64,000 nt of DNA, from positions 1-64,000 of the forward strand of contig JACDOE010000004.1 of NCBI GenBank assembly GCA_017656255.1, given 5' to 3'. Under the pieces are notes generated by a model. It did not search any database. It was not told the origin of the DNA and worked only from the letters and a program-made list of their open reading frames with translations. The translations under genes and the position numbers were made by a program. Positions 1-64,000 of this stretch are shown here, in pieces. Every line of letters begins with the position of its first letter. Within the stretch, counting starts at the first letter, position 1. The stretch comes from Bacillaceae bacterium (lineage in GTDB: Bacteria > Bacillota > Bacilli > JACDOE01).

Positions 1-156
1 GACATAGCTTCTCTCAAATCCGGGTTCTCCGACATGCAAAAAGACATAGCTTCTCTCAAATCCGGGTTCATCGACATGCAAAAAGACATCCGGTCACTTA
101 AATCCCAGTTCTCAGACATGCAGAAAGATATCCGCACCATCAATCAGCGACTGGAC
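1..156 (+). repeat. 42-bp in-frame tandem repeat
   Basis: Units run 31-72, 73-114 and 115-156, preceded by 30 bases of another unit at 1-30. The first two units are almost identical in DNA, the third and fourth diverge progressively. The unit is a multiple of three and encodes the 14-residue coiled-coil repeat, so unit gain or loss would keep the frame. Confidence 0.75.
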
Positions 157-237
157 AATCTCTCCAGACAAGTGGCTACCAATACGGAATTTATCACTTC
201 CATCAAACAACTCGCTTCCAGTATCGCAGCATCCTGA
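1..237 (+). CDS. Coiled-coil protein, 5' end missing
   Basis: The frame is open from the first base and stops at TGA 235-237, so the gene begins outside the window; 78 codons remain. The visible protein starts with a 14-residue repeat (consensus DMQKDIxSLKSxFS) that occurs about four times and decays into TINQRLDNLSRQVATN. Hydrophobic residues at heptad-like spacing and the lack of Gly/Pro indicate a coiled coil, and the repeat length is two heptads. No catalytic motif is visible and I cannot assign a function. An internal ATG at 34 could be mistaken for the start but lies within the repeat and has no ribosome binding site. The gene converges with alaT. Confidence 0.6.
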   Translation, partial: DIASLKSGFSDMQKDIASLKSGFIDMQKDIRSLKSQFSDMQKDIRTINQRLDNLSRQVATNTEFITSIKQLASSIAAS

Positions 238-280
238 ACGTCACCAATCATTTCTGCAAATTCCCAGGCATCACACACAA

Positions 281-313
281 AAATAAAAAAAAGCCGGGAA
301 TCAAATCCCGACT
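281..313 (-). terminator. Rho-independent terminator of alaR-alaT
   Basis: Arms CGGGA (294-298) and TCCCG (306-310) close a short hairpin, followed on the minus strand by an interrupted U tract (complement of the A-rich 281-292). It lies 20 bases after the alaT stop. Confidence 0.7.
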
Positions 314-332
314 CAATCCCAGAACAATGATA

Positions 333-1529
333 TTAAAGATGTTTTTCCACAAACCTGCCCATTCTTTTAATGGCTTCCTGAAGTTGTTCAAGCGACGTTG
401 CGTAGGAACAGCGGATATGTCCTTCTCCGCCTGCGCCAAACACATGACCGGGCACAACCGCCACTTTTTCTTCCTGAATCAATTGTTCCGCAAATTCATC
501 AGAAGTCAAACCGGTTGCCTTCACCGATGGAAAAGCATAAAAAGCCCCTTCCGGCTGATGGCAATCCAGCCCGATTTCCCGAAAGGCTTTAACAACATAA
601 TTCCGGCGATGCCGGTAGCTTTCCACCATCCGGTCTTTTTCAGGAAGCCCCTTTTTCAATGCTTCAACCGCTGCCATCTGAGACATAATCGGCGCACACA
701 ACATCGTATATTGGTGAATCTTGGTCATCGCCTGAATGATATCCCGGGGTCCCACCGCATAGCCCACGCGCCATCCGGTCATCGCAAACGCCTTGGAAAA
801 TCCGTTAATGACGATGGTCCGGTCATACATGTCGGTTTGAGCGGCCAGGCTTTCATGTTGCCCTGAATAGGTCAGTTCTGCATATATTTCATCCGACAGC
901 ACGATCAAGTCGTGCTTTTCAATCACACGCGCGATCTCCTGCAGTTCCTCTCCGGTCATGGTCGATCCCGTCGGATTATTGGGAAAACAAAAAATAATCG
1001 CCTTGGTTTTGGGCGTCACTTTTTCTTCAATATGCCGCGCCGTCAATTTAAAATCCGTACCCCGGGTCGTCTCAACGATGACCGGAACCGCACCCGTAAA
1101 TCGGACAGTCGGTACATAGGAAACATAGCTGGGTTCTACGACCAGCACTTCATCCCCCGGATCAATAATGGAACGAAGGGCCAGATCAATCGCTTCACTG
1201 GCACCAACCGTCACCACAACCTGTTCATCATAATCATAATCAATATTGAATTGCTGACTCATATATTTGCTGATTTCCCTGCGGAGTTCCGGCAGTCCGC
1301 TGTTGGCCGTATAGGTGGTATATCCCCGCTCCAGAGCTGAAATCGCCGCTTCTCTCACATTCCAGGGCGTAACAAAATCCGGTTCCCCGACACCGAGTGA
1401 AATCACATCATCCATTGAAGCCGCCAGATCAAAAAACTTGCGAATCCCCGAAGGGGGAATGGATGATACAACCTTAGAAATCCTGGAACGACTTTGTACC
1501 CGTGATGACTGCTGTACGTGGCTGCTCAT
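333..1529 (-). CDS. alaT: PLP-dependent aminotransferase, AlaT/YugH type
   Basis: A 398-residue class I/II aminotransferase of the aspartate aminotransferase fold, cytosolic, probably a dimer. The PLP-binding lysine lies in GFSKAFAMTGWRVGY (about residue 240), the cofactor-contacting NNPTG is near residue 186 and the substrate carboxylate arginine is in the C-terminal GHIRCSYA segment. It overlaps the preceding Lrp-family gene by ATGA, the same pairing as B. subtilis alaR-alaT (yugG-yugH), where the enzyme makes alanine from pyruvate and glutamate. The alanine assignment rests on this pairing; other aspartate/aromatic aminotransferases of this subgroup look similar. Confidence 0.85.
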   Translation of the reverse strand: MSSHVQQSSRVQSRSRISKVVSSIPPSGIRKFFDLAASMDDVISLGVGEPDFVTPWNVREAAISALERGYTTYTANSGLPELRREISKYMSQQFNIDYDYDEQVVVTVGASEAIDLALRSIIDPGDEVLVVEPSYVSYVPTVRFTGAVPVIVETTRGTDFKLTARHIEEKVTPKTKAIIFCFPNNPTGSTMTGEELQEIARVIEKHDLIVLSDEIYAELTYSGQHESLAAQTDMYDRTIVINGFSKAFAMTGWRVGYAVGPRDIIQAMTKIHQYTMLCAPIMSQMAAVEALKKGLPEKDRMVESYRHRRNYVVKAFREIGLDCHQPEGAFYAFPSVKATGLTSDEFAEQLIQEEKVAVVPGHVFGAGGEGHIRCSYATSLEQLQEAIKRMGRFVEKHL

Positions 1530-2017
1530 GGTGTCACAACCATCCTTCTGTCATCATCTTTATCCGTCAGTACCACACCGTCATGTTTATAACGTTTCAG
1601 CATAAAATGGGTCGTGGTGGAAATGACCGAATCCAGGGTTGACAGCTTGTCGGATACAAATTGTGCGATTTCCTTCATCGTGGGTGCCTCAATCGTAACC
1701 GACAGATCATAGGCTCCCGACATCAGATAGACGGATTTCACTTCCGGAAAACGATAGATACGTTCCGCCACTTCATCAAATCCCACATCTCGCTTGGGTG
1801 TCACCTTCACGTCAATCACCGCGGTCACATGGTCGTTTTCCTCAACTTTTTCCCAGTTGACCAGTGCCATATACTTCACGATGACCTTCTTGTCTTCCAG
1901 TTCCTGAATCAATTGATTCACGTCATCCTCCGATATACCCATCATATCGGCGATCGTCTTCCGCGAGACATGACTGTTTTCCTCCAGAAGATGGAGGAGT
2001 TCCTTGACTTGCTTCAT
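1526..2017 (-). CDS. alaR: Lrp/AsnC-family transcriptional regulator, AlaR-like
   Basis: A 163-residue regulator with an N-terminal winged helix-turn-helix (about residues 5-60, SRKTIADMMGISEDDV) and a C-terminal RAM/AsnC effector domain with alternating beta strands (about 70-150). In B. subtilis the homologue activates alaT in response to alanine. I chose ATG at 2017 because it has a GGAG upstream at good spacing and starts where homologues start; a TTG at 2056 would add 13 residues but lies only a few bases from the predicted transcription start. Translationally coupled to alaT by a 4-base overlap. Confidence 0.85.
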   Translation of the reverse strand: MKQVKELLHLLEENSHVSRKTIADMMGISEDDVNQLIQELEDKKVIVKYMALVNWEKVEENDHVTAVIDVKVTPKRDVGFDEVAERIYRFPEVKSVYLMSGAYDLSVTIEAPTMKEIAQFVSDKLSTLDSVISTTTHFMLKRYKHDGVVLTDKDDDRRMVVTP

Positions 2018-2071
2018 CTTCTGCTCCACTTTCTCCACCCCGCTGTTATATATCAATTCAGCCTTTTCATT

Positions 2072-2099
2072 ATCATAGCATTTATGGCGTCTGTTTCAA
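2072..2099 (-). promoter_or_regulatory. Sigma-A promoter of alaR-alaT
   Basis: TTGAAA (2094-2099) and TATGAT (2072-2077) are 16 bases apart on the minus strand. A start near 2065 leaves about 48 bases of leader before the ATG at 2017, which supports that start codon. Confidence 0.5.
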
Positions 2100-2242
2100 G
2101 ATGAAATTTTTAAAGAAATAAAAAAATTGGCGCTGCTTGCCTTTCCAATTTTTTCAAGTTCATCGTTAACAAAATGTTACATCCATACTCACGGGTATGT
2201 TTGTAACACAAATATCCCTAACACACTCCTCTTGAAAAAAGT

Positions 2243-2251
2243 TGATATAAT
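2243..2251 (+). promoter_or_regulatory. Extended -10 promoter of the GNAT gene
   Basis: TGATATAAT is a full extended -10 element (TG at 2243-2244, TATAAT at 2246-2251). No good -35 is present at 16-18 bases, which is acceptable for extended -10 promoters. It lies 49 bases before the TTG start at 2300. Confidence 0.5.
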
Positions 2252-2299
2252 ACGTTTAGTAAGTATTTTGGGAATCATCTGTAAGAAGAAGGTGATCGG

Positions 2300-2710
2300 T
2301 TGATCAAAGAAATCCGTTCAAAATATCCCCAACCTTCTGTGAGGGAATTATTATCATATGCGACTTCTATCGAGAAAGTTGACGCCGTGTATGATCAATA
2401 CATACAACACGCTGACAAACATTTATTCGCGTTTGTTAAAGATAAAAAGGTAATCGGTTGTATAGGAGTAGAAATCAACGTAAATCACTGTGAAATAAAA
2501 CATATTGCCGTTTCTCCTGAAGAAAGAGGCAAAGGAATCGCAAGCAAAATGATTAAGTTCCTCTTCGAAAAATATAATTTGACAACCATAATTGCTGAAA
2601 CTGACAGGGAGGCAGTCCAATTTTACAGAAAAATTGGTTTTACAGTCACGTCATTAGGCGAAAAATATCCTGGTGTCGAAAGGTTTTTTTGTGAGTTTAC
2701 AACCAATTAA
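2300..2710 (+). CDS. GNAT-family N-acetyltransferase
   Basis: A 136-residue GCN5-related acetyltransferase. Motif A with the acetyl-CoA pyrophosphate loop is HIAVSPEERGKGIASKMI (about residues 68-85) and motif B is AVQFYRKIGF (about 106-115). Substrate unknown. The start is TTG preceded by AGAAGGTGATC. The gene is visibly richer in A+T than its neighbours (roughly 35-38% G+C in two sampled lines against about 50% nearby) and is on the opposite strand to most genes, which suggests later acquisition. It has its own extended -10 promoter. Confidence 0.8.
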   Translation: MIKEIRSKYPQPSVRELLSYATSIEKVDAVYDQYIQHADKHLFAFVKDKKVIGCIGVEINVNHCEIKHIAVSPEERGKGIASKMIKFLFEKYNLTTIIAETDREAVQFYRKIGFTVTSLGEKYPGVERFFCEFTTN

Positions 2711-2807
2711 GTTCCCAATACATCTCATACTTTAGCTCGAATTTTTAAAGGATGCATTTCAGTACTTCCGATTTTCTCCATCACAATCGACAATCTCCCC
2801 GACCATA

Positions 2808-2840
2808 CAAAAAAAGCCTTCTGCAACACCATGCAGAAGA
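2808..2840 (-). terminator. Rho-independent terminator of fabZ
   Basis: Perfect 8-bp stem CTTCTGCA (2818-2825) / TGCAGAAG (2832-2839), loop of 6, followed on the minus strand by a run of seven U from the A tract at 2809-2815. Confidence 0.85.
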
Positions 2841-2860
2841 CCTTTCCTTTTCACGCCCTG

Positions 2861-3319
2861 TTACCGATCGGCAAGGGCAAACATCAAATCCCCTTCCGCC
2901 ACCACGGTATCCCCGACCCGGGCAACGGCATGTCCCTGCCCGATCGAGCGACGGACACGGGTCATTTCTACTTCCAGATGTAAGGTATCGCCGGGTCTGA
3001 CCTGTCCTTTGAAACGCATGCCGTCGATCCCGGCAAAAAAGGCCAGTTTACCTCTGTTTTCCTCTTTCTTCAGAACAGCTACCGCTCCGACCTGCGCCAG
3101 CGCTTCTACAATCAGCACCCCCGGCATCACCGGGTATCCGGGGAAATGCCCCTGAAAAAACGGTTCATTCATGGTGACATTTTTAATCCCGACGGCGCGT
3201 TTCCCTTCCTCCACTTCCAGGATTTTATCCACCAGCAGAAAGGGATAGCGATGCGGGATGATCTCCTGAATCTGTTCAATATCCAGGATGCTGTTTTGCT
3301 CATCACGATTTTCTGACAT
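2861..3319 (-). CDS. fabZ: (3R)-hydroxyacyl-[acyl-carrier-protein] dehydratase FabZ
   Basis: A 152-residue hot-dog-fold enzyme that removes water from 3-hydroxyacyl-ACP in type II fatty acid synthesis. The catalytic histidine is H58 in [12 protein letters not shown] and the catalytic glutamate E72 in VEALAQ; the conserved [10 protein letters not shown] segment is at 22-31. Length fits the family. I place the start at ATG 3319 because GGGAGGAG lies 8 bases upstream; ATGs at 3349 and 3325 are too far from or too close to it. In B. subtilis fabZ (ywpB) also closes the mbl-flhO-flhP cluster. Confidence 0.93.
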
Positions 3320-3389
3320 GATCATTTCTCCTCCCCGATAGTCACACATATTACCATTGTTGCACTGTATATCGAATGACAGGTGAGAG

Positions 3390-3550
3390 CAAAATATTGA
3401 AAGCCCCCCACTTCACTCGAGTGTTTGGGGTTCACATAAAGGAGCACTCTGTTTACTTCCCGCAGGGTGCTCTTTGCCTTTCTCCCCTCAAACTTCAAGG
3501 ACTGGAAAATCTGTTGCTTTTCTCCCTAAATCCTAGCTTTCCATATTTTT
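3390..3550 (-). ncRNA. ssrS: Candidate 6S RNA (ssrS-like)
   Basis: The 240-base gap between fabZ and the next gene folds, on the minus strand, like 6S RNA. The ends pair in a long terminal stem: 3537-3549 with 3391-3403, 12 of 13 positions. Inside is a large open region, then an apical arm closed by GTTTGAGGGG/CCCCAAAC and by AAAGAGCAC..CTG / CAG..GTGCTCCTTT (about 3437-3475). The 3' side of the open region carries a small hairpin CACTCGAGTG, as described for Firmicute 6S RNAs. A promoter ends six bases before the predicted 5' end. Length about 160 nt is slightly short for 6S (180-200). No sequence-level match could be tested; it could also be another structured leader or small RNA. Confidence 0.5.
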
Positions 3551-3555
3551 TTAAT

Positions 3556-3583
3556 ACTATACCACAAAATCGCACGTCATGAA
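3556..3583 (-). promoter_or_regulatory. Promoter of the 6S-like RNA
   Basis: Extended -10 TGGTATAGT (TATAGT at 3556-3561, TG at 3563-3564) with TTCATG (3578-3583) 16 bases upstream, overlapping the end of the preceding gene. Transcription would begin near 3550, exactly at the start of the terminal stem. Confidence 0.5.
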
Positions 3584-3591
3584 GGTGTTGT

Positions 3592-4104
3592 TTAATAATT
3601 AATCAGTCTGAATTTAAACAGATAAATGACACTGGTAATAAAAGAGAAAAGAATGACCCCCCACATGATTTCGCTGGAGTACGCCAGATCAAACATGACA
3701 AATAAAAAAGCAATGTAAAAAAGAACAGTCGTCAGTTTCCCGAAAAAGTTGGCCGGTACGGTTTTTTTCCCCTGCAAATGAAAAATAAACGAGGAGACAA
3801 TCATCGCTGCGTCACGAAAGAAGAAAATAAGTGCGGCCCACAGGTCTATTCGGCCTGAAATCAAAAAGGAAAGGACGACGGTCAGCATCATCAATTTGTC
3901 CGCAAGGGGATCCAGCATAATGCCCAGCTGGGTGACCTGATTATTTTTTCGGGCCAGATACCCGTCGATCACATCCGTCAAACCGGCTGACAGCAACACC
4001 AGGAAGGCTAACTCATTATGATAAGGATGGGGGGAAAAATAAATGTAGATGAAAAGAGGTATCAACAAAAATCGTGCAAACGTCAAAGCGTTTGGCCAGT
4101 TCAC
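3592..4104 (-). CDS. CDP-alcohol phosphatidyltransferase family membrane protein (PgsA-like)
   Basis: A 170-residue integral membrane enzyme with about five to six hydrophobic segments. The family signature D-x2-D-G-x2-A-R-x8-G-x3-D-x3-D is complete: DVIDGYLARKNNQVTQLG followed by IMLDPLADK (about residues 44-70). Such enzymes exchange CMP of a CDP-activated lipid for an alcohol; PgsA homologues make phosphatidylglycerol phosphate. It is shorter and more divergent than canonical PgsA, so a paralogue (for example a cardiolipin-type or other head-group enzyme) is possible. Start is GTG with GGGAGGAGG upstream. Confidence 0.8.
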   Translation of the reverse strand: MNWPNALTFARFLLIPLFIYIYFSPHPYHNELAFLVLLSAGLTDVIDGYLARKNNQVTQLGIMLDPLADKLMMLTVVLSFLISGRIDLWAALIFFFRDAAMIVSSFIFHLQGKKTVPANFFGKLTTVLFYIAFLFVMFDLAYSSEIMWGVILFSFITSVIYLFKFRLINY

Positions 4105-4174
4105 CAGTACCCCCTCCTCCCGTTTATATCATCATAATATGCCCGATTTTGAGAATGAGAATCCCCCGTTAGTG

Positions 4175-4199
4175 CAAAAAAACCACCGGATTGGTGGTT
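4175..4199 (-). terminator. Rho-independent terminator after the EpuA-like gene
   Basis: Stem AACCACC (4181-4187) / GGTGGTT (4193-4199) with U tract from A residues at 4176-4182 on the minus strand. It separates the mbl-flhO-flhP-epuA unit from the phosphatidyltransferase. Confidence 0.8.
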
Positions 4200-4221
4200 C
4201 AGGCTGCGATGTCATGATGTT

Positions 4222-4479
4222 TTACCCCGGTGCAAAAATCAGATCATACATATGCTTCCATGTTTTTAAATCAAATACTTCTCCTGCACTGCCGTCCCCG
4301 AGTACACTGTATCCGACAACGGCCCCGGCAATGAGTGATGCCAGCAACAGGACAGGAATCAAAAGAATTTTAAACAAAACCGAAGATCCGGTTGTTTTTC
4401 GCCTTTTCTTTCGCGCTTTTCGCCGTGAAGAGGCAGCAGACGTCTTTTTCGCCGTTGCTGCTGAATGTTGTTCTGCCAT
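4222..4479 (-). CDS. EpuA-family small membrane protein ('RNA polymerase beta subunit-like')
   Basis: An 85-residue protein: a strongly basic N-terminal third (KARKKRRKTT), one transmembrane helix (about residues 34-56, VLFKILLIPVLLLASLIAGA) and a conserved C-terminal tail WKHMYDLIF. This matches the Firmicute EpuA family (often mis-named DNA-directed RNA polymerase subunit beta); its function is not known to me. The basic end should be cytoplasmic and the tail outside. Start ATG with GAAGGG upstream. It sits directly after flhP and before a terminator. Confidence 0.7.
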   Translation of the reverse strand: MAEQHSAATAKKTSAASSRRKARKKRRKTTGSSVLFKILLIPVLLLASLIAGAVVGYSVLGDGSAGEVFDLKTWKHMYDLIFAPG

Positions 4480-4554
4480 TGTTGATCCCTTCTTTGTTAA
4501 AAGCTTACCTGATCGGCATTATTTATTTTATCATTCAATCGGGGGGAATCCAAG

Positions 4555-5451
4555 TTAACCTTTCAAATTGTTTGTGATTCCCATCATTTGATCTGTAATC
4601 GAAAGCGCACGGGAACCCAATTGAAATGAGCGTTGTGTTTCGAGAAGGGCCGTCATTTCCCGGCTCAGATCCACATTGGATCCCTCCAACTGTCCCTGGC
4701 GGATGTTCCAGGACACGCCGTCCACGGCGACAATGGCATTGGGGCCGGTCATGAAATCGAGATACGGGTTTCCATTCAGCTCCATCTGTCCGGGTTGATC
4801 GAGAAGCTCATCGGGTATAATCCACTGGTTGTTCCCGACGGATTGCAGAATCTGCGGGTTCCGAACATAAAAAACACCCAGTTGGATATCGGGATCAATC
4901 ACATCTTCCGGATCATTCTGATTCACAAATTCAATATATCCCTGACCATCTTCACTGTTATACATGCGTAACTCATATCCAGCCGGTACCTGAATCGGGT
5001 CGCCATTGGAATCGACGACAAAGTCCCCCTCTCCCGTCACCAGATAACGATGGGCATCGAGCCGGAAGGATCCGTCCCGGGTTAATCGCCATTGATATTC
5101 CCGGGCGGCCGGATCATCACTGAGAGAATGCCGTGTCATAAAATAAACGGGACCTTCCAGTCGAAAATGATGGGGATTCTGTGTCACCTGCACGGAACCG
5201 GGTGAAAGATCCATGCGGGTCATGGACACTCCGGCGCCCAGACCGGTTCGAATGCCATCCGGTGTCAGACGTCCCGTTTCCTGCTCAGGACGGGACTGGT
5301 TTTCAATTTCTCTGACAAACAGGGATGAAAAAGAGGTATCTCTTCGTTTGTATCCGTTTGTATGCAGATTGGATACGTTGTGTGAAATCGTATCCAGCCG
5401 TTGCTTCAGACTCTGCATTCCGGCTACGGTATTAATAAAGGATGTGTTCAT
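4555..5451 (-). CDS. flhP: Flagellar basal-body rod/hook protein FlhP (FlgG-like)
   Basis: A 298-residue rod/hook-type protein. The N terminus (SFINTVAGMQSLKQRLDTIS, then HNVSNLHTNGYKR) is the flagellar basal-body rod motif, and the C terminus GSNVDLSREMTALLETQRSF is the FlgG-type C-terminal helix. Such proteins are exported by the flagellar secretion system and assemble into the distal rod. In B. subtilis FlhP is part of the rod and lies after flhO and mbl, as here. Only 3 bases separate it from flhO. Whether this organism is motile cannot be told from the window. Confidence 0.88.
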   Translation of the reverse strand: MNTSFINTVAGMQSLKQRLDTISHNVSNLHTNGYKRRDTSFSSLFVREIENQSRPEQETGRLTPDGIRTGLGAGVSMTRMDLSPGSVQVTQNPHHFRLEGPVYFMTRHSLSDDPAAREYQWRLTRDGSFRLDAHRYLVTGEGDFVVDSNGDPIQVPAGYELRMYNSEDGQGYIEFVNQNDPEDVIDPDIQLGVFYVRNPQILQSVGNNQWIIPDELLDQPGQMELNGNPYLDFMTGPNAIVAVDGVSWNIRQGQLEGSNVDLSREMTALLETQRSFQLGSRALSITDQMMGITNNLKG

Positions 5452-5454
5452 CGA

Positions 5455-6315
5455 TTAGATCCTCCCCGCCTGGTTCAATTGTTCCAGCGTACGATCATAA
5501 GACTGGACAACCTTCTGGTTGGCTTCATAGAGCCTTAATGCCGTCATCATATCCGTCACTGTCTGAACCGGGTCGACATTGGAACGTTCAATGTAGCCCT
5601 GCCTGATTTCATAAACCGTATCTTCAGCAATAAACGCATTGGCCAGGGCTTCTTCCCCCTCCCAGCGGAACAGGTCATCCCCTTCTTTTACCATATTGTA
5701 AGGGTTATCCGCACGAACGACCTGAAGTTGTGCCACAACTTCCATCTCGCCGGGATTATCGGTGGGAACCAGAATCTCACCATCCGCCGTAATCCGGAAA
5801 TTCTGATTCATGATCTGAATCGGTTCATTATTTTCATCCAGGACCAGATGTCCGTTTCCCGTTACAAGCTGATTCGCACTATCCAGCGTCCAGCTTCCAT
5901 GACGGGTATATCGAATCTCACCGTCCTGTGTTTGTACCGCGAAAAATAAAGCAGGCTTCACCATTCGGCCATCCACTTCATTTGCCGGCAAATCGGCATC
6001 ATAAATCGCCACATCGAGAGGGTTACCCGTCTGCATCAAATCTCCGGCAGTAAACATCGGGATCAGCTCCTGGGTGTAAACGCCATGAGAAAGAGACCCG
6101 ATCGGGGCAGGTGTACCGGGAACAGACGGCAGACCTTTGACACTTGTCTGCGGATCCCTGATCCGTTCGAGTAACAATTCGGGAAAAGAACGGTAAATCG
6201 CTTCATCCCGTTTATACCCCGGTGTATGTATATTGGCCAGATTATGGGTCAAGACTTCCTGTTTTCGCTGCTGGGCGATCATGCCCGATACAGCCGTATA
6301 AACGCCACGCAACAT
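5455..6315 (-). CDS. flhO: Flagellar basal-body rod protein FlhO (FlgF/FlgG-like)
   Basis: A 286-residue rod protein with N-terminal LRGVYTAVSGMIAQQRKQ and HNLANIHTPGYKR motifs and C-terminal GYIERSNVDPVQTVTDMM followed by ALRLYEANQKVVQSYD, the coiled-coil ends that mediate axial assembly. The start is ATG 6315 with GAGGGG upstream; seven more codons could be added upstream but lie beyond the ribosome binding site. It is followed by flhP at 3 bases and preceded by mbl, the conserved Bacillus arrangement. Confidence 0.88.
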   Translation of the reverse strand: MLRGVYTAVSGMIAQQRKQEVLTHNLANIHTPGYKRDEAIYRSFPELLLERIRDPQTSVKGLPSVPGTPAPIGSLSHGVYTQELIPMFTAGDLMQTGNPLDVAIYDADLPANEVDGRMVKPALFFAVQTQDGEIRYTRHGSWTLDSANQLVTGNGHLVLDENNEPIQIMNQNFRITADGEILVPTDNPGEMEVVAQLQVVRADNPYNMVKEGDDLFRWEGEEALANAFIAEDTVYEIRQGYIERSNVDPVQTVTDMMTALRLYEANQKVVQSYDRTLEQLNQAGRI

Positions 6316-6401
6316 GCGGGAATCCCCTCTTTCCAAAACAGCTTAACGATCCTCTATATTCATCATCGGCAAAAACAGCCGTTTTGTTTAATGCTGAAAA
6401 C

Positions 6402-7412
6402 CTAGAAACTCTGGTTTTTCTTCTTCTTTGGAGCCCGATCCAGATTCTCAAGCATCAGCCCCGTTCCTTCGGCCACACAGGACATCGGATTCTCCGCAAC
6501 CAGCACGGGTACTTTCAACTCTTCAGAAAGGAGCTTGTCCAACCCGTTCAGGAGAGCCCCTCCACCGGTTAAAAATACGCCTTTGTCAATAATATCGGCT
6601 GACAGTTCCGGCGGGGTCCGTTCCAGTACATTTTTGGAAGCCTGTACAATGGCAGAGACCGGCTCATTCAGCGCATCCATCACTTCTTTTGACGTAATGG
6701 TAATGGTCTGCGGCAATCCGGTAACCAGGTTGCGTCCGCGAATTTCCATACTGTCATCCCGCAGGTCAGGAAAAACCGTTCCGATATTGATTTTGATCTC
6801 TTCTGCCGTTCGGTCCCCGATCAATAATTTGTATTTATCTTTTATGTATCTCATAATATGAGAATCAAACTTGTCCCCGGCTACTTTAATAGAAGAGGCG
6901 GTGACGATATCTCCCATGGAAAGGACAGCAACATCCGTCGTTCCACCGCCAATATCAACCACCATGTTTCCACTGGGTTGAAATATATCCATCCCTGCCC
7001 CAATGGCAGCGACTTTAGGCTCTTCTTCCAGATATACCTGTCTGGCTCCGCTACGTTCGGCCGCTTCTTTAATCGCTTTTTTCTCCACTGATGTGATATT
7101 GGTCGGACAGCAAATCAGGATTCGAGGACGCATCAGAAAACTCTTCATTCCGATTTTGGAGATAAAATGTTTCAACATAGTTTCCGTAATTTCAAAATCG
7201 GCAATGACTCCGTCACGCAGAGGCCGGATCGCCACGATATTTCCCGGTGTTCTTCCTACCATTCTTCGGGCGTCTTCTCCGACAGCCAGAACCTTCTTGG
7301 TTTCATTATCGATCGCCACGACCGAAGGTTCATTCAGTACAACACCGCGCCCTTTTACATATATCAGCACATTGGCCGTACCCAGATCAATTCCGATGTC
7401 TTTCCCTAGCAT
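6402..7412 (-). CDS. mbl: MreB-like rod-shape actin Mbl
   Basis: A 336-residue bacterial actin that polymerises under the membrane and guides lateral-wall synthesis. ATP-site motifs: phosphate-1 DIGIDLGTANVLIY (5-18), phosphate-2 VVDIGGGTTDVAV (about 158-170), adenosine loop GVFLTGGGALLNG (about 288-300). Mbl rather than MreB is inferred from the position between spoIIID and flhO. The start is ATG 7412 with GGGAGG 8 bases upstream; the TTG immediately before it is less well placed. The basic KKKK tail is typical. Confidence 0.92.
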   Translation of the reverse strand: MLGKDIGIDLGTANVLIYVKGRGVVLNEPSVVAIDNETKKVLAVGEDARRMVGRTPGNIVAIRPLRDGVIADFEITETMLKHFISKIGMKSFLMRPRILICCPTNITSVEKKAIKEAAERSGARQVYLEEEPKVAAIGAGMDIFQPSGNMVVDIGGGTTDVAVLSMGDIVTASSIKVAGDKFDSHIMRYIKDKYKLLIGDRTAEEIKINIGTVFPDLRDDSMEIRGRNLVTGLPQTITITSKEVMDALNEPVSAIVQASKNVLERTPPELSADIIDKGVFLTGGGALLNGLDKLLSEELKVPVLVAENPMSCVAEGTGLMLENLDRAPKKKKNQSF

Positions 7413-7455
7413 CAAAAGGTCCTCCCTGTTTCCATAAATTCAACCGTTCCAATGA

Positions 7456-7485
7456 TTCGACAAAGTTTGATTTACCTTAATTATA
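7456..7485 (-). promoter_or_regulatory. Upstream region of mbl: -10 element and 0A-box-like site
   Basis: TATAAT (7480-7485) on the minus strand has only a weak -35. Nineteen bases downstream, TTTGTCGAATCATT contains a perfect Spo0A-box heptamer TGTCGAA (7456-7462). The heptamer alone is expected by chance several times in 64 kb, so the site is only a candidate. Confidence 0.3.
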
Positions 7486-7563
7486 GTTATTCTCTACGGA
7501 ACAAGGAATTCCTTTTTTTTAGCTTTATTTTGCTTTTAATGAGCACGCTGGTCCCGGTTTCCA

Positions 7564-7860
7564 TCAGGCCATTTCTTCTTTTTCACTCTGACCTTTTTTT
7601 CCTTTTTTATCAATTTTGGTTTTGTACTTGATCTTGGTCGCTTCGCCTCCTCTCAAATGCCGAATGGACTTGTGGTATTCCAGAATCTCCTTCACCTGGC
7701 TGGCAAGTTCCGGATTGATCTCCGGAAGTCTTTCCGTCAAATCCTTGTGCACTGTGCTTTTGGAAACGCCAAATTCCTTGGCAATTTTGCGAACCGTATT
7801 CCGGGTCTCTACAATATAACGCCCGATCTTGATGGTTCGCTCTTTGATGTAATCGTGCAC
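7564..7860 (-). CDS. spoIIID: Sporulation transcription factor SpoIIID
   Basis: A 98-residue DNA-binding protein that switches genes on and off in the mother cell during sporulation, linking the sigma-E and sigma-K stages. The first 75 residues are nearly identical to B. subtilis SpoIIID as I remember it, including the helix-turn-helix VRKIAKEFGVSKSTVHKDL and the basic segment KSIRHLRGGEATKIKYK that contacts DNA. The tail is Lys/Glu-rich and variable. Start GTG 7860 with GGGGAGG upstream. Position next to mbl is conserved. Confidence 0.96.
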   Translation of the reverse strand: MHDYIKERTIKIGRYIVETRNTVRKIAKEFGVSKSTVHKDLTERLPEINPELASQVKEILEYHKSIRHLRGGEATKIKYKTKIDKKGKKGQSEKEEMA

Positions 7861-8006
7861 TCCCTTCGCCTCCCCTATTCTGAATCGTCTGATACATTAT
7901 ATTGAGGCAAGGGCTCATATATGCGATATTTCCAAGCCTGACAAGTCAAAACAGGCCCATAATTTTTTTGAGTCATTTATTTTTCATCTTTTTCAACCGG
8001 CAGATA

Positions 8007-8015
8007 TGTTATACT
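8007..8015 (+). promoter_or_regulatory. Extended -10 promoter upstream of uspA
   Basis: TGTTATACT (TG at 8007-8008, TATACT at 8010-8015). There is no convincing -35. Transcription would start near 8022, just before the GGGGAGG hairpin arm. Confidence 0.4.
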
Positions 8016-8026
8016 AATAACAATCG

Positions 8027-8061
8027 GGGGAGGATGTCATGACTGACGGCCTCCCCTTTTT
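8027..8061 (+). terminator. Terminator-like attenuator hairpin in the uspA leader
   Basis: Arms GGGGAGG (8027-8033) and CCTCCCC (8050-8056) form a perfect 7-bp stem, followed by five T (8057-8061). It lies between the extended -10 promoter and uspA, so it would stop leader transcripts; the left arm is also a consensus ribosome binding site for the ORF at 8039. Confidence 0.55.
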
Positions 8062-8068
8062 GAAGTAA
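8039..8068 (+). CDS. Possible 9-residue leader peptide
   Basis: ATG 8039 follows GGGGGAGG at 5 bases and encodes MTDGLPFLK before TAA. The ORF runs through the right arm and T tract of the attenuator hairpin, so ribosomes translating it would open the stem. No run of one regulatory codon is seen. It may be fortuitous. Confidence 0.25.
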   Translation: MTDGLPFLK

Positions 8069-8144
8069 ACCCGCTTTGCGTCAAGCCTCAGGCACAGTCG
8101 TAATACCGGGCTCCGTTAAATGTAGACATAAATGAGGTGAAAAG

Positions 8145-8582
8145 ATGAGTAACCGCCTGCTTGTTCCGGTTGACGGATCTGACCATTCCATTGAAGCTTT
8201 GCATGAAGCGCTCAGATTATCAGCCGCTTTCGATGACCCGTATTTAATCGTCCTGCATGTCCAGCATTCCCTTGAGACATTTCACACCAAACTGTTTTTT
8301 AAACAGGAAGAGATTGAACAATATTTGCGGGAATCCGGGGAAAAGGTACTGGCGAAGTTCCAGCCTGTCCTTGAAAATCAGAGCGTTCCCTTTGAAACCC
8401 GGATTGAAATCGGAAATCCGAAAGTTAAAATTATCGAAACCGCGCGCAGCGAAAATGTGGAACACATTTTTCTGGGGGCACGGGGGCTCGGGGGATTGAG
8501 CGGCCAGATTCTGGGCAGTGTCAGTCTCGGGGTTCTACATGATGCAATGTGTCCTGTCACAATAGTGAAAGAAAAAAAATGA
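8145..8582 (+). CDS. Universal stress protein, UspA family
   Basis: A 145-residue single-domain UspA protein of the ATP-binding subgroup. The nucleotide motif G-x2-G-x9-G-S/T is complete in GARGLGGLSGQILGSVS (about 114-130), and the N-terminal LLVPVDGSDHS strand-loop is typical. These cytosolic dimers accumulate under stress or starvation; the specific role is unknown. Start ATG with GAGGTGAAAAG upstream. It is one of few plus-strand genes and is monocistronic. Confidence 0.88.
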   Translation: MSNRLLVPVDGSDHSIEALHEALRLSAAFDDPYLIVLHVQHSLETFHTKLFFKQEEIEQYLRESGEKVLAKFQPVLENQSVPFETRIEIGNPKVKIIETARSENVEHIFLGARGLGGLSGQILGSVSLGVLHDAMCPVTIVKEKK

Positions 8583-8605
8583 GCGAGCCACAATGAGCTC
8601 GCTCA
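8572..8605 (-). terminator. Terminator between uspA and spoIIQ
   Basis: TGAGCGAGC (8580-8588) pairs with GCTCGCTCA (8597-8605). On the minus strand the stem is followed by eight U (A tract 8572-8579), ending spoIIQ; for the plus strand it starts at the uspA stop codon and lacks a long U run. Confidence 0.85.
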
Positions 8606-8631
8606 CTTTCTTGGTGAAAATTTGGGTGTGA

Positions 8632-9402
8632 TTATTGGGCGGACGATGTGTCCGTCTTTTGTGTGCTCAGATATTTGTCGGGAGATACCGGTTTGCCATC
8701 CTGCCGCACTTCAAAGTGCAGATGGACACCGGCCTCTTTTTCAAACAGGTTTCGGCCTGCCATTCCGATGACCTGACCTTTTTTTACTTCATCTCCGACA
8801 GAGACGGATGAATTGGCCAGACTCTGATAGAGGGTGGTCAACCCGTTGTCATGTTCAATCTCCACGACGAATCCCATGAGCGGATCTTTCTCTGCACGTA
8901 CGACTTTTCCACTGAGAGCAGCCGTCACTTCAAACGACTTGTCATCCGGGAGGGCAAAGTCAATACCCTGATGCGGCCAGTAAGAATCTTCATACTTGAC
9001 CAGCGAAGCAGCCTTGATATCATCGCTGGCGTTTTCGTTATAGAAATTCATTACCACATCAGCGTTGATATCTTCTTTGAAGGGCCACTCCATTTTTTCA
9101 CCGGATTGATTAACCGGCACTGCTTCAGGGGTCTCCGCCATCTCACCGGCAGCCTGACTGCCATTTTCCCCGGTGTTTTCATATGTGACATCAGGATTCA
9201 CTTCATCGTTGGGGATGACAAAATCACCCGGATCCTGATACCACATAATGAGGGCTAAAATAAGTGCGGCTACTCCCATATAGATCGCGGGAAAGGTCCA
9301 TTTTTTTCTGAAAAAGGCCTTCCAGCGCGACAGCTTGAGCTTATGCTGAGATGCTTTTGGCTCAGATTGTGAGTTTTTTGAATGTTTTTGTTCTTCACTC
9401 AT
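8632..9402 (-). CDS. spoIIQ: Stage II sporulation protein SpoIIQ, LytM/M23 domain
   Basis: A 256-residue forespore membrane protein: cytoplasmic basic N terminus, one transmembrane helix (about 37-53), a low-complexity linker and a LytM domain (about 135-245). It acts with mother-cell SpoIIIAH to form the channel across the two forespore membranes and helps engulfment. The metal-binding pattern of active M23 peptidases is complete here: H144-x3-D148 (HQGID) and H227-x-H229 (HLHF). Start ATG 9402 with GAGGTGATG upstream. It follows spoIID in the B. subtilis order. Confidence 0.9.
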   Translation of the reverse strand: MSEEQKHSKNSQSEPKASQHKLKLSRWKAFFRKKWTFPAIYMGVAALILALIMWYQDPGDFVIPNDEVNPDVTYENTGENGSQAAGEMAETPEAVPVNQSGEKMEWPFKEDINADVVMNFYNENASDDIKAASLVKYEDSYWPHQGIDFALPDDKSFEVTAALSGKVVRAEKDPLMGFVVEIEHDNGLTTLYQSLANSSVSVGDEVKKGQVIGMAGRNLFEKEAGVHLHFEVRQDGKPVSPDKYLSTQKTDTSSAQ

Positions 9403-9460
9403 TACACATCACCTCAGCAACCATTCTGCCCAGCTGTGACAGGTTTTAAACCGGGTGATG

Positions 9461-10516
9461 CTATTTTTTTGCCTGTAATTGGGAATTTTCAGTGTTTACT
9501 TCCCGGACCCACTGATGATAATCCTCGATTTCCACCCCCTGATAGAAGTATTTAATGATCTCATCCACAGTTTTTCCGTCGCGGGCCATGCCATGCGCCC
9601 CCCACTGGCTCATACCCACACCATGGCCGTATCCGCGGGTCGTGACCAGAACCATATCATTTTCGATTCTCAAATCAAAATGGCTGGAGGGCAGTTCCAG
9701 TTTCTCCCGTATCTCGCGCCCGGAAAAAACGCGGTCCCCCACTTTGATTCTGGCGATGCGATTTCCGGTAGTCCGGTCAAGCACCTGGCTCCATGATGAT
9801 CCGGAAGCGACCGGAACACTCAAATTCACTCCCAGTTTGTCTGTGAATTGCTTGACCGGAATCACCGTTGTTTTCTCATAGAGTGGTGAATTCTGGTCCC
9901 AGGGAACTTTTACACTGCGGAGATAGGGAATTTGCTGGCTCCAGTATTCCTCTGAATTTTCCGTGTAGCCATTACTGGTTGAAAAAAAGGTGGCGTTGAT
10001 CGGTTTTCCCTGGTAAGTGATAACTTGTCCACGTGTCTCCAGCACAGCTTCTCGAATTTTGGCCATTTTCCAGTCGTAGTCCGGGCCCCATTTATTTCGT
10101 CTTTGATGGTCATCCATATACACCTGATGTTTGACGGTGTCGGTGACGTGGGCCCCCTGCGGCGTATCCGAAAAGTCTTTTTCCGCAATTCTTCGAATGA
10201 TGTAGGTTCTCGCAGCCATCGCCTGTGCCTTCAGCGCCTCAATTTCAAATTCTGCCGGCATCTCTGCTGCGACAACGCCTTCCACGTAAGCTTCCAGGGG
10301 GATCTTCTCGACCTTATTCTCCTGTGAACGGTAAACATTGACGGTTATCTGGTTTTCAATCTGGGCAGGATCTGTAACAGCAGCCGGTTCGGATTCTTTA
10401 TCCTGATTTACCGCTGTTTCTGCGTGATTTCCGAAGAAAAACACAAGTGCGGCCGGTATGATAACCACAATCGCGATAATTAAAAGTACGCCTGTCGCAA
10501 CCAATCGTTTCAACAT
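9461..10516 (-). CDS. spoIID: Stage II sporulation protein D, lytic transglycosylase
   Basis: A 351-residue membrane-anchored glycan-strand hydrolase needed for engulfment, working with SpoIIM and SpoIIP. An N-terminal transmembrane helix (about 5-30) is followed by an extracytoplasmic SpoIID domain. The likely catalytic glutamate is E85 in VVAAEMPAEFEIEALKAQ, matching the position of E88 in B. subtilis; the conserved ARTYIIR, TSNGYTEN and GYGHGVGMSQWGAHGMA segments are present. Start ATG 10516 with GGGAGG upstream. It lies between murAA and spoIIQ as in B. subtilis. Confidence 0.95.
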   Translation of the reverse strand: MLKRLVATGVLLIIAIVVIIPAALVFFFGNHAETAVNQDKESEPAAVTDPAQIENQITVNVYRSQENKVEKIPLEAYVEGVVAAEMPAEFEIEALKAQAMAARTYIIRRIAEKDFSDTPQGAHVTDTVKHQVYMDDHQRRNKWGPDYDWKMAKIREAVLETRGQVITYQGKPINATFFSTSNGYTENSEEYWSQQIPYLRSVKVPWDQNSPLYEKTTVIPVKQFTDKLGVNLSVPVASGSSWSQVLDRTTGNRIARIKVGDRVFSGREIREKLELPSSHFDLRIENDMVLVTTRGYGHGVGMSQWGAHGMARDGKTVDEIIKYFYQGVEIEDYHQWVREVNTENSQLQAKK

Positions 10517-10611
10517 CCCTTTCCCTCCCGGTGTCAATGAAGTTGGACAAACCTTGTTGTCTCATTCTTATCCTATGAGGGGAGAAGTTGGATCAGAACC
10601 GTATGAATAAA

Positions 10612-10644
10612 GAAAAATCCTCTCCCTGTTTAAGGGAAAGGATT
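10612..10644 (-). terminator. Rho-independent terminator of murAA
   Basis: AATCCT-C-TCCCT (10616-10627) pairs with AGGGA-A-AGGATT (10633-10644), one internal mismatch, followed by a U-rich run on the minus strand. Confidence 0.8.
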
Positions 10645-10669
10645 CTTCGAATCAGTGCCTATGACGTTG

Positions 10670-11995
10670 TTATGCAAAAGAGGCCTTGATCTGCGAATCA
10701 ACTTTCTTGTCCTGATCCGCTTTGGTCTCATCTTCTTCCATCTTAACCCTTTTTACTTCTGCTCCCAACTGCTGAAGGTTTTCAGCGAAATCAACATATC
10801 CGCGATCGATATGATGAAGTCCGTAAACTTCCGTTTCTCCTTCTGCAGCAAGACCGGCGAGAACAAGGGCTGCTCCGGCTCTGAGATCTGTAGCGGTGAC
10901 CTTGGCGCCTGAAAGTGGTTTGCCGCCTTCTATCACGGCACTGCGCCCTTCAATATTAATGTCGGCTCCCATACGTTTAAACTCATCCACATGCATAAAC
11001 CGGTTTTCAAAAACAGTCTCAGTGACGATACTGGTCCCTTTGGTCGTCAAAAGCAGGGCCATGATCTGGGACTGCATATCCGTCGGGAAACCGGGATGAG
11101 GCAGGGTTTTGACATCCACCGGTTTGATTTTATCGTTTCCGGTTACCAGAATGCCGTTTTCCTTCTCTTCCAGTTCAACACCCATTTCGGTCAGTTTGGC
11201 AATGAGCGGTTTGATATGGTCAGTAATGACTCCTTCCACGAAAACGTGACCGCGTGTGATGGCTGCGGCGACCATGTACGTTCCCGCTTCAATGCGATCC
11301 GGTATGACACCGTGACAGGTTCCCTTCAGGGCATCCACGCCTTCAATGCGGATGGAACTGGTTCCGGCCCCCCGGATTTTGGCTCCCATATTATTGAGGA
11401 AATTAGCCAGATCTACAATTTCCGGTTCTTCCGCTGCGTTTTCAATCACCGTGGTGCCCCGGGCCAGTGTAGCGGCCATCATAATATTCTGGGTGGCTCC
11501 TACACTGACAACATCCAGATAGATTCGGGCGCCTTCCAGGCGATCTTTGACACTGGCTTCAATATATCCCTGCCCGAAATCGATTCGCGCCCCCATTGCT
11601 TCAAAGCCTTTCAGATGTTGATCAATCGGACGTGTGCCGATGGCACAACCCCCGGGGAGCGCGATGCGTGCTTTACCCTTACGGGCAAGCAGGGGGCCCA
11701 TCACAAGAAAAGAAGCCCTCATTTTGCGCACCAAATCATAAGGGGCTTCTGTCCCTTCCAGATTTGCAGCATCGATTTCCAGTTTTTCATCCCGGTACTT
11801 AACATCTACATGAAAGTGACGCAACAGTTCGCATATGGTAAATACATCATCCAGTGCCGGTGCATCATGAATAATCGATTTCCCTTCAGAGCTCAGTATG
11901 GAAGCAGCTATGATCGGGAGAACCGCATTCTTTGCACCATGTATTTTAACAGTTCCTTTCAGACGATTTCCACCGCGGACGATCATTTTCTCCAA
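10670..11995 (-). CDS. murAA: UDP-N-acetylglucosamine 1-carboxyvinyltransferase MurAA
   Basis: A 441-residue MurA that transfers enolpyruvate from PEP to UDP-GlcNAc, the first committed step of peptidoglycan synthesis and the target of fosfomycin. The catalytic C117 in [13 protein letters not shown] aligns with the B. subtilis residue. I set the start at TTG 11995, giving [10 protein letters not shown], which matches the MurAA N terminus and has GGGGGAA 7 bases upstream; the ATG three codons later has its GGAG too close. A second paralogue, murAB, is at 53.8 kb. The C-terminal 25 residues are charged and variable. Confidence 0.95.
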
Positions 11996-12034
11996 GGTCG
12001 AATTCCCCCCGCGTGATTTTTCTTCCATGTATTA

Positions 12035-12796
12035 TTAATACGTCGTCGTGATAATAGGCGTTCCTACTGTGAGTCGGGTTAGGCGTTTATCAGGGTCCAC
12101 ATGAGTTGCAACCTGCAGATTCATTTTTACATCTTTCGTGTAAATGAACTGCGGTATGTGGGGAGAATAGGCAGAATAACTCTGAACAACATTATCCTCC
12201 ATTTTTTCAACCACATGAGCGTCAAAACTATGTATGACCTGATTGATCATGTTTATTCGCGCATGATGGTTAAGTTTAGCATTGTAGACGGCCTGTAAAC
12301 AAGTATTAATCTTTACCATTAATCCTTTTTCACCGAGTCTTTCAGACAGCCGGGAGGTGATTTGCCGGGCCTGTTCAAGTCGGTCGGCTGGTGCTTCCAC
12401 CCGGATAACCAGATAGGGAATCCATTGATTCCCGTGGCGGGTTCCAGTCAAGTTGAGATCGACCGAAACGCCCTGTTTGATGAATCGGACCCTGACATAG
12501 GGGTGTTCACCGGTTTTGTCCTGATCCAGACGGATGTTTTCAGTTTCCCATCCTGAGGCCCATTCTTTACCCAGATCCATCAACGCATCAATCTGCGTAA
12601 CCGGTTCCATGGGAATACCTTGATGATACTGGACCTTCTGAACGACAGCACCGGTATCTTCAACGGCACGAATCAAGCGCTGCGTCAACTCATGATGTTG
12701 CTCGATATCCGATTGTTTGGCCATGGCCAGCATACTGAACCCGGTTAAAAATATCAGCAACAGAACCCCGTGCTGGAGCCATGTTTTCTGATTCAT
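12035..12796 (-). CDS. ywmB: YwmB-family secreted protein
   Basis: A 253-residue protein with an N-terminal signal peptide or anchor (about residues 9-26, cleavage possibly after AMA) and an extracytoplasmic alpha/beta domain. I recognise it as YwmB (DUF1779, TATA-box-binding-like fold) mainly from its place between ywzB and murAA. Function unknown; in B. subtilis it is linked to sporulation and envelope genes only by position. Start ATG with GAGAGGG upstream. Confidence 0.75.
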   Translation of the reverse strand: MNQKTWLQHGVLLLIFLTGFSMLAMAKQSDIEQHHELTQRLIRAVEDTGAVVQKVQYHQGIPMEPVTQIDALMDLGKEWASGWETENIRLDQDKTGEHPYVRVRFIKQGVSVDLNLTGTRHGNQWIPYLVIRVEAPADRLEQARQITSRLSERLGEKGLMVKINTCLQAVYNAKLNHHARINMINQVIHSFDAHVVEKMEDNVVQSYSAYSPHIPQFIYTKDVKMNLQVATHVDPDKRLTRLTVGTPIITTTY

Positions 12797-12902
12797 CTCA
12801 ACCCTCTCCTCTCCCGCAAACCTTATATTACCAGTTTGAACAGGGGGAGTCGGTTTTATACCGGGTCAATGTTTTTCTGAATGGATGGAGTGAACGTTGC
12901 TG

Positions 12903-13136
12903 TTATCCGGCGAAAAATGATCTCAGCATCAGCGACCAGCCCAGATAATCCAGAAAAAAGTTGGCCACGCCGTGACCGATCACGATGGATAACAGGATCA
13001 TAAGGGTTTTAGCCTGCCATCCGTCCGGTCGATGCAGAAAAAGGTCGAATTTGAAGGTCTGAAGAGCAAACCAGCTTAAAGCTATGAATATCAATGATAA
13101 CAGGATACTGATGACAGCCTGAATACCAAATTCCAT
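12903..13136 (-). CDS. ywzB: DUF1146 membrane protein YwzB
   Basis: A 77-residue protein with two hydrophobic helices (about 5-27 and 43-63) separated by a short basic loop FLHRPDGWQAK. It matches the YwzB/DUF1146 family, found next to ywmB in Bacillales. Function unknown. In B. subtilis it follows atpC directly; here the nuo operon and another gene intervene. Confidence 0.8.
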   Translation of the reverse strand: MEFGIQAVISILLSLIFIALSWFALQTFKFDLFLHRPDGWQAKTLMILLSIVIGHGVANFFLDYLGWSLMLRSFFAG

Positions 13137-13173
13137 ACTAAATCTCCTCTGGTTACATTCTGCTATTTAATCA

Positions 13174-13180
13174 TTCGACA
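13174..13180 (-). promoter_or_regulatory. Candidate Spo0A box upstream of ywzB
   Basis: TTTTTGTCGAATGATT contains the perfect heptamer TGTCGAA, 38 bases before ywzB. The extended context resembles the site before mbl (TTTGTCGAATcATT). Chance matches of a heptamer are common, so this is only suggestive. Confidence 0.3.
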
Positions 13181-13265
13181 AAAATGGTTTGATCCCTTGT
13201 TTCATTTATTGGTAATTTATATCTTTTCTATAACCGAATACTTTTCGTGATTCTTTCGGGGGGAA

Positions 13266-13637
13266 TTAGTTCAACACATGCATTTCTTCCTTTATTTTTT
13301 CCATATCCGGATTTTTGGGATAAATGGATTCATAAAAGGGCATGTTGTGAAGCCGGGCATGAATTCGCATCTTGTTCATTTGCCAGGTATTGACCACATA
13401 AATCTGTTTGTTCATGCCATGCGTTTTACAGTAGACGGAAACTTTGACAATAAACGCCCTGTCTTCCGGCAACAATAATCGGATGGCACACAGATCCACG
13501 ATCAGGATAAATTCACGCTGTTCAAACCGGTGGACAATGGTTTGAAGTTTTTGCAGCAATTCGTGCTCTGCGTCAAGACATTTCCTGTCATACAGCCAAT
13601 AAATACCGTCACGGGTGGTAATGGGACGTGCCTGCAT
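13266..13637 (-). CDS. Hypothetical protein, possibly STAS-like
   Basis: A 123-residue soluble protein that I do not recognise. Alternating hydrophobic strands and helices (EFILIVDLCAIRLLLPEDR, then YCKTHGMNKQIYVVN) resemble the STAS/SpoIIAA-like fold, where a strand, helix and second strand surround a phospho-acceptor loop, but no clear Asp-Ser motif is present. Two histidine-bearing basic segments (RIHARLHNM) follow. Start ATG 13637 with GGGGGGATC upstream. It stands alone between the nuo terminator and ywzB. Confidence 0.6.
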   Translation of the reverse strand: MQARPITTRDGIYWLYDRKCLDAEHELLQKLQTIVHRFEQREFILIVDLCAIRLLLPEDRAFIVKVSVYCKTHGMNKQIYVVNTWQMNKMRIHARLHNMPFYESIYPKNPDMEKIKEEMHVLN

Positions 13638-13841
13638 TCATGATCCCCCCTTTAACAGAGCCGAAATATGGGACCTGCTGCCTCCTGGCCATCATTCGTT
13701 ACCATAATCCCTAAAAATCGATAAAAGCTGTCATTATCTATTATAATTTGTCAATATTCATCATGTCATGAGTCTTACGAATCATTTTTTCCTTCCATTT
13801 CCTTTTCATAATAAAAAATCTAGGACTTTTGTCCCAGATCT

Positions 13842-13890
13842 CCTAAAAACTATCCCCCCTCCGGGTTTCAGTGATACACCGGAGAGGGTA
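13842..13890 (-). terminator. Terminator of the nuo operon
   Basis: CTCCGG (13859-13864) pairs with CCGGAG (13879-13884), extendable with flanking CCC/GGG; on the minus strand the stem is followed by ATAGTTTTTAGG, a weak U run. It lies 30 bases after nuoN. Confidence 0.6.
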
Positions 13891-13917
13891 CATATGCCAG
13901 TTATAAGTGTAACGACA

Positions 13918-15435
13918 TTACGGTCTGGCGAACATATCTGTAAATTGCAAGTTTTGATTCAGGTAATTGAGGACCAGATCCGGGAACAATCCGACAGCTA
14001 CCGTACCCAGGACACCGACGGCGATGACGAACGCAGCCGGTAATGGAACAGCCAGTCTTGCTTCGGTATCCCCTGGTCGCATATACATCTGGCGAATGAT
14101 GCCAAAATAATAGATGTAGGAGATGATGCTGGTTCCCATCATGACAGCGGCCAGCCAGTAATTTTCATATAAAACCGAACTCATAAAAATGTAAAATTTC
14201 CCGAAAAAGCCGGCTGTAATCGGGATACCTGCCAGAGACAGGAGGAAGATAGTCATCGCAATCGCCGTAAAGGGAGAGCGGTGATACAAACCAGCGAAGG
14301 AGCGGATGTCTTCCGTTCCCCGATCCGTCGTGACAACCATAATCACGGCAAAGGCTCCCAGTGTCATAAACAAGTACGCCACCAGATAGAACAATGTCTG
14401 GGAGAAAAAGTTGATGCCCCAGAATGTGACCAGCGGGACCAGAATATATCCGGCCTGCGCAATACTGGAGTAGGCCATCAATCGTTTGATGTTGGTCTGT
14501 CTCAGTGCCAGCGTGTTACCAATGATCATGGATGCAGCCGCCAGAATGGCAATATATAGATTCAATTCCTGAAATAGCACATAAAAGGAACCGGCATCGG
14601 ACTGATAATTGACGATCGACCGGAACACACTCAGGAATATGCGAATGATAATGGCAAACCCGGCTGCCTTAGACAGAACGGATAAAAAGGCGGTCACCGG
14701 TGTCGGCGCTCCCTGATATACATCCGGTGCCCACATGTGATAAGGTACCACCGCTATTTTAAACGAGAGACCGACCAGCATCAGGAAGAAACCGAGATAA
14801 ATCATCAGAGAAAAACCCTGTTGATAGGCACTTGCCAGCCGTTCTGCAATATCATACAGGTTGGTTGTTCCGGTGATACCGTAGATAAAGCTCATCCCGT
14901 ACAGCGTGATGGCTGTGGCAATGGCGCCGGAGACGACATATTTAAAAGCAGACTCGTTGCTGTACAGATGTTTCTTGCGAATCCCGACCAGAATATACGA
15001 AGATACGGAAAGAACTTCCAGTCCCACAAACAGGGTGATCAAGTCGGCTGAAGATGCCATGATCATCATACCCAGTAAGGCAGTCAGGACCAGATAGAAG
15101 AACTCACCGCGATATTGAACCTCTTGATTCTGCCGGTTCAGATACTGAATCGACAGGATAAAGAGTAACGCTACACCGGTCAGGAAAATCAATTTAAAGG
15201 CGGTTCCGAACGAATCCAGCCGGAACATATCATTCATGATTTGCACCGGTTCGGCACCGGCAAACTTGATGACATAAAAACCGGCAGCGATGACTCCCAG
15301 CAGTCCCAGAATCCCCAGGAATCTGCGATCCCGATCATCGGGCATGAACAGGTCGATGAGAGAAAGAATCGTAGCCGTTCCCAGTATGATAAATTCAGGC
15401 GTCATCACTTCCCAATTCCATGCAGTAATATCCAT
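13918..15435 (-). CDS. nuoN: NADH-quinone oxidoreductase subunit N
   Basis: A 505-residue antiporter-like membrane subunit with about 14 transmembrane helices, part of the proton-pumping arm. The lysine in GLSFKIAVVPYHMWAPDVYQ and the conserved glutamate in LFVGLEVLSVSSYIL are the key charged residues of this family. It is the last gene of the operon, 6 bases after nuoM, with GGAGGGTAGG before its ATG. Confidence 0.95.
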   Translation of the reverse strand: MDITAWNWEVMTPEFIILGTATILSLIDLFMPDDRDRRFLGILGLLGVIAAGFYVIKFAGAEPVQIMNDMFRLDSFGTAFKLIFLTGVALLFILSIQYLNRQNQEVQYRGEFFYLVLTALLGMMIMASSADLITLFVGLEVLSVSSYILVGIRKKHLYSNESAFKYVVSGAIATAITLYGMSFIYGITGTTNLYDIAERLASAYQQGFSLMIYLGFFLMLVGLSFKIAVVPYHMWAPDVYQGAPTPVTAFLSVLSKAAGFAIIIRIFLSVFRSIVNYQSDAGSFYVLFQELNLYIAILAAASMIIGNTLALRQTNIKRLMAYSSIAQAGYILVPLVTFWGINFFSQTLFYLVAYLFMTLGAFAVIMVVTTDRGTEDIRSFAGLYHRSPFTAIAMTIFLLSLAGIPITAGFFGKFYIFMSSVLYENYWLAAVMMGTSIISYIYYFGIIRQMYMRPGDTEARLAVPLPAAFVIAVGVLGTVAVGLFPDLVLNYLNQNLQFTDMFARP

Positions 15436-15441
15436 ATCGAC

Positions 15442-16962
15442 CTACCCTCCTATCCTCGGAACTAGATTTTGCAATGTCCCCTGCACCACATCTCCCAGCA
15501 CAGCGGGGTAGATTCCGATCAGGATCACGAATCCCAGGAGCACTGCCATCGGAATCACTTCTACCGGCCGGGCATCTACGACATCCTGCCACTTTTCCGG
15601 AGTGGGACCGAACGTAGTGGCAAGGACGGCCCGTAACATGTAAACAGCGGTCAGGATAATCCCCAGGGTTCCGATCGCAGCCAGTACCGGTTCGGCACGA
15701 AACAGACCGAGGAAGGCCTGGAATTCACTGATAAAACCGGACATGCCTGGCAGCCCCAGCGAAGCCAGCGCAGCCGTCAACAGGACACCGCTGATAAACG
15801 GAGCGGATTTGGCCAGTCCGCCGAGCTCTGAGATGACCGTTGTTTTCGTCCGTTCATAGATGACACCGACCATAAAGATGAGCAGTGCAGCAACCAGTCC
15901 GTGGGATACCATCTGGAAAATGGCTCCCTGAAATCCGGTGGCATTCATCGATGCGATCCCCAGCAGCACAATTCCCATGTGACTGACACTGGAATAGGCC
16001 AGCACCATTTTCAGATCTTTCTGTACCAGGGCCAGTACGGCACCGTACAGGATACTGACCAAACCAAGTACGCCGATCCATTGTGCCAGTTCAACTGCCT
16101 GTTGCGGGAAGAAGCCGACTCCCAGACGAATCAGACCATAAGCCCCCATTTTGATCATGACCCCGGAAGAGATCATGATCATGGGAATGGGTGACTCCTG
16201 ATAGGACTTGAGCATCCAGGTATGAAGCGGTACAAACGGCATTTTAATGCCGAATGCAATCAGGAGTGCCAGGAACAATCCCGTCCGGAGTCCTTCTGAA
16301 ATCAGATACGGACTGTCCGGCAGGTTAAACGGAGACATCGGGTCGGACAGACGCGTCATAATCTCGGCCATATTCAAAGACCCGGTTTTGATAAAGAGTG
16401 CGACAAATGTGATCAGCAGGATTCCTGAACCAACACCATTATAGATCAAAAATTTCATGGCCGCTTTTTCCCGATCCAGGTATCCCCAGATGGCGATCAG
16501 GAAAAACATCGGGATTAGGGCCAGTTCAAAGAAAATGAAGAACATAAACAGATTGAGTGACATGAATACCCCGAGCAGTCCGATCTCCATGATCAAATAG
16601 AGAATGAAATATTCCTTCCATCTTTTCTGAATGGCAATGGAAGCGACGGCACCGAGGGTAGCGATAACGGATGCCAGGAGCACCATCGGCATGGACAACC
16701 CGTCGACACCCACCTCATAAGCGATCTTGACCACTGAGTCCTGAATCGGAATTTGAAACCAGTCTGCCCGATGGACCAGTTGCATCCCTTCCGCATTGAG
16801 ATCAAACTGAACATACATCACAAACGATAAAAGCAGTGGAATCAGGGTTGCCAGAATCCCGATCAATTTTACAGTTCCCGCCCGATACCGGGGAGTAAAG
16901 GCCAGAACCAGTATTCCCAGCAGTGGTGATAACAGGATCAAGGTTAATAATTTTTCTATCAT
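15442..16962 (-). CDS. nuoM: NADH-quinone oxidoreductase subunit M
   Basis: A 506-residue antiporter-like subunit. The essential glutamate of helix 5 is in FFELALIPMFFLIAIWG and the channel lysine in AFGIKMPFVPLHTWML, both conserved in NuoM proton half-channels. It overlaps nuoL by ATGA and is followed by nuoN. Start ATG with AGGGGGG upstream. Confidence 0.95.
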   Translation of the reverse strand: MIEKLLTLILLSPLLGILVLAFTPRYRAGTVKLIGILATLIPLLLSFVMYVQFDLNAEGMQLVHRADWFQIPIQDSVVKIAYEVGVDGLSMPMVLLASVIATLGAVASIAIQKRWKEYFILYLIMEIGLLGVFMSLNLFMFFIFFELALIPMFFLIAIWGYLDREKAAMKFLIYNGVGSGILLITFVALFIKTGSLNMAEIMTRLSDPMSPFNLPDSPYLISEGLRTGLFLALLIAFGIKMPFVPLHTWMLKSYQESPIPMIMISSGVMIKMGAYGLIRLGVGFFPQQAVELAQWIGVLGLVSILYGAVLALVQKDLKMVLAYSSVSHMGIVLLGIASMNATGFQGAIFQMVSHGLVAALLIFMVGVIYERTKTTVISELGGLAKSAPFISGVLLTAALASLGLPGMSGFISEFQAFLGLFRAEPVLAAIGTLGIILTAVYMLRAVLATTFGPTPEKWQDVVDARPVEVIPMAVLLGFVILIGIYPAVLGDVVQGTLQNLVPRIGG

Positions 16963-18839
16963 TTGTAATACCCCCCTGCTACGGTCAGCCCGACAATCAA
17001 GAGTACCAGTCCCACGACCGTGACCAGGCCGTAAGTCTGAATCTGGCCGTTTTGCATGCGTGCACCCAGTCCGGCAACGGAGTCCGTTATCCGTCCCGTT
17101 AGGCGAACTGCACCATCCACCACATAATCGTCAATCCAGTTGACAATGATGCCGATCCCTCTCAAAGGTCTGACGAACACAGTATCATAGAGTTCATCAA
17201 TATAATATTTGTTGTACGACAATTGATAGAGGGCCGGCACACGTCCCGACAGCCAGTCACGGCTGAGTGACTTCTTGTTGTACATCATCCAGGCCAACCC
17301 GATTCCCGCCAGTGAGAAGAGAACCGTGACCACAGAAATCCAGGCTGGAGCCTCCACGTGTAATTCTCCTTCCATCCCGTAGGTGAGCCATTCACCCAGA
17401 ACCGGATTCCACGGCGTGTTGATGAAACCGGCAACCACTGCCAGCACACCGAGCACAATCATCGGCAATGTCATCACGACCGGGGATTCCTCCGGTTTAT
17501 GGTTCAGGTTAGATTCACCGGTAAAGGTGACGAAGAAAAGTCGGAACATATAGAATGCGGTAAAAAATGCTGCCAGCACAGCGATCCAGAACAGATCCAT
17601 CCGTCCGGCATGATAGACGGACAGGAGAATTTCCTCCTTGGACCAGAACCCGGAAAAAGGCGGAATTCCGGCGATGGCCAGACAACCGATCAAAAAGAGC
17701 CAGCCGGTTACCTTCATGTTTTTCCACATACCACCCATTTCAAAGATGTTCTGGGTGTGAGCTGCATGAATAACACTTCCCGCAGCCAAAAACAGAAGGG
17801 CTTTGAAAAACGCATGCGTCATCAGATGAAAGATTCCGGCAGCATAACCGATGAGACCGGCTGCACCGAGTGCCAGCATCATATACCCCAGCTGACTGAC
17901 CGTAGAGTAGGCCAGCACGCGTTTGATGTCACGCTGGGTCAAGCCGATGGAGGCCGCAAAAATAGCGGTGAAACCACCGATGTAAGCTACCACATTGAGA
18001 GCTGTCGGTGATGCGGCAAAAAGATCAAAGGTTGCCGCCACCAGGTAAACACCGGCTGCTACCATTGTAGCCGCGTGGATCAAGGCACTGACGGGTGTCG
18101 GACCTTCCATGGCATCCGGCAACCAGGTATGAAGCGGGAACTGACCGGATTTTCCCACCGCTCCAATGAAGATAAGAATAGCAGCCAGGGTGATTTGCCA
18201 GGGTTCCAGCACCCCGTTTTCAACCGCGTTAAAAATATCATTATAGACGAAACTTCCCGTCCACCAGAAAAGAAGGATGATGGCGATAAACAATCCCACG
18301 TCCCCGATGCGGGTGACAATGAACGCTTTTTTGGCGGCTGCTCTCGCTTCCGGCTTGTAGAAATAGAACCCGACCAGTAAAAAGGAGCAAACGCCGACTA
18401 ATTCCCAGAAAATGTACAGTTGTAACAGATTGGGCGAAATGACAAGCCCCAGCATGGAAAATGTAAACAGAGCCAGGTATTGATAAAAGACCGGCAGACG
18501 GTCATCTCCATGCATATATCCCAATGAATAGATGTGCACCAGCATGCTGACCAGGCTGACAATGACCAGCATCAGCGCATTTAACTGGGTTACCTCATAA
18601 CCCATGGTCACATCAAAACCGGCAATGCTAAACCAGTGTACCGGTTGATAAAATGTTTCGGCTCCCTCTTGAAACCGCTCCAGAAAGGTAAACAGGGCGA
18701 GTACAAAGGATGCCAGCGTAGCCAGAATACCGATATATGCAGCCGTTGTCTTCAACTGGCGACCGAAGGCAACCATGATCACAAATGCTGCAAGCGGAAA
18801 AAGAGGTATCAACCATGCGTTTTCTACCATTTGATCCAT
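16959..18839 (-). CDS. nuoL: NADH-quinone oxidoreductase subunit L
   Basis: A 626-residue distal proton-pump subunit with about 16 helices and the long lateral C-terminal helix (the hydrophobic VTVVGLVLLIVGLTVAGG end). Conserved residues include the glutamate in LYIFWELVGVCSFLL and the lysine in GAVGKSGQFPLHTWLPDAME. I chose ATG 18839, with AAGGA 9 bases upstream, over GTG 18845. Stop codon overlaps the nuoM start. Confidence 0.94.
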   Translation of the reverse strand: MDQMVENAWLIPLFPLAAFVIMVAFGRQLKTTAAYIGILATLASFVLALFTFLERFQEGAETFYQPVHWFSIAGFDVTMGYEVTQLNALMLVIVSLVSMLVHIYSLGYMHGDDRLPVFYQYLALFTFSMLGLVISPNLLQLYIFWELVGVCSFLLVGFYFYKPEARAAAKKAFIVTRIGDVGLFIAIILLFWWTGSFVYNDIFNAVENGVLEPWQITLAAILIFIGAVGKSGQFPLHTWLPDAMEGPTPVSALIHAATMVAAGVYLVAATFDLFAASPTALNVVAYIGGFTAIFAASIGLTQRDIKRVLAYSTVSQLGYMMLALGAAGLIGYAAGIFHLMTHAFFKALLFLAAGSVIHAAHTQNIFEMGGMWKNMKVTGWLFLIGCLAIAGIPPFSGFWSKEEILLSVYHAGRMDLFWIAVLAAFFTAFYMFRLFFVTFTGESNLNHKPEESPVVMTLPMIVLGVLAVVAGFINTPWNPVLGEWLTYGMEGELHVEAPAWISVVTVLFSLAGIGLAWMMYNKKSLSRDWLSGRVPALYQLSYNKYYIDELYDTVFVRPLRGIGIIVNWIDDYVVDGAVRLTGRITDSVAGLGARMQNGQIQTYGLVTVVGLVLLIVGLTVAGGYYK

Positions 18840-18863
18840 ACTCACCAGTCCTTTTTTCTCGGT

Positions 18864-19196
18864 TTATCGCTTCATCAAATCCATTTTGTCAACTTGTACG
18901 GTACCCCTGTTGCGGTACAACGCCATCAAAATTGCCACCCCGACTGCCACTTCCGCAGCTGCGATGGTGATGGTAAACAGGGAAAATATCTGCCCCGTAA
19001 TGCCGGGATACAGGCCGTGTTTGGCGAACGCCACCAGATTGATATTGACGGCATTCAACATCAACTCAATCGATAAAAGCACAATCACGGCATTACGTTT
19101 GGTGAGTGCCCCATACAGTCCAACGCTAAACAGAATCAGGCCGACCAGCAGATAAGAGGTCAGCGGTACCTGCGACAATGCTTCACTCACTGTCAT
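18864..19196 (-). CDS. nuoK: NADH-quinone oxidoreductase subunit K
   Basis: A 110-residue, three-helix subunit. The two buried glutamates used in proton transfer are in [12 protein letters not shown] and [13 protein letters not shown]. The ATG at 19196 makes a 14-base overlap with nuoJ; a GTG at 19190 has a better-spaced GGAGG and is an alternative start. The 12 C-terminal residues are charged and cytoplasmic. Confidence 0.94.
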
Positions 19197-19686
19197 TCTC
19201 CTCCCTCTTTGCCAGAATAATGGCGCCTACCAGTGCAACCAGCAGGAGAACGGATACAAGTTCAAATGGAATCACATATTGCGTAAAGATGGTTTTCCCG
19301 ATCATGGTGGTATTATCTTCGGTGAAATGGTGAACCGACGGATCCCAAGTCGTCCCCTGAATGATGAAGAACGCAATCAAGAAAAATGCCGCTACTGCTA
19401 TAAACGCCACAACCTTTTGCGCCCTGCCGGCGTCTTCTTCCTGCTCCCGGTGCGGTGTCAGCATGATTCCGAATAACATCATAATCGCTACCGCTCCGGC
19501 ATAGACAATCACCTGTGTGACGGCCACAAATTCAGCCTCCAGCAGAACATAAAGCCCGGCAATGCTTAAAAAGGTAAAAGCCAGGGAGACCACCATATGG
19601 ACAACCCTGGTGAAACTGATCATAAAAACCGCTCCACCAATCGTAAACAGGGACAGGATGAAAAAGGCGATAAATTCTCCGCTCAT
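19183..19686 (-). CDS. nuoJ: NADH-quinone oxidoreductase subunit J
   Basis: A 167-residue subunit with five transmembrane helices. The pi-bulge helix that links quinone chemistry to the pump arm is in [20 protein letters not shown]. It overlaps nuoI by 4 bases upstream and nuoK by 14 bases downstream, indicating translational coupling. Confidence 0.94.
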
Positions 19687-20126
19687 TTTTTCTTCCCTCC
19701 CTGCAGATTTTTGGAGTTTTCTTTTCTGACATTCGTGTTGTTTTCGTTGAGCCAGTTCATGTCTTTAAACAGCTCATCCCGGCTGTAAGTCGCCAGTTCA
19801 AAATTATTGGTCATCACAATCGCCTCGGTTGGACAAACTTCCGTACACAGATCGCATAAAATACAGATTTCAAAATTTATATCATAGGTGTTGATAACTT
19901 TTCCTTTTTTGTCCGGATCCGGGTGGGGTTTTCCCGTCAACTGGATACAGTCCGTCGGGCAAATCCGCGCACACTGATTACAAACAATACATTTTTCCGG
20001 ATCGAAATGTTGAATTCCGCGAAAACGGTCCGGCATCTCGATTTCTTCATCGGGATAACGCGTGGTGACCTTCGGTTGGGTCATCTGCTTAAACGTATAG
20101 GCCAGACCTTTGGCAAATCCGAGCAT
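19683..20126 (-). CDS. nuoI: NADH-quinone oxidoreductase subunit I, 2x[4Fe-4S]
   Basis: A 147-residue ferredoxin-like subunit carrying clusters N6a and N6b. Ligands are C46-x2-C49-x2-C52-x3-C56 and C88-x2-C91-x2-C94-x3-C98. It bridges the electron-input side to NuoB. Because the NADH module genes are absent here, this subunit would probably be the surface at which a soluble donor docks. Basic C-terminal tail ends GGKKK. Gap to nuoH 15 bases. Confidence 0.95.
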   Translation of the reverse strand: MLGFAKGLAYTFKQMTQPKVTTRYPDEEIEMPDRFRGIQHFDPEKCIVCNQCARICPTDCIQLTGKPHPDPDKKGKVINTYDINFEICILCDLCTEVCPTEAIVMTNNFELATYSRDELFKDMNWLNENNTNVRKENSKNLQGGKKK

Positions 20127-20141
20127 CGATGTTCACCCCTT

Positions 20142-21146
20142 CTACGCAATAAACTCTTTTACCACGGCGGTGATAAAAATATTGACCAACGCCAGTGGTA
20201 AAAGGACTTTCCATCCCAGGGACATCAACTGATCGACACGGATACGCGGCATGGTTGCCCGTACCCAGAAGAGAAAGAAGACAACGGCACTGAATTTCAG
20301 AATAAACCAGACGATTCCGGGTATAAAACTTAAGAACTCAAACGGCGGTAGCCATCCGCCCAAAAAGAGCACGGTCGTCAACGCGGACATGGCAAACACA
20401 TAAACATATTCCGCCAGCATGTAGAACGCAAAACGGAACCCGCTGTATTCCACGTGATAACCGGCAACCAACTCCGACTCAGCCTCCGGAAGGTCAAACG
20501 GTGTCCGGTTCAATTCCGAAATAGAGGCGATCAAAAATATGATAAATCCCAGAAATTGTGGAATAATAAACCACATCCCGATTTCACGCTGCCGTTCAAC
20601 GATGTCGATGAGGTTCAGGCTGCCGGTAATCAAAATGACTCCGATAACCGACATGACCAGCGGAATTTCATAACTGATCATCTGAGCCGCTGACCGCATC
20701 CCGCCGATCAGGGCGTATTTATTATTGGACGCCCATCCGCCGACCAGAACCCCGATGGTACTGATACTTGATATCGCCAGGTAGTAGAGTAACCCGACCC
20801 CGAGGTCCGCAAAATGAAGTTTGTCGGTAAACGGGATAACCGCCAGTACCGCAAATGACGGGACAAACGCAATGATCGGCGCAATCAGGAACAACGGTTT
20901 ATCCGCTTTTTTCGGAATGGTATCTTCTTTTAAAAGAAGTTTCAGGACATCGGCCACGGTCTGCAGAAGTCCCAGGGGCCCGACCCGGTTCGGTCCGATC
21001 CGGGCCTGCATCCATCCGATGACTTTTCTTTCAAAGTAGATGGCATAGGTGACGAACCCCAATACCAGAAGCAACAGGGCCACGGCTGATGCAAAAAAAA
21101 TGATGAATGTCTGTAATGATAACGGTTGGGTTAAATATTGTTCCAT
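20142..21146 (-). CDS. nuoH: NADH-quinone oxidoreductase subunit H
   Basis: A 334-residue membrane subunit that forms the quinone tunnel with NuoB and NuoD. The conserved ERKVIGWMQARIGPNRVGP segment (about 39-57) and the acidic SELNRTPFDLPEAESELVAG loop are present. Its ATG shares one base with the nuoD stop (TAATG) and GGGGAGG lies inside the end of nuoD. Confidence 0.95.
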   Translation of the reverse strand: MEQYLTQPLSLQTFIIFFASAVALLLLVLGFVTYAIYFERKVIGWMQARIGPNRVGPLGLLQTVADVLKLLLKEDTIPKKADKPLFLIAPIIAFVPSFAVLAVIPFTDKLHFADLGVGLLYYLAISSISTIGVLVGGWASNNKYALIGGMRSAAQMISYEIPLVMSVIGVILITGSLNLIDIVERQREIGMWFIIPQFLGFIIFLIASISELNRTPFDLPEAESELVAGYHVEYSGFRFAFYMLAEYVYVFAMSALTTVLFLGGWLPPFEFLSFIPGIVWFILKFSAVVFFLFWVRATMPRIRVDQLMSLGWKVLLPLALVNIFITAVVKEFIA

Positions 21147-22252
21147 TAACAGTCAACCTCCCCGAGCACAATGTCAATACCACCCAGTATGGCAATCAAA
21201 TTGGCAATGTTCTCGCCTACCAGAAGTTCGGGCAAAATCTGAAGGTTGACAAAAGATGGCCGGCGAAATTTGAGGCGCCAGGGTTTATCCTTTCCTTTAC
21301 TGGAAATGTAACATCCCAGTTCTCCCCGGGGCGCTTCTATTCTGACATAGGTTTCTCCAGGCGGCGTACGCAGCACGCGCGGTACTTTCGCCATGATTTC
21401 CCCTTCTTTCGGAAACTGCTCTACGGCCTGCTCCAGAATACGCAGCGATTGTCTGATTTCTTCCATTCTCAGATAGTACTTGGACAGACAGTCCCCTTCC
21501 GTCGCAACCGGTACATCAAAATCAAAGCGATCATAAATGGAATAGGGCTGGTCTTTGCGGATGTCGTATTTTACACCGGTACAACGCAGATTGACTCCGC
21601 TGAGTCCATAATTGATCGCCGTCTGCGCATCATATTGTCCGATCCCTTTGACCCGGTTAATGAAAATTTCATTTCCGGTAACCAGCTGATGATAGCCTTC
21701 CAGCTGTTCTCTCATATAGGGAATAAAATCGCGAACTTTGTCGATCCAGCCTTCGGGTGCATCCCATTTCACGCCGCCCACTCTCATGTAGTTATAAGTG
21801 AGGCGAGCCCCGCACAACTCATTAAACAGGTTGAGGATTTGTTCCCGTTCACGGAAGGCATACAAGAACGGGCTCATCGCACCGATATCGAGCAGATAGG
21901 TCCCAAACCAGACGAGGTGGCTGGCGACCCGGTTCAGTTCCATGGCAATGACGCGGAGATATTCCGCTTTTTCCGGAATCTCCAGTCCCATCATGGTCTC
22001 CACCGCATGAACAATCACATAGTTGTTGGTCATGGCGGAGAGGTAATCCATCCGGTCCGTGTATGGGATGATCTGTGTGTAATTGAGGTCTTCCGCCAGT
22101 TTTTCCGTTCCCCGGTGCAGATATCCGATCACCGGTTTGGCTTCTGTAATGGTTTCCCCGTCTATTTTGACTACCAACCGAAATACACCATGTGTACTCG
22201 GGTGTTGAGGACCTACATTGAGCAGCATCTCTTCTGTTCTTACCGTACTCAT
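21146..22252 (-). CDS. nuoD: NADH-quinone oxidoreductase subunit D
   Basis: A 368-residue 49-kDa-type subunit descended from NiFe-hydrogenase large subunits, forming the quinone-binding cavity. The loop NVGPQHPSTHGVFRL with its conserved histidines is at about 12-26, followed by IGYLHRGTEKLAE. It is separate from NuoC. The start is ATG 22252, with GGAGGTGTGAGG upstream; an ORF extension of 21 codons lies inside nuoC and is unlikely. Confidence 0.95.
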   Translation of the reverse strand: MSTVRTEEMLLNVGPQHPSTHGVFRLVVKIDGETITEAKPVIGYLHRGTEKLAEDLNYTQIIPYTDRMDYLSAMTNNYVIVHAVETMMGLEIPEKAEYLRVIAMELNRVASHLVWFGTYLLDIGAMSPFLYAFREREQILNLFNELCGARLTYNYMRVGGVKWDAPEGWIDKVRDFIPYMREQLEGYHQLVTGNEIFINRVKGIGQYDAQTAINYGLSGVNLRCTGVKYDIRKDQPYSIYDRFDFDVPVATEGDCLSKYYLRMEEIRQSLRILEQAVEQFPKEGEIMAKVPRVLRTPPGETYVRIEAPRGELGCYISSKGKDKPWRLKFRRPSFVNLQILPELLVGENIANLIAILGGIDIVLGEVDC

Positions 22253-22256
22253 GTCC

Positions 22257-23249
22257 TCACACCTCCTCATCCAGTTGCTCGTAATCTTTGCGCAGCGGGT
22301 GGCCGACCCAGTCATCCGGCAACAGAATCCGCTTCAGATTCTGATGTCCTTCAAAAACGATACCGAGCAGATCATAGGTTTCTCGTTCGTTCCAGTCTGC
22401 ACCCTTCCAGATGTCGGTGACTGAGGCAACCTTTGATTCTTCACGGTCCGTCTTCACTTTGACCGTAACGCGTTTCCCTTTGTTTTTAAAAGATAAAAAG
22501 GAATAAACCACTTCCATGTGATCTTCATAATCAACACCCTGCAAACCGGAAATATAATCAAAACCAAGTTCCGGATGATCATGTAATAATTTCGCGGCTT
22601 CATGCCACTTCTCATTATTGATGATCAGGGTGGGTTCGTCCTTGGCCAATTCATTAATATAGGACTCTTCAATCACGTCTTCACCCATGTTACTTGTTAA
22701 GACTTTCACAATGTGATCCAGCATCGGTTGATTGGGTGACGGTTCTTTCGGTTTATCTTCTTCTGCTTTCCCTGCACCGGCTGCTTTCGCTCTGGCAGCG
22801 GCGGCAGCTTTCGCTTTGGCGGCTGCGGCGGCTTTTGCCTTGGCTGCTGCCGCGGCTTTCGCCTTGGCACTGTCGGCATCATCACCGTCTCCCGCTTTTT
22901 CCCGTGCTGCTTTCGCTTTGGCGGCAGCTGCGGCTTTTGCCTTTGCAGCAGCTGCTGCCTTGGCCTTGGCGGCCGCAGCAGCTTTGGCCTTCGCTGCAGC
23001 AGCCGCCTTGGCTTTCGCGTCAGCGTCCGCTGTATCACCAGATTCGCTTTCCTTTACATCCTGCTGTTTATCGTCCTGGCCGGAAGGTTCCGGCTCTTTT
23101 TGCTGTTCCATTTTTTCGGCTGCTTTCTTTTTTGCTTCAGCAGCCGCTTTCGCTTTCTCAGCGGCTAACTGTTTGGCCCGCTTTTTGGCTTCTTCCGCTG
23201 CTTTGGCTTTTTCTTCAGCGGTGGGCTCTTTCTTTTCTTGATCACTCAT
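22257..23249 (-). CDS. nuoC: NADH-quinone oxidoreductase subunit C with Ala/Lys-rich extension
   Basis: A 330-residue 30-kDa-type subunit, almost twice the usual size. Residues about 176-330 are the normal NuoC domain, ending in the signature [13 protein letters not shown]. Residues 1-175 are an added low-complexity region: a Lys/Glu/Ala helix (1-50), an acidic linker, and 8-residue AKAKAAAA repeats at about 77-116 and 127-157, then a Glu/Lys/Pro linker. The extension is in frame, starts after AAGAAGGTGACC and overlaps nuoB by 4 bases, so it is not a start error. Similar tails exist on NuoC of some Bacillales. Its job is unknown. Confidence 0.93.
22779..23021 (-). repeat. 24-bp tandem repeat encoding AKAKAAAA in nuoC
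   Basis: About nine imperfect 24-base units, interrupted by a 30-base acidic segment ([10 protein letters not shown]). The units differ in synonymous positions more than in protein, consistent with selection on the amino-acid pattern. Confidence 0.8.
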
Positions 23250-23764
23250 TGACTGGTCACCTTCTTTCCGGTCTTCGCTTCATACCTGATTTTCTCCTGC
23301 AGCTTGTTGATGCCGTAGATGAGCGCTGCCGGGTTAGGCGGGCAGCCAGGTATATAGACATCGACCGGTACGACTTGATCCACTCCTTTAACCACGGAAT
23401 AAGACCGGACATACGGACCACCGGCCGTTGCACAGGATCCCATGGCGATCACCCACTTGGGTTCAGCCATCTGATCATAGAGACGACGAAGTAACGGTGC
23501 CATTTTCTTGGTCACCGTTCCAGCTACGATCATACAGTCGGACTGACGCGGCGATGTCCGAAAAATCACGCCGAAACGGTCCAGATCATAATGAGAGGCC
23601 CCTGTTCCCATCATCTCAATGGCACAGCAGGCAAGACCGAACGTCAGCGGCCAGATTGAGTTACTTCTGGCCCAGCCTTTCAGTTGTTCCAGTGTTGTCA
23701 TAAATACATTGCGGTTAAGTTCTTCACGTTCTTCGGGTGTGATTCCTTCCAGATTTATTTCCAT
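23246..23764 (-). CDS. nuoB: NADH-quinone oxidoreductase subunit B, cluster N2
   Basis: A 172-residue PSST-type subunit that holds the terminal [4Fe-4S] cluster N2, which reduces the quinone. The ligands are the tandem C46-C47 (GLACCAIEM), C111 (MGSCATAGG) and C141 (PGCPPNP). It overlaps nuoA by 10 bases and nuoC by 4. Start ATG with AAGAAGGTG upstream. Confidence 0.96.
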
Positions 23765-24120
23765 TCTAACACCTTCTTTTTCCAGGCATAGATAAGGCCT
23801 ATAATTAACAGAACTATGAAGATCAGCATCTCAATCAGAGCGAAAAGTCCCAGTTTGTCATAGGCAACCGCCCATGGATACAGAAAAATGGTTTCGACAT
23901 CAAAAATGACAAAAAGCAACGCATATATATAATATTTTACATTAAATTGTATCCAGCTTTCCCCCGTAGGTTCCACACCACTTTCATAGGTGGTCTGTTT
24001 TTCCGGATACAAATTATTCGGTCGCAAAAACCTCCCAAATGTGAGTGCCGCGACAGGCAACAATATACCGAGAAACAAAAAAATCGTAACCAATACATAA
24101 TTGTTGGTGTATAATGGCAT
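23755..24120 (-). CDS. nuoA: NADH-quinone oxidoreductase subunit A
   Basis: A 121-residue three-helix subunit that leads the operon. [20 protein letters not shown] is the conserved loop involved in the quinone-site region, followed by [15 protein letters not shown]. Start ATG 24120 has GGAGGG upstream; 23 upstream codons in frame are leader RNA. A strong promoter lies 71 bases before it. Confidence 0.95.
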
Positions 24121-24190
24121 GCGCTTCCCTCCAGTATCTTTGTATAATGGAGCATGATACCTGACAGGGTATCTTTCAGACACCCTCACA

Positions 24191-24219
24191 ATTATAGCAA
24201 ATGCCCTTTAATGTGTCTA
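24191..24219 (-). promoter_or_regulatory. Sigma-A promoter of the nuo operon
   Basis: TAGACA (24214-24219), 17-base spacer, TGCTATAAT (TATAAT at 24191-24196): 5/6 and 6/6 matches plus the extended -10 TG. A small hairpin (GATACC 24156-24161 / GGTATC 24168-24173) is in the leader. No other feature was found between it and nuoA. Confidence 0.75.
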
Positions 24220-24309
24220 ACAACTAATATACGGTTAAACATATCCGGTGTCTCCCCTATCAATCAGGATAAACCTGATTAGCTGACAATATTATTGTAT
24301 TACAAACTA

Positions 24310-24452
24310 GAGGTGAGAAGTGAGAGATGGGAGGTGGGAACAGATGAAAGAAAGCGACGCTGTCGATTTCATCAGTAAATCTCACTTCCCACATCCCACA
24401 TCCCACTTCTCACATCCCACTTCTCACATCCCACTTCTCACCTCTCACCTCT
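24310..24452. repeat. Dispersed inverted repeat, copy 1
   Basis: Left arm is purine-rich (GAGGTGAGAAGTGAGAGATG, then GGAGGTGGGA), the core is GAAAGCGAC-gct-GTCGATTTC (24350-24370 region), and the right arm is pyrimidine-rich, with about five units of CCCACTTCTCACAT. It fills the space between the nuo promoter and the bidirectional atpC terminator. The right arm is the longest of the three copies in this window, so unit number varies. Confidence 0.75.
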
Positions 24453-24495
24453 AAAAAACCGGGTGCTCCTGTCTGACAGGATCACCCGGTTTTTT
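24453..24495. terminator. Bidirectional terminator after atpC
   Basis: AAAAAACCGGGTG-c-TCCTGTC pairs with GACAGGA-t-CACCCGGTTTTTT, one internal mismatch. The A and T runs give a U tract on either strand; the functional one ends the atp operon. Confidence 0.92.
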
Positions 24496-24501
24496 ATTGT
24501 A

Positions 24502-24909
24502 TTATTTATTTCCTTTCGCCACTTGAATCCGTACGAGAGCACGTTCAAGGGCCAGTTCCGCTCTTTTAAAGTCATATTCTTCTTTGCCTGATTCAGCCAG
24601 GCGCCGTTCCGCACGTTCTTTGGCTGCCATAGCCCGATCGACATCGATTTCTTCAGGCAGTTCCGCTGCCTCAGCGAGAATGGTGACTTTCTCTTTTTCT
24701 ACTTCCATGAAACCGCCGCTGACAGCGATGACGTCTTCACGATCATCTTTTTTCACCCGGACAGGCGCAATTTTAAGTGGCGTGACCAGCGGCATGTGGT
24801 TGGGCATAATACCCAGATCGCCTTCGCTGCCGCGGGCGATCACCATACTGGCTTCACCCCTGTAAACAACCCGTTCCGGAGTGACAACTTCAACTTGCAT
24901 GCTGCTCAT
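24502..24909 (-). CDS. atpC: F1Fo ATP synthase epsilon subunit
   Basis: A 135-residue subunit of the central stalk, with an N-terminal beta sandwich (about 1-85, MQVEVVTPERVVYRGEA) and a C-terminal helical hairpin (about 90-133) rich in Arg/Glu that can inhibit ATP hydrolysis. Start ATG 24909 has GGGGAGG 8 bases upstream. It is the last gene of the operon, 29 bases after atpD. Confidence 0.95.
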   Translation of the reverse strand: MSSMQVEVVTPERVVYRGEASMVIARGSEGDLGIMPNHMPLVTPLKIAPVRVKKDDREDVIAVSGGFMEVEKEKVTILAEAAELPEEIDVDRAMAAKERAERRLAESGKEEYDFKRAELALERALVRIQVAKGNK

Positions 24910-24938
24910 ATTGGAAACCTCCCCGTTTCAGGGTTGCC

Positions 24939-26375
<1,437 letters not shown>

Positions 26376-26391
26376 TCATATCAACACGTTA

Positions 26392-27261
26392 TTACTCAAG
26401 CGCATTTGCTCCGCCGACGATCTCGGAGATCTCCTGCGTAATCGCTGCCTGACGAGCCCGGTTAAAGGATAATGTCAATTTATCAATCATTTCAGATGCA
26501 TTGTCCGTTGCATTACCCATCGCCGTCATCCTTGCTCCGAATTCACTGGCTTTACTGTCCAGCATCGCACTGAAAATCAGCGTTTCAGCATATTTCGGAA
26601 GCAGTTCGTTTAAGACTTCTTCAGCTGAAGGTTCATATTCATATTGAGAACTTTCTTTCTGATCCTGCCCGTCAACGGCCATTTCCTGCAACGGCAGTAG
26701 ACGCACTTCTTTCGGGGTTTGCTGAATGGCACTGACGAACTCGTTGTAAAGTACATACAATTCGTCAAATTCGCCTTCCGCAAACATGTCGACCGCTTTA
26801 GCGGCGATCGGCTTGATATCTGCAAATGTCGGGGTATCGCTGAGACCTGTAATCTGGTCCAGCACCGGATATTCGCGCCGTCTCAGGAAATCAGCACCTT
26901 TTTTACCGATGGCAATGACTGCATATTCATCTTTGCTCTTATGACGTTCCCGAATGATCGAAGCCAGTTTGCGCAAAATGTTGGCGTTAAAGCCACCTGC
27001 CAGACCCCGATCCGATGTAATGACGATATAACCGGTTTTCTTCACTTCCCGGGTCTGCAGCATCGGGTGTTTGACACCGGTGGTACCCGAAGCGATACTG
27101 ACGATCACTTCCCGCATTTTTTCTGCATAGGGGCGGGATTGTTCAGCTCTTTCCTGGGCGCGGCGAAGTTTGGCCGCCGCGACCATTTTCATCGCTTTGG
27201 TAATCTGTCTGGTGTTCTGAACACTTTTGATACGGCGCTTTATCTCGCGGGTTCCCTCCAT
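26392..27261 (-). CDS. atpG: F1Fo ATP synthase gamma subunit
   Basis: A 289-residue rotor shaft. The N-terminal helix [20 protein letters not shown] and the C-terminal helix [20 protein letters not shown] form the coiled coil inside the alpha/beta ring; the central Rossmann-like part is in between. Start ATG with AAAGGTGGTG upstream. Confidence 0.96.
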
Positions 27262-27304
27262 GTTCTCACCACCTTTTTCCTCAACACTTTAACGGGCTTT
27301 TCCA

Positions 27305-28837
<1,533 letters not shown>

Positions 28838-28841
28838 TTAC

Positions 28842-29378
28842 TTATGAATGTTTCAATTCCTGTTGGAACTGCTGCAATTTACCGGCAACACTTCCGTCGT
28901 ACAAGCGATCTCCGATGCGAATTACCAGACCGCCGATAATGGAAGGATCAACCTGGTTTTCTACGCGAAGTGTTTTGTTCAATTCTTTTCCGAAACGTTT
29001 TGCAATATCCTGTTGCTGCTGTTCGGAAAGCGGCTTTGCGGATATGATGGTCGCATCGGCAATTCCTCTCGCCTCATTGGCCAGTCGGGTGAACTCATCC
29101 GAGATTTCATCAATAAACATTTCCCGACGGCGGTCAACCAGAAGGTAGAGGAAGTTTAGCAATTCTTCTTTAATCTCTTTTTCAAAAAGAGTAGCAATCA
29201 GTTTTTTCTTTTCCGTGATTTCTACCTGAGGATGGTTCAGAACCTGCTTTAACTCCGGTTCGTTCGCGATGATGCTGCTGATCTGAGACAATTGTTGTTC
29301 CACTTCATCCAGAACGTTATGTTCCTGGGCAACTTCCAGCAGGCCTTTGGCATAACGGCTTGCCACTACGCGGCTCAT
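28842..29378 (-). CDS. atpH: F1Fo ATP synthase delta subunit
   Basis: A 178-residue peripheral-stalk subunit (OSCP type): N-terminal helical bundle (about 1-105) that binds the alpha subunits and a C-terminal domain ending VIRIGDRLYDGSVAGKLQQF. It overlaps atpF by 4 bases. Confidence 0.95.
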   Translation of the reverse strand: MSRVVASRYAKGLLEVAQEHNVLDEVEQQLSQISSIIANEPELKQVLNHPQVEITEKKKLIATLFEKEIKEELLNFLYLLVDRRREMFIDEISDEFTRLANEARGIADATIISAKPLSEQQQQDIAKRFGKELNKTLRVENQVDPSIIGGLVIRIGDRLYDGSVAGKLQQFQQELKHS

Positions 29379-29881
29379 AAACGATCGCCTACCTGTTTCA
29401 TAAACTGGTCAATCACTTCTTGCTGTTGCTTCTCATCCAGCTCTTTTTCGATAATTTTGGATGCCAGAAGGACAGACAGGCTTGTCACCTGATCGCGCAA
29501 TTCGGCAACCGCTTTATCTTTTTCGCGCTCAATTTCCGCACGTGCTTCTTCTACCATACGATCAGCGCGTTCTTTGGCGGAATTGAGAATTTCTTTGGCT
29601 TCAACTTCTGATTGTTTTTTGGCTCTTTCGACAATTTCATGCGCTTCATCTCTTGCTTCTTTGAGAGCAGCGCGCTGTTCTTCAAGAAGCTTTTGCGCTT
29701 CTTCACGATTTTTTTCAGCCGTGGTAATCTGCTCTTCAATGTGTTTCTGGCGTTTTTCCAGAACACTCATAGCAGGTCCCATGGCGAATTTGCGCACAAT
29801 CAATAACAGAATGATAAATGTGATCACCTGGAACAACATGGTTCCCAGTTCGATCGAAATATTTCCTAAAGTGAGCGTCAT
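29375..29881 (-). CDS. atpF: F1Fo ATP synthase b subunit
   Basis: A 168-residue peripheral-stalk subunit: one N-terminal transmembrane helix (about 9-27, LGTMLFQVITFIILLLIV) and a long, highly charged right-handed coiled coil rich in Ala/Glu/Arg (about 35-150). Start ATG with GGAGGGAG upstream. Confidence 0.95.
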   Translation of the reverse strand: MTLTLGNISIELGTMLFQVITFIILLLIVRKFAMGPAMSVLEKRQKHIEEQITTAEKNREEAQKLLEEQRAALKEARDEAHEIVERAKKQSEVEAKEILNSAKERADRMVEEARAEIEREKDKAVAELRDQVTSLSVLLASKIIEKELDEKQQQEVIDQFMKQVGDRL

Positions 29882-29983
29882 CCTCTACTCCCTCCATTCC
29901 CTTGAGAGATCCTGTAACAGTCACACAAAATGAAGGCGGAAGAAAAGCGCTCCCGCCTGTCGTGATTCAAGCACTCGTTATCC

Positions 29984-30241
<258 letters not shown>

Positions 30242-30252
30242 TTATATTTTAA

Positions 30253-31011
30253 TTAATGTGAATCAACAACCTTCTGAGAAATGTACACCATGGTCAGCGT
30301 GGTAAAGATAAACGCCTGAATGGCCCCGACGAAGACCGAGTAACCCAGCCAGATGACCAGTGGAATTCCGGTGACGAGGAACGTTCCTCCCAGCAGGAAG
30401 ACAATCAGGACCTCACCGGCAAAAATGTTACCAAACAAACGCAAAGGAAGCGTCATAAACTTGGATGCTTCTTCAATCAGATGCATCGGAAACATGAGTG
30501 GATTCGGCTGGAAATAGTGCTTAAAATACTCGGACGGGCTCTTTCTGATACCGGCGTAGTGAGAATAGAGCAAAACGGCGATAGCCAGTGCAAATGTCAC
30601 ACTGGGTGTGGCTGTGGGAGATTTCCACCACGCAACATGCGCTTCACCGTGATGATGCTCCAGTACTTCCTCTGTCACTCCGATGGCTTCAACCGGTTCA
30701 TGGTGAGCTGTTGTCACATTAAACAACAGTCCCAGCTGGTTGCTGATGAAAATGTATAAAAACAGGGTGAACGCCAGAGTGACATACTTGCTGCCGGTTT
30801 TCATATCCATAAACTGTCCGATGATGCCCCGGACGAAGTCGATCAGCCACTCCAGGAAGTTCTGCATACCGCGCGGAACCCCTTCCGTCATATTGCGGGT
30901 GGCCAACCAGATAATCAGAAATACCAGCAGTGAGGCAACTACAGAAGAAATCACTACAGCCAGGTCAATATATAACCCAAAAATTTTGACTGTCGGCACA
31001 ACATGTTCCAT
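30253..31011 (-). CDS. atpB: F1Fo ATP synthase a subunit
   Basis: A 252-residue membrane subunit holding the two proton half-channels. The essential arginine is in LPLRLFGNIFAGE, and the C-terminal helix carries GAIQAFIFTTLTMVYI. A His/Glu-rich external loop (HHEPVEAIG, VLEHHHGEAH) lies at about residues 102-125, unusual in its histidine content. Starts after AGGTGATAAAGG. Confidence 0.95.
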   Translation of the reverse strand: MEHVVPTVKIFGLYIDLAVVISSVVASLLVFLIIWLATRNMTEGVPRGMQNFLEWLIDFVRGIIGQFMDMKTGSKYVTLAFTLFLYIFISNQLGLLFNVTTAHHEPVEAIGVTEEVLEHHHGEAHVAWWKSPTATPSVTFALAIAVLLYSHYAGIRKSPSEYFKHYFQPNPLMFPMHLIEEASKFMTLPLRLFGNIFAGEVLIVFLLGGTFLVTGIPLVIWLGYSVFVGAIQAFIFTTLTMVYISQKVVDSH

Positions 31012-31022
31012 ACCTTTATCAC

Positions 31023-31409
31023 CTACTTTCCCGCTTTAGTGTGCCTTATATAATAATAAAAAATAAAAACAACCAGACTGAGAATCGGAAGTACGGCAAA
31101 ACCGGCAATGGTTCCTCCCAGCGAGAAATATTGAGGATACTCGAGTGTGACAAGTACGGCAAATGCTGCTGCGGCAAAACGTTGAAGCATCCCGGTGCTC
31201 CTGGCTCTTTTACCCGACTCAGCCGCTTCTCCCGCCTGCCAGGTTCGCTTCATCAGGATCAGTCCGTTGATCAGACTGACTGATGTCCCAAGCATAAAGC
31301 CCTGCCAGAACAACGGATACGGTAGTATAAACCGGGCCAGTACAGCCAGCAGGAGGACAATCAGTGTGTGTACCATAACCCTTTTAACGGGTATCCAGAA
31401 GTCATTCAT
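31023..31409 (-). CDS. atpI: ATP synthase subunit I
   Basis: A 128-residue protein with four hydrophobic helices, of the AtpI/UncI family that helps c-ring assembly and, in some bacteria, Mg2+ uptake. A basic middle segment (LMKRTW..SGKRARSTG) separates the two helical pairs. It lies 11 bases before atpB. Sequence conservation in this family is low; position supports the call. Confidence 0.85.
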   Translation of the reverse strand: MNDFWIPVKRVMVHTLIVLLLAVLARFILPYPLFWQGFMLGTSVSLINGLILMKRTWQAGEAAESGKRARSTGMLQRFAAAAFAVLVTLEYPQYFSLGGTIAGFAVLPILSLVVFIFYYYIRHTKAGK

Positions 31410-31412
31410 GTT

Positions 31413-31628
31413 TTAATCTCCCATAATGGATTTAACCAGGAGAAAAACACCATAAATCCCGAATGCCAGACCGGCCAGGAGACCAATCAACAAAAAAAGA
31501 GGGCCTGTATCCCATACACGATCCAGATACCTTCCGGCATATACACCCGTGAAAGTAAAGAAGGCGAGATCCATTCCAATTGCACTGACCAGTGCGATCA
31601 TTTTCCACGGACTGTCGGATTTGCGCAT
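31413..31628 (-). CDS. atpZ: AtpZ/AtpI-type small membrane protein
   Basis: A 71-residue protein with two transmembrane helices and the motif GVYAGRYLDRVWDTGPLFLL of the F0F1-ATPase-associated AtpZ family. It leads the atp operon and ends 3 bases before atpI. AtpZ and AtpI together form a membrane complex in other bacteria. Start ATG with AAGGAG upstream. Confidence 0.85.
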   Translation of the reverse strand: MRKSDSPWKMIALVSAIGMDLAFFTFTGVYAGRYLDRVWDTGPLFLLIGLLAGLAFGIYGVFLLVKSIMGD

Positions 31629-31739
31629 GAATACAGCTCCTTGCGATGATGGTCAAATACTTGAAACCGCGTTTGGCAATGGGGTGATTCCCTCAAAACC
31701 ATACTGAAACTGTATAGTTTATTTTTCACATCCTCATAC

Positions 31740-31769
31740 ATATTAACGAATGAGAAAGACAATTGTCAA
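31740..31769 (-). promoter_or_regulatory. Promoter of the atp operon
   Basis: Perfect TTGACA (31764-31769) with TAATAT (31740-31745) at 18 bases or TTAATA at 17. It gives a leader of about 105 bases before atpZ. It starts only 36 bases after the thiolase stop, and no terminator is visible in between, so read-through is possible. Confidence 0.65.
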
Positions 31770-31804
31770 CTTTTTCACAGGCTCAAGAAACACGGGAAAA
31801 ATTG

Positions 31805-32995
31805 TCAGACGGAACTGACGATGGTGGCGACTCCCTGACCGCCTCCAATACATAACGTTGCCAGACCGTTCCGGGCTTTGCGGCGTTTCATTTCATACAG
31901 GAGCGTCACCAGAATCCGGGCTCCACTGGCGCCAATCGGATGTCCCAGCGCGATGGCACCTCCGTTAACATTGAGGCGCTCCCGGTCGATTTCCAGGTCT
32001 TTGCCGACGGCCAGTGACTGGGCAGCGAAGGCTTCGTTGGCCTCAATCAGATCCATGTCGTCGATCGCCATCCCGGTTTTGGACAGCACTTTCTTCACCG
32101 CCGGAACGGGACCGATCCCCATAATTTTCGGGTCTACCCCGCTACTGGCATTGGCCCGGATGACCGCCATCGGTTCCACACCCAGCTGTTCCGCTTTTTC
32201 ACGGCTCATGACGACCATGCCGGCAGCGCCGTCATTGATGCCCGAGGCATTTCCGGCTGTCACGGAACCCTCTTTTTTAAATGCAGGACGCAGTCTGGCC
32301 AGATCTTCCAGCGTAGTCTGCGGACGGGGGTGTTCATCCCGGTCAAAAATCTGCGGATCCCCTTTTTTAACGGGGATTTCCACCGGTACGATTTCATCCT
32401 TGAATACGCCGCTTTCGATGGCCCGGGCTGCCTTCTGCTGACTTTCATAAGCAAACTGATCATGTTCTTCCCGGGTCAGGCCGTAGTATTCACAAATGTT
32501 CTCTGCGGTGACGCCCATGTGATAGTCTTCAAAGGCACACCAGAGCCCATCCCGGATCATGGAATCGACCACATTTTGATCGCCCATGCGGTAACCGGTT
32601 CTAGCCCCTTCCAGAAGGTAGGGCGCACGGCTCATGTTCTCCATGCCACCGGCTATAACGATTTCCGCATCCCCTGCCATGATGGCCTGGGTTGCAAGAT
32701 GGACCGCTTTCAGCCCGGAACCACAGACCTTATTGACCGTCATCGCCGGTACTTCCTGAGGTAAACCGGCTCTGATGGCAGCCTGTCTGGCCGGGTTTTG
32801 TCCCAGTCCGGCCTGCAACACATTACCCATGATCACTTCATCGACTTGATCTTCACCAATCCCGGCACGTTTAAGCGCTTCCCTGATCACAACAGCACCA
32901 AGCTCCGTAGCAGGTAAAGAACTGAGACTGCCCCCGAACGTTCCGATCGCCGTACGTACCGCGCCTGCGATGACGACTTCTTTATGATTGGACAT
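31805..32995 (-). CDS. Acetyl-CoA C-acetyltransferase (thiolase)
   Basis: A 396-residue degradative/biosynthetic thiolase. The acyl-accepting cysteine is in [10 protein letters not shown] (about residue 90), the activating histidine in [17 protein letters not shown] (about 352) and the second cysteine in CIGGGQG (about 383). It condenses two acetyl-CoA to acetoacetyl-CoA or the reverse. No beta-oxidation or PHB partner is adjacent, so the pathway cannot be told. Start ATG with GGGAGAGGTG upstream. Confidence 0.93.
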
Positions 32996-33027
32996 AAAAC
33001 ACCTCTCCCATTATCTCAAAATTCCAC

Positions 33028-33055
33028 CCTATATTTTATTAAAAATTTATGACAA
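33028..33055 (-). promoter_or_regulatory. Promoter of the thiolase gene
   Basis: TTGTCA (33050-33055) and TATAGG (33028-33033), 16 bases apart, in an AT-rich stretch. Confidence 0.4.
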
Positions 33056-33077
33056 TTTGAAGAAAACTTCAGAGTTG

Positions 33078-33140
33078 AAAAAAACCGACCGGGCCCGGAC
33101 GTGTTACAAATGTTGAAAGGCCGGGCCCAATCGGATTTTC
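33078..33140 (-). terminator. Terminator of the SLH protein gene
   Basis: CCGACCGGGCCCGG (33085-33098) and CCGGGCCCAATCGG (33121-33134) pair over 12 positions with a 2-base internal loop, followed on the minus strand by seven U (A tract 33078-33084). Confidence 0.85.
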
Positions 33141-33182
33141 TTTGTTTCACAAATTGATATTTGTTATTTTCCCCGTGTACAT

Positions 33183-36100
33183 TCACGATGCATTCATAAG
33201 CAAATTGTATAACAACTGGGCAGCCTGGGCACGGGTTGCAATGCCATCGGGATTGAACCGGCCGCTGCTTCCCTGCATCAGACCTCTGGCAGTCAAATCA
33301 GCTACCGCTACCTGTGCCCATCCCGGGATTTGCTGCCAGTCCTGATAGGTGTTTTTCAACAGCTCCAGTGCTTCTTCAGATGTTATTCGTTCCTGTTCGT
33401 CGGACTGTTTAACAGCCAGTGCCCGTGACAAAAATACGGCCATTTGCACCCGATTCAGTGGTTGGCCCGGTCGGAATGTCTGATCTTCATATCCGGCAGC
33501 AATGCCGAGTAGAGCCGCTTTTTCTATCGATGGAAGAGCCCACTCGGGGATCTGATCCTGAAAAAGGGGCGCATCCTCCTCTCCCGATGTTTCCTCAGCG
33601 GATTCCGGCTCTACGTTCCAGTCGAATAGACGGTCCAGCAGTGTGACGAACTGGGCACGGGTCAGGGCTGAATCCGGGGCAAAACGATTTTCCGCCACGC
33701 CCTGGATCACCTCTTGATCGTAAAGTTCTTTGATTGCCGATTCAGCCCAGTGTCCCCAGGTATCCTGGAACGGATTTTTCTCATAGTAGGGAAGGTATAA
33801 TCCCCACCGGTTTAGATTAAATACCCATGTTCCGTTTTCCGTGGAACTGCCTTTTAACTTCTTCCATCCGGTGGCAGGGTCCAGATACATCAGGCCGACA
33901 TTGACATGGTCCGGCCAGTCGGACGGGTTCAGTACAACGTCGACGCCAGTCCCCATCGGTCCGGATTCCCTGTGGCCGGACGGATACAGTTCGAATCCGT
34001 AATCGACCGGGATCACGCCCGGAATTTGCATCGGAATTATCGATACCGGTGTGAGCTCAACCTGACCGGTTATTTGACGCAGGGATTCGGCATCCAGCTT
34101 CACTGACATTTCACGGCCGAGTGAGAAGGGTGGCATATCTCCTGCAGTGTCTTTCAGGTTATAGATAGCTGGTTTAACTTCCTGTTCCGGTTCATAAGGC
34201 TGGTACAGGACCAGTTCGTCAAAATAGACCGTCCCTTTTTCCGGCCGTTGCTCCGTATCTTCAGGCAGGTTGACCAGATACAGGCTGTTCAGTTTGATCG
34301 GATACGAAAGATCATAGGGAATATCCCCTGTGACATAACGCCACCCTTCCCAGTTTACTTTTTCCGCCAGATCGATGAAATGACGCTTGCCCTGACTATC
34401 ATAGACTTCAGCACGCAACCAGTGCCCGCTGTTATCTCCGTAAACCCATACCCCGATTTTCAGCGGATGGCCCGGCATTGTCATCGGCGCATTGCCCAGG
34501 CGTCCATAAGCGATGCGTACATCGTTCGCCGGTGCCTGCGAGAAATTGTAACTTAATTTGGCGGCGTGTTCCGTACGATAAACCGGTTCTCCTTTGTCAG
34601 TCTGTTTAAATGAACCGTGATCCGCAATACGGGTCGGGTGTGAAGTATGATACATGTTTTTCAGATTATCAAAGGTGAGCCACGGTTGAGGCATCGTTCC
34701 TATCCGAACCGGGATGGAGGTTGTCACACCTTCATAGCTGGCCGTGAGTGTACCGGTTCCTTTCTGTTCTCCGGCATAGAAGGTAAACCCGTCAACGGAC
34801 CCGATGGAGCCATCAACTGAAAGGCTCACACTCTCAGGTGTGGCATCAAAAATGGTTCCGTCTTTCGCCCGTACTTTAACGCTGACTTCCACCTGATCCC
34901 CTTCGCGCAGATCAATACGGGATGGTGCCACAATCAGCCTGTCAATATCTGCGGGACCCAGAACGCGTATGGGATAAACCTGTTCCACGCCTTTGTATGA
35001 AGCACGGATATTCACCGTTCCGGAGGAAGACGCGGTGAACCGATTATTTTCAAATTGACCGTGCGACCTGTCTTCCACAGACCAGTTCACATCTTCTGCT
35101 GTTAACGGATACGGATGATAATGCTCGTCATAACCCTTCACTGAAAAGGTAACCGTACTTCCCTTTAACAGGGCCTGCGGTCCGGATATGACGATCCCCG
35201 CAAATTCTCCTTTCGGAGCTGTATTGAAAATCCCGACCGCAGTCGGTACGGAACGCTGGGAACCATACTTGGGAACATTCACCAGGGAGACTTGACTATC
35301 CCCCAACTGGCGGGCCACCATCGTGGCGGAACCTCCCCCGTCCAGATTGAAAGCTCGCCAGGCCCCCAGTTCAACCATCACACCCGCGAGTTCTTCCAGT
35401 GTCATACCCCGGCTGTAAGGAACACCATCCACCGTTACCAGATACAGCATCCGGCCATCTTCAGAAACACCGGCCGCAGCACGGGGGTGAAGTCCTGTTA
35501 CATTGGGAACAATGGGGTCTATCACCTGTCCCCGATCCACCAGCAGGGCATGTCCACCAACGGCAGAGACAACGGGAACGTCATCGGGCGTGGTGCGGTA
35601 ATTCATTTTGACGGTATCGCCCCGTTCAAAATGATTTTGCAAAAATTGAGCCGCCTCTCCGTGTCCCCAGAGGACATAGCCATCTTCCGGGATTTCCGCG
35701 GCCGGCTGATTCACCTCGATATCCGTCACTTTATCATGCCGGACAATCATCTCTACAACATCGCCTTCATACTCCGGAAGCGGCCCCAGACTTGTTTTGC
35801 CAAAATAGGGAGTATAGAGGTTCAATTGATTTTCATGACTCTTGCCTGAACTCGGGTTATACGGTTCTTTATTGATACCCCGTAACGGGAATGACGTTCC
35901 GTCGGGGGCTTCCACTTCTCCCTGAAACCCGAAGTGAGTGATCAGGGCTGTGTTGTCCTGTGTGATCCCCAGACTGTAAAAGGGATCAATATGCCCCATG
36001 GACGAGATAATGTCACCCTCATCCATCACAATACCGAAGGGAGCGCCTTTCTGGTTCATATTAAAAAAATCGGCATTAACTGCGGCCACGGCTCCCTTTT

Positions 36101-36407
36101 CATTGGCCATGTTTTCTACACTCTGCCGGTCGGTAAGTATTTCATTTTTTCCGAAAAGCGGTGCGATTTTGACGTAGGGATTGTTGAGATCTACCTGCGT
36201 CACATATACATTGGATGCCTTTCCGTCGATGGTTTTTATGTATCTGAGCAATTTGACACCTTCACTGACCATTTGTTCATCGATCAGTCTAAGCGGTTCG
36301 TCGTTGGAGGCCGCCTCTGTTTTCATATAGGTAAGCGGCGACAGAAATGACGTCAACATCATGACAACAGCCATCAACAGGCGAACGATACGTTTCCCCG
36401 GTTTCAT
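33183..36407 (-). CDS. SLH-anchored surface protein with phosphodiester glycosidase (NAGPA) domain
   Basis: A 1074-residue secreted protein. Signal peptide at 1-33 (hydrophobic LLMAVVMMLTS, cleavage near EAAS). About 60-405 is a NAGPA/DUF2233 domain, the family of enzymes that remove GlcNAc from phosphodiesters; the core FNLDGGGSATMV is present. About 410-590 are bacterial Ig-like repeats, about 600-780 a beta-sandwich that may bind carbohydrate, and about 875-1074 three SLH domains (FQDTWGHWAESAIKEL, FQDQIPEWALPSIEKA, YQDWQQIPGWAQVAVA) that attach to pyruvylated secondary cell-wall polymer. It could trim teichoic or secondary wall polymers at the surface. The neighbouring mnaA makes ManNAc precursors for such polymers. 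Confidence 0.88.
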   Translation of the reverse strand: MKPGKRIVRLLMAVVMMLTSFLSPLTYMKTEAASNDEPLRLIDEQMVSEGVKLLRYIKTIDGKASNVYVTQVDLNNPYVKIAPLFGKNEILTDRQSVENMANEKGAVAAVNADFFNMNQKGAPFGIVMDEGDIISSMGHIDPFYSLGITQDNTALITHFGFQGEVEAPDGTSFPLRGINKEPYNPSSGKSHENQLNLYTPYFGKTSLGPLPEYEGDVVEMIVRHDKVTDIEVNQPAAEIPEDGYVLWGHGEAAQFLQNHFERGDTVKMNYRTTPDDVPVVSAVGGHALLVDRGQVIDPIVPNVTGLHPRAAAGVSEDGRMLYLVTVDGVPYSRGMTLEELAGVMVELGAWRAFNLDGGGSATMVARQLGDSQVSLVNVPKYGSQRSVPTAVGIFNTAPKGEFAGIVISGPQALLKGSTVTFSVKGYDEHYHPYPLTAEDVNWSVEDRSHGQFENNRFTASSSGTVNIRASYKGVEQVYPIRVLGPADIDRLIVAPSRIDLREGDQVEVSVKVRAKDGTIFDATPESVSLSVDGSIGSVDGFTFYAGEQKGTGTLTASYEGVTTSIPVRIGTMPQPWLTFDNLKNMYHTSHPTRIADHGSFKQTDKGEPVYRTEHAAKLSYNFSQAPANDVRIAYGRLGNAPMTMPGHPLKIGVWVYGDNSGHWLRAEVYDSQGKRHFIDLAEKVNWEGWRYVTGDIPYDLSYPIKLNSLYLVNLPEDTEQRPEKGTVYFDELVLYQPYEPEQEVKPAIYNLKDTAGDMPPFSLGREMSVKLDAESLRQITGQVELTPVSIIPMQIPGVIPVDYGFELYPSGHRESGPMGTGVDVVLNPSDWPDHVNVGLMYLDPATGWKKLKGSSTENGTWVFNLNRWGLYLPYYEKNPFQDTWGHWAESAIKELYDQEVIQGVAENRFAPDSALTRAQFVTLLDRLFDWNVEPESAEETSGEEDAPLFQDQIPEWALPSIEKAALLGIAAGYEDQTFRPGQPLNRVQMAVFLSRALAVKQSDEQERITSEEALELLKNTYQDWQQIPGWAQVAVADLTARGLMQGSSGRFNPDGIATRAQAAQLLYNLLMNAS

Positions 36408-36444
36408 ATCTGGTTTTTCTCCTCCCGTTTCTCCTCTGGTATTT

Positions 36445-36548
36445 GGATGTGAGATGTGGGAGGTGGGAGGTGAGATTTGTGGAACAAATTGACACCAGGT
36501 CGATTGCTTCTATATTTTCCCACTCCCCACTTCTTATCTCCCATTTCT
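36445..36548. repeat. Dispersed inverted repeat, copy 2
   Basis: Left arm GATGTGAGATGTGGGAGGTG then GGAGGTGAGA; degenerate core CAAATTGAC-accag-GTCGATTGC; right arm TTCCCACTCCCCACTTCTTA then TCTCCCATTTCT. It lies between the mnaA terminator and the start of the SLH gene and is shorter and more decayed than copies 1 and 3. The rest of 36408-36697 holds only the SLH ribosome binding site and the mnaA terminator region. Confidence 0.65.
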
Positions 36549-36642
36549 AAAATATACGTACGGGCCTGTCTTTTTGTTTCTTCTTTTTGGGTGTGAAAAT
36601 GTTACCAGTTTTGTTTTGAATTCAATTTTTCTTTATTAATAC

Positions 36643-36674
36643 AAAAAAACCCGGAACTGAAATTGTTCCGGGTT
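36643..36674 (-). terminator. Rho-independent terminator of mnaA
   Basis: Perfect 10-bp stem AACCCGGAAC (36648-36657) / GTTCCGGGTT (36665-36674) followed by U run from A residues at 36643-36649. Confidence 0.9.
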
Positions 36675-36697
36675 TGGTTATGTGAACCTGTTCTTTT

Positions 36698-37837
36698 TTA
36701 CACCTGAAATGGCTCCGGCCTATCCGTGCGAAACCCGTAATAATAGAGAATCGCTTCCGCAATACGCCGTGATCCCTTTCCATCCCCATACGGGTTGGCG
36801 GCCCGGGCCATCTCTTTATATGCCGTTTCATCTGTAAGCAGCCGGGCCGCCAGTTCATAGACCCGCTCTTCATCCGTACCGGCCAGCTTCAGCGTTCCCG
36901 CTTCAATGCCCTCCGGCCGTTCGGTCGTGTCCCGAAGCACCAGCACCGGCACGCCAAAAGCAGGGGCTTCTTCCTGAACCCCTCCGGAGTCGGTCAAAAT
37001 GAGATGACTGCGCGACATGAAGTTATGAAAATCGACAGCATCCAGCGGATCAATCAAATGGATCCGGTTGTGATCACCGAGGATTTCCCCGGCCAGTTCC
37101 CTGACGGCCGGGTTGAGGTGAACCGGATACACCACCGCGATATCCGAATGTTCGTCCACCAGCCTGCGGACCGCCCGGAAAATGCGGCGCATGGGTTCCC
37201 CCAGGTTTTCACGTCGATGCGCTGTCATCAGGACCATTTTTAAGCCATCCACCTTTTTGAGAACATCATGGTGGTAGTCTGATCTCACCGTTGTCTGCAG
37301 AGCATCAATCACTGTATTTCCCGTTATGAAAACGGATTCTTCCGGCTTCTTTTCCTCAAGCAGGTTACGGGCCGCCCGCTCGGTGGGAGCAAAATGAAGA
37401 TCGGCCAGAACACCGGTCAGCTGACGATTCAATTCTTCCGGATATGGAGAATATTTGTTTCGGGTGCGCAGACCCGCCTCAACATGTCCCACTTCGGCAC
37501 GCTGGTAAAATGCGGCCAACCCCGCCACAAAGGTGGTGGTGGTATCACCGTGTACGAGAACCATATCCGGTTTTTCCTCTGACATCACCTGCTCCAGGCC
37601 CTGCAGGGCGCGGACCGTCACATCCGTTAATGTCTGCCGATCTTTCATAATGTTCAGGTCATAATCCGGCTCAATGTTGAAAATAGCCAGGACCTGATCC
37701 AGCATTTCACGGTGCTGGGCGGTGACACAAACCTTTGGCTCCAGTTGCGGATGACGTTTCAACTCATGGACCAGGGGTGCCATTTTGATGGCTTCCGGCC
37801 GGGTCCCAAAAATGACAAGAATTTTTTTCCGATTCAT
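36698..37837 (-). CDS. mnaA: UDP-N-acetylglucosamine 2-epimerase (non-hydrolysing)
   Basis: A 379-residue GT-B-fold enzyme that converts UDP-GlcNAc to UDP-ManNAc for teichoic acid linkage units and secondary wall polymers. Family motifs: FGTRPEAIKMAPLVH near the N terminus, VHGDTTTTFVAGLAAFY, VGHVEAGLRT, and LTDSGGVQEEAPAFGVPVL with TTERPEG near the C terminus. Start ATG 37837, with AGGAGGAG upstream. In B. subtilis mnaA (yvyH) lies elsewhere, but in other Bacillales it is between upp and atp as here. Confidence 0.94.
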   Translation of the reverse strand: MNRKKILVIFGTRPEAIKMAPLVHELKRHPQLEPKVCVTAQHREMLDQVLAIFNIEPDYDLNIMKDRQTLTDVTVRALQGLEQVMSEEKPDMVLVHGDTTTTFVAGLAAFYQRAEVGHVEAGLRTRNKYSPYPEELNRQLTGVLADLHFAPTERAARNLLEEKKPEESVFITGNTVIDALQTTVRSDYHHDVLKKVDGLKMVLMTAHRRENLGEPMRRIFRAVRRLVDEHSDIAVVYPVHLNPAVRELAGEILGDHNRIHLIDPLDAVDFHNFMSRSHLILTDSGGVQEEAPAFGVPVLVLRDTTERPEGIEAGTLKLAGTDEERVYELAARLLTDETAYKEMARAANPYGDGKGSRRIAEAILYYYGFRTDRPEPFQV

Positions 37838-37859
37838 AGGCCTTTCGGACTCCTCCTGG

Positions 37860-38489
37860 TTATTTGGTTCCGAACAATCGGTCACCGGCATCGCCCAGTC
37901 CGGGTACAATATAACCTTTTTCGTTCAACTTTTCATCGACGGCCGCCACATAGATATCCACATCATCATGATCTTTCTGGACGCGTTCGATCCCTTCAGG
38001 CGCGGCAATCAGGCACATGAGTTGCAAGTTTTTCGCCCCTCTTTTCTTGAGGGCTGTGATGGCAGCCGATGCCGATCCTCCGGTAGCCAGCATGGGATCA
38101 ATCACAATCAATTTGCGTTCTTCAATATCTTTGGGGAGCTTCACATAATACTCCACCGGTTCCAGTGTATCGGGGTCACGATACAGTCCGACATGTCCCA
38201 CCCGGGCAGCGGGGATCAATTTTAGAATCCCGTCTGTCATTCCCAACCCGGCTCTCAGAATCGGGATCAGACCTACTTTTTTCCCGGAGATCACTTTAGA
38301 TTTACAGGTCGCTACCGGTGTCTCCACCGTGACTTCCTGCAATTCCATGTTACGGGTGATTTCATAACCCATCAGCATGGCGACTTCATCAACCAGCTCG
38401 CGGAATTCCTTGGTTCCGGTATTTTTATCCCTGATATACGTCAACTTGTGTTGAATCAAGGGATGATCCATAATATGAACTTTCCCCAT
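37860..38489 (-). CDS. upp: Uracil phosphoribosyltransferase
   Basis: A 209-residue pyrimidine-salvage enzyme making UMP from uracil and PRPP. The PRPP loop is [16 protein letters not shown] (about 128-143) and the uracil-binding [13 protein letters not shown] is near the C terminus. Start ATG 38489 with AAGGAGG upstream. It has its own promoter downstream of the glyA terminator and is followed by mnaA after 22 bases. Confidence 0.96.
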
Positions 38490-38529
38490 GTTCAAATTCC
38501 TCCTTACTTTCCGTTTACACACCCCAATT

Positions 38530-38557
38530 ATTATAACAGAGATAACAGCCGTGTAAA
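38530..38557 (-). promoter_or_regulatory. Promoter of upp(-mnaA)
   Basis: TTTACA (38552-38557), 16 bases, TGTTATAAT (TATAAT at 38530-38535) with extended -10 TG. The -35 overlaps the U tract of the glyA terminator. Confidence 0.7.
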
Positions 38558-38586
38558 AAAGAAAACTCCGGAAAAAATCCGGAGTT
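38554..38586 (-). terminator. Rho-independent terminator of glyA
   Basis: Perfect stem AACTCCGGA (38564-38572) / TCCGGAGTT (38578-38586), loop of 5, followed by a U-rich run on the minus strand. Confidence 0.9.
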
Positions 38587-38603
38587 GCCAGAGATCACAA
38601 CGT

Positions 38604-39854
38604 TTATAAATTCAGATCCCGATACAGCGGGAATTTGTCACAGAGTGCTTTTACTTTTTCACGGGCTTCATTTTTCTTCTGTTCATCATCATGATGCTTC
38701 AGGGCAACGGCCATCACTTCTGCGATGACTTTCATCGCCTCTTCATCCATGCCCCGGGACGTGGCCGCCGCGGTTCCGATGCGGATACCGCTGGTGACAA
38801 ACGGACTTTCCGGATCAAACGGAATCGCATTTTTATTGGTGGTCAGGCCGACTTCATCCAGGTATTTTTCCGCGTCTTTACCGGTGACGCCCATGTTTCG
38901 GACATCGATCAGAATCAGGTGGTTATCGGTTCCGTCTGAAACCAGATTAAATCCGTGTTCTTTAAGAGACTCAGCCAGTTGTCTGGCGTTGTTGACAATA
39001 TTCTGGGAATAGGTTTTAAATTCAGGCTTGAGCGCTTCCCCGAAGGCAACGGCTTTGGCTGCAATAATATGCATCAGCGGACCTCCCTGAACGCCCGGGA
39101 ATACCGACTTGTCAATTGCTTTTGCATATTCTTCTTTACAGAGAATCATACCGCCACGGGGACCGCGCAGGGTTTTATGTGTGGTGGTGGTGACAAAATG
39201 GGCATGAGGAACCGGATTGGGGTGCAGTCCGGTGGCCACCAGCCCGGCGATATGAGCCATATCCACCATGAACAGGGCACCAACTTCGTCTGCAATGGCA
39301 CGCATTTTTTCAAAATCGATCACGCGGGGATAGGCACTGGCTCCTGCCACCAGTAATTTCGGTTTATGTTCCAGGGCTTTCTGACGCACATCTTCATAAT
39401 CGATCATCTGCGTTTCCGGATCGACCCCATAGTCAACAAACTTGTAAAGCTGTCCGGAAAAGTTGACCGGACTTCCATGGGTCAAGTGTCCGCCGTGTGA
39501 GAGATTCATGCCGAGGACCGTGTCACCTGGTTCCAGTACCGCAAAATAGACGGCCATGTTGGCCTGGGCTCCGGAATGAGGCTGGACATTGGCGTGATCC
39601 GCACCAAAGAGTTCTTTGGCCCGATCACGCGCCAGATTTTCCACAACATCCACGTATTCGCATCCGCCGTAATAGCGACGTCCCGGATAACCTTCCGCAT
39701 ACTTGTTGGTCATTACCTGTCCCATTGCTTCCATTACCGCCTGGCTGACGAAATTTTCCGATGCAATCAATTCAATGTTGTAACGCTGGCGGTTCAATTC
39801 TTTCGAAATCGCCTCATACACCTGCTGATCCTGTTGCTTTACATTTTCTAACAT
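38604..39854 (-). CDS. glyA: Serine hydroxymethyltransferase
   Basis: A 416-residue PLP enzyme that converts serine and tetrahydrofolate to glycine and 5,10-methylene-THF. The PLP lysine is in [14 protein letters not shown], with ASENFVS and [18 protein letters not shown] near the N terminus. Start ATG with GGAGGAGAACC upstream. It ends an operon rpiB-ywlG-glyA whose upstream region carries a PurR two-box operator, fitting purine-dependent control of one-carbon supply. Confidence 0.97.
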
Positions 39855-39895
39855 AAAGGTTCTCCTCCTAACCTGGGTCTCTTTTTCAAAATGGG

Positions 39896-39917
39896 CCGGT
39901 ACACGTTTTCGTACCGG
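39896..39917 (-). other. Hairpin between ywlG and glyA
   Basis: CCGGTAC (39896-39902) / GTACCGG (39911-39917), loop of 8. It lacks a long U run (ATTTTG follows on the minus strand), so it may be a processing or partial-termination site rather than a terminator. Confidence 0.45.
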
Positions 39918-39930
39918 GGTTCAATCATAT

Positions 39931-40473
39931 TTATTCATAACAAGCCCGCGCGCCGCCGATTAATTTGGGCCGCGTTCTCGCCATGGTCACGTGGGCATCG
40001 CCGATTTGTCTGATGGATGGCCGTACGGGAACCGCCACCGGTTTTAAATGCATGCCGATCAGGGTATCTCCGATATCAATGCCGGCATGAGCCTGAATCC
40101 GTTCCACCACGACAGGGTTTTCCATATGCCGATAAGCATAGGCGGACATTGACCCTCCGGCTCCAGGCTGCGGGATGACGGTCACTTCTTCCAGACCGAA
40201 CCGGTCGGCTGTCTCCCTCTCGACAACCAGGGCACGGTTGAGATGTTCACAGCATTGAAAAGCCAGATGAAACCCGTGCTTTTGTTTCAACCCGAAAAGC
40301 GGTTCATACAGGGCTGCTGCCACCTGCTCACTTCCCGCCGTCCCGATATGTTTTCCCAGAACCTCGCTGGTACTGACGCCAACGACCAGGATGTGTCTAT
40401 CAGCAAGCGGGGAAACATCCAGCAGCTCTTCGACAATGGTTCGGATATCCTGTGGAATCCGGTTCAGATCCAT
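39931..40473 (-). CDS. ywlG: UPF0340/TIGR01440 family protein YwlG
   Basis: A 180-residue cytosolic protein of the conserved YwlG family, always found next to rpiB and glyA in Bacillales. Recognisable segments: VVGVSTSEVLGKHIGTAGS, FQCCEHLNRALVVE with its conserved Cys-Cys-Glu-His, and a Gly-rich VIPQPGAGGSMSAYAY. Function is not established. Start ATG with GGATGGTGATGG upstream. Confidence 0.88.
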   Translation of the reverse strand: MDLNRIPQDIRTIVEELLDVSPLADRHILVVGVSTSEVLGKHIGTAGSEQVAAALYEPLFGLKQKHGFHLAFQCCEHLNRALVVERETADRFGLEEVTVIPQPGAGGSMSAYAYRHMENPVVVERIQAHAGIDIGDTLIGMHLKPVAVPVRPSIRQIGDAHVTMARTRPKLIGGARACYE

Positions 40474-40500
40474 ACGCCATCACCATCCGTTATAACGGGA

Positions 40501-40947
40501 TTAATACTTCTGTTCGATCTGTCTGATTTTCTCTATCCGACGTTCATGGCGGCCGCCTTCAAACTCCGCCCCCAGCCAGATTTTGACGATTTCCTGAGCC
40601 AGTCCCGGACCGATGACACGGGCCCCCATGGCCAGAATGTTGGAATCATTATGTTCACGGGTTGCCTTCGCCGTAAAGCAGTCGTGTACCAGCGCACACC
40701 GAATGCCTTTCACTTTATTGGCTGCAATAGACATCCCGATACCGGTGCCGCAGATCAGAATCCCGCGGTCACATTCACCGGATGCCACTTTTTCAGCAAC
40801 CGGCAGGGCATAGTCCGGATAATCCACCGATTGATCGCAATCACAGCCGAAGTCTTCGATTTCGATACCATCCATACCTTCCAGAGCCTGCTTAATTTCT
40901 TCTTTAAGCTGGTAACCGCCGTGATCGGCTCCCAGTGCAATTTTCAT
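40501..40947 (-). CDS. rpiB: Ribose-5-phosphate isomerase B
   Basis: A 148-residue RpiB/LacAB isomerase interconverting ribose 5-phosphate and ribulose 5-phosphate. The active-site cysteine is in LICGTGIGMSIAANK (about residue 66), the substrate loop ALGADHGGYQLKEEI at the N terminus, and HNDSNILAMGAR near 99. Start ATG with GGAGGAG upstream. First gene of the PurBox-controlled rpiB-ywlG-glyA unit; ribose 5-phosphate is also the PRPP precursor. Confidence 0.95.
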   Translation of the reverse strand: MKIALGADHGGYQLKEEIKQALEGMDGIEIEDFGCDCDQSVDYPDYALPVAEKVASGECDRGILICGTGIGMSIAANKVKGIRCALVHDCFTAKATREHNDSNILAMGARVIGPGLAQEIVKIWLGAEFEGGRHERRIEKIRQIEQKY

Positions 40948-40978
40948 GTTTGATCTCCTCCACAGTTACTTTAGCTTT

Positions 40979-41013
40979 ATAATATATCTTATTCGGACCG
41001 CTTCAATCCGAAT
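40979..41013 (-). promoter_or_regulatory. Promoter of rpiB-ywlG-glyA with overlapping inverted repeat
   Basis: TTGAAG (41001-41006) and TATTAT (40979-40984), 16 bases apart. A perfect inverted repeat ATTCGGA (40991-40997) / TCCGAAT (41007-41013) spans the -35, as an operator or leader hairpin would. A second possible -10 (TATAAT at 41044-41049) lies between the PurBoxes. Confidence 0.45.
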
Positions 41014-41030
41014 CAATCACAGGTTTTATA

Positions 41031-41081
41031 AAAATAATCGAACATTATAAGTATAAATATAATATAACGTTCGGGTTTTAT
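41031..41081 (-). promoter_or_regulatory. PurR two-box operator (PurBoxes)
   Basis: Two PurBox-like sites in inverted orientation: AATAATCGAACATTATA on the plus strand (CGAAC 41039-41043) and AATAAAACCCGAACGTTATA on the minus strand (GTTCG 41069-41073 in plus). The cores are 25 bases apart, which matches two 14-bp boxes separated by 16-17 bases as in B. subtilis PurR operators. glyA is a PurR target in B. subtilis. Confidence 0.6.
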
Positions 41082-41755
41082 TCAAGTTTCTTTTTTAATT
41101 TTTGCAGGGCCTGTTCAATTTCTTCGGCACTCTGCCGGTATATGTTTTCGTCACCACCGAAAGGATCGGAGATATCGTAGTCGGGTAATGCCTGTTCCAG
41201 CAGTTTAATCTCTTCTTTTTCCGGCTGAATCAGCCTGTCCAATTTATGTTGCCACTCATCCAGCTGGCGGCCGATGTCAGCGAGCTCTTGCTCCAGTTCC
41301 CTGTACTTTTTTTGCAGGGATTCAATCTGATCCCGGTGTTCGGCCAAAAAGAGCGACTGTTTGGTTTCTACTTCGGCATACAACTGATTTAACCGGTCTC
41401 TTTTTCGCGTCACGTCAGGATCATCTTCCACATATTCCTTCAACACAAACACTTTTTCCACCGATTGCGGAAACTGCTGGACAACCATCTGCCGGTGGGA
41501 GGACGTCATGGTCAGGATCAAATCGGCCCACCGGATGAGTTTATCGGTTAACGGTTGAGAAGTATGTTTCATCTCAATCCCTTTTTCTTTCAATACCTTT
41601 TCTGCATTGTGGGCGGCCGGCATGCCTGCTATAGCGGATACGCCTGCCGATTGAACCCGAACCGGCAGACCTTCTTTTTCCATGATCGATCGAAACAAAT
41701 GTTCCGCCATCGGACTGCGGCATGTATTTCCGGTGCAGACGAAAAGGATATTCAC
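41078..41755 (-). CDS. ywlE: Low-molecular-weight protein arginine phosphatase YwlE with coiled-coil insertion
   Basis: A 225-residue LMW-phosphatase-fold enzyme. The P-loop is C7-TGNTCRS-14; T11 is the residue associated with phospho-arginine rather than phospho-tyrosine substrates in YwlE. The catalytic aspartate is D197 in DISDPFGG. B. subtilis YwlE is 150 residues: between KEYV and the DPFGG loop it has about 8 residues, whereas here there are about 80, with coiled-coil character (QIESLQKKYRELEQELADI). Start GTG 41755, with AAGGGGGAA upstream. YwlE opposes McsB arginine kinase, which marks proteins for ClpCP. Confidence 0.88.
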   Translation of the reverse strand: MNILFVCTGNTCRSPMAEHLFRSIMEKEGLPVRVQSAGVSAIAGMPAAHNAEKVLKEKGIEMKHTSQPLTDKLIRWADLILTMTSSHRQMVVQQFPQSVEKVFVLKEYVEDDPDVTRKRDRLNQLYAEVETKQSLFLAEHRDQIESLQKKYRELEQELADIGRQLDEWQHKLDRLIQPEKEEIKLLEQALPDYDISDPFGGDENIYRQSAEEIEQALQKLKKKLE

Positions 41756-41788
41756 AGTGGTTCCCCCTTTTTGCACATGTCTTCCACG

Positions 41789-42499
41789 TTAATGAAGCTG
41801 AAGGATGAGATACATCATGATAACCGATCCACCCATGCCGATCAGGGCGAATACAGGATGCAACCGCCAGGATGCGGGGATAATTTCCCGAGTGACGATA
41901 TAGGCCATGGCTCCTGCGGCTGAAGCTATCGCCATGCCCAGTCCCCAGGGGCTGGTTTGTATGAGCCATTGACTGGCGAGCGTTCCCAGAGGCAGAAACA
42001 GACTGACCCCTACGACCAGAAACAGGATCATGCCGATTCGCCGGCGTCCTGCCAGAAAGGGAGCGGCGAGGGCCACCCCTTCCGGCACATTATGCAGAGC
42101 GATCGACAGGGCGATGATGGCTCCCAGTTTCTCATGGGCATGAAAACCGGCTCCGATCGCCATGCCTTCCGGAAAATTGTGAAAAGCCATCGCAATGGCA
42201 ATCATCCATCCCAGTCGGTGAACATCGGTGAGTGTTTCGGAAAAAAAGAAGATGAATCGGCCGGCGATGGTGATAAACCCGATACCTGCCAAAATACCCC
42301 CCAGCACGATTTTACCGGGTGCCTGTTCCAGGGCGGACGGAAGGAGTTCCACCAGCACCATCAGGCTCATGATGCCTCCGGCAAGTCCAAGATACATCGC
42401 CATCATCCTGTGGTCGGGTTCTTTAAACCAGATAACGGTCAGGGCGCCGATCAGGGTGGTCATTCCGGTGAGAAAACTGATGATCAGTGATTCAGTCAT
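41789..42499 (-). CDS. ZIP-family metal transporter
   Basis: A 236-residue membrane protein with about eight helices. The metal-binding signatures of ZIP carriers are in helices 4 and 5: HNFPEG and HNVPEG. A His-bearing helix follows. The substrate (zinc, iron or manganese) cannot be told. It lies between ywlE and the manganese exporter mntP, 15 bases after the latter, so a common metal theme is likely. The ribosome binding site (GGCGGTTGGG) is weak. Confidence 0.88.
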   Translation of the reverse strand: MTESLIISFLTGMTTLIGALTVIWFKEPDHRMMAMYLGLAGGIMSLMVLVELLPSALEQAPGKIVLGGILAGIGFITIAGRFIFFFSETLTDVHRLGWMIAIAMAFHNFPEGMAIGAGFHAHEKLGAIIALSIALHNVPEGVALAAPFLAGRRRIGMILFLVVGVSLFLPLGTLASQWLIQTSPWGLGMAIASAAGAMAYIVTREIIPASWRLHPVFALIGMGGSVIMMYLILQLH

Positions 42500-42514
42500 C
42501 TGTGCCCAACCGCC

Positions 42515-43078
42515 TTATGCCAGAAATTTGATGCCGAACAGCAGGAGGATGATCCCTCCCAGAATTTCTCCGTAGTGTCCCAACCATCCTCCTACGGTTC
42601 GCCCCAGCATCAAACCCGACCCTGCCATTATTGTACCAATAATTCCAAATAGTATCACAGCCAAAAATGCATCCACCGCAAACAAACCGAACGAAAAGCC
42701 GACCGACAGTGCATCCAGGCTGACACTCATCGAAAATAAAATCAGGCTGAGTCCAGATGTCCTGACTAACAACTCGTTATTTTCTTTGCCAAAAAACCCG
42801 TTCCATAACATATGTATTCCCAGCATACTGAGAACGGCTCCCCCAAAAAAGGTGGCTACATCTCCGATGATCGATGTCAAATAAATACCTGCCGCCATCC
42901 CAATCAGCGGCATGATCACATGAAACAGACCGATGGTCAAGCTGATTCGCAAAACGGTTCGCAGACGGACACCTGCCATTCCGATTCCGATCCCTAGCGA
43001 GAAGGCATCCATCCCAAGCGCAACCGCGATCATAAACAGGGTGATGAATTGCCCCCAGTCTACCAGTCCCCATGTCAT
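42515..43078 (-). CDS. mntP: Manganese efflux pump MntP
   Basis: A 187-residue MntP/YwlD exporter with six helices in two repeated halves. Conserved acidic motifs ALGMDAFSLGIGIGM (about 18-32) and MSVSLDALSVGFSFG (about 115-129) are present. In B. subtilis MntP exports Mn2+. The ATG follows AGGAGGG, but this site lies inside a long hairpin (43082-43138), so translation is probably regulated. Confidence 0.92.
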   Translation of the reverse strand: MTWGLVDWGQFITLFMIAVALGMDAFSLGIGIGMAGVRLRTVLRISLTIGLFHVIMPLIGMAAGIYLTSIIGDVATFFGGAVLSMLGIHMLWNGFFGKENNELLVRTSGLSLILFSMSVSLDALSVGFSFGLFAVDAFLAVILFGIIGTIMAGSGLMLGRTVGGWLGHYGEILGGIILLLFGIKFLA

Positions 43079-43081
43079 AAA

Positions 43082-43138
43082 ATGAATTCCCTCCTAACCC
43101 CTGTCTCTAAAGACTTATGCAGGGGAAGAGGGAATCAT
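43082..43138 (-). promoter_or_regulatory. Hairpin covering the mntP ribosome binding site
   Basis: On the minus strand ATGATTCCCTCTTCCCCTG (5' arm, 43138-43120) pairs with CAGGGGTTAGGAGGGAATTC (3' arm, 43103-43084): CCCCTG/CAGGGG and TTCCCTC/GAGGGAA with short internal loops. The 3' arm contains the Shine-Dalgarno AGGAGGG, which is therefore masked. No match to the yybP-ykoY manganese riboswitch was seen. Confidence 0.6.
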
Positions 43139-43154
43139 ACCGGTTGTCCGTTTG

Positions 43155-44207
43155 TTACAGGTACTTGCCTCCGGACGCTTTGCGGAGCCGGTTCATGACC
43201 GCGGCACCCATTCCTTTTTCCTCAAAAGTTTCCGATAAAATAATATCAACGTGTTCCCGGTCAAACCGGCGCAGGGTATTGTAGAGATGCCTGCCGATGG
43301 TTTCCGGCCGGTTTCTATTTCCACAGGCAACAACAAGGTCGGCCTCCGGATACCGGGTTTGATTTTCTTCGGTGGTGAGCACCCCGATCTTTTTTCCCTG
43401 TTGTTTTAATTGCCGGATCTCATGGTTGATTCGTTCGATCATATCCCGCTGTGTGTGGCCGCCGACCAGCCACATCTCTCCCTCCGGCGCATAATGGCGG
43501 TATTTCATTCCCGGCGAACGGGGTGTTTCTGAATCCCGGATCAGCCCCGGATCCCATTCGGCGGCTCCGGTGACTTCTTTGACCTGTTCCAGGCTGATCC
43601 CGCCGGGCCGAAGAATAATCGGAATTTCTCCAGTCACATCGATCACAGTGGATTCGACCCCGATACCGGTCGGACCGCCATCCACCACGCCGGCAATCCG
43701 GCCCTCGAGATCCTCTATCACATGGTCAGCCGTTGTCGGACTTGGCCGGCCAGAACGGTTGGCACTGGGTGCAGCCAGCGGCAGATCTGCCTGTTGAATC
43801 AGAGCGAGGGCGACAGGATGATCCGGCATCCGCACGCCAACGGTATCCAGACCTGCCGTTACTTTTTTGGAAAGACGATCCTTTGCCGGCAATACCAGTG
43901 TCAACGGTCCCGGCCAAAAGGCATCCATTAACTGGCGGGCCTGTTCCGGAACTTCAGAGACGATCTCATCAAGCTGATCCAGAACTGAAATATGGACAAT
44001 CAACGGATTGTCCGACGGCCTTCCTTTTGCTTCGAAAATTTTCGAAACGGCTTCATCCGAAAAAGCGCTGGCCCCCAGGCCGTAAACCGTCTCAGTCGGA
44101 AAGGCGACCACTTCGTGTGCTTGCAGCAAAGCAGCCGGTTCTGCGAGGTCGTGCCTTAAATTTTCCACAGATTTATCCACAATCCCGGTTACGTTCCATC
44201 GTTTCAT
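43155..44207 (-). CDS. ywlC: Threonylcarbamoyl-AMP synthase (Sua5/YwlC)
   Basis: A 350-residue Sua5-type enzyme making threonylcarbamoyl-AMP for t6A37 of ANN-decoding tRNAs. The TsaC/YrdC domain (about 15-205) carries FPTETVYGLGA, KGRPSDNPLIVH, AAPSANRSGRPSPT; the Sua5 C-terminal domain (about 240-350) follows, with PRSPGMKYRHYAP in the linker. I set ATG 44207 because MKRWNVTG aligns with the YwlC start; the ribosome binding site is weak. Forty-nine upstream codons in frame are not supported. Confidence 0.92.
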   Translation of the reverse strand: MKRWNVTGIVDKSVENLRHDLAEPAALLQAHEVVAFPTETVYGLGASAFSDEAVSKIFEAKGRPSDNPLIVHISVLDQLDEIVSEVPEQARQLMDAFWPGPLTLVLPAKDRLSKKVTAGLDTVGVRMPDHPVALALIQQADLPLAAPSANRSGRPSPTTADHVIEDLEGRIAGVVDGGPTGIGVESTVIDVTGEIPIILRPGGISLEQVKEVTGAAEWDPGLIRDSETPRSPGMKYRHYAPEGEMWLVGGHTQRDMIERINHEIRQLKQQGKKIGVLTTEENQTRYPEADLVVACGNRNRPETIGRHLYNTLRRFDREHVDIILSETFEEKGMGAAVMNRLRKASGGKYL

Positions 44208-44317
44208 ACGATCTCTGTCAACTCCATCTGTTGTGGTATCTATGTCCTTTATATCCTGTCTCATTGAAAAAGGCAAGGATTGATTTATCCACAGGTTATT
44301 GTGGAAAACCTGTTTAT

Positions 44318-44764
44318 TTATTGTGGAAAATGATAGACCATGATACGCATCCATTCCGGTTGATACTGTTTGAAGTGGCTTGATGTCTTCAGGCTGTCCG
44401 GAACCTGTTCCAGCCCGATGGGTTGAAATCCGAGATTCTGAAAAAATTCATAGGAGGATGCCGTTATCAGGTAAAGATCCTGCACCTGTTTTTTACGGGC
44501 AAAATTCAGCATGATTCTGACCAGTTCCAGTCCGACTCGCGCATTCCATGATTCGGATGCCATCGCCAGTGAGCGTAACAGGCCATGTTTTCCCCAAATT
44601 TCCATACCCGCTGTCCCCACAATTTTCTGATGGTTCACGTCTTCCACCACCAGAAAATGATCCAGATGTTCATCGATCCCCTCCGTATTTAAACGGCCTT
44701 TCCGCAGCAATCCCCGGATTGTTTCCAGATCGTCTTGCGTTGCCAGCCTTACCACGATACTCAT
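44318..44764 (-). CDS. ywlB: GNAT-family acetyltransferase YwlB
   Basis: A 148-residue acetyltransferase with the compact ArgA-like/ArsN2-like pattern: VVRLATQDDLETIRGLLRK at the N terminus, GLLRSLAMASESWNARVG as motif A and ASSYEFFQNLGFQPI as motif B. Its place between spoIIR and ywlC identifies it as YwlB, of unknown substrate. Start ATG 44764, GGGGAGG upstream. Confidence 0.8.
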   Translation of the reverse strand: MSIVVRLATQDDLETIRGLLRKGRLNTEGIDEHLDHFLVVEDVNHQKIVGTAGMEIWGKHGLLRSLAMASESWNARVGLELVRIMLNFARKKQVQDLYLITASSYEFFQNLGFQPIGLEQVPDSLKTSSHFKQYQPEWMRIMVYHFPQ

Positions 44765-44835
44765 GGACTCATTCCTCCCCACTTTTGCCTTTGATGTATG
44801 TGTATGAGAGGCTCGTCCACGATATACATAAATAT

Positions 44836-44867
44836 TATAAAAACCGCACCGAATTATCCGGTGCGGT
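44836..44867 (-). terminator. Rho-independent terminator of spoIIR
   Basis: ACCGCACCG (44843-44851) / CGGTGCGGT (44859-44867), loop of 7, followed by a U-rich run on the minus strand. Confidence 0.88.
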
Positions 44868-44887
44868 AATTGTCATCTATCACTTGA

Positions 44888-45514
44888 TCAGGTGAATAAA
44901 GACAGGATTTTTTTGAACAGATCCAGCAGGAAAAACCGGACTTCCGGTTCAGGTGATGCCGTTCCTGCCCCCTGGTTATCTGCCATCTCTTTTTTGGATT
45001 CATCATTATCCCCCTGAGCCTCTACCGCATCTCCGTTGGACATATCCACAAAACAGAGGGGCGGAAACAGGACACACCACCAGTTTTGACCCAGTCCTTT
45101 TCCCAGTGTAATCCGCAGGGCTTCATACTCGCCTGCCGGATAAACATAAGAACCGTACATTTTGGTGGGAAACGGCACCATCCCCAGTTTGACGGCACTG
45201 CCATAGTCAAAACCGTATTGTTTCATCGTCTGTTTAACCAGGTCCTTGATCTCCGGCAAATGGGAGCGGATGACGTCACGGGCCATTTTGGCATCCTCCA
45301 GTTCCCCGACCCAGCCGTTGATTTCGTCCACAACGGCATCCCTGACTTTTCGTTTGAGCCACTGGTCCTGAAGGGAATCACTATTGGCGATGATACGCAG
45401 GCGGATGGACTCTTCCGGAATCGGCCCCTGAGCCAGAGCCGCCTCACTCTCCTGATGTTCCCATCTTAACCATAATACAATAAGTGCAAATAAAATATAA
45501 AACAACCGCTTCAT
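44888..45514 (-). CDS. spoIIR: Stage II sporulation protein R
   Basis: A 208-residue protein with an N-terminal signal/anchor (about 3-17). It is secreted from the forespore and triggers SpoIIGA to cleave pro-sigma-E. Conserved segments: IPEESIRLRIIANSDSLQDQ, VKLGMVPFPTKMYGSYVYPA and NWWCVLFPPLCFVD with its two cysteines. Start ATG 45514, with GGGGAGACG upstream. Confidence 0.94.
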   Translation of the reverse strand: MKRLFYILFALIVLWLRWEHQESEAALAQGPIPEESIRLRIIANSDSLQDQWLKRKVRDAVVDEINGWVGELEDAKMARDVIRSHLPEIKDLVKQTMKQYGFDYGSAVKLGMVPFPTKMYGSYVYPAGEYEALRITLGKGLGQNWWCVLFPPLCFVDMSNGDAVEAQGDNDESKKEMADNQGAGTASPEPEVRFFLLDLFKKILSLFT

Positions 45515-45577
45515 CGTCTCCCCATCCTTTCCCTTTCTGTCCATCAGTATGGACTGGATGAGGCGTTTTTAAACCTG

Positions 45578-46462
45578 TCAATTTGTCGTGGCGATCACAA
45601 CCCGGTCAATGCCGGCCAGGTCCGGTATGATGTCCACCTGGCTCCCCGGACATTGGTCATGTAATAATGCGGCGACCGCTTCCGCCTGACCCATCCCCAC
45701 TTCAAACCCGATCAGACCCGGTTTCTTTAAGACGGACGGAAGATCCCCTGTGATACGGCGGTAACATTGAAGCCCGTCTTCACCTCCGTCCAGTGCCATC
45801 CGGGGTTCCCGCTCCCGCACCTGAACATCCAGCGTGGCAATCTCTCCGGATGGAATGTAGGGGGGATTGGAAACGATGATGTCAGCTTGCTCGCCATTTT
45901 CCAGAAGCGGATCCAGCAAATTTCCCTGAATAAAACGAATGCGCTGTTCCACCCCGTGCCGGCGGGCATTCTGCTTTGCTGTGTGCAGGGCATCCGATGA
46001 CAGGTCTGTTGCCGTGATCTTAAGCTCAGGATGATGGACGGCCAGCGCCACTGAAATGGCACCACTCCCGGTTCCCACGTCGATAAGGGTGAGCGGTTCT
46101 TTTTCGGGCCATAATTGCAGGATGCGCCGGCTGATTTCTTCCACCAGGATCTCTGTTTCCGGGCGTGGAATGAGTACGGATGGGTTAACGCCAAAATCCA
46201 GCCCGTAAAATTCCTGTTTACCCGTGATATATTGAACCGGTTCACCCGCCGCCCGCCGTTTGACCGCTTCCCAGAAACGGTCCAGTTTTTCCGGTTCTAA
46301 CTCATCCGCCAGAACGGTATAAAAACGGGAACGGGACAGGCCCAGCACATGTCGCATTAACACTTCCGCCACAAACAACGAGTTGGGAATTTGATGTTGT
46401 CGCAAAAAAGAAGAAGCTCCGGCGAGAGCTTCTTTTACCGTTACGTTGTTCAATGTGTTCAT
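45578..46462 (-). CDS. prmC: Peptide chain release factor N5-glutamine methyltransferase
   Basis: A 294-residue SAM-dependent enzyme that methylates the GGQ glutamine of release factors. SAM motif I is [13 protein letters not shown] (about 128-140) and the catalytic N199-PPY motif is complete. Overlaps its substrate gene prfA by ATGA. Start ATG with AAAAAGGAGC upstream. Confidence 0.96.
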
Positions 46463-47535
46463 GCTCCTTTTTCCGCGCTTTGTAACAGTTCAGCCTGTTC
46501 ATGGATGGTCAGATTTTCGATGATTTCGTCCATTTCTCCATCCAGGATCAGATCCAGTTTGTGCAGGGTCAATCCGATACGATGGTCGGTGACACGGCTC
46601 TGCGGGAAATTGTAAGTGCGGATGCGTTCACTCCGGTCTCCACTTCCCACCTTGGTTTTGCGGTCACTGGCCAGTTTTTCCTGCTGTTCCTGCATGTATT
46701 TGTCATACACCCGCGCCCGCAGGACTCGCATCGCTTTTTCCTTGTTCTTAATCTGTGATTTTTCATCCTGGCAGGAGACGACAATTCCTGTCGGAATATG
46801 GGTGATGCGTACCGCTGACTGGGTGGTGTTGACGCTCTGTCCGCCGGGTCCGCTGGAACAGAAAACATCCACGCGCAGGTCCTTTTCGTGGATTTCCACT
46901 TCAACTTCTTCCGCTTCCGGCAGGACCGCCACGGTTGCGGTAGATGTATGAATCCGTCCGCCGGATTCCGTGGTGGGGATCCGTTGCACGCGGTGAGCAC
47001 CGCTTTCATATTTGAGCTTGCTGTAAGCCCCTTTTCCCTGTACCGTGAAAATCACTTCTTTAAATCCGCCGATATCGGTATAATGGGCTTCAATAATCTC
47101 CGTTTTATAGCCCTGACGCTCCGCAAAACGGGTGTACATGCGGTACAGGTCGGCAGCGAACAGCGCTGCTTCGTCTCCACCAGCTGCCGCACGAATCTCA
47201 ACAATGACATTTTTATCGTCATTGGGATCCTTGGGCAACAGTAGCACCTTCAACTCACTCTCAAGCTCTTCCTTGCGACCGCTCAGTTCCTCGATCTCCA
47301 TTTTAACCATGTCACGCATCTCGTCATCCAGCTTTTCTTCCAGCATGGAGCGGGAATCTTCAAGCTGTCTGACTACTTCTTTGTATTCACGGTATTTGGT
47401 GACCGTTTCTTCCAGATCAGATTGTTCCTTTGAATATTGACGAAGCTTTCCGGGATCGTTCACAATTTCAGGATCACAGAGAAGCTTACTTAACTCTTCA
47501 TATCTCTCTTCAACCGCTTCAAGACGATCCAGCAC
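46459..47535 (-). CDS. prfA: Peptide chain release factor 1
   Basis: A 358-residue class I release factor reading UAA and UAG. The peptidyl-transferase motif GGQ is in [17 protein letters not shown] (about 232); the codon-recognition domain precedes it ([20 protein letters not shown]). Length is standard. The start is GTG 47535 with GAGGTGAAAAG upstream. Confidence 0.97.
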
Positions 47536-47587
47536 GGCTTTTCACCTCAGTATATAGAATCAAATAAATAAGAGCATATCATACAAA

Positions 47588-47617
47588 ATTATATTATGTA
47601 ACCGGCCGGTAAGTCAA
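47588..47617 (-). promoter_or_regulatory. Promoter of prfA-prmC
   Basis: TTGACT (47612-47617), 18-base spacer, TATAAT (47588-47593) on the minus strand, 53 bases before the prfA start. Confidence 0.65.
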
Positions 47618-47655
47618 AGAACGGGCCATCCGCGGAACAGATGTCCATAATGAGA

Positions 47656-47675
47656 CCCCAGAAAATAATCTGGGG
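47656..47675 (-). terminator. Hairpin after the sporulation lipoprotein gene
   Basis: Perfect CCCCAGA (47656-47662) / TCTGGGG (47669-47675), loop of 6. It lies 31 bases after the lipoprotein stop but lacks a clear U run, so termination is uncertain. Confidence 0.45.
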
Positions 47676-47705
47676 CAGGGTGTATGCGAGTGAATACGCC
47701 GTGTG

Positions 47706-48239
47706 CTATTGTCTGGTTTGAAAGGTATCCATCAGATTGCGAACCCGATTGAGAAACTGGTTTTCTGAGGTTACCCGCACATTGTAACGGGGCATCATAT
47801 ATTGCAACTGACGCCGTACTTCCATTTCCGTCTCCGTTCTCTGGCTCGGATTCAGGTTCGGATCAAGCTCCAGTGCCACATAAGCATTACCTCCGTTGAT
47901 GATGACCGTGGCATTGCGGACACCTTCAACCTGTCTGGCCCTCGCCGTCATCCGGCCGGATTCCGCATAGATGTTAAACAGATCTGTATTTCTACCCGTT
48001 ACCATATTGGGGTTTACTTCTCGTGTAATTGTATCATTGCCGTACTGATTCACCCGGTCCGGACCCTGCCGGTTTTCCAGATCACGGTCTACAACGGTAT
48101 TCATTTCGGTGTCTGCGCTGTCCCGATCCTGAAAGTCCCGGGTTCCGTACTCTCTTTCTCCGGTGCCCATCTGGTTACATGCCGACATCAGGGTGACGGC
48201 CATGATTAAAACGGTGATCAATAGCCCCTTTTTCCTCAT
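47706..48239 (-). CDS. YhcN/YlaJ-family sporulation lipoprotein
   Basis: A 177-residue lipoprotein. Signal peptide with lipobox LMSA-C21, then an acidic/polar linker rich in Asp, Arg and Asn, and a C-terminal domain (about 95-177) with the pattern ARQVEGVRNATVIINGGNAYVALE typical of YhcN/YlaJ proteins. Homologues are sporulation-associated or localise to the spore membrane. Start ATG 48239 with GAGGAGGTG upstream. Confidence 0.82.
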   Translation of the reverse strand: MRKKGLLITVLIMAVTLMSACNQMGTGEREYGTRDFQDRDSADTEMNTVVDRDLENRQGPDRVNQYGNDTITREVNPNMVTGRNTDLFNIYAESGRMTARARQVEGVRNATVIINGGNAYVALELDPNLNPSQRTETEMEVRRQLQYMMPRYNVRVTSENQFLNRVRNLMDTFQTRQ

Positions 48240-48323
48240 ACCAAAACACCTCCTCAACCCTTAGCTTCTCCGGGATGAGGAGGCTTTTCTCATGCGGTTT
48301 ATTCCAGCACTGATAATTTTTTG

Positions 48324-48357
48324 CAAAAACATAACAGGCAAACCCTCGGGTCTGCCT
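48324..48357 (-). terminator. Terminator of rpmE
   Basis: CAGGCA (48335-48340) / TGCCTG (48352-48357) enclosing CCC/GGG, followed by an imperfect U run (TTATGTTTTT). Confidence 0.7.
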
Positions 48358-48373
48358 GCCTGAAATTAACCGG

Positions 48374-48577
48374 TTACTTGTTGCGGTTATATTTTCTGTT
48401 GAAACGTTCAACACGTCCACCGGCGTCAACAAATTTCTGTTTACCAGTGAAAAACGGATGGCATTCGGAACAAATCTCAACACGCAGATTTTCTTTTACC
48501 GATCCGGTTTCAAATTCATTTCCGCATGCACAGGTTACTTTGGTTACTTTGTATTCAGGATGAATGCCCGGTTTCAT
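48374..48577 (-). CDS. rpmE: 50S ribosomal protein L31, zinc type
   Basis: A 67-residue L31 of the zinc-binding (A) type: cysteines in [13 protein letters not shown] and [20 protein letters not shown] provide the metal site. Zinc-type L31 is replaced by a cysteine-free paralogue under zinc limitation in Bacillales; none is seen here. Start ATG 48577 with AGAGGTGAAAGAC. It has its own promoter and terminator. Confidence 0.97.
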
Positions 48578-48644
48578 GTCTTTCACCTCTTTCCGCCCTG
48601 AATCTCTTATGGAATCAGAGTTTGACTTTAGCACACATGAAAAA

Positions 48645-48673
48645 ATTATAACATGCGGAAGACACATGTGCAA
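48645..48673 (-). promoter_or_regulatory. Promoter of rpmE
   Basis: TTGCAC (48668-48673), 17-base spacer, TGTTATAAT (TATAAT 48645-48650) with extended -10. It starts directly after the radical SAM stop codon. Confidence 0.7.
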
Positions 48674-48674
48674 C

Positions 48675-49946
48675 TCAAATTCTTGATTTTTCGGTGGAAG
48701 ACTTTGTTGATCCCGGCGGAACATGGGTATAAGAACCGATCCGGACATCCGGTAATTCCTGCCTGTAGATTTCAATGGCCCGTTTCATGCCGAATATTTC
48801 CCCTTTTGCAGGGGGGATCAGCTCAAGATAACTTTCCGGATCAATATTCAAATTACGAAGCTGGATCAACTTAACACCGTTATCCCGGATAAAACGAATC
48901 ATCGCTTCCATTTCTTCTTCCCGGTCAAAAACGCCGGGAAAAACCAGATAATTGATGGAGGTATAAACCCCTCTGTCCGCCGCGTACCGAAGAGAAGCCG
49001 CTACATTTTCCAGACTGTATCCCCGCGGTCGGTAATAGGCATTGTAGTGTTCTTCGATGGCACTGATGATGCTGACTCTCATCAGGTTTAGTCCGGCATC
49101 GACAATCCCCTTGATGTGATCAGTCAACCCCGCATTAGTGTTGATATTAATGTATCCCAGATCCGTTTTCTCCCGGACCCGTCGAATGGCACCGCAAATG
49201 AGCGATGCCTGGGTCGATGGTTCCCCTTCACAACCCTGACCGAAACTGATGATGCGATCCGGTGCTGTCAGGTGCTGAAGCATGACTTCAACCAGCTCGT
49301 CCTCCGTGGGTTTAAAATTCATCCGGGTCTGGGGAGAGACAAATCCCGAATCATCCGGCTGCTCCGAAATGCAGCCGTAACACCCGGCATTGCATGAAAA
49401 TGAAACGGGCAATGCCCCTTCCCAGCGATTAAAAAATGTGTTGGAGGCCGTCAGGCATTCATATTCGAGGGCACATCGGGACAGATGCTGGTACAGACGG
49501 TTCCCTGGAGACCCTGACGTTAACTGTCTGACGCCCCGCTCCAGTTCATCGAGTGGAAAATTCTCAGGATTCCACTTGTATGGGTCATCGCTTTGCAAGG
49601 CGGCTGTATAAAAAGTGCCATCCTTCCAGACGACGGCGGTATATCCGAATAAAGGAAGTTTTGTTGATTTATCCGTTTTGACATAGCCGGGTAACATGAG
49701 ACGGGTAAACCCCTGGGGAAGCAACGCACCTACGGCCGTGCATTCCTCAAGCCTGATCATTTCACCGCTTTCCGGGTCCATCCCCACCGGTACGGTATCC
49801 GGCAGGCTGACCAGCGTCGCTCCATCCGGGAGCGGGATCAGTTCTTCTTCAAGGATTTCGGTCAGGATATCGCCGTTTCTCCCCAACCCGATCAAATCCG
49901 GATGATCATAAACATTTCCCTTTTCATCTGCATAAACAAGATACAT
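48675..49946 (-). CDS. Uncharacterised radical SAM protein
   Basis: A 423-residue protein. The radical SAM cluster motif is C185-NAG-C189-YG-C192 with the following partial TIM barrel to about residue 400 ([11 protein letters not shown] as the GGE-like SAM-binding stretch, [29 protein letters not shown]). The first 180 residues are an extra domain unlike SPASM or other known partners; it contains a conserved-looking [10 protein letters not shown] with two further cysteines just before the barrel. I do not recognise a substrate. Start ATG with GAAGGAG upstream, 68 bases after the M23 gene. B. subtilis has nothing at this place. Confidence 0.82.
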
Positions 49947-50014
49947 CCTGCTACTCCTTCACCATTATTTGATCAAATTATACGGTATCCGGAAATAAAA
50001 GTAAAACGAAAATG

Positions 50015-50995
50015 TTATTTTAAATAGGGGAGCGGGTTGATCGGGCGACCCTGGTATCGAATTTCAAAGTGAAGGTGGTATCCCGTTGAATTCCCCGTGG
50101 ATCCCATGTAGCCCAGCCGGGCACCTTCACTGACCCAGTCCCCCTCCTGAACGGTAATTTGACGCATGTGGGCGTAGTATGTCTGAATCCCATTGCCGTG
50201 ATCGAGAACCACATGATAGCCATAACCGTAATGATCGCGTTTTACTTTGACGACCTTACCCGGTTTGGCTGCTTTAATAACAGCTTCCCCTTCTTTTTCA
50301 TTCCAGATATCGATACCGGCATGTAATTTTCCCCAGCGCTGTCCAAAATGACTGGTTATTTTACCAGTAACCGGCCAAGACATGGCGGGAATCGGGAAAG
50401 ACTGTTCCTTTTTACGACTGGCAATTGTTACAATTTGCCGCTTGGGGTTCACCGCATAATAGTTCTGGGAAATAGTTTGCTTGATCTCCGGAATTTTTAA
50501 TGGCTGGCCAACATATAACGCATCGCTGGCCTCTTTTAATATCGGGTTTTTCTCAAGCAGTTCTTCGATACTGATCTCATTTTCCTTTGCGATTTTTTCG
50601 AGGGTGTCGCCGGCTTTCACATAATACAATTTTTCCTCAGGAGGAATTTTCAGCTCCAGTCCGATAGAGAGTAAATGCGGATTGGAAATGCGGTTGTAGG
50701 CAATCAGTTCCTGTAATGACACATTATATCGACTGGCAATTTCAGAGAGGGTATCACCTTTTTGGATTTTATAAACCATGACCTCCTGACGGGGTTGCTC
50801 CAGATTCTCCGTAATAGAGGCATAAGGATTAAAATAGCGAATCACAGCATTCTCAACAACGGTTTTTTTATATTCATCCGGTTTTTCAGGTGTGACCGAT
50901 CCGTTCTGATTGTCGTCGGAAGCCATAGCAGGCGTGCTGATACCGAGGCCTGCCGCAAGCGCAGAGGAAAAGACCATTCTGCGAACGGGTAACAT
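50015..50995 (-). CDS. Secreted LysM-M23 endopeptidase
   Basis: A 326-residue secreted murein hydrolase. Signal peptide 1-25 (cleavage AMA/S), two LysM domains (about 73-117, YKIQKGDTLSEIASRYN; and 123-169, YYVKAGDTLEKIAKENE) that bind glycan, and an M23 peptidase domain (about 205-326) with complete zinc ligands H225-x3-D229 and H307-x-H309. It cuts peptide cross-links. The leader carries a three-tier hairpin immediately before the ribosome binding site. Regulation by c-di-AMP riboswitches is known for such genes, but I see no such aptamer here. Confidence 0.92.
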   Translation of the reverse strand: MLPVRRMVFSSALAAGLGISTPAMASDDNQNGSVTPEKPDEYKKTVVENAVIRYFNPYASITENLEQPRQEVMVYKIQKGDTLSEIASRYNVSLQELIAYNRISNPHLLSIGLELKIPPEEKLYYVKAGDTLEKIAKENEISIEELLEKNPILKEASDALYVGQPLKIPEIKQTISQNYYAVNPKRQIVTIASRKKEQSFPIPAMSWPVTGKITSHFGQRWGKLHAGIDIWNEKEGEAVIKAAKPGKVVKVKRDHYGYGYHVVLDHGNGIQTYYAHMRQITVQEGDWVSEGARLGYMGSTGNSTGYHLHFEIRYQGRPINPLPYLK

Positions 50996-51011
50996 GTTTT
51001 TTCTCCCCTTC

Positions 51012-51058
51012 CCTGCAGATTTGATACATTTTTGGGCTCATCCCCATGTATATGCAGG
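51012..51058 (-). promoter_or_regulatory. Three-tier hairpin in the leader of the M23 peptidase gene
   Basis: CCTGCA/TGCAGG (51012-51017, 51053-51058), ATACAT/ATGTAT (51024-51029, 51046-51051) and GGG/CCC (51034-51036, 51042-51044) nest coaxially, with a one-sided internal loop of 6. It ends about 16 bases before the start codon, next to AAGGGGAG. Confidence 0.5.
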
Positions 51059-51076
51059 ATCTCCGGAAATATGATT

Positions 51077-51134
51077 AAAAAAGCCTTTTCACCTCCCTGC
51101 TCCAAAAAAGGGAGCGGGTGATGAAAAGGCTTTG
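51077..51134 (-). terminator. Terminator of rho
   Basis: AAAGCCTTTTCA..TCCC-TGCTCC pairs with GGGAGC-GGGTGATGAAAAGGCTTT over more than 20 positions, followed by U6 on the minus strand. Very long stem. Confidence 0.9.
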
Positions 51135-51150
51135 ATAGTTTGGACTATCT

Positions 51151-52422
51151 TCAGGAAACGGTTCGTGTTCTGGGCTTTCCGTTTAACTCGATGCTTTCAA
51201 GAAACTCCTGATTGGTTTTGGTTTGGGACAGCTTGCGAATAAACGATTCTGTAAATTCATGGCTGTCGTTCATCGATTTACGCAGCGCCCACAATTTTTC
51301 CAGTTCCTGTTTACCCAGGAGCAGTTCCTCGCGGCGAGTACCGGAACGACGAATATCGATGGCGGGGAAAATACGGCGTTCCGCCAGTTTCCGGTCCAGA
51401 TGAAGTTCCATATTACCCGTACCTTTAAATTCCTCATAGATAACATCGTCCATCCGGGACCCGGTATCGATCAGAGCGGTGGCCAGGATGGTCAGGCTGC
51501 CGCCTTCCTCAATATTGCGAGCGGCTCCGAAAAATTTCTTGGGCCGGTGGAAAGCCGCCGGGTCAATACCCCCTGACAGTGTCCGGCCACTGGGCGGGAT
51601 GACCAGGTTATAGGCCCGGGCCAGCCGGGTTATACTGTCGAGCAGAATGACCACGTCTTTTTTGTGTTCAACAAGACGTTGCGCACGTTCCAGTACAAGC
51701 TCCGCCACTTTAATATGATTTTCCGGCAGTTCATCAAAGGTGGAACTGACCACTTCACCCTGAACCGAACGCTGCATATCGGTTACTTCTTCCGGACGTT
51801 CATCGATCAACAGTACGAACAGCTCAATATCAGGACGGTTTTCAGAAATACTGTTGGCGATCTCCTGAATCAAGACGGTTTTCCCTGCTTTGGGAGGTGC
51901 CACAATTAACCCTCTCTGCCCCAGACCAACCGGAGCAATCAAATCGATAATACGTGTTGAGTATTTGTCGGGAGTGGTTTCGAGAACCAGTTTTTCTTGT
52001 GGATAAAGGGGAGTGAGCGCTGGAAAGTGTAATCTTTCAGCTGCCAGATCGGGTTCTTCACCATTGACCGCCTCCACATGAAGCAAGCCGAAATATCGTT
52101 CATTTTCTTTGGGAGGCCGAACCTTACCTGAGACCTTATCACCTGTCCGCAGATCAAACCGGCGAATCTGGGAGGCTGAGATGTAGATATCTTCCGAACT
52201 GGGCAGGTAATTTATCGGCCGCAGAAAACCGTAGCCTTCCGGTAATATTTCCAGGACGCCTTCCATAAACATGTAACCGTCCTTTTCGGCCTGCGCTCTC
52301 AGGATAGCAAAGATCAGTTCCTTTTTTTTCATCTGGCCGTAATACGGGATTTCATATTCTTTGGCCAGCTTATATAAATCAGTTAATTTTTTCTCTTCCA
52401 ATTCACCCATGTGCATTTCCAT
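51151..52422 (-). CDS. rho: Transcription termination factor Rho
   Basis: A 423-residue hexameric RNA helicase. N-terminal Rho_N helix bundle (about 6-45), cold-shock RNA-binding fold (50-120, [20 protein letters not shown]), then the ATPase core with Walker [13 protein letters not shown], Walker [17 protein letters not shown] and the Q/R loops ([15 protein letters not shown]). The start is uncertain: ATGs at 52422, 52416 and 52410 lack a strong ribosome binding site; homology fits any of them. Confidence 0.96.
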
Positions 52423-52514
52423 TTTTTTAAGTAACACCACACTTTTTCTTGTTTTCAAAACTGTCTAGCAATCTATGATTCCCATAAAAAGATTCTATTA
52501 TTCCCTTGGTGACT

Positions 52515-53471
52515 TTACAAGATTTGTTTGATATCGAGGCGATGTGTTCCTTCTACAAACCTGACGGTTCCTGTTTTCGCTCTCATCACCAGGGAATGGG
52601 TTGCCGCCTGTTTACCATCAAACCGGACACCCCGGAGCAGTTCCCCATCCGTCACACCTGTTGCAGCAAAAATGGCATCGTCTCCGCTGACAAGATCATC
52701 CATGGTCAGGACACGGTTGGGATCATCGAGCCCCATTTCCTTACAGCGTTCAAATTCTTCCCGGGACTGCGGAAGCAATCGTCCCTGTATTTCCCCTCCC
52801 AGACATTTTAATCCGACTGCTGCCAGTACCCCCTCGGGGGCACCGCCGGAACCGAGTAAAATATCGACGCCGGTATCTTCAAAAGCCGTATTCAGAGCCG
52901 CTGCCACATCCCCGTCTGAAATCAACTTGATTCTGGCGCCAACCCGACGAACTTCCTCAATGATCTTCTCGTGTCGGGGACGATCAAGAATGACCACCAC
53001 CAGATCTCCCATATCTTTTCCAAGCGCCTTTGCGACCGCTTTTAAATTATCGGTCACCGGTGCGTTGATGTCAATCTTGCCGACCGCACGTGGTCCCACC
53101 GCGATTTTATCCATGTACATGTCGGGGGCATGAAGCAGGTTACCTTTGTCGGCTATTGCCACAACGGACAGGGCATTCCAAGAACCTTTCGCCACAATGT
53201 TGGTTCCCTCCAGCGGGTCAACCGCCACATCCACTTCCGGTGAACAGCCCTGCCCCAGCTTTTCGCCGATATAAAGCATGGGCGCTTCGTCCATTTCTCC
53301 TTCTCCGATGACAACCGTACCGTCCATCGGGATATGGTTAAATTCTTTTCTCATCGCTGTCGTAGCCGCATCATCCGCTTCATCTTTTTTACCCAGTCCC
53401 ATCCAGCGGGCGGACGAAATGGCGGCCGCTTCGGTTACTCTCACCAATTCCATCGATAAGTGTCGGTCCAT
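52515..53471 (-). CDS. glpX: Fructose-1,6-bisphosphatase class II
   Basis: A 318-residue GlpX phosphatase for gluconeogenesis. Metal/phosphate motifs: [15 protein letters not shown] (about 55-69) and [13 protein letters not shown] (about 84-96), plus [16 protein letters not shown]. Start ATG 53471 with GAGAGGAG. Between murAB and rho as in B. subtilis. Confidence 0.95.
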
Positions 53472-53781
53472 CGTCGATCTCCTCTCATCCAATATATTCG
53501 TATTTTTGTCTGTTTTTTTGACAGAACGGTTTCCCGGGAAAAACAGTTCCCGGTGATGCCCCATTGCTCTTTGTTCACAGGATTTATAGATTATGCCTTA
53601 ACCATCGATCTGGGTATAAAAGGATGGAAAATTGAGGCGAACATGGCGGAAAGTTCAGCGAGGCAATATAAAGCACTTTTTCCTTAAACGGAAGCCTCTG
53701 TTTCAATCACAAGACTTTTTATTCAAAATGTGGGAAACACTTTTGCTTTCTAATATTTCATTCTGATCCACCTGAAACAAA
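53472..53781 (-). other. 310-base gap between murAB and glpX
   Basis: No gene. On the minus strand it holds a hairpin (CCGGGAA / TTCCCGG, around 53531-53555) in the glpX leader and AT-rich DNA after murAB. I see no convincing promoter or terminator. Confidence 0.4.
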
Positions 53782-55038
53782 TTATTCCTGTTCCCTCCAA
53801 ATTTGTGCGCCTAAATCACGGAGTTTTGCCTCAAAATTCTGGTAGCCACGGTCGATATGTTCAACCCCCGTGATTTCCGTTACGCCTTCAGCCATCAATC
53901 CTGCAATGACCAGTGCCGCACCCGCTCTCAGATCCGTAGCCTTGACTCTGGCCGCCTGTAATTGACTGACACCTTCGATGAGGGCAGAACGGCCTTCTAC
54001 TTTAATATTAGCACCCATTCGCTTTAATTCGTCAACATGTTTGAACCGGTTATGATAAATGTTATCCGTGACAATGCTTGTCCCCTCTGCTGAGGTCAAG
54101 AGGGAAGTGATCGGCTGCTGCAAGTCTGTTGGAAAACCCGGATAGGGCAATGTTTTGATGTCGATATGACGGTAGGGCGTTTTTTTTCCTTTCACCCGCA
54201 CAAAATCGTCGCTGACCTCAACATCGACCCCCATCTCACTTAATTTGGCAATTAAAGATTCGAGATGTTTGGGGATGATGTTTTCGACCCGGACATCTCC
54301 GGCTGTTGCCGCTGCCAGAATCATAAACGTACCCGCTTCAATCCGGTCCGGAATAATGGAATGGCGGCATCCTTTCAGTCGGGACACCCCGGTAATCCGG
54401 ATCACATCTGTACCGGCCCCTTTAATCTGGGCTCCCATAGCATTCAATAGGGTCGCCACATCGATGATCTCGGGTTCTTTGGCCGCATTTTCAATATAGG
54501 TGGTTCCTTCGGCTCTGGCCGCTGCCAGCATAATGTTGATGGTAGCCCCTACACTGACCACATCAAGGTAAATCCGGTTCCCGACAAGCCTGTCCACTTC
54601 CACAATCAGCATGCCCTGCTCCTGGGAAACTTTCGCGCCCAGTGCTTCAAACCCTTTAATATGTTGATCGATGGGACGCGGCCCCAGGTTACATCCCCCC
54701 GGAAGGCCAACGGCTGCCCGGTTAAACTTGCCGAGCATGGCTCCCATTAAATAATACGATGCACGAAGTTTTTTAATCTTTCCGTTGGGCATCGGCTTGT
54801 TGGACATATGGGTTGGGTCAATTTGAATACTGAAGGGTTCTCTTGAGACATCAGCACCGAGATCCTGTAAAATTTCACTGTAGACCTCAACATCACGAAT
54901 TTCCGGTAAATTATCAATAATTGTGGGAGAGTCAGCAAGAATGGCTGCAGGAATTAACGCTACTGCACTGTTTTTAGCTCCGCTGATATCGACCTGGCCC
55001 TTCAGCGATTTGCCTCCCTGAATCATTATTTTTTCCAT
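53782..55038 (-). CDS. murAB: UDP-N-acetylglucosamine 1-carboxyvinyltransferase MurAB
   Basis: A 418-residue second MurA. The catalytic C116 is in [15 protein letters not shown], and [15 protein letters not shown] and [13 protein letters not shown] complete the family pattern. Assigned MurAB (MurZ) by position between tal and glpX. Low-GC Gram-positives carry both copies; murAA is the main enzyme in B. subtilis. Start ATG with GGAGGAG. Confidence 0.94.
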
Positions 55039-55063
55039 GGTTGACTCCTCCGCTGGATACGGG

Positions 55064-55097
55064 AAAGAAGCACCGTCCCCTCAGGAGGTGCTTCTTT
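55064..55097 (-). terminator. Terminator of tal
   Basis: Perfect 11-bp stem AAAGAAGCACC (55064-55074) / GGTGCTTCTTT (55087-55097), loop of 12. The following U run is short (TTTCCC), so partial read-through into murAB is likely. Confidence 0.6.
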
Positions 55098-55101
55098 CAA
55101 T

Positions 55102-55749
55102 TTATTTTTTTTGCGCCTTTTCCCAGTCTTCGAGAAAACGCTGTAATCCTATATCGGTCAGGGGATGTTTGACCAGTTGTTTAAAGGTCTTGTACGGAAT
55201 CGTACTGATATGTGCCCCCAGTTTGGCGGCCTGCAGAACGTGAAGAGGATGGCGAATGCTGGCGGCTATGATTTCGGTATCGATTTGATGGACATCAAAT
55301 ATCTCGACGATGTCCGAGATCAGATCCATGCCGTCATGGCCGATATCGTCCAGTCTTCCCAGAAAAGGAGACACATAGGTGGCGCCTGCCTTGGCCGCAA
55401 GAAGCGCCTGGTTTGCAGAAAAAACGAGCGTCACATTGGTTTTGATCCCGTTCTCGGCGAAATGTTTAACCGCCTTTAATCCCTCTTCTGTCATCGGGAC
55501 TTTGATGACGATATTCTTCGAAATAGCGGCATACTTTTCACCTTCCTCGATCATCCCGTCTTTTTCTGTGCTGATCACTTCCGCACTGACCGGGCCATCG
55601 ACGATAGCCGTAATCTCCTTCAGGGTTTCGATGAAATCACGACCCTCTTTCGCTACCAGGGTCGGGTTGGTCGTAACCCCTTCCAGCACACCCCATTCGT
55701 TAATTTCACGAATCTGGTCCACATTTGCTGTATCAATGAAATACTTCAT
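55102..55749 (-). CDS. tal: Transaldolase (Fsa/TalC type)
   Basis: A 215-residue small transaldolase of the pentose phosphate pathway. The Schiff-base lysine is in [16 protein letters not shown] (about 84); [17 protein letters not shown] and [13 protein letters not shown] are the N-terminal motifs, with [17 protein letters not shown]. Follows fba by 18 bases. Start ATG after GGGAGG. Confidence 0.95.
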
Positions 55750-55767
55750 GCAAAAAAGCCTCCCGGT

Positions 55768-56622
55768 TTATGCCTGATTGCTGCTTCCGAACAGGCGCAT
55801 TTTTTCTTTGACAACCTCTTTAATGGCTTCACGACCGGGTCCCATGTATTTTCTCGGGTCAACCAGATCCGGCTTTTCATCCAGAATCTGGCGAACAACT
55901 CGGGTGCAAGCCACCTGGTTCTCCGTGTTGACGTTGATTTTACCAACACCGAGACTGATCGCTTTCTTGATGGATTCATCCGGTACACCAGAACCTCCGT
56001 GAAGAACGATGGGCGCATCTACGTTCCGCGCGACTTCATCGATGATTTCAAAACGGATTTTCGGTTCCCCCTTATACATACCGTGTGCGGTTCCGACCGC
56101 AATCGCCAGCGCATCCACCTTCGTTTCTTCCCAGAAACGGATGGCTTCCTCCGGCTTGGCCAGTGCCGCATCCTCTTCGTCTACAGATACATCATCTTCC
56201 ACGCCGCCGATGGTACCCAGTTCCCCTTCTACGGAAACACCGACTGCATGGGCGGCTTCTACCACTTTCTTGGTCAGGCGAATGTTCTCTTCCAGCGGAT
56301 AATGGGATCCGTCAAACATTACAGATGAAAATCCGGCCTGAATACATTTCATGACCACTTCAAAACTGCTGCCATGATCCAGGTGAAGGGCAACGGGTAA
56401 TCCGGACGTCTCCGCTGCTACTTTCGCCATAGCCACCGTATATTCAAGACCCATATACCGCATGGCGCCTTCACTCACACCAAAGATGAGCGGGGACTTC
56501 TCTTCGATTCCCGCTTCGATGATAGCCTGTGTAAATTCGAGATTATTCATATTAAATTGACCGACTGCAAATTTGTTGGCTTTTGCTTTCGGCAAAAATT
56601 CCGTCATGGGAACTAAAGGCAT
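55768..56622 (-). CDS. fba: Fructose-bisphosphate aldolase class II
   Basis: A 284-residue zinc aldolase of glycolysis and gluconeogenesis. Zinc and substrate motifs: ALHLDHGSSFE (about 77-87), EGELGTIGG, AVGTAHGMYKGEP and VLHGGSGVPD, INVNTENQ. Likely transcribed with tal. Start ATG with AAGGGGG. Confidence 0.96.
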   Translation of the reverse strand: MPLVPMTEFLPKAKANKFAVGQFNMNNLEFTQAIIEAGIEEKSPLIFGVSEGAMRYMGLEYTVAMAKVAAETSGLPVALHLDHGSSFEVVMKCIQAGFSSVMFDGSHYPLEENIRLTKKVVEAAHAVGVSVEGELGTIGGVEDDVSVDEEDAALAKPEEAIRFWEETKVDALAIAVGTAHGMYKGEPKIRFEIIDEVARNVDAPIVLHGGSGVPDESIKKAISLGVGKINVNTENQVACTRVVRQILDEKPDLVDPRKYMGPGREAIKEVVKEKMRLFGSSNQA

Positions 56623-56660
56623 TGTCGCATATCCCCCTTGTAATTTAATGTGCTTGCAAT

Positions 56661-56669
56661 ATTATATCA
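56661..56669 (-). promoter_or_regulatory. Extended -10 promoter of fba
   Basis: TGATATAAT (TATAAT 56661-56666) on the minus strand, 39 bases before the start. No good -35. Confidence 0.45.
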
Positions 56670-56721
56670 CAAGCCAATGCGTCCATGCGACAAAGCTTTT
56701 CAAAAGGCAATGAACATCCTG

Positions 56722-57087
56722 TTAGCTGGCCAGATACTGGTTTACAACCCGGCGCATTTCGTCAATATCAAAGGGTTTGGTGAAATGGGTGAGCGCCCCG
56801 AGACTTTTCGCTTCTTCAATCATATCCAGTTCACCGTATGCCGTCATCATGATCACTTTTATGTCAGGGTCAATGGTCTTGATTTCTCTCAGAATTTCGA
56901 GACCGTCCATGCCCGGTATCTTCATATCCAAAATCACCAGGCTCGGAGATTCCTTCTTGACGATATTCAACGCCTGTTTACCGTTGGCTGCCTGATACAT
57001 GGTATACCCTTCCTTGCCCAGCACCTCATACAGAAGAACCCGGATTCCGTACTGATCATCGACAATCAAAATTTTTTTGTCTTCCAT
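56722..57087 (-). CDS. spo0F: Sporulation phosphorelay response regulator Spo0F
   Basis: A 121-residue single receiver domain that passes phosphate from sporulation kinases to Spo0B. Acidic pocket D10-D11, phospho-acceptor D54 ([12 protein letters not shown]), T82 and K104 are all at the B. subtilis positions. Start ATG 57087 with AAGGGGG. The leader holds TGTATA-aa-TATACA, and a near-match to a Spo0A box (TGTCGTA, 57237-57243) overlapping the pyrG terminator; both are weak. Confidence 0.95.
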
Positions 57088-57241
57088 ATGTATTACCCCC
57101 TTACTGCCTCTCTGTCTGAAAACACGATATGTATATTTATACACACTCCCTTAATAAAGCACTTATTACATTTCTCCTTTTTACCAGTGGTTTCCTTCCA
57201 CGATTTATTTTCATAACCGGCCATTTTTCTTAAGAATACGA

Positions 57242-57281
57242 CAAAAAATGAAGCCGCCCTCTCTGGTGGAGTGCGGCTTCA
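57242..57281 (-). terminator. Rho-independent terminator of pyrG
   Basis: TGAAGCCGC (57249-57257) / GCGGCTTCA (57273-57281), loop of 15, followed by U6 on the minus strand. Confidence 0.9.
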
Positions 57282-57298
57282 GCGCTGTGACAGCGGGT

Positions 57299-58999
<1,701 letters not shown>

Positions 59000-59048
59000 C
59001 TATACATTCAAGTTTGTCCTTTCTCAACTTTCATTTCGCCTCATCTAC

Positions 59049-59107
59049 TAAAAAAAAACAAAAGTGACACCCTATCAAGGTTTCAGTCAAGATAGGGGCA
59101 CTTTTGT
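59049..59107 (-). terminator. pyrG leader attenuator
   Basis: ACAAAAGTG..CCCTATC (59058-59076) pairs with GATAGGG..CACTTTTGT (59091-59107), one bulge, followed by U9 on the minus strand. It lies between the pyrG promoter and gene, so it must be an attenuator. The 5' strand contains CCCC, able to pair with extra G residues at the RNA 5' end. Confidence 0.85.
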
Positions 59108-59146
59108 ATCACTCTTTTTCATTGAATTCCGTTTCGTAAACAAGGA

Positions 59147-59186
59147 GCCCAAGAGTATTCTATCCTTTTCAACGACAGAGTGTCAA
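59147..59186 (-). promoter_or_regulatory. pyrG promoter with GGGC initiation site
   Basis: TTGACA (59181-59186), 18-base spacer, TAGAAT (59157-59162), then start at GGGCTCC (GGGC 59150-59147). In B. subtilis, low CTP stalls polymerase at the C, G residues are added reiteratively, and the poly-G end blocks the attenuator. The same initial sequence is present. The remaining leader to 58895 holds nothing else I recognise. Confidence 0.8.
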
Positions 59187-59198
59187 TAGCCTGTTTTA

Positions 59199-59708
59199 TT
59201 AAATTTGTTCGTCATCCTCGTCGGTGTCGATCGGCGCTTCATCATCCAGGTCTTCGTCAAACTCTTCATCCAGTTCTTCCGTTTCATCTTCCTCAAAGTC
59301 ATCGTCGAAATCATCATCATCTTCTTCTTCGTCGTCATCTTCATCAAAGGCTTCATCGACGTCCACGTCATCATCTTCGTCGATGATATCTTCAAGATCA
59401 TCATCCATATCATCCCGGGCCATAAACCCTTCAGCGGCATCCTCCTGTTGATCGACCGGATACCAGCGTTTCAGTCCCCAGGTATTCTGACCGACACAGA
59501 CAAAACGGCCGTCAATATTCAATTCCGTATAGACCTGTGCCATCACTTCGTTCATCTTTTCATCAGACATACCTTTAATCTTTGAAATTTCTTTGAGAAG
59601 ATCCCGGTAATGGTAAGGTTTGCCGGATGACATCATGATTTCAAACGCGATGTCCACCATGGACATTTCCTGTTTCTGTTCCTCCGTCAACTGATTCAAA
59701 CTGCTCAC
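59199..59708 (-). CDS. rpoE: RNA polymerase delta subunit
   Basis: A 169-residue Gram-positive RNA polymerase subunit. N-terminal HARE-HTH domain (about 5-90, MVDIAFEIMMSSGKPYHYRD, NIDGRFVCVGQNTWGLKRWYP) and an almost entirely Asp/Glu C-terminal tail. It speeds recycling of core enzyme and sensing of initiating NTP levels. The start is GTG 59708 with AGGGGAG upstream; the frame is open much further but runs through repeat copy 3. pyrG follows. Confidence 0.94.
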   Translation of the reverse strand: MSSLNQLTEEQKQEMSMVDIAFEIMMSSGKPYHYRDLLKEISKIKGMSDEKMNEVMAQVYTELNIDGRFVCVGQNTWGLKRWYPVDQQEDAAEGFMARDDMDDDLEDIIDEDDDVDVDEAFDEDDDEEEDDDDFDDDFEEDETEELDEEFDEDLDDEAPIDTDEDDEQI

Positions 59709-59825
59709 CCGAGGCACTCCCCTTCTTCTTGAAGTTTCTATATCCATAATAAATCCCTTGAGAACAGAGTTACCAATCATCATAATTCTATACCAAATGG
59801 AGAAAGAAATGAAGGGAAAAATAAA

Positions 59826-59963
59826 TGAGACGGGATGTGAGAGATGGGTGATGAGATGTGAGAGGTGGGAGGTGGGATTTTCGGATGAAATCGACATGGC
59901 GTCGATTTCTTCTATTTTTCCCACTTCTCACTTCTAGTCTCCCACTTCTCACTTCCCACTTCC
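59826..59963. repeat. Dispersed inverted repeat, copy 3
   Basis: Purine-rich left arm (GAGACGGGATGTGAGAGATG through GAGAGGTGGGAGGTGGGA), perfect 9-bp core GAAATCGAC-atggc-GTCGATTTC, pyrimidine-rich right arm (CCCACTTCTCACTTCTAGTC, then TCCCACTTCTCACTTCCCAC). It ends 4 bases after the icmF stop codon and has the best-conserved core of the three copies. Confidence 0.8.
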
Positions 59964-59967
59964 AGCA

Positions 59968-62900
59968 TTACATATTGCGCCGGTACTGTCCTCCCACCTC
60001 GTAGAGTGCATCGGTAATCTGTCCGAGACTGGCCACTTTAACCGTTTCCATCAGTTCGGCAAAGATGTTTCCACCTTCTGCCGCCACTTTTTTAAGCCGA
60101 TCCAGAGCAGGACCGGATTCATCCCGGTGTTCCTCCTGAAACTTGCGGAGGTTGCGGATCTGGGTCTCTTTTTCTTCTTTTGTCGCGCGGGCCAGTTCCA
60201 GTTCCTGATCCTCTTCTTCTTTATTTTCGTTGATAAAGGTATTGACCCCGATAATCGGCAATTCGCCGGAGTGTTTCTTCATTTCATAGTACATGGACTC
60301 TTCCTGGATTTTGCCGCGCTGATACTGGGTTTCCATGGCTCCCAACACACCGCCCCGCTGGCTGATCCGTTCGAATTCCATCAGGACGGCTTCTTCCACG
60401 AGGTCCGTCAATTCTTCAATGATGAACGATCCCTGCAACGGGTTTTCATTCTTGGCTAGACCCAGTTCTTTGTTGATGATCATCTGGATCGCCAGGGCCC
60501 GGCGAACGGAATTTTCTGTCGGCGTCGTGATGGCTTCATCATAAGCATTGGTGTGCAAAGAATTACAGTTGTCATAGATGGCCATCAGCGCCTGCAGTGT
60601 CGTCCGGATATCATTGAAATCCATCTCCTGGGCATGCAGCGATCTTCCGGAAGTCTGAATGTGATATTTCAGTTTCTGGCTGCGGGCATTGGCGCCATAA
60701 CGGTTTTTCATGACGACCGCCCAGATGCGGCGGGCCACACGCCCGATCACGGAATATTCCGGATCAAGGCCGTTACTGAAGAAGAAGGACAGATTGGGCG
60801 CAAAATCATCAATGTTCATCCCGCGGCTCAGATAATATTCCACATAAGTGAAGCCGTTAGCCAGTGTAAAGGCAAGCTGCGTAATCGGATTGGCGCCCGC
60901 TTCCGCGATATGGTAGCCGCTGATACTGACGGAATAGTAATTGCGTACGTTGTTTTCCACAAAATATTCCTGAATGTCGCCCATCATTTTCAGGGCGAAT
61001 TCTGTTGAGAAGATACACGTATTCTGTCCCTGATCTTCTTTTAGAATATCGGCCTGAACCGTTCCTCGTACCGTGGACAGCGTCTGTTGCCTGATTTGCT
61101 TGTATTCGGCTTCGTCCGGTTCCCGTCCGTTTTGCTGGCGGAATTTTTCCACCTGCTGTTCGATGGCGGTATTTAAAAACATGGCCAGAATAATGGGAGC
61201 CGGTCCATTGATGGTCATGGAGACACTGGTGAGCGGGTCACACAGATCAAAACCGGCATATAATTTTTTCATATCCTCGAGGGTACAGATGCTGACGCCA
61301 CTTTCTCCAACTTTCCCGTAGATATCCGGGCGATAATCAGGATCTTCCCCATACAGCGTCACACTGTCAAAGGCCGTACTCAAACGTTTGGCTTCGCTGT
61401 TGCGGCTCAGATAGTGGAACCGGCGGTTGGTCCGCTCCGGTGTCCCTTCTCCGGCAAACTGGCGAGTGGGGTCTTCTCCCTCGCGCTTGAACGGAAACAC
61501 GCCGGCGGTGTAAGGGAATGAACCCGGAACATTTTCTTTCATCACCCATTTGACGATCTCGCCCCAGTCCTTGTATTTGGGCAGGACCACCCGGGGAATA
61601 CGGGTTCCCGCAAGCGATGTCGTATACAACGGGATGCGAAGCTCTTTATCCCGGATTTTCGTGACGAATTCATCCTTTTGATAGGCTTCCTGGAGTTCCG
61701 GCCACTGTTTGATGATTTTCTTCGTTTCCTGATCCAGTTCTTCCTGCCATGTTTCGATGGCCCGGGACAGGTCTTCATTGTCCCCGATCGTTTCACGCGC
61801 CCCTTCCAGTTGAAAAAGACGCCGTGCCGCCTCTTCCTGTTCCTTGACTTTTTTATGGTATTCCCGCACTGTACGGGCAATGTCATAGAGGTAATTGGTC
61901 TTCTCAGGCGGAATGATATCGTGATGTTGCAGAGATGAAGACTGAATGACCGGCGAAGATGCCAGGGCTTTTTTCCAGTTTTCCGGCTCGTGAACTTTTT
62001 CGATCACTTTTTCCATAAACGCCTTGAAGAAACGATTGGTTCTCGGGTCATTAAACTGGCTGGCAATGGTACCGTAAATCGGAAGTTCTTCATCTTTTGC
62101 GTCAAACAAATTATGGCTGCGGCGGTACTGTTTGCGTACATCCCGCAGTGCGTCTTCGGAACCTTTTCGTTCAAATTTGTTGATCACGATCAGGTCAGCC
62201 ATATCGATCATGTCGATTTTCTCCAGCTGGGACGGTGCACCGAATTCACTGGTCATCACATAAACGGCGATGTCAGAAACGTTGACGATACCGGCATTCC
62301 CCTGTCCGATGCCACTGGTTTCAACGATAATCAGGTCAAAACCGGCCGCTCTGACGATGGCGATGGCATCATCGATCGCTTCACTCAATTCGCTTCCCGA
62401 CTGGCGGGTAGCCAGACTACGCATATAAACCCGCGGGGAAGACAGGGAATTCATGCGAATCCGGTCGCCAAGCAGGGCGCCTCCCGTTTTTTGTTTGGTG
62501 GGGTCAACGGACAATACCGCGATGGTTTTATCCGGATAGGTAATCAGATACCGGCGGATTAGTTCATCGGTCAGCGAGCTTTTCCCGGCACCGCCGGTTC
62601 CAGTGATCCCGACAACCGGGGCCAGCCCTTTCGATGTCTTGACTTCCTGCTGAAGGGTGGCAAGCTGCTCAGTCGCCGCCGTCCACTCCTTTTGCTCTCC
62701 GTGTTGTTTGACCTGTTCCGCCAGGGTAATCATCCGGGCAATCGCCTGGTGATCCTGTTCCTTCATTTTTTCTACTTCATCTTTCAACTCACGCACGGTG
62801 GGGAAATCACACTGCTCGATCATGGACCGGATCATGCCCTGCAGTCCCATACGGCGCCCGTCTTCCGGGGAGAAAATTTTGCAGATTCCGTAATCCTCCA

Positions 62901-63234
62901 GTTCCTTGATTTCTCTGGGGATGATCACGCCGCCCCCGCCACCGAAGATTTTGATATGGCCGGCACCTTTTTCCTGCAGAAGGTCGTACATGTATTTGAA
63001 GTATTCCATATGGCCGCCCTGATACGAACTGACGGCGATTCCCTGTACATCTTCCTGAATAGCCGCCCGCACCACTTCTTCCACCGAACGGTTGTGGCCG
63101 AGGTGAATCACTTCAGCTCCATAAGACTGCAGGAGGCGCCTCATGATATTCACCGAGGCATCGTGTCCGTCAAACAGGCTGGATGCGGTCACAAAACGAA
63201 CGTTATGCTGAGGTACATAATCCCTCTCACTCAT
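59968..63234 (-). CDS. icmF: Fused isobutyryl-CoA mutase/GTPase IcmF
   Basis: A 1088-residue B12 enzyme. About 10-145: cobalamin-binding domain with the lower-axial H24 in FDGHDASVN. About 205-415: MeaB-like G-protein chaperone, P-loop 212-GTGGAGKS-219, NKFE at 352. About 535-1088: acyl-CoA mutase TIM barrel and dimer region. F580 in GVFPFKR corresponds to the phenylalanine that favours isobutyryl-CoA in characterised IcmF; methylmalonyl-CoA mutases have tyrosine there. It interconverts isobutyryl- and n-butyryl-CoA in branched-chain metabolism. Start ATG 63234 with GAGAGGAGG. Confidence 0.95.
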
Positions 63235-63264
63235 GACAATCCTCCTCTCCTTCATTCAGACTCA

Positions 63265-63894
63265 TCAGGTGGTCTGTAATTCGCGAAGTAAAAGTGACGT
63301 CTGCATTTCCGTATATTCTTCAAGCGTGTAATGTTTGCGCAGGGCCCAGCGGCGAAATGTCCACATCTCACCCAGCACGATGATATTATGGGCCATCAGA
63401 TTCACGGATTTTTCCTCGAGGCTGAGACTGCCGTCTTCAATCCCGCGCCGCAGTATATCGGCAAAAATTTCTGTGATCTCTTCTTCTTTTTGCAGCACGT
63501 ATTTCTTCGCTTCCGGGGTTAAAGATTTGGTTTCCTGATAAATTAGAAGTACCTTTTCATCCATCTGGTCCATCACTTTTAAATAATCCAGAATCGCCCG
63601 TTTCAGCATTTCTGCTCCGGATAACGAAGCGTCGATGCTGCTGCGGATCCCTTTTTCCATCTCTGAATGGATTGCATCACACACCAGATATAAGACATCT
63701 TCCTTGGATTCAATATATTCATACAGGGTTCCGATGCTGAAACCCGACTCTCTGGCAATCTCCCGGGTGGTGGTTTTGTGGAATCCTTTTGAGATAAAAA
63801 GTTGAACAGCGGCTTCGATGATCTGTTCTCTTCTTTTTTCCACCAGTTTCGGATCTTTCACCAGAGACGGAATCGATTTACGCATTTCCGTCAT
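63265..63894 (-). CDS. TetR/AcrR-family transcriptional regulator
   Basis: A 209-residue repressor: N-terminal HTH (about 22-68, TTREIARESGFSIGTLYEYI) and all-helical ligand domain. It lies between meaB and icmF, with 30 bases to icmF, so it probably controls this acyl-CoA operon in response to an acyl-CoA. Start ATG 63894 with GGAGGTGGG, overlapping the end of meaB by 17 bases. Confidence 0.9.
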   Translation of the reverse strand: MTEMRKSIPSLVKDPKLVEKRREQIIEAAVQLFISKGFHKTTTREIARESGFSIGTLYEYIESKEDVLYLVCDAIHSEMEKGIRSSIDASLSGAEMLKRAILDYLKVMDQMDEKVLLIYQETKSLTPEAKKYVLQKEEEITEIFADILRRGIEDGSLSLEEKSVNLMAHNIIVLGEMWTFRRWALRKHYTLEEYTEMQTSLLLRELQTT

Positions 63895-64000
63895 CGTCCC
63901 ACCTCCGCTCTTTCGGCTCATACTCTTCCATCATCTTTCCGATCAGCTTTTGTGCTGCGGTGTAGGGGTCCATGCGGCGTTCAGCAACCTGTTCCATCCA
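63878..64000 (-). CDS. meaB: MeaB-type GTPase, C-terminal end only
   Basis: Forty codons open from the right edge to TAA at 63878-63880. The visible end (QVAERRMDPYTAAQKLIGKM) matches the C-terminal dimerisation helix of MeaB/ArgK chaperones of B12 mutases. The rest lies outside the window. A separate MeaB next to IcmF, which already carries a fused G domain, suggests another mutase in the genome or a helper role. Confidence 0.65.
   Translation of the reverse strand, partial: WMEQVAERRMDPYTAAQKLIGKMMEEYEPKERRWDDDGNA

Follow-up and report, generated by a model that had tools for sequence, protein, structure and literature searches.

The window, which is the whole 64,000-nt stretch of the contig that was analyzed, contains three copies of an element of about 110 to 150 bases. 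The best copy (copy 1) occupies positions 59826 to 59963 and consists, as read on the plus strand, of a G/A arm of 7-nt units at 59826 to 59878, a perfect 9-bp core hairpin (GAAATCGAC-ATGGC-GTCGATTTC) at 59887 to 59909, and a C/T arm of 7-nt units at 59917 to 59963. Its canonical orientation is on the minus strand (96.3 bits with a covariance model, versus 76.7 bits on the plus strand), in the same direction as two minus-strand neighbors: the gene at 59968 to 63255, which from its relatives we take to be an icmF-type gene encoding a fused isobutyryl-CoA mutase, and an rpoE-like HARE-HTH gene (RNA polymerase delta) at 59202 to 59747. Copy 1 begins 4 nt past the icmF stop codon, ahead of the rpoE-like gene, and on the icmF strand a U-rich stretch comes after the copy. 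Among the 80 relatives compared, most likewise have the rpoE-like gene downstream of icmF, and the relatives with a short icmF-rpoE gap mostly have an ordinary terminator at the place where copy 1 stands in the window. None of the 80 icmF loci (1.79 Mb) matched the element model at an E value of ≤1. Even the nearest named relatives (best IcmF identity of about 75%, Brevibacillus) are too distant for intergenic alignment, and no empty sites were found in sister species.

Copy 2, at about 24307 to 24454, has its canonical orientation on the plus strand (104.8 bits), an expanded pyrimidine arm, and a core hairpin with one mismatch (GAAAGCGAC-gct-GTCGATTTC) at 24350 to 24370. It lies between two minus-strand genes and is oriented against both. 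Abutting this copy, at about 24452 to 24492, is a strong and symmetric hairpin resembling a terminator (AAAAAACCGGGTG...CACCCGGTTTTTT), which the consensus scan missed. Copy 3, at about 36441 to 36552, is oriented on the minus strand (96.4 bits), has an imperfect core hairpin that reads CAAATTGAC-accag-GTCGATTGC on the plus strand at 36485 to 36507, and is located in the 5' leader of a minus-strand gene encoding a NAGPA phosphodiester glycosidase with SLH domains (33183 to 36407). The initial annotation had described these three blocks, including the perfect core of copy 1, as intergenic features at the ends of operons. All three are present and are intergenic, but a position at the end of an operon does not describe copy 3 in its leader or copy 2 between two minus-strand genes, and the suggestion of a structured transcript-end element would suit one window copy at most.

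In its canonical layout the element reads (GRGAAGT/GGGAAGT)n, a short spacer, GAAATCGAC-nnn-GTCGATTTC, another short spacer and (TCTCACC/TCACACC)n, with the second arm roughly complementary to the GA-rich arm. The ends are fairly constant (TAGARRTG...CAYYTCTA), often with TA at the edge. Copies vary in the number of units, and one, at C7:7310, lacks the core. The arms had been recognized earlier as purine and pyrimidine rich, which they are, and the C/T arm as made of similar units; in addition, both arms are built of 7-nt units. Self-match in the copies of this genome was 0.50 to 0.70 at lag 7 versus 0.2 to 0.45 at other lags (shuffle P = 0.0005). Scanning de novo for complementary arms that have an internal 7-nt period recovered two of the three window blocks, the third falling below the threshold used; the same scan at periods of 5, 6, 8, and 9 returned no matches, and shuffled sequence returned none. 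The copies at 59826, 24308, and 36441 have fold energies of −70.5, −54.3, and −46.3 kcal/mol and z scores of −6.9, −6.4, and −5.0 versus dinucleotide shuffles, respectively; the folds are thus much more stable than those of the shuffled versions, in line with the single long hairpin first proposed. The perfect core of copy 1 is expected 0 times by chance in the window. A chance purine/pyrimidine skew was considered and is ruled out by the fold z scores, the lag-7 self-match, the core chance test, and the de novo period scan.

In an alignment of 12 sequences from three genomes, 85% of the core and inner-arm pairs were standard, versus 34 to 46% when the pairing was slid, and the covariation score of 0.172 was reached by 1 of 500 shuffles. 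A copy in a 16S gene (see below) carries changes in the core that include A-U to G-C and G-C to C-G. These comparisons argue modestly, in a small and related set of sequences, for a conserved hairpin. RNAalifold found no covariation in the copies of this genome alone because the core hardly varies there.

In the genome (3.41 Mb in 36 contigs), the covariance model, built from 12 copies, identified 13 clear copies with an E value of ≤4e-13, the three window blocks among them. BLAST with copy 1 retrieved the other two window blocks at E values of 1e-20 and 9e-16, plus about ten further sites in the genome. The initial annotation had proposed a dispersed nonautonomous repeat and had set two tests beforehand, namely, at least five copies genome-wide and a core alignable across the blocks beyond simple-sequence similarity. 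With 13 copies that have an alignable core and arms, the repeat passes both.

Nine of the 13 copies are in tRNA gene arrays. Eight lie between tRNA genes (Glu-Val twice, Val-Asp, Leu-Gly, Glu-Asp twice, Val-Glu, and Met-Met), and one lies just 3' of a tRNA-Met; all nine are oriented in the direction of tRNA transcription. The four copies outside tRNA arrays are the three window copies and C7:106275. By an arithmetic estimate that allows several kilobases for all of them, tRNA arrays make up well under 1% of the genome, and the concentration of copies there is therefore strong. Recombination between arrays may account for part of the spread of the tRNA array copies, whose uniform orientation therefore does not represent nine independent events. 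Most tRNA spacers lack the element. Weaker partial pieces include a lone purine arm at C11:32495 and arm fragments at C1:372444 and C1:1202049; the arm pairs at C1:372444 to 372780 and C1:1202049 to 1202434 enclose no S23 gene. In the Ser/Asp array at G000:C1:279800 to 282400, three long tRNA-tRNA spacers (226 to 274 nt) hold other structured-looking sequence, and at the end of one of these spacers is a pyrimidine arm of the element that stands alone.

Across 399 genomes of the class, the element model matched three (G000, G078, and G212) at an E value of ≤0.001 and a fourth (G022) at 0.0014, and the element is absent from most of the class. The G078 copies that were read are at ordinary intergenic sites. 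In G212, a heptamer-armed hairpin replaces helix 6 in all four 16S genes, with the junction ...AAGTCGAGCG-[ATCTGGAGG...CTTCCAGGGA]-GCGGCGGACGGG..., at a position where the 16S gene of G020 has an ordinary stem-loop of about 31 nt. G212 has a further copy in the rRNA operon, in the spacer that separates tRNA-Ile from tRNA-Ala. G022 has an ORF-less hairpin near the 3' end of its 23S rRNA. As a practical matter, the hairpin of about 100 nt in V1/helix 6 of the G212 16S genes (L073, 1462 to 1558) could disturb V1 primers and 16S trees.

The same relatives connect the element with S23/IVP genes. In both G212 and G022, the two with an assembled 23S among G000, G078, G212, and G022, a PF05635 (S23/IVP) gene is located in 23S helix 45 between arms of 7-nt units, and these are the only genomes of the 399-genome sample that were seen to have an S23 gene in 23S. 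In G022, GAGGTCAGAGATCAGA occurs in both the S23 element and the ORF-less hairpin. Among 24 S23 elements, the best arm match of the G022 hairpin and of both G065 hairpins was the S23 element of their own genome, and the G131 ORF-less hairpin resembles the S23 arms of its own genome; for the G212 ORF-less copies, the genome's own S23 arms ranked second and fourth of the 24, and the S23 arms of G455 matched better. In G065 (L176) and G131 (L179), the S23 element and the ORF-less heptamer hairpins are inside probable group II introns (the domain V match, at an E value of about 1e-4, is below the Rfam curated cutoff), with units that differ between the two genomes.

Arms of this kind are common at S23 genes. 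Within the Bacillota, 25 of about 49 S23-family loci had significant inverted arms with a lag-7 self-match of at least 0.6, each with its own unit (GTAACTA, TCAGGAG, AATGAAT, TTAGAGG, and others), and among plasmid S23 loci, including those of cyanobacteria and Azospirillum, 9 of 14 had inverted arms of 7-nt units. No such arms were found at the Avd gene of a diversity-generating retroelement (DGR) in the plasmid set. Most of the unarmed S23-family loci of the class look, by context, like prophage or DGR Avd-type genes, and bAvd matches were also seen. A pattern search for ORF-less copies with the same heptamer in the S23-containing genomes G453 and G570 returned essentially only the S23 elements themselves and one weak further site, and two cyanobacterial plasmids with an S23 gene had no clear ORF-less copies of the same unit. 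The assembly of the present genome contained no match to PF05635, and its 16S and 23S genes are absent as well; the missing rRNA genes are no evidence that an S23 gene is there.

The initial annotation knew of no named family that matches the element. This holds for Rfam, whose covariance models gave no match, but the anatomy is that of an rRNA IVS with S23/IVP, minus the gene. Like the IVS in 23S H45 of Coxiella burnetii (PMC4990558), the element is a long hairpin with arms of 7-nt units in a noncoding region that is probably transcribed, and hairpins of the window type lie in 16S and 23S in its relatives. The Coxiella IVS has a variable number of GACAGAT heptamers before the S23 start and is cut by RNase III at the first repeat, and how IVSs arose and spread and what the S23 protein does are still described as unclear (PMC4990558). 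Unlike the Coxiella type, the window element has no ORF, lies in tRNA and mRNA spacers rather than in rRNA, and occurs in many copies per genome. As the window copies are intergenic and other copies are in tRNA spacers, these are not IVSs in the strict sense of insertions inside an rRNA gene. With the S23/IVS class they do share long inverted arms that can fold into a single hairpin and that are made of 7-nt units; the ORF between the arms that marks an autonomous member is missing, which excludes an autonomous member and leaves an ORF-less one, because ORF-less IVSs exist (PMC2672173). The short ORF-less 23S IVSs of Salmonella (83 and 99 nt) are likewise short insertions without a gene but were reported in rRNA, and several ORF-less 23S IVSs had no homologous copies elsewhere in that survey (PMC2672173). 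Further likenesses are the 7-nt-repeat stem inside a structured RNA in the P6b hairpins of Nostoc trnL introns (PMC4476775) and the intergenic heptamer simple sequence repeats (SSRs) of Xanthomonas, Nostoc, and Beggiatoaceae (PMC4692102, PMC4679880); their units are other ones, there is no such core, and in the passages covered they are not tied to IVSs or S23. Xanthomonas campestris has many inverted heptamer pairs and also an S23 protein with a solved structure (XCC0516; PDB 2gsc).

We lean toward the view that the element is an ORF-less, nonautonomous, heptamer-armed hairpin of the rRNA-IVS/S23 class that has dispersed outside rRNA. Under such a scheme, copies would be transcribed within host RNAs (tRNA precursors and mRNA spacers), where the two arms would fold into long double-stranded RNA and be cut by RNase III as in rRNA IVSs such as that of Coxiella (PMC4990558). 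This cutting could explain the tolerance of copies that sit between tRNA genes or next to genes. Copies may spread in trans via an S23-type protein together with further machinery, with a helper copy perhaps residing in the unassembled rRNA operons, which is where the S23 elements of G212 and G022 sit. Preexisting RNA hairpins (16S h6, 23S H45, the 23S 3' hairpin, and the icmF terminator place) may be favored or tolerated landing sites. S23 is related to the Avd protein of DGRs (PMC10053308), which makes a route linked to RNA conceivable.

A conventional MITE or REP sequence, with its ends mobilized by a DNA transposase unrelated to S23 (RAYT/Y1, IS200/IS605, or IS630/Tc1 type), is unlikely, even though the element is dispersed, palindromic, and short, has fairly constant ends often edged by TA, and in G078 occupies ordinary intergenic sites. 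Bacillus bcr1-type MITEs are also dispersed intergenic nonautonomous palindromes, but they have a fixed sequence and termini and no arms of 7-nt units. The REP/REPIN-RAYT systems share the same general likeness and differ in their fixed sequence, their GTAG/CGTC tags or fixed termini, and their lack of 7-nt-unit arms (PMC3733652). Nothing seen at the copies supports the REP-like or IS200/IS605 nature that had been suggested; they have no known partner, and the ends of the copies read carry no GTAG/CGTC tag of the REP/REPIN type (20- to 40-bp palindrome). Instead of fixed terminal repeats, the element has arms that gain or lose 7-nt units, no constant target site duplication was obvious at the copies read (for which there is no close relative for empty-site comparison), and insertion in 16S and 23S genes and tRNA operons, together with the anatomy of an S23 element, is untypical of MITEs. 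Plasmid and phage DNA gave no match; a search of viral contigs with the core pattern gave six matches and no convincing element.

The 7-nt units could have arisen convergently by slippage, which would count against membership in the IVS class. A nonmobile origin, in which tandem 7-nt slippage enlarged existing hairpins (terminators and tRNA spacers) in situ, would account for the differences in unit number, including the expanded arm of copy 2, and for the icmF copy at the terminator place of its relatives; heptamer SSRs are, moreover, known in other bacteria (PMC4692102). We consider such an origin improbable, as slippage is at odds with a 9-bp core and spacers common to unrelated sites, with an element that recurs between many different pairs of tRNA genes, and with two arms that remain complementary. 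Most doubtful is a selected, rather than selfish, RNA element for processing or termination (e.g., tRNA precursor processing or transcript-end protection), for although the co-oriented tRNA-associated copies and the replacement of a terminator by copy 1, with its U-rich stretch, would suit it, most tRNA spacers and most of the class do without the element, the copies stand in unrelated contexts, and Rfam has no match.

IVSs, S23 genes, ORF-less rRNA IVSs, and heptamer SSRs are each already known. In a literature search that was light on subscription papers, we found none that joins IVSs, S23, and heptamer SSRs or that reports gene-less copies in tRNA operons. For the favored reading, dispersal of ORF-less IVS-class hairpins, the anatomy shared with rRNA IVSs suggests that gene-less IVS-type elements spread beyond rRNA as well. 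If gene-less copies with 7-nt arms do spread among tRNA operons and mRNA spacers, IVSs would be one face of a wider mobile class. Inverted arms of 7-nt units would then be a signature by which helpers, targets, and empty sites could be located in any genome, and a role of S23 as a mobility protein could be tested directly. A much broader proposal, which is speculative and on the whole rather unlikely, is that heptamer-armed hairpins form one cross-phylum mobile class within structured RNAs (rRNA, tRNA operons, group I and II introns, and CRISPR and other operons). S23, the Avd homologue, would be its helper, copies would enter hairpin tips via an RNA or single-stranded DNA intermediate, and the machinery would set the 7-nt period; the window hairpins would be the nonautonomous form, and rRNA IVSs, Nostoc trnL P6b hairpins, and many heptamer SSRs would be its traces.

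Several S23 loci had unusual arrangements. Inverted arms of another period were seen at L244 (G413; 11 nt) and at L283 (Gemmatirosa plasmid; 8 nt), and four S23/IVP matches are clustered at one locus at G692:C150:4002 to 8790. S23/four-helix-bundle genes were also present in CRISPR operons on plasmids of Pseudanabaena galeata (L276), Anabaena sp. 90 (L281), and Picosynechococcus sp. PCC 7003 (L279), located between cas6 and cas4 on two of the plasmids and between cas10 and cmr3 on one; the genes at L276 and L281 have clear arms of 7-nt units.
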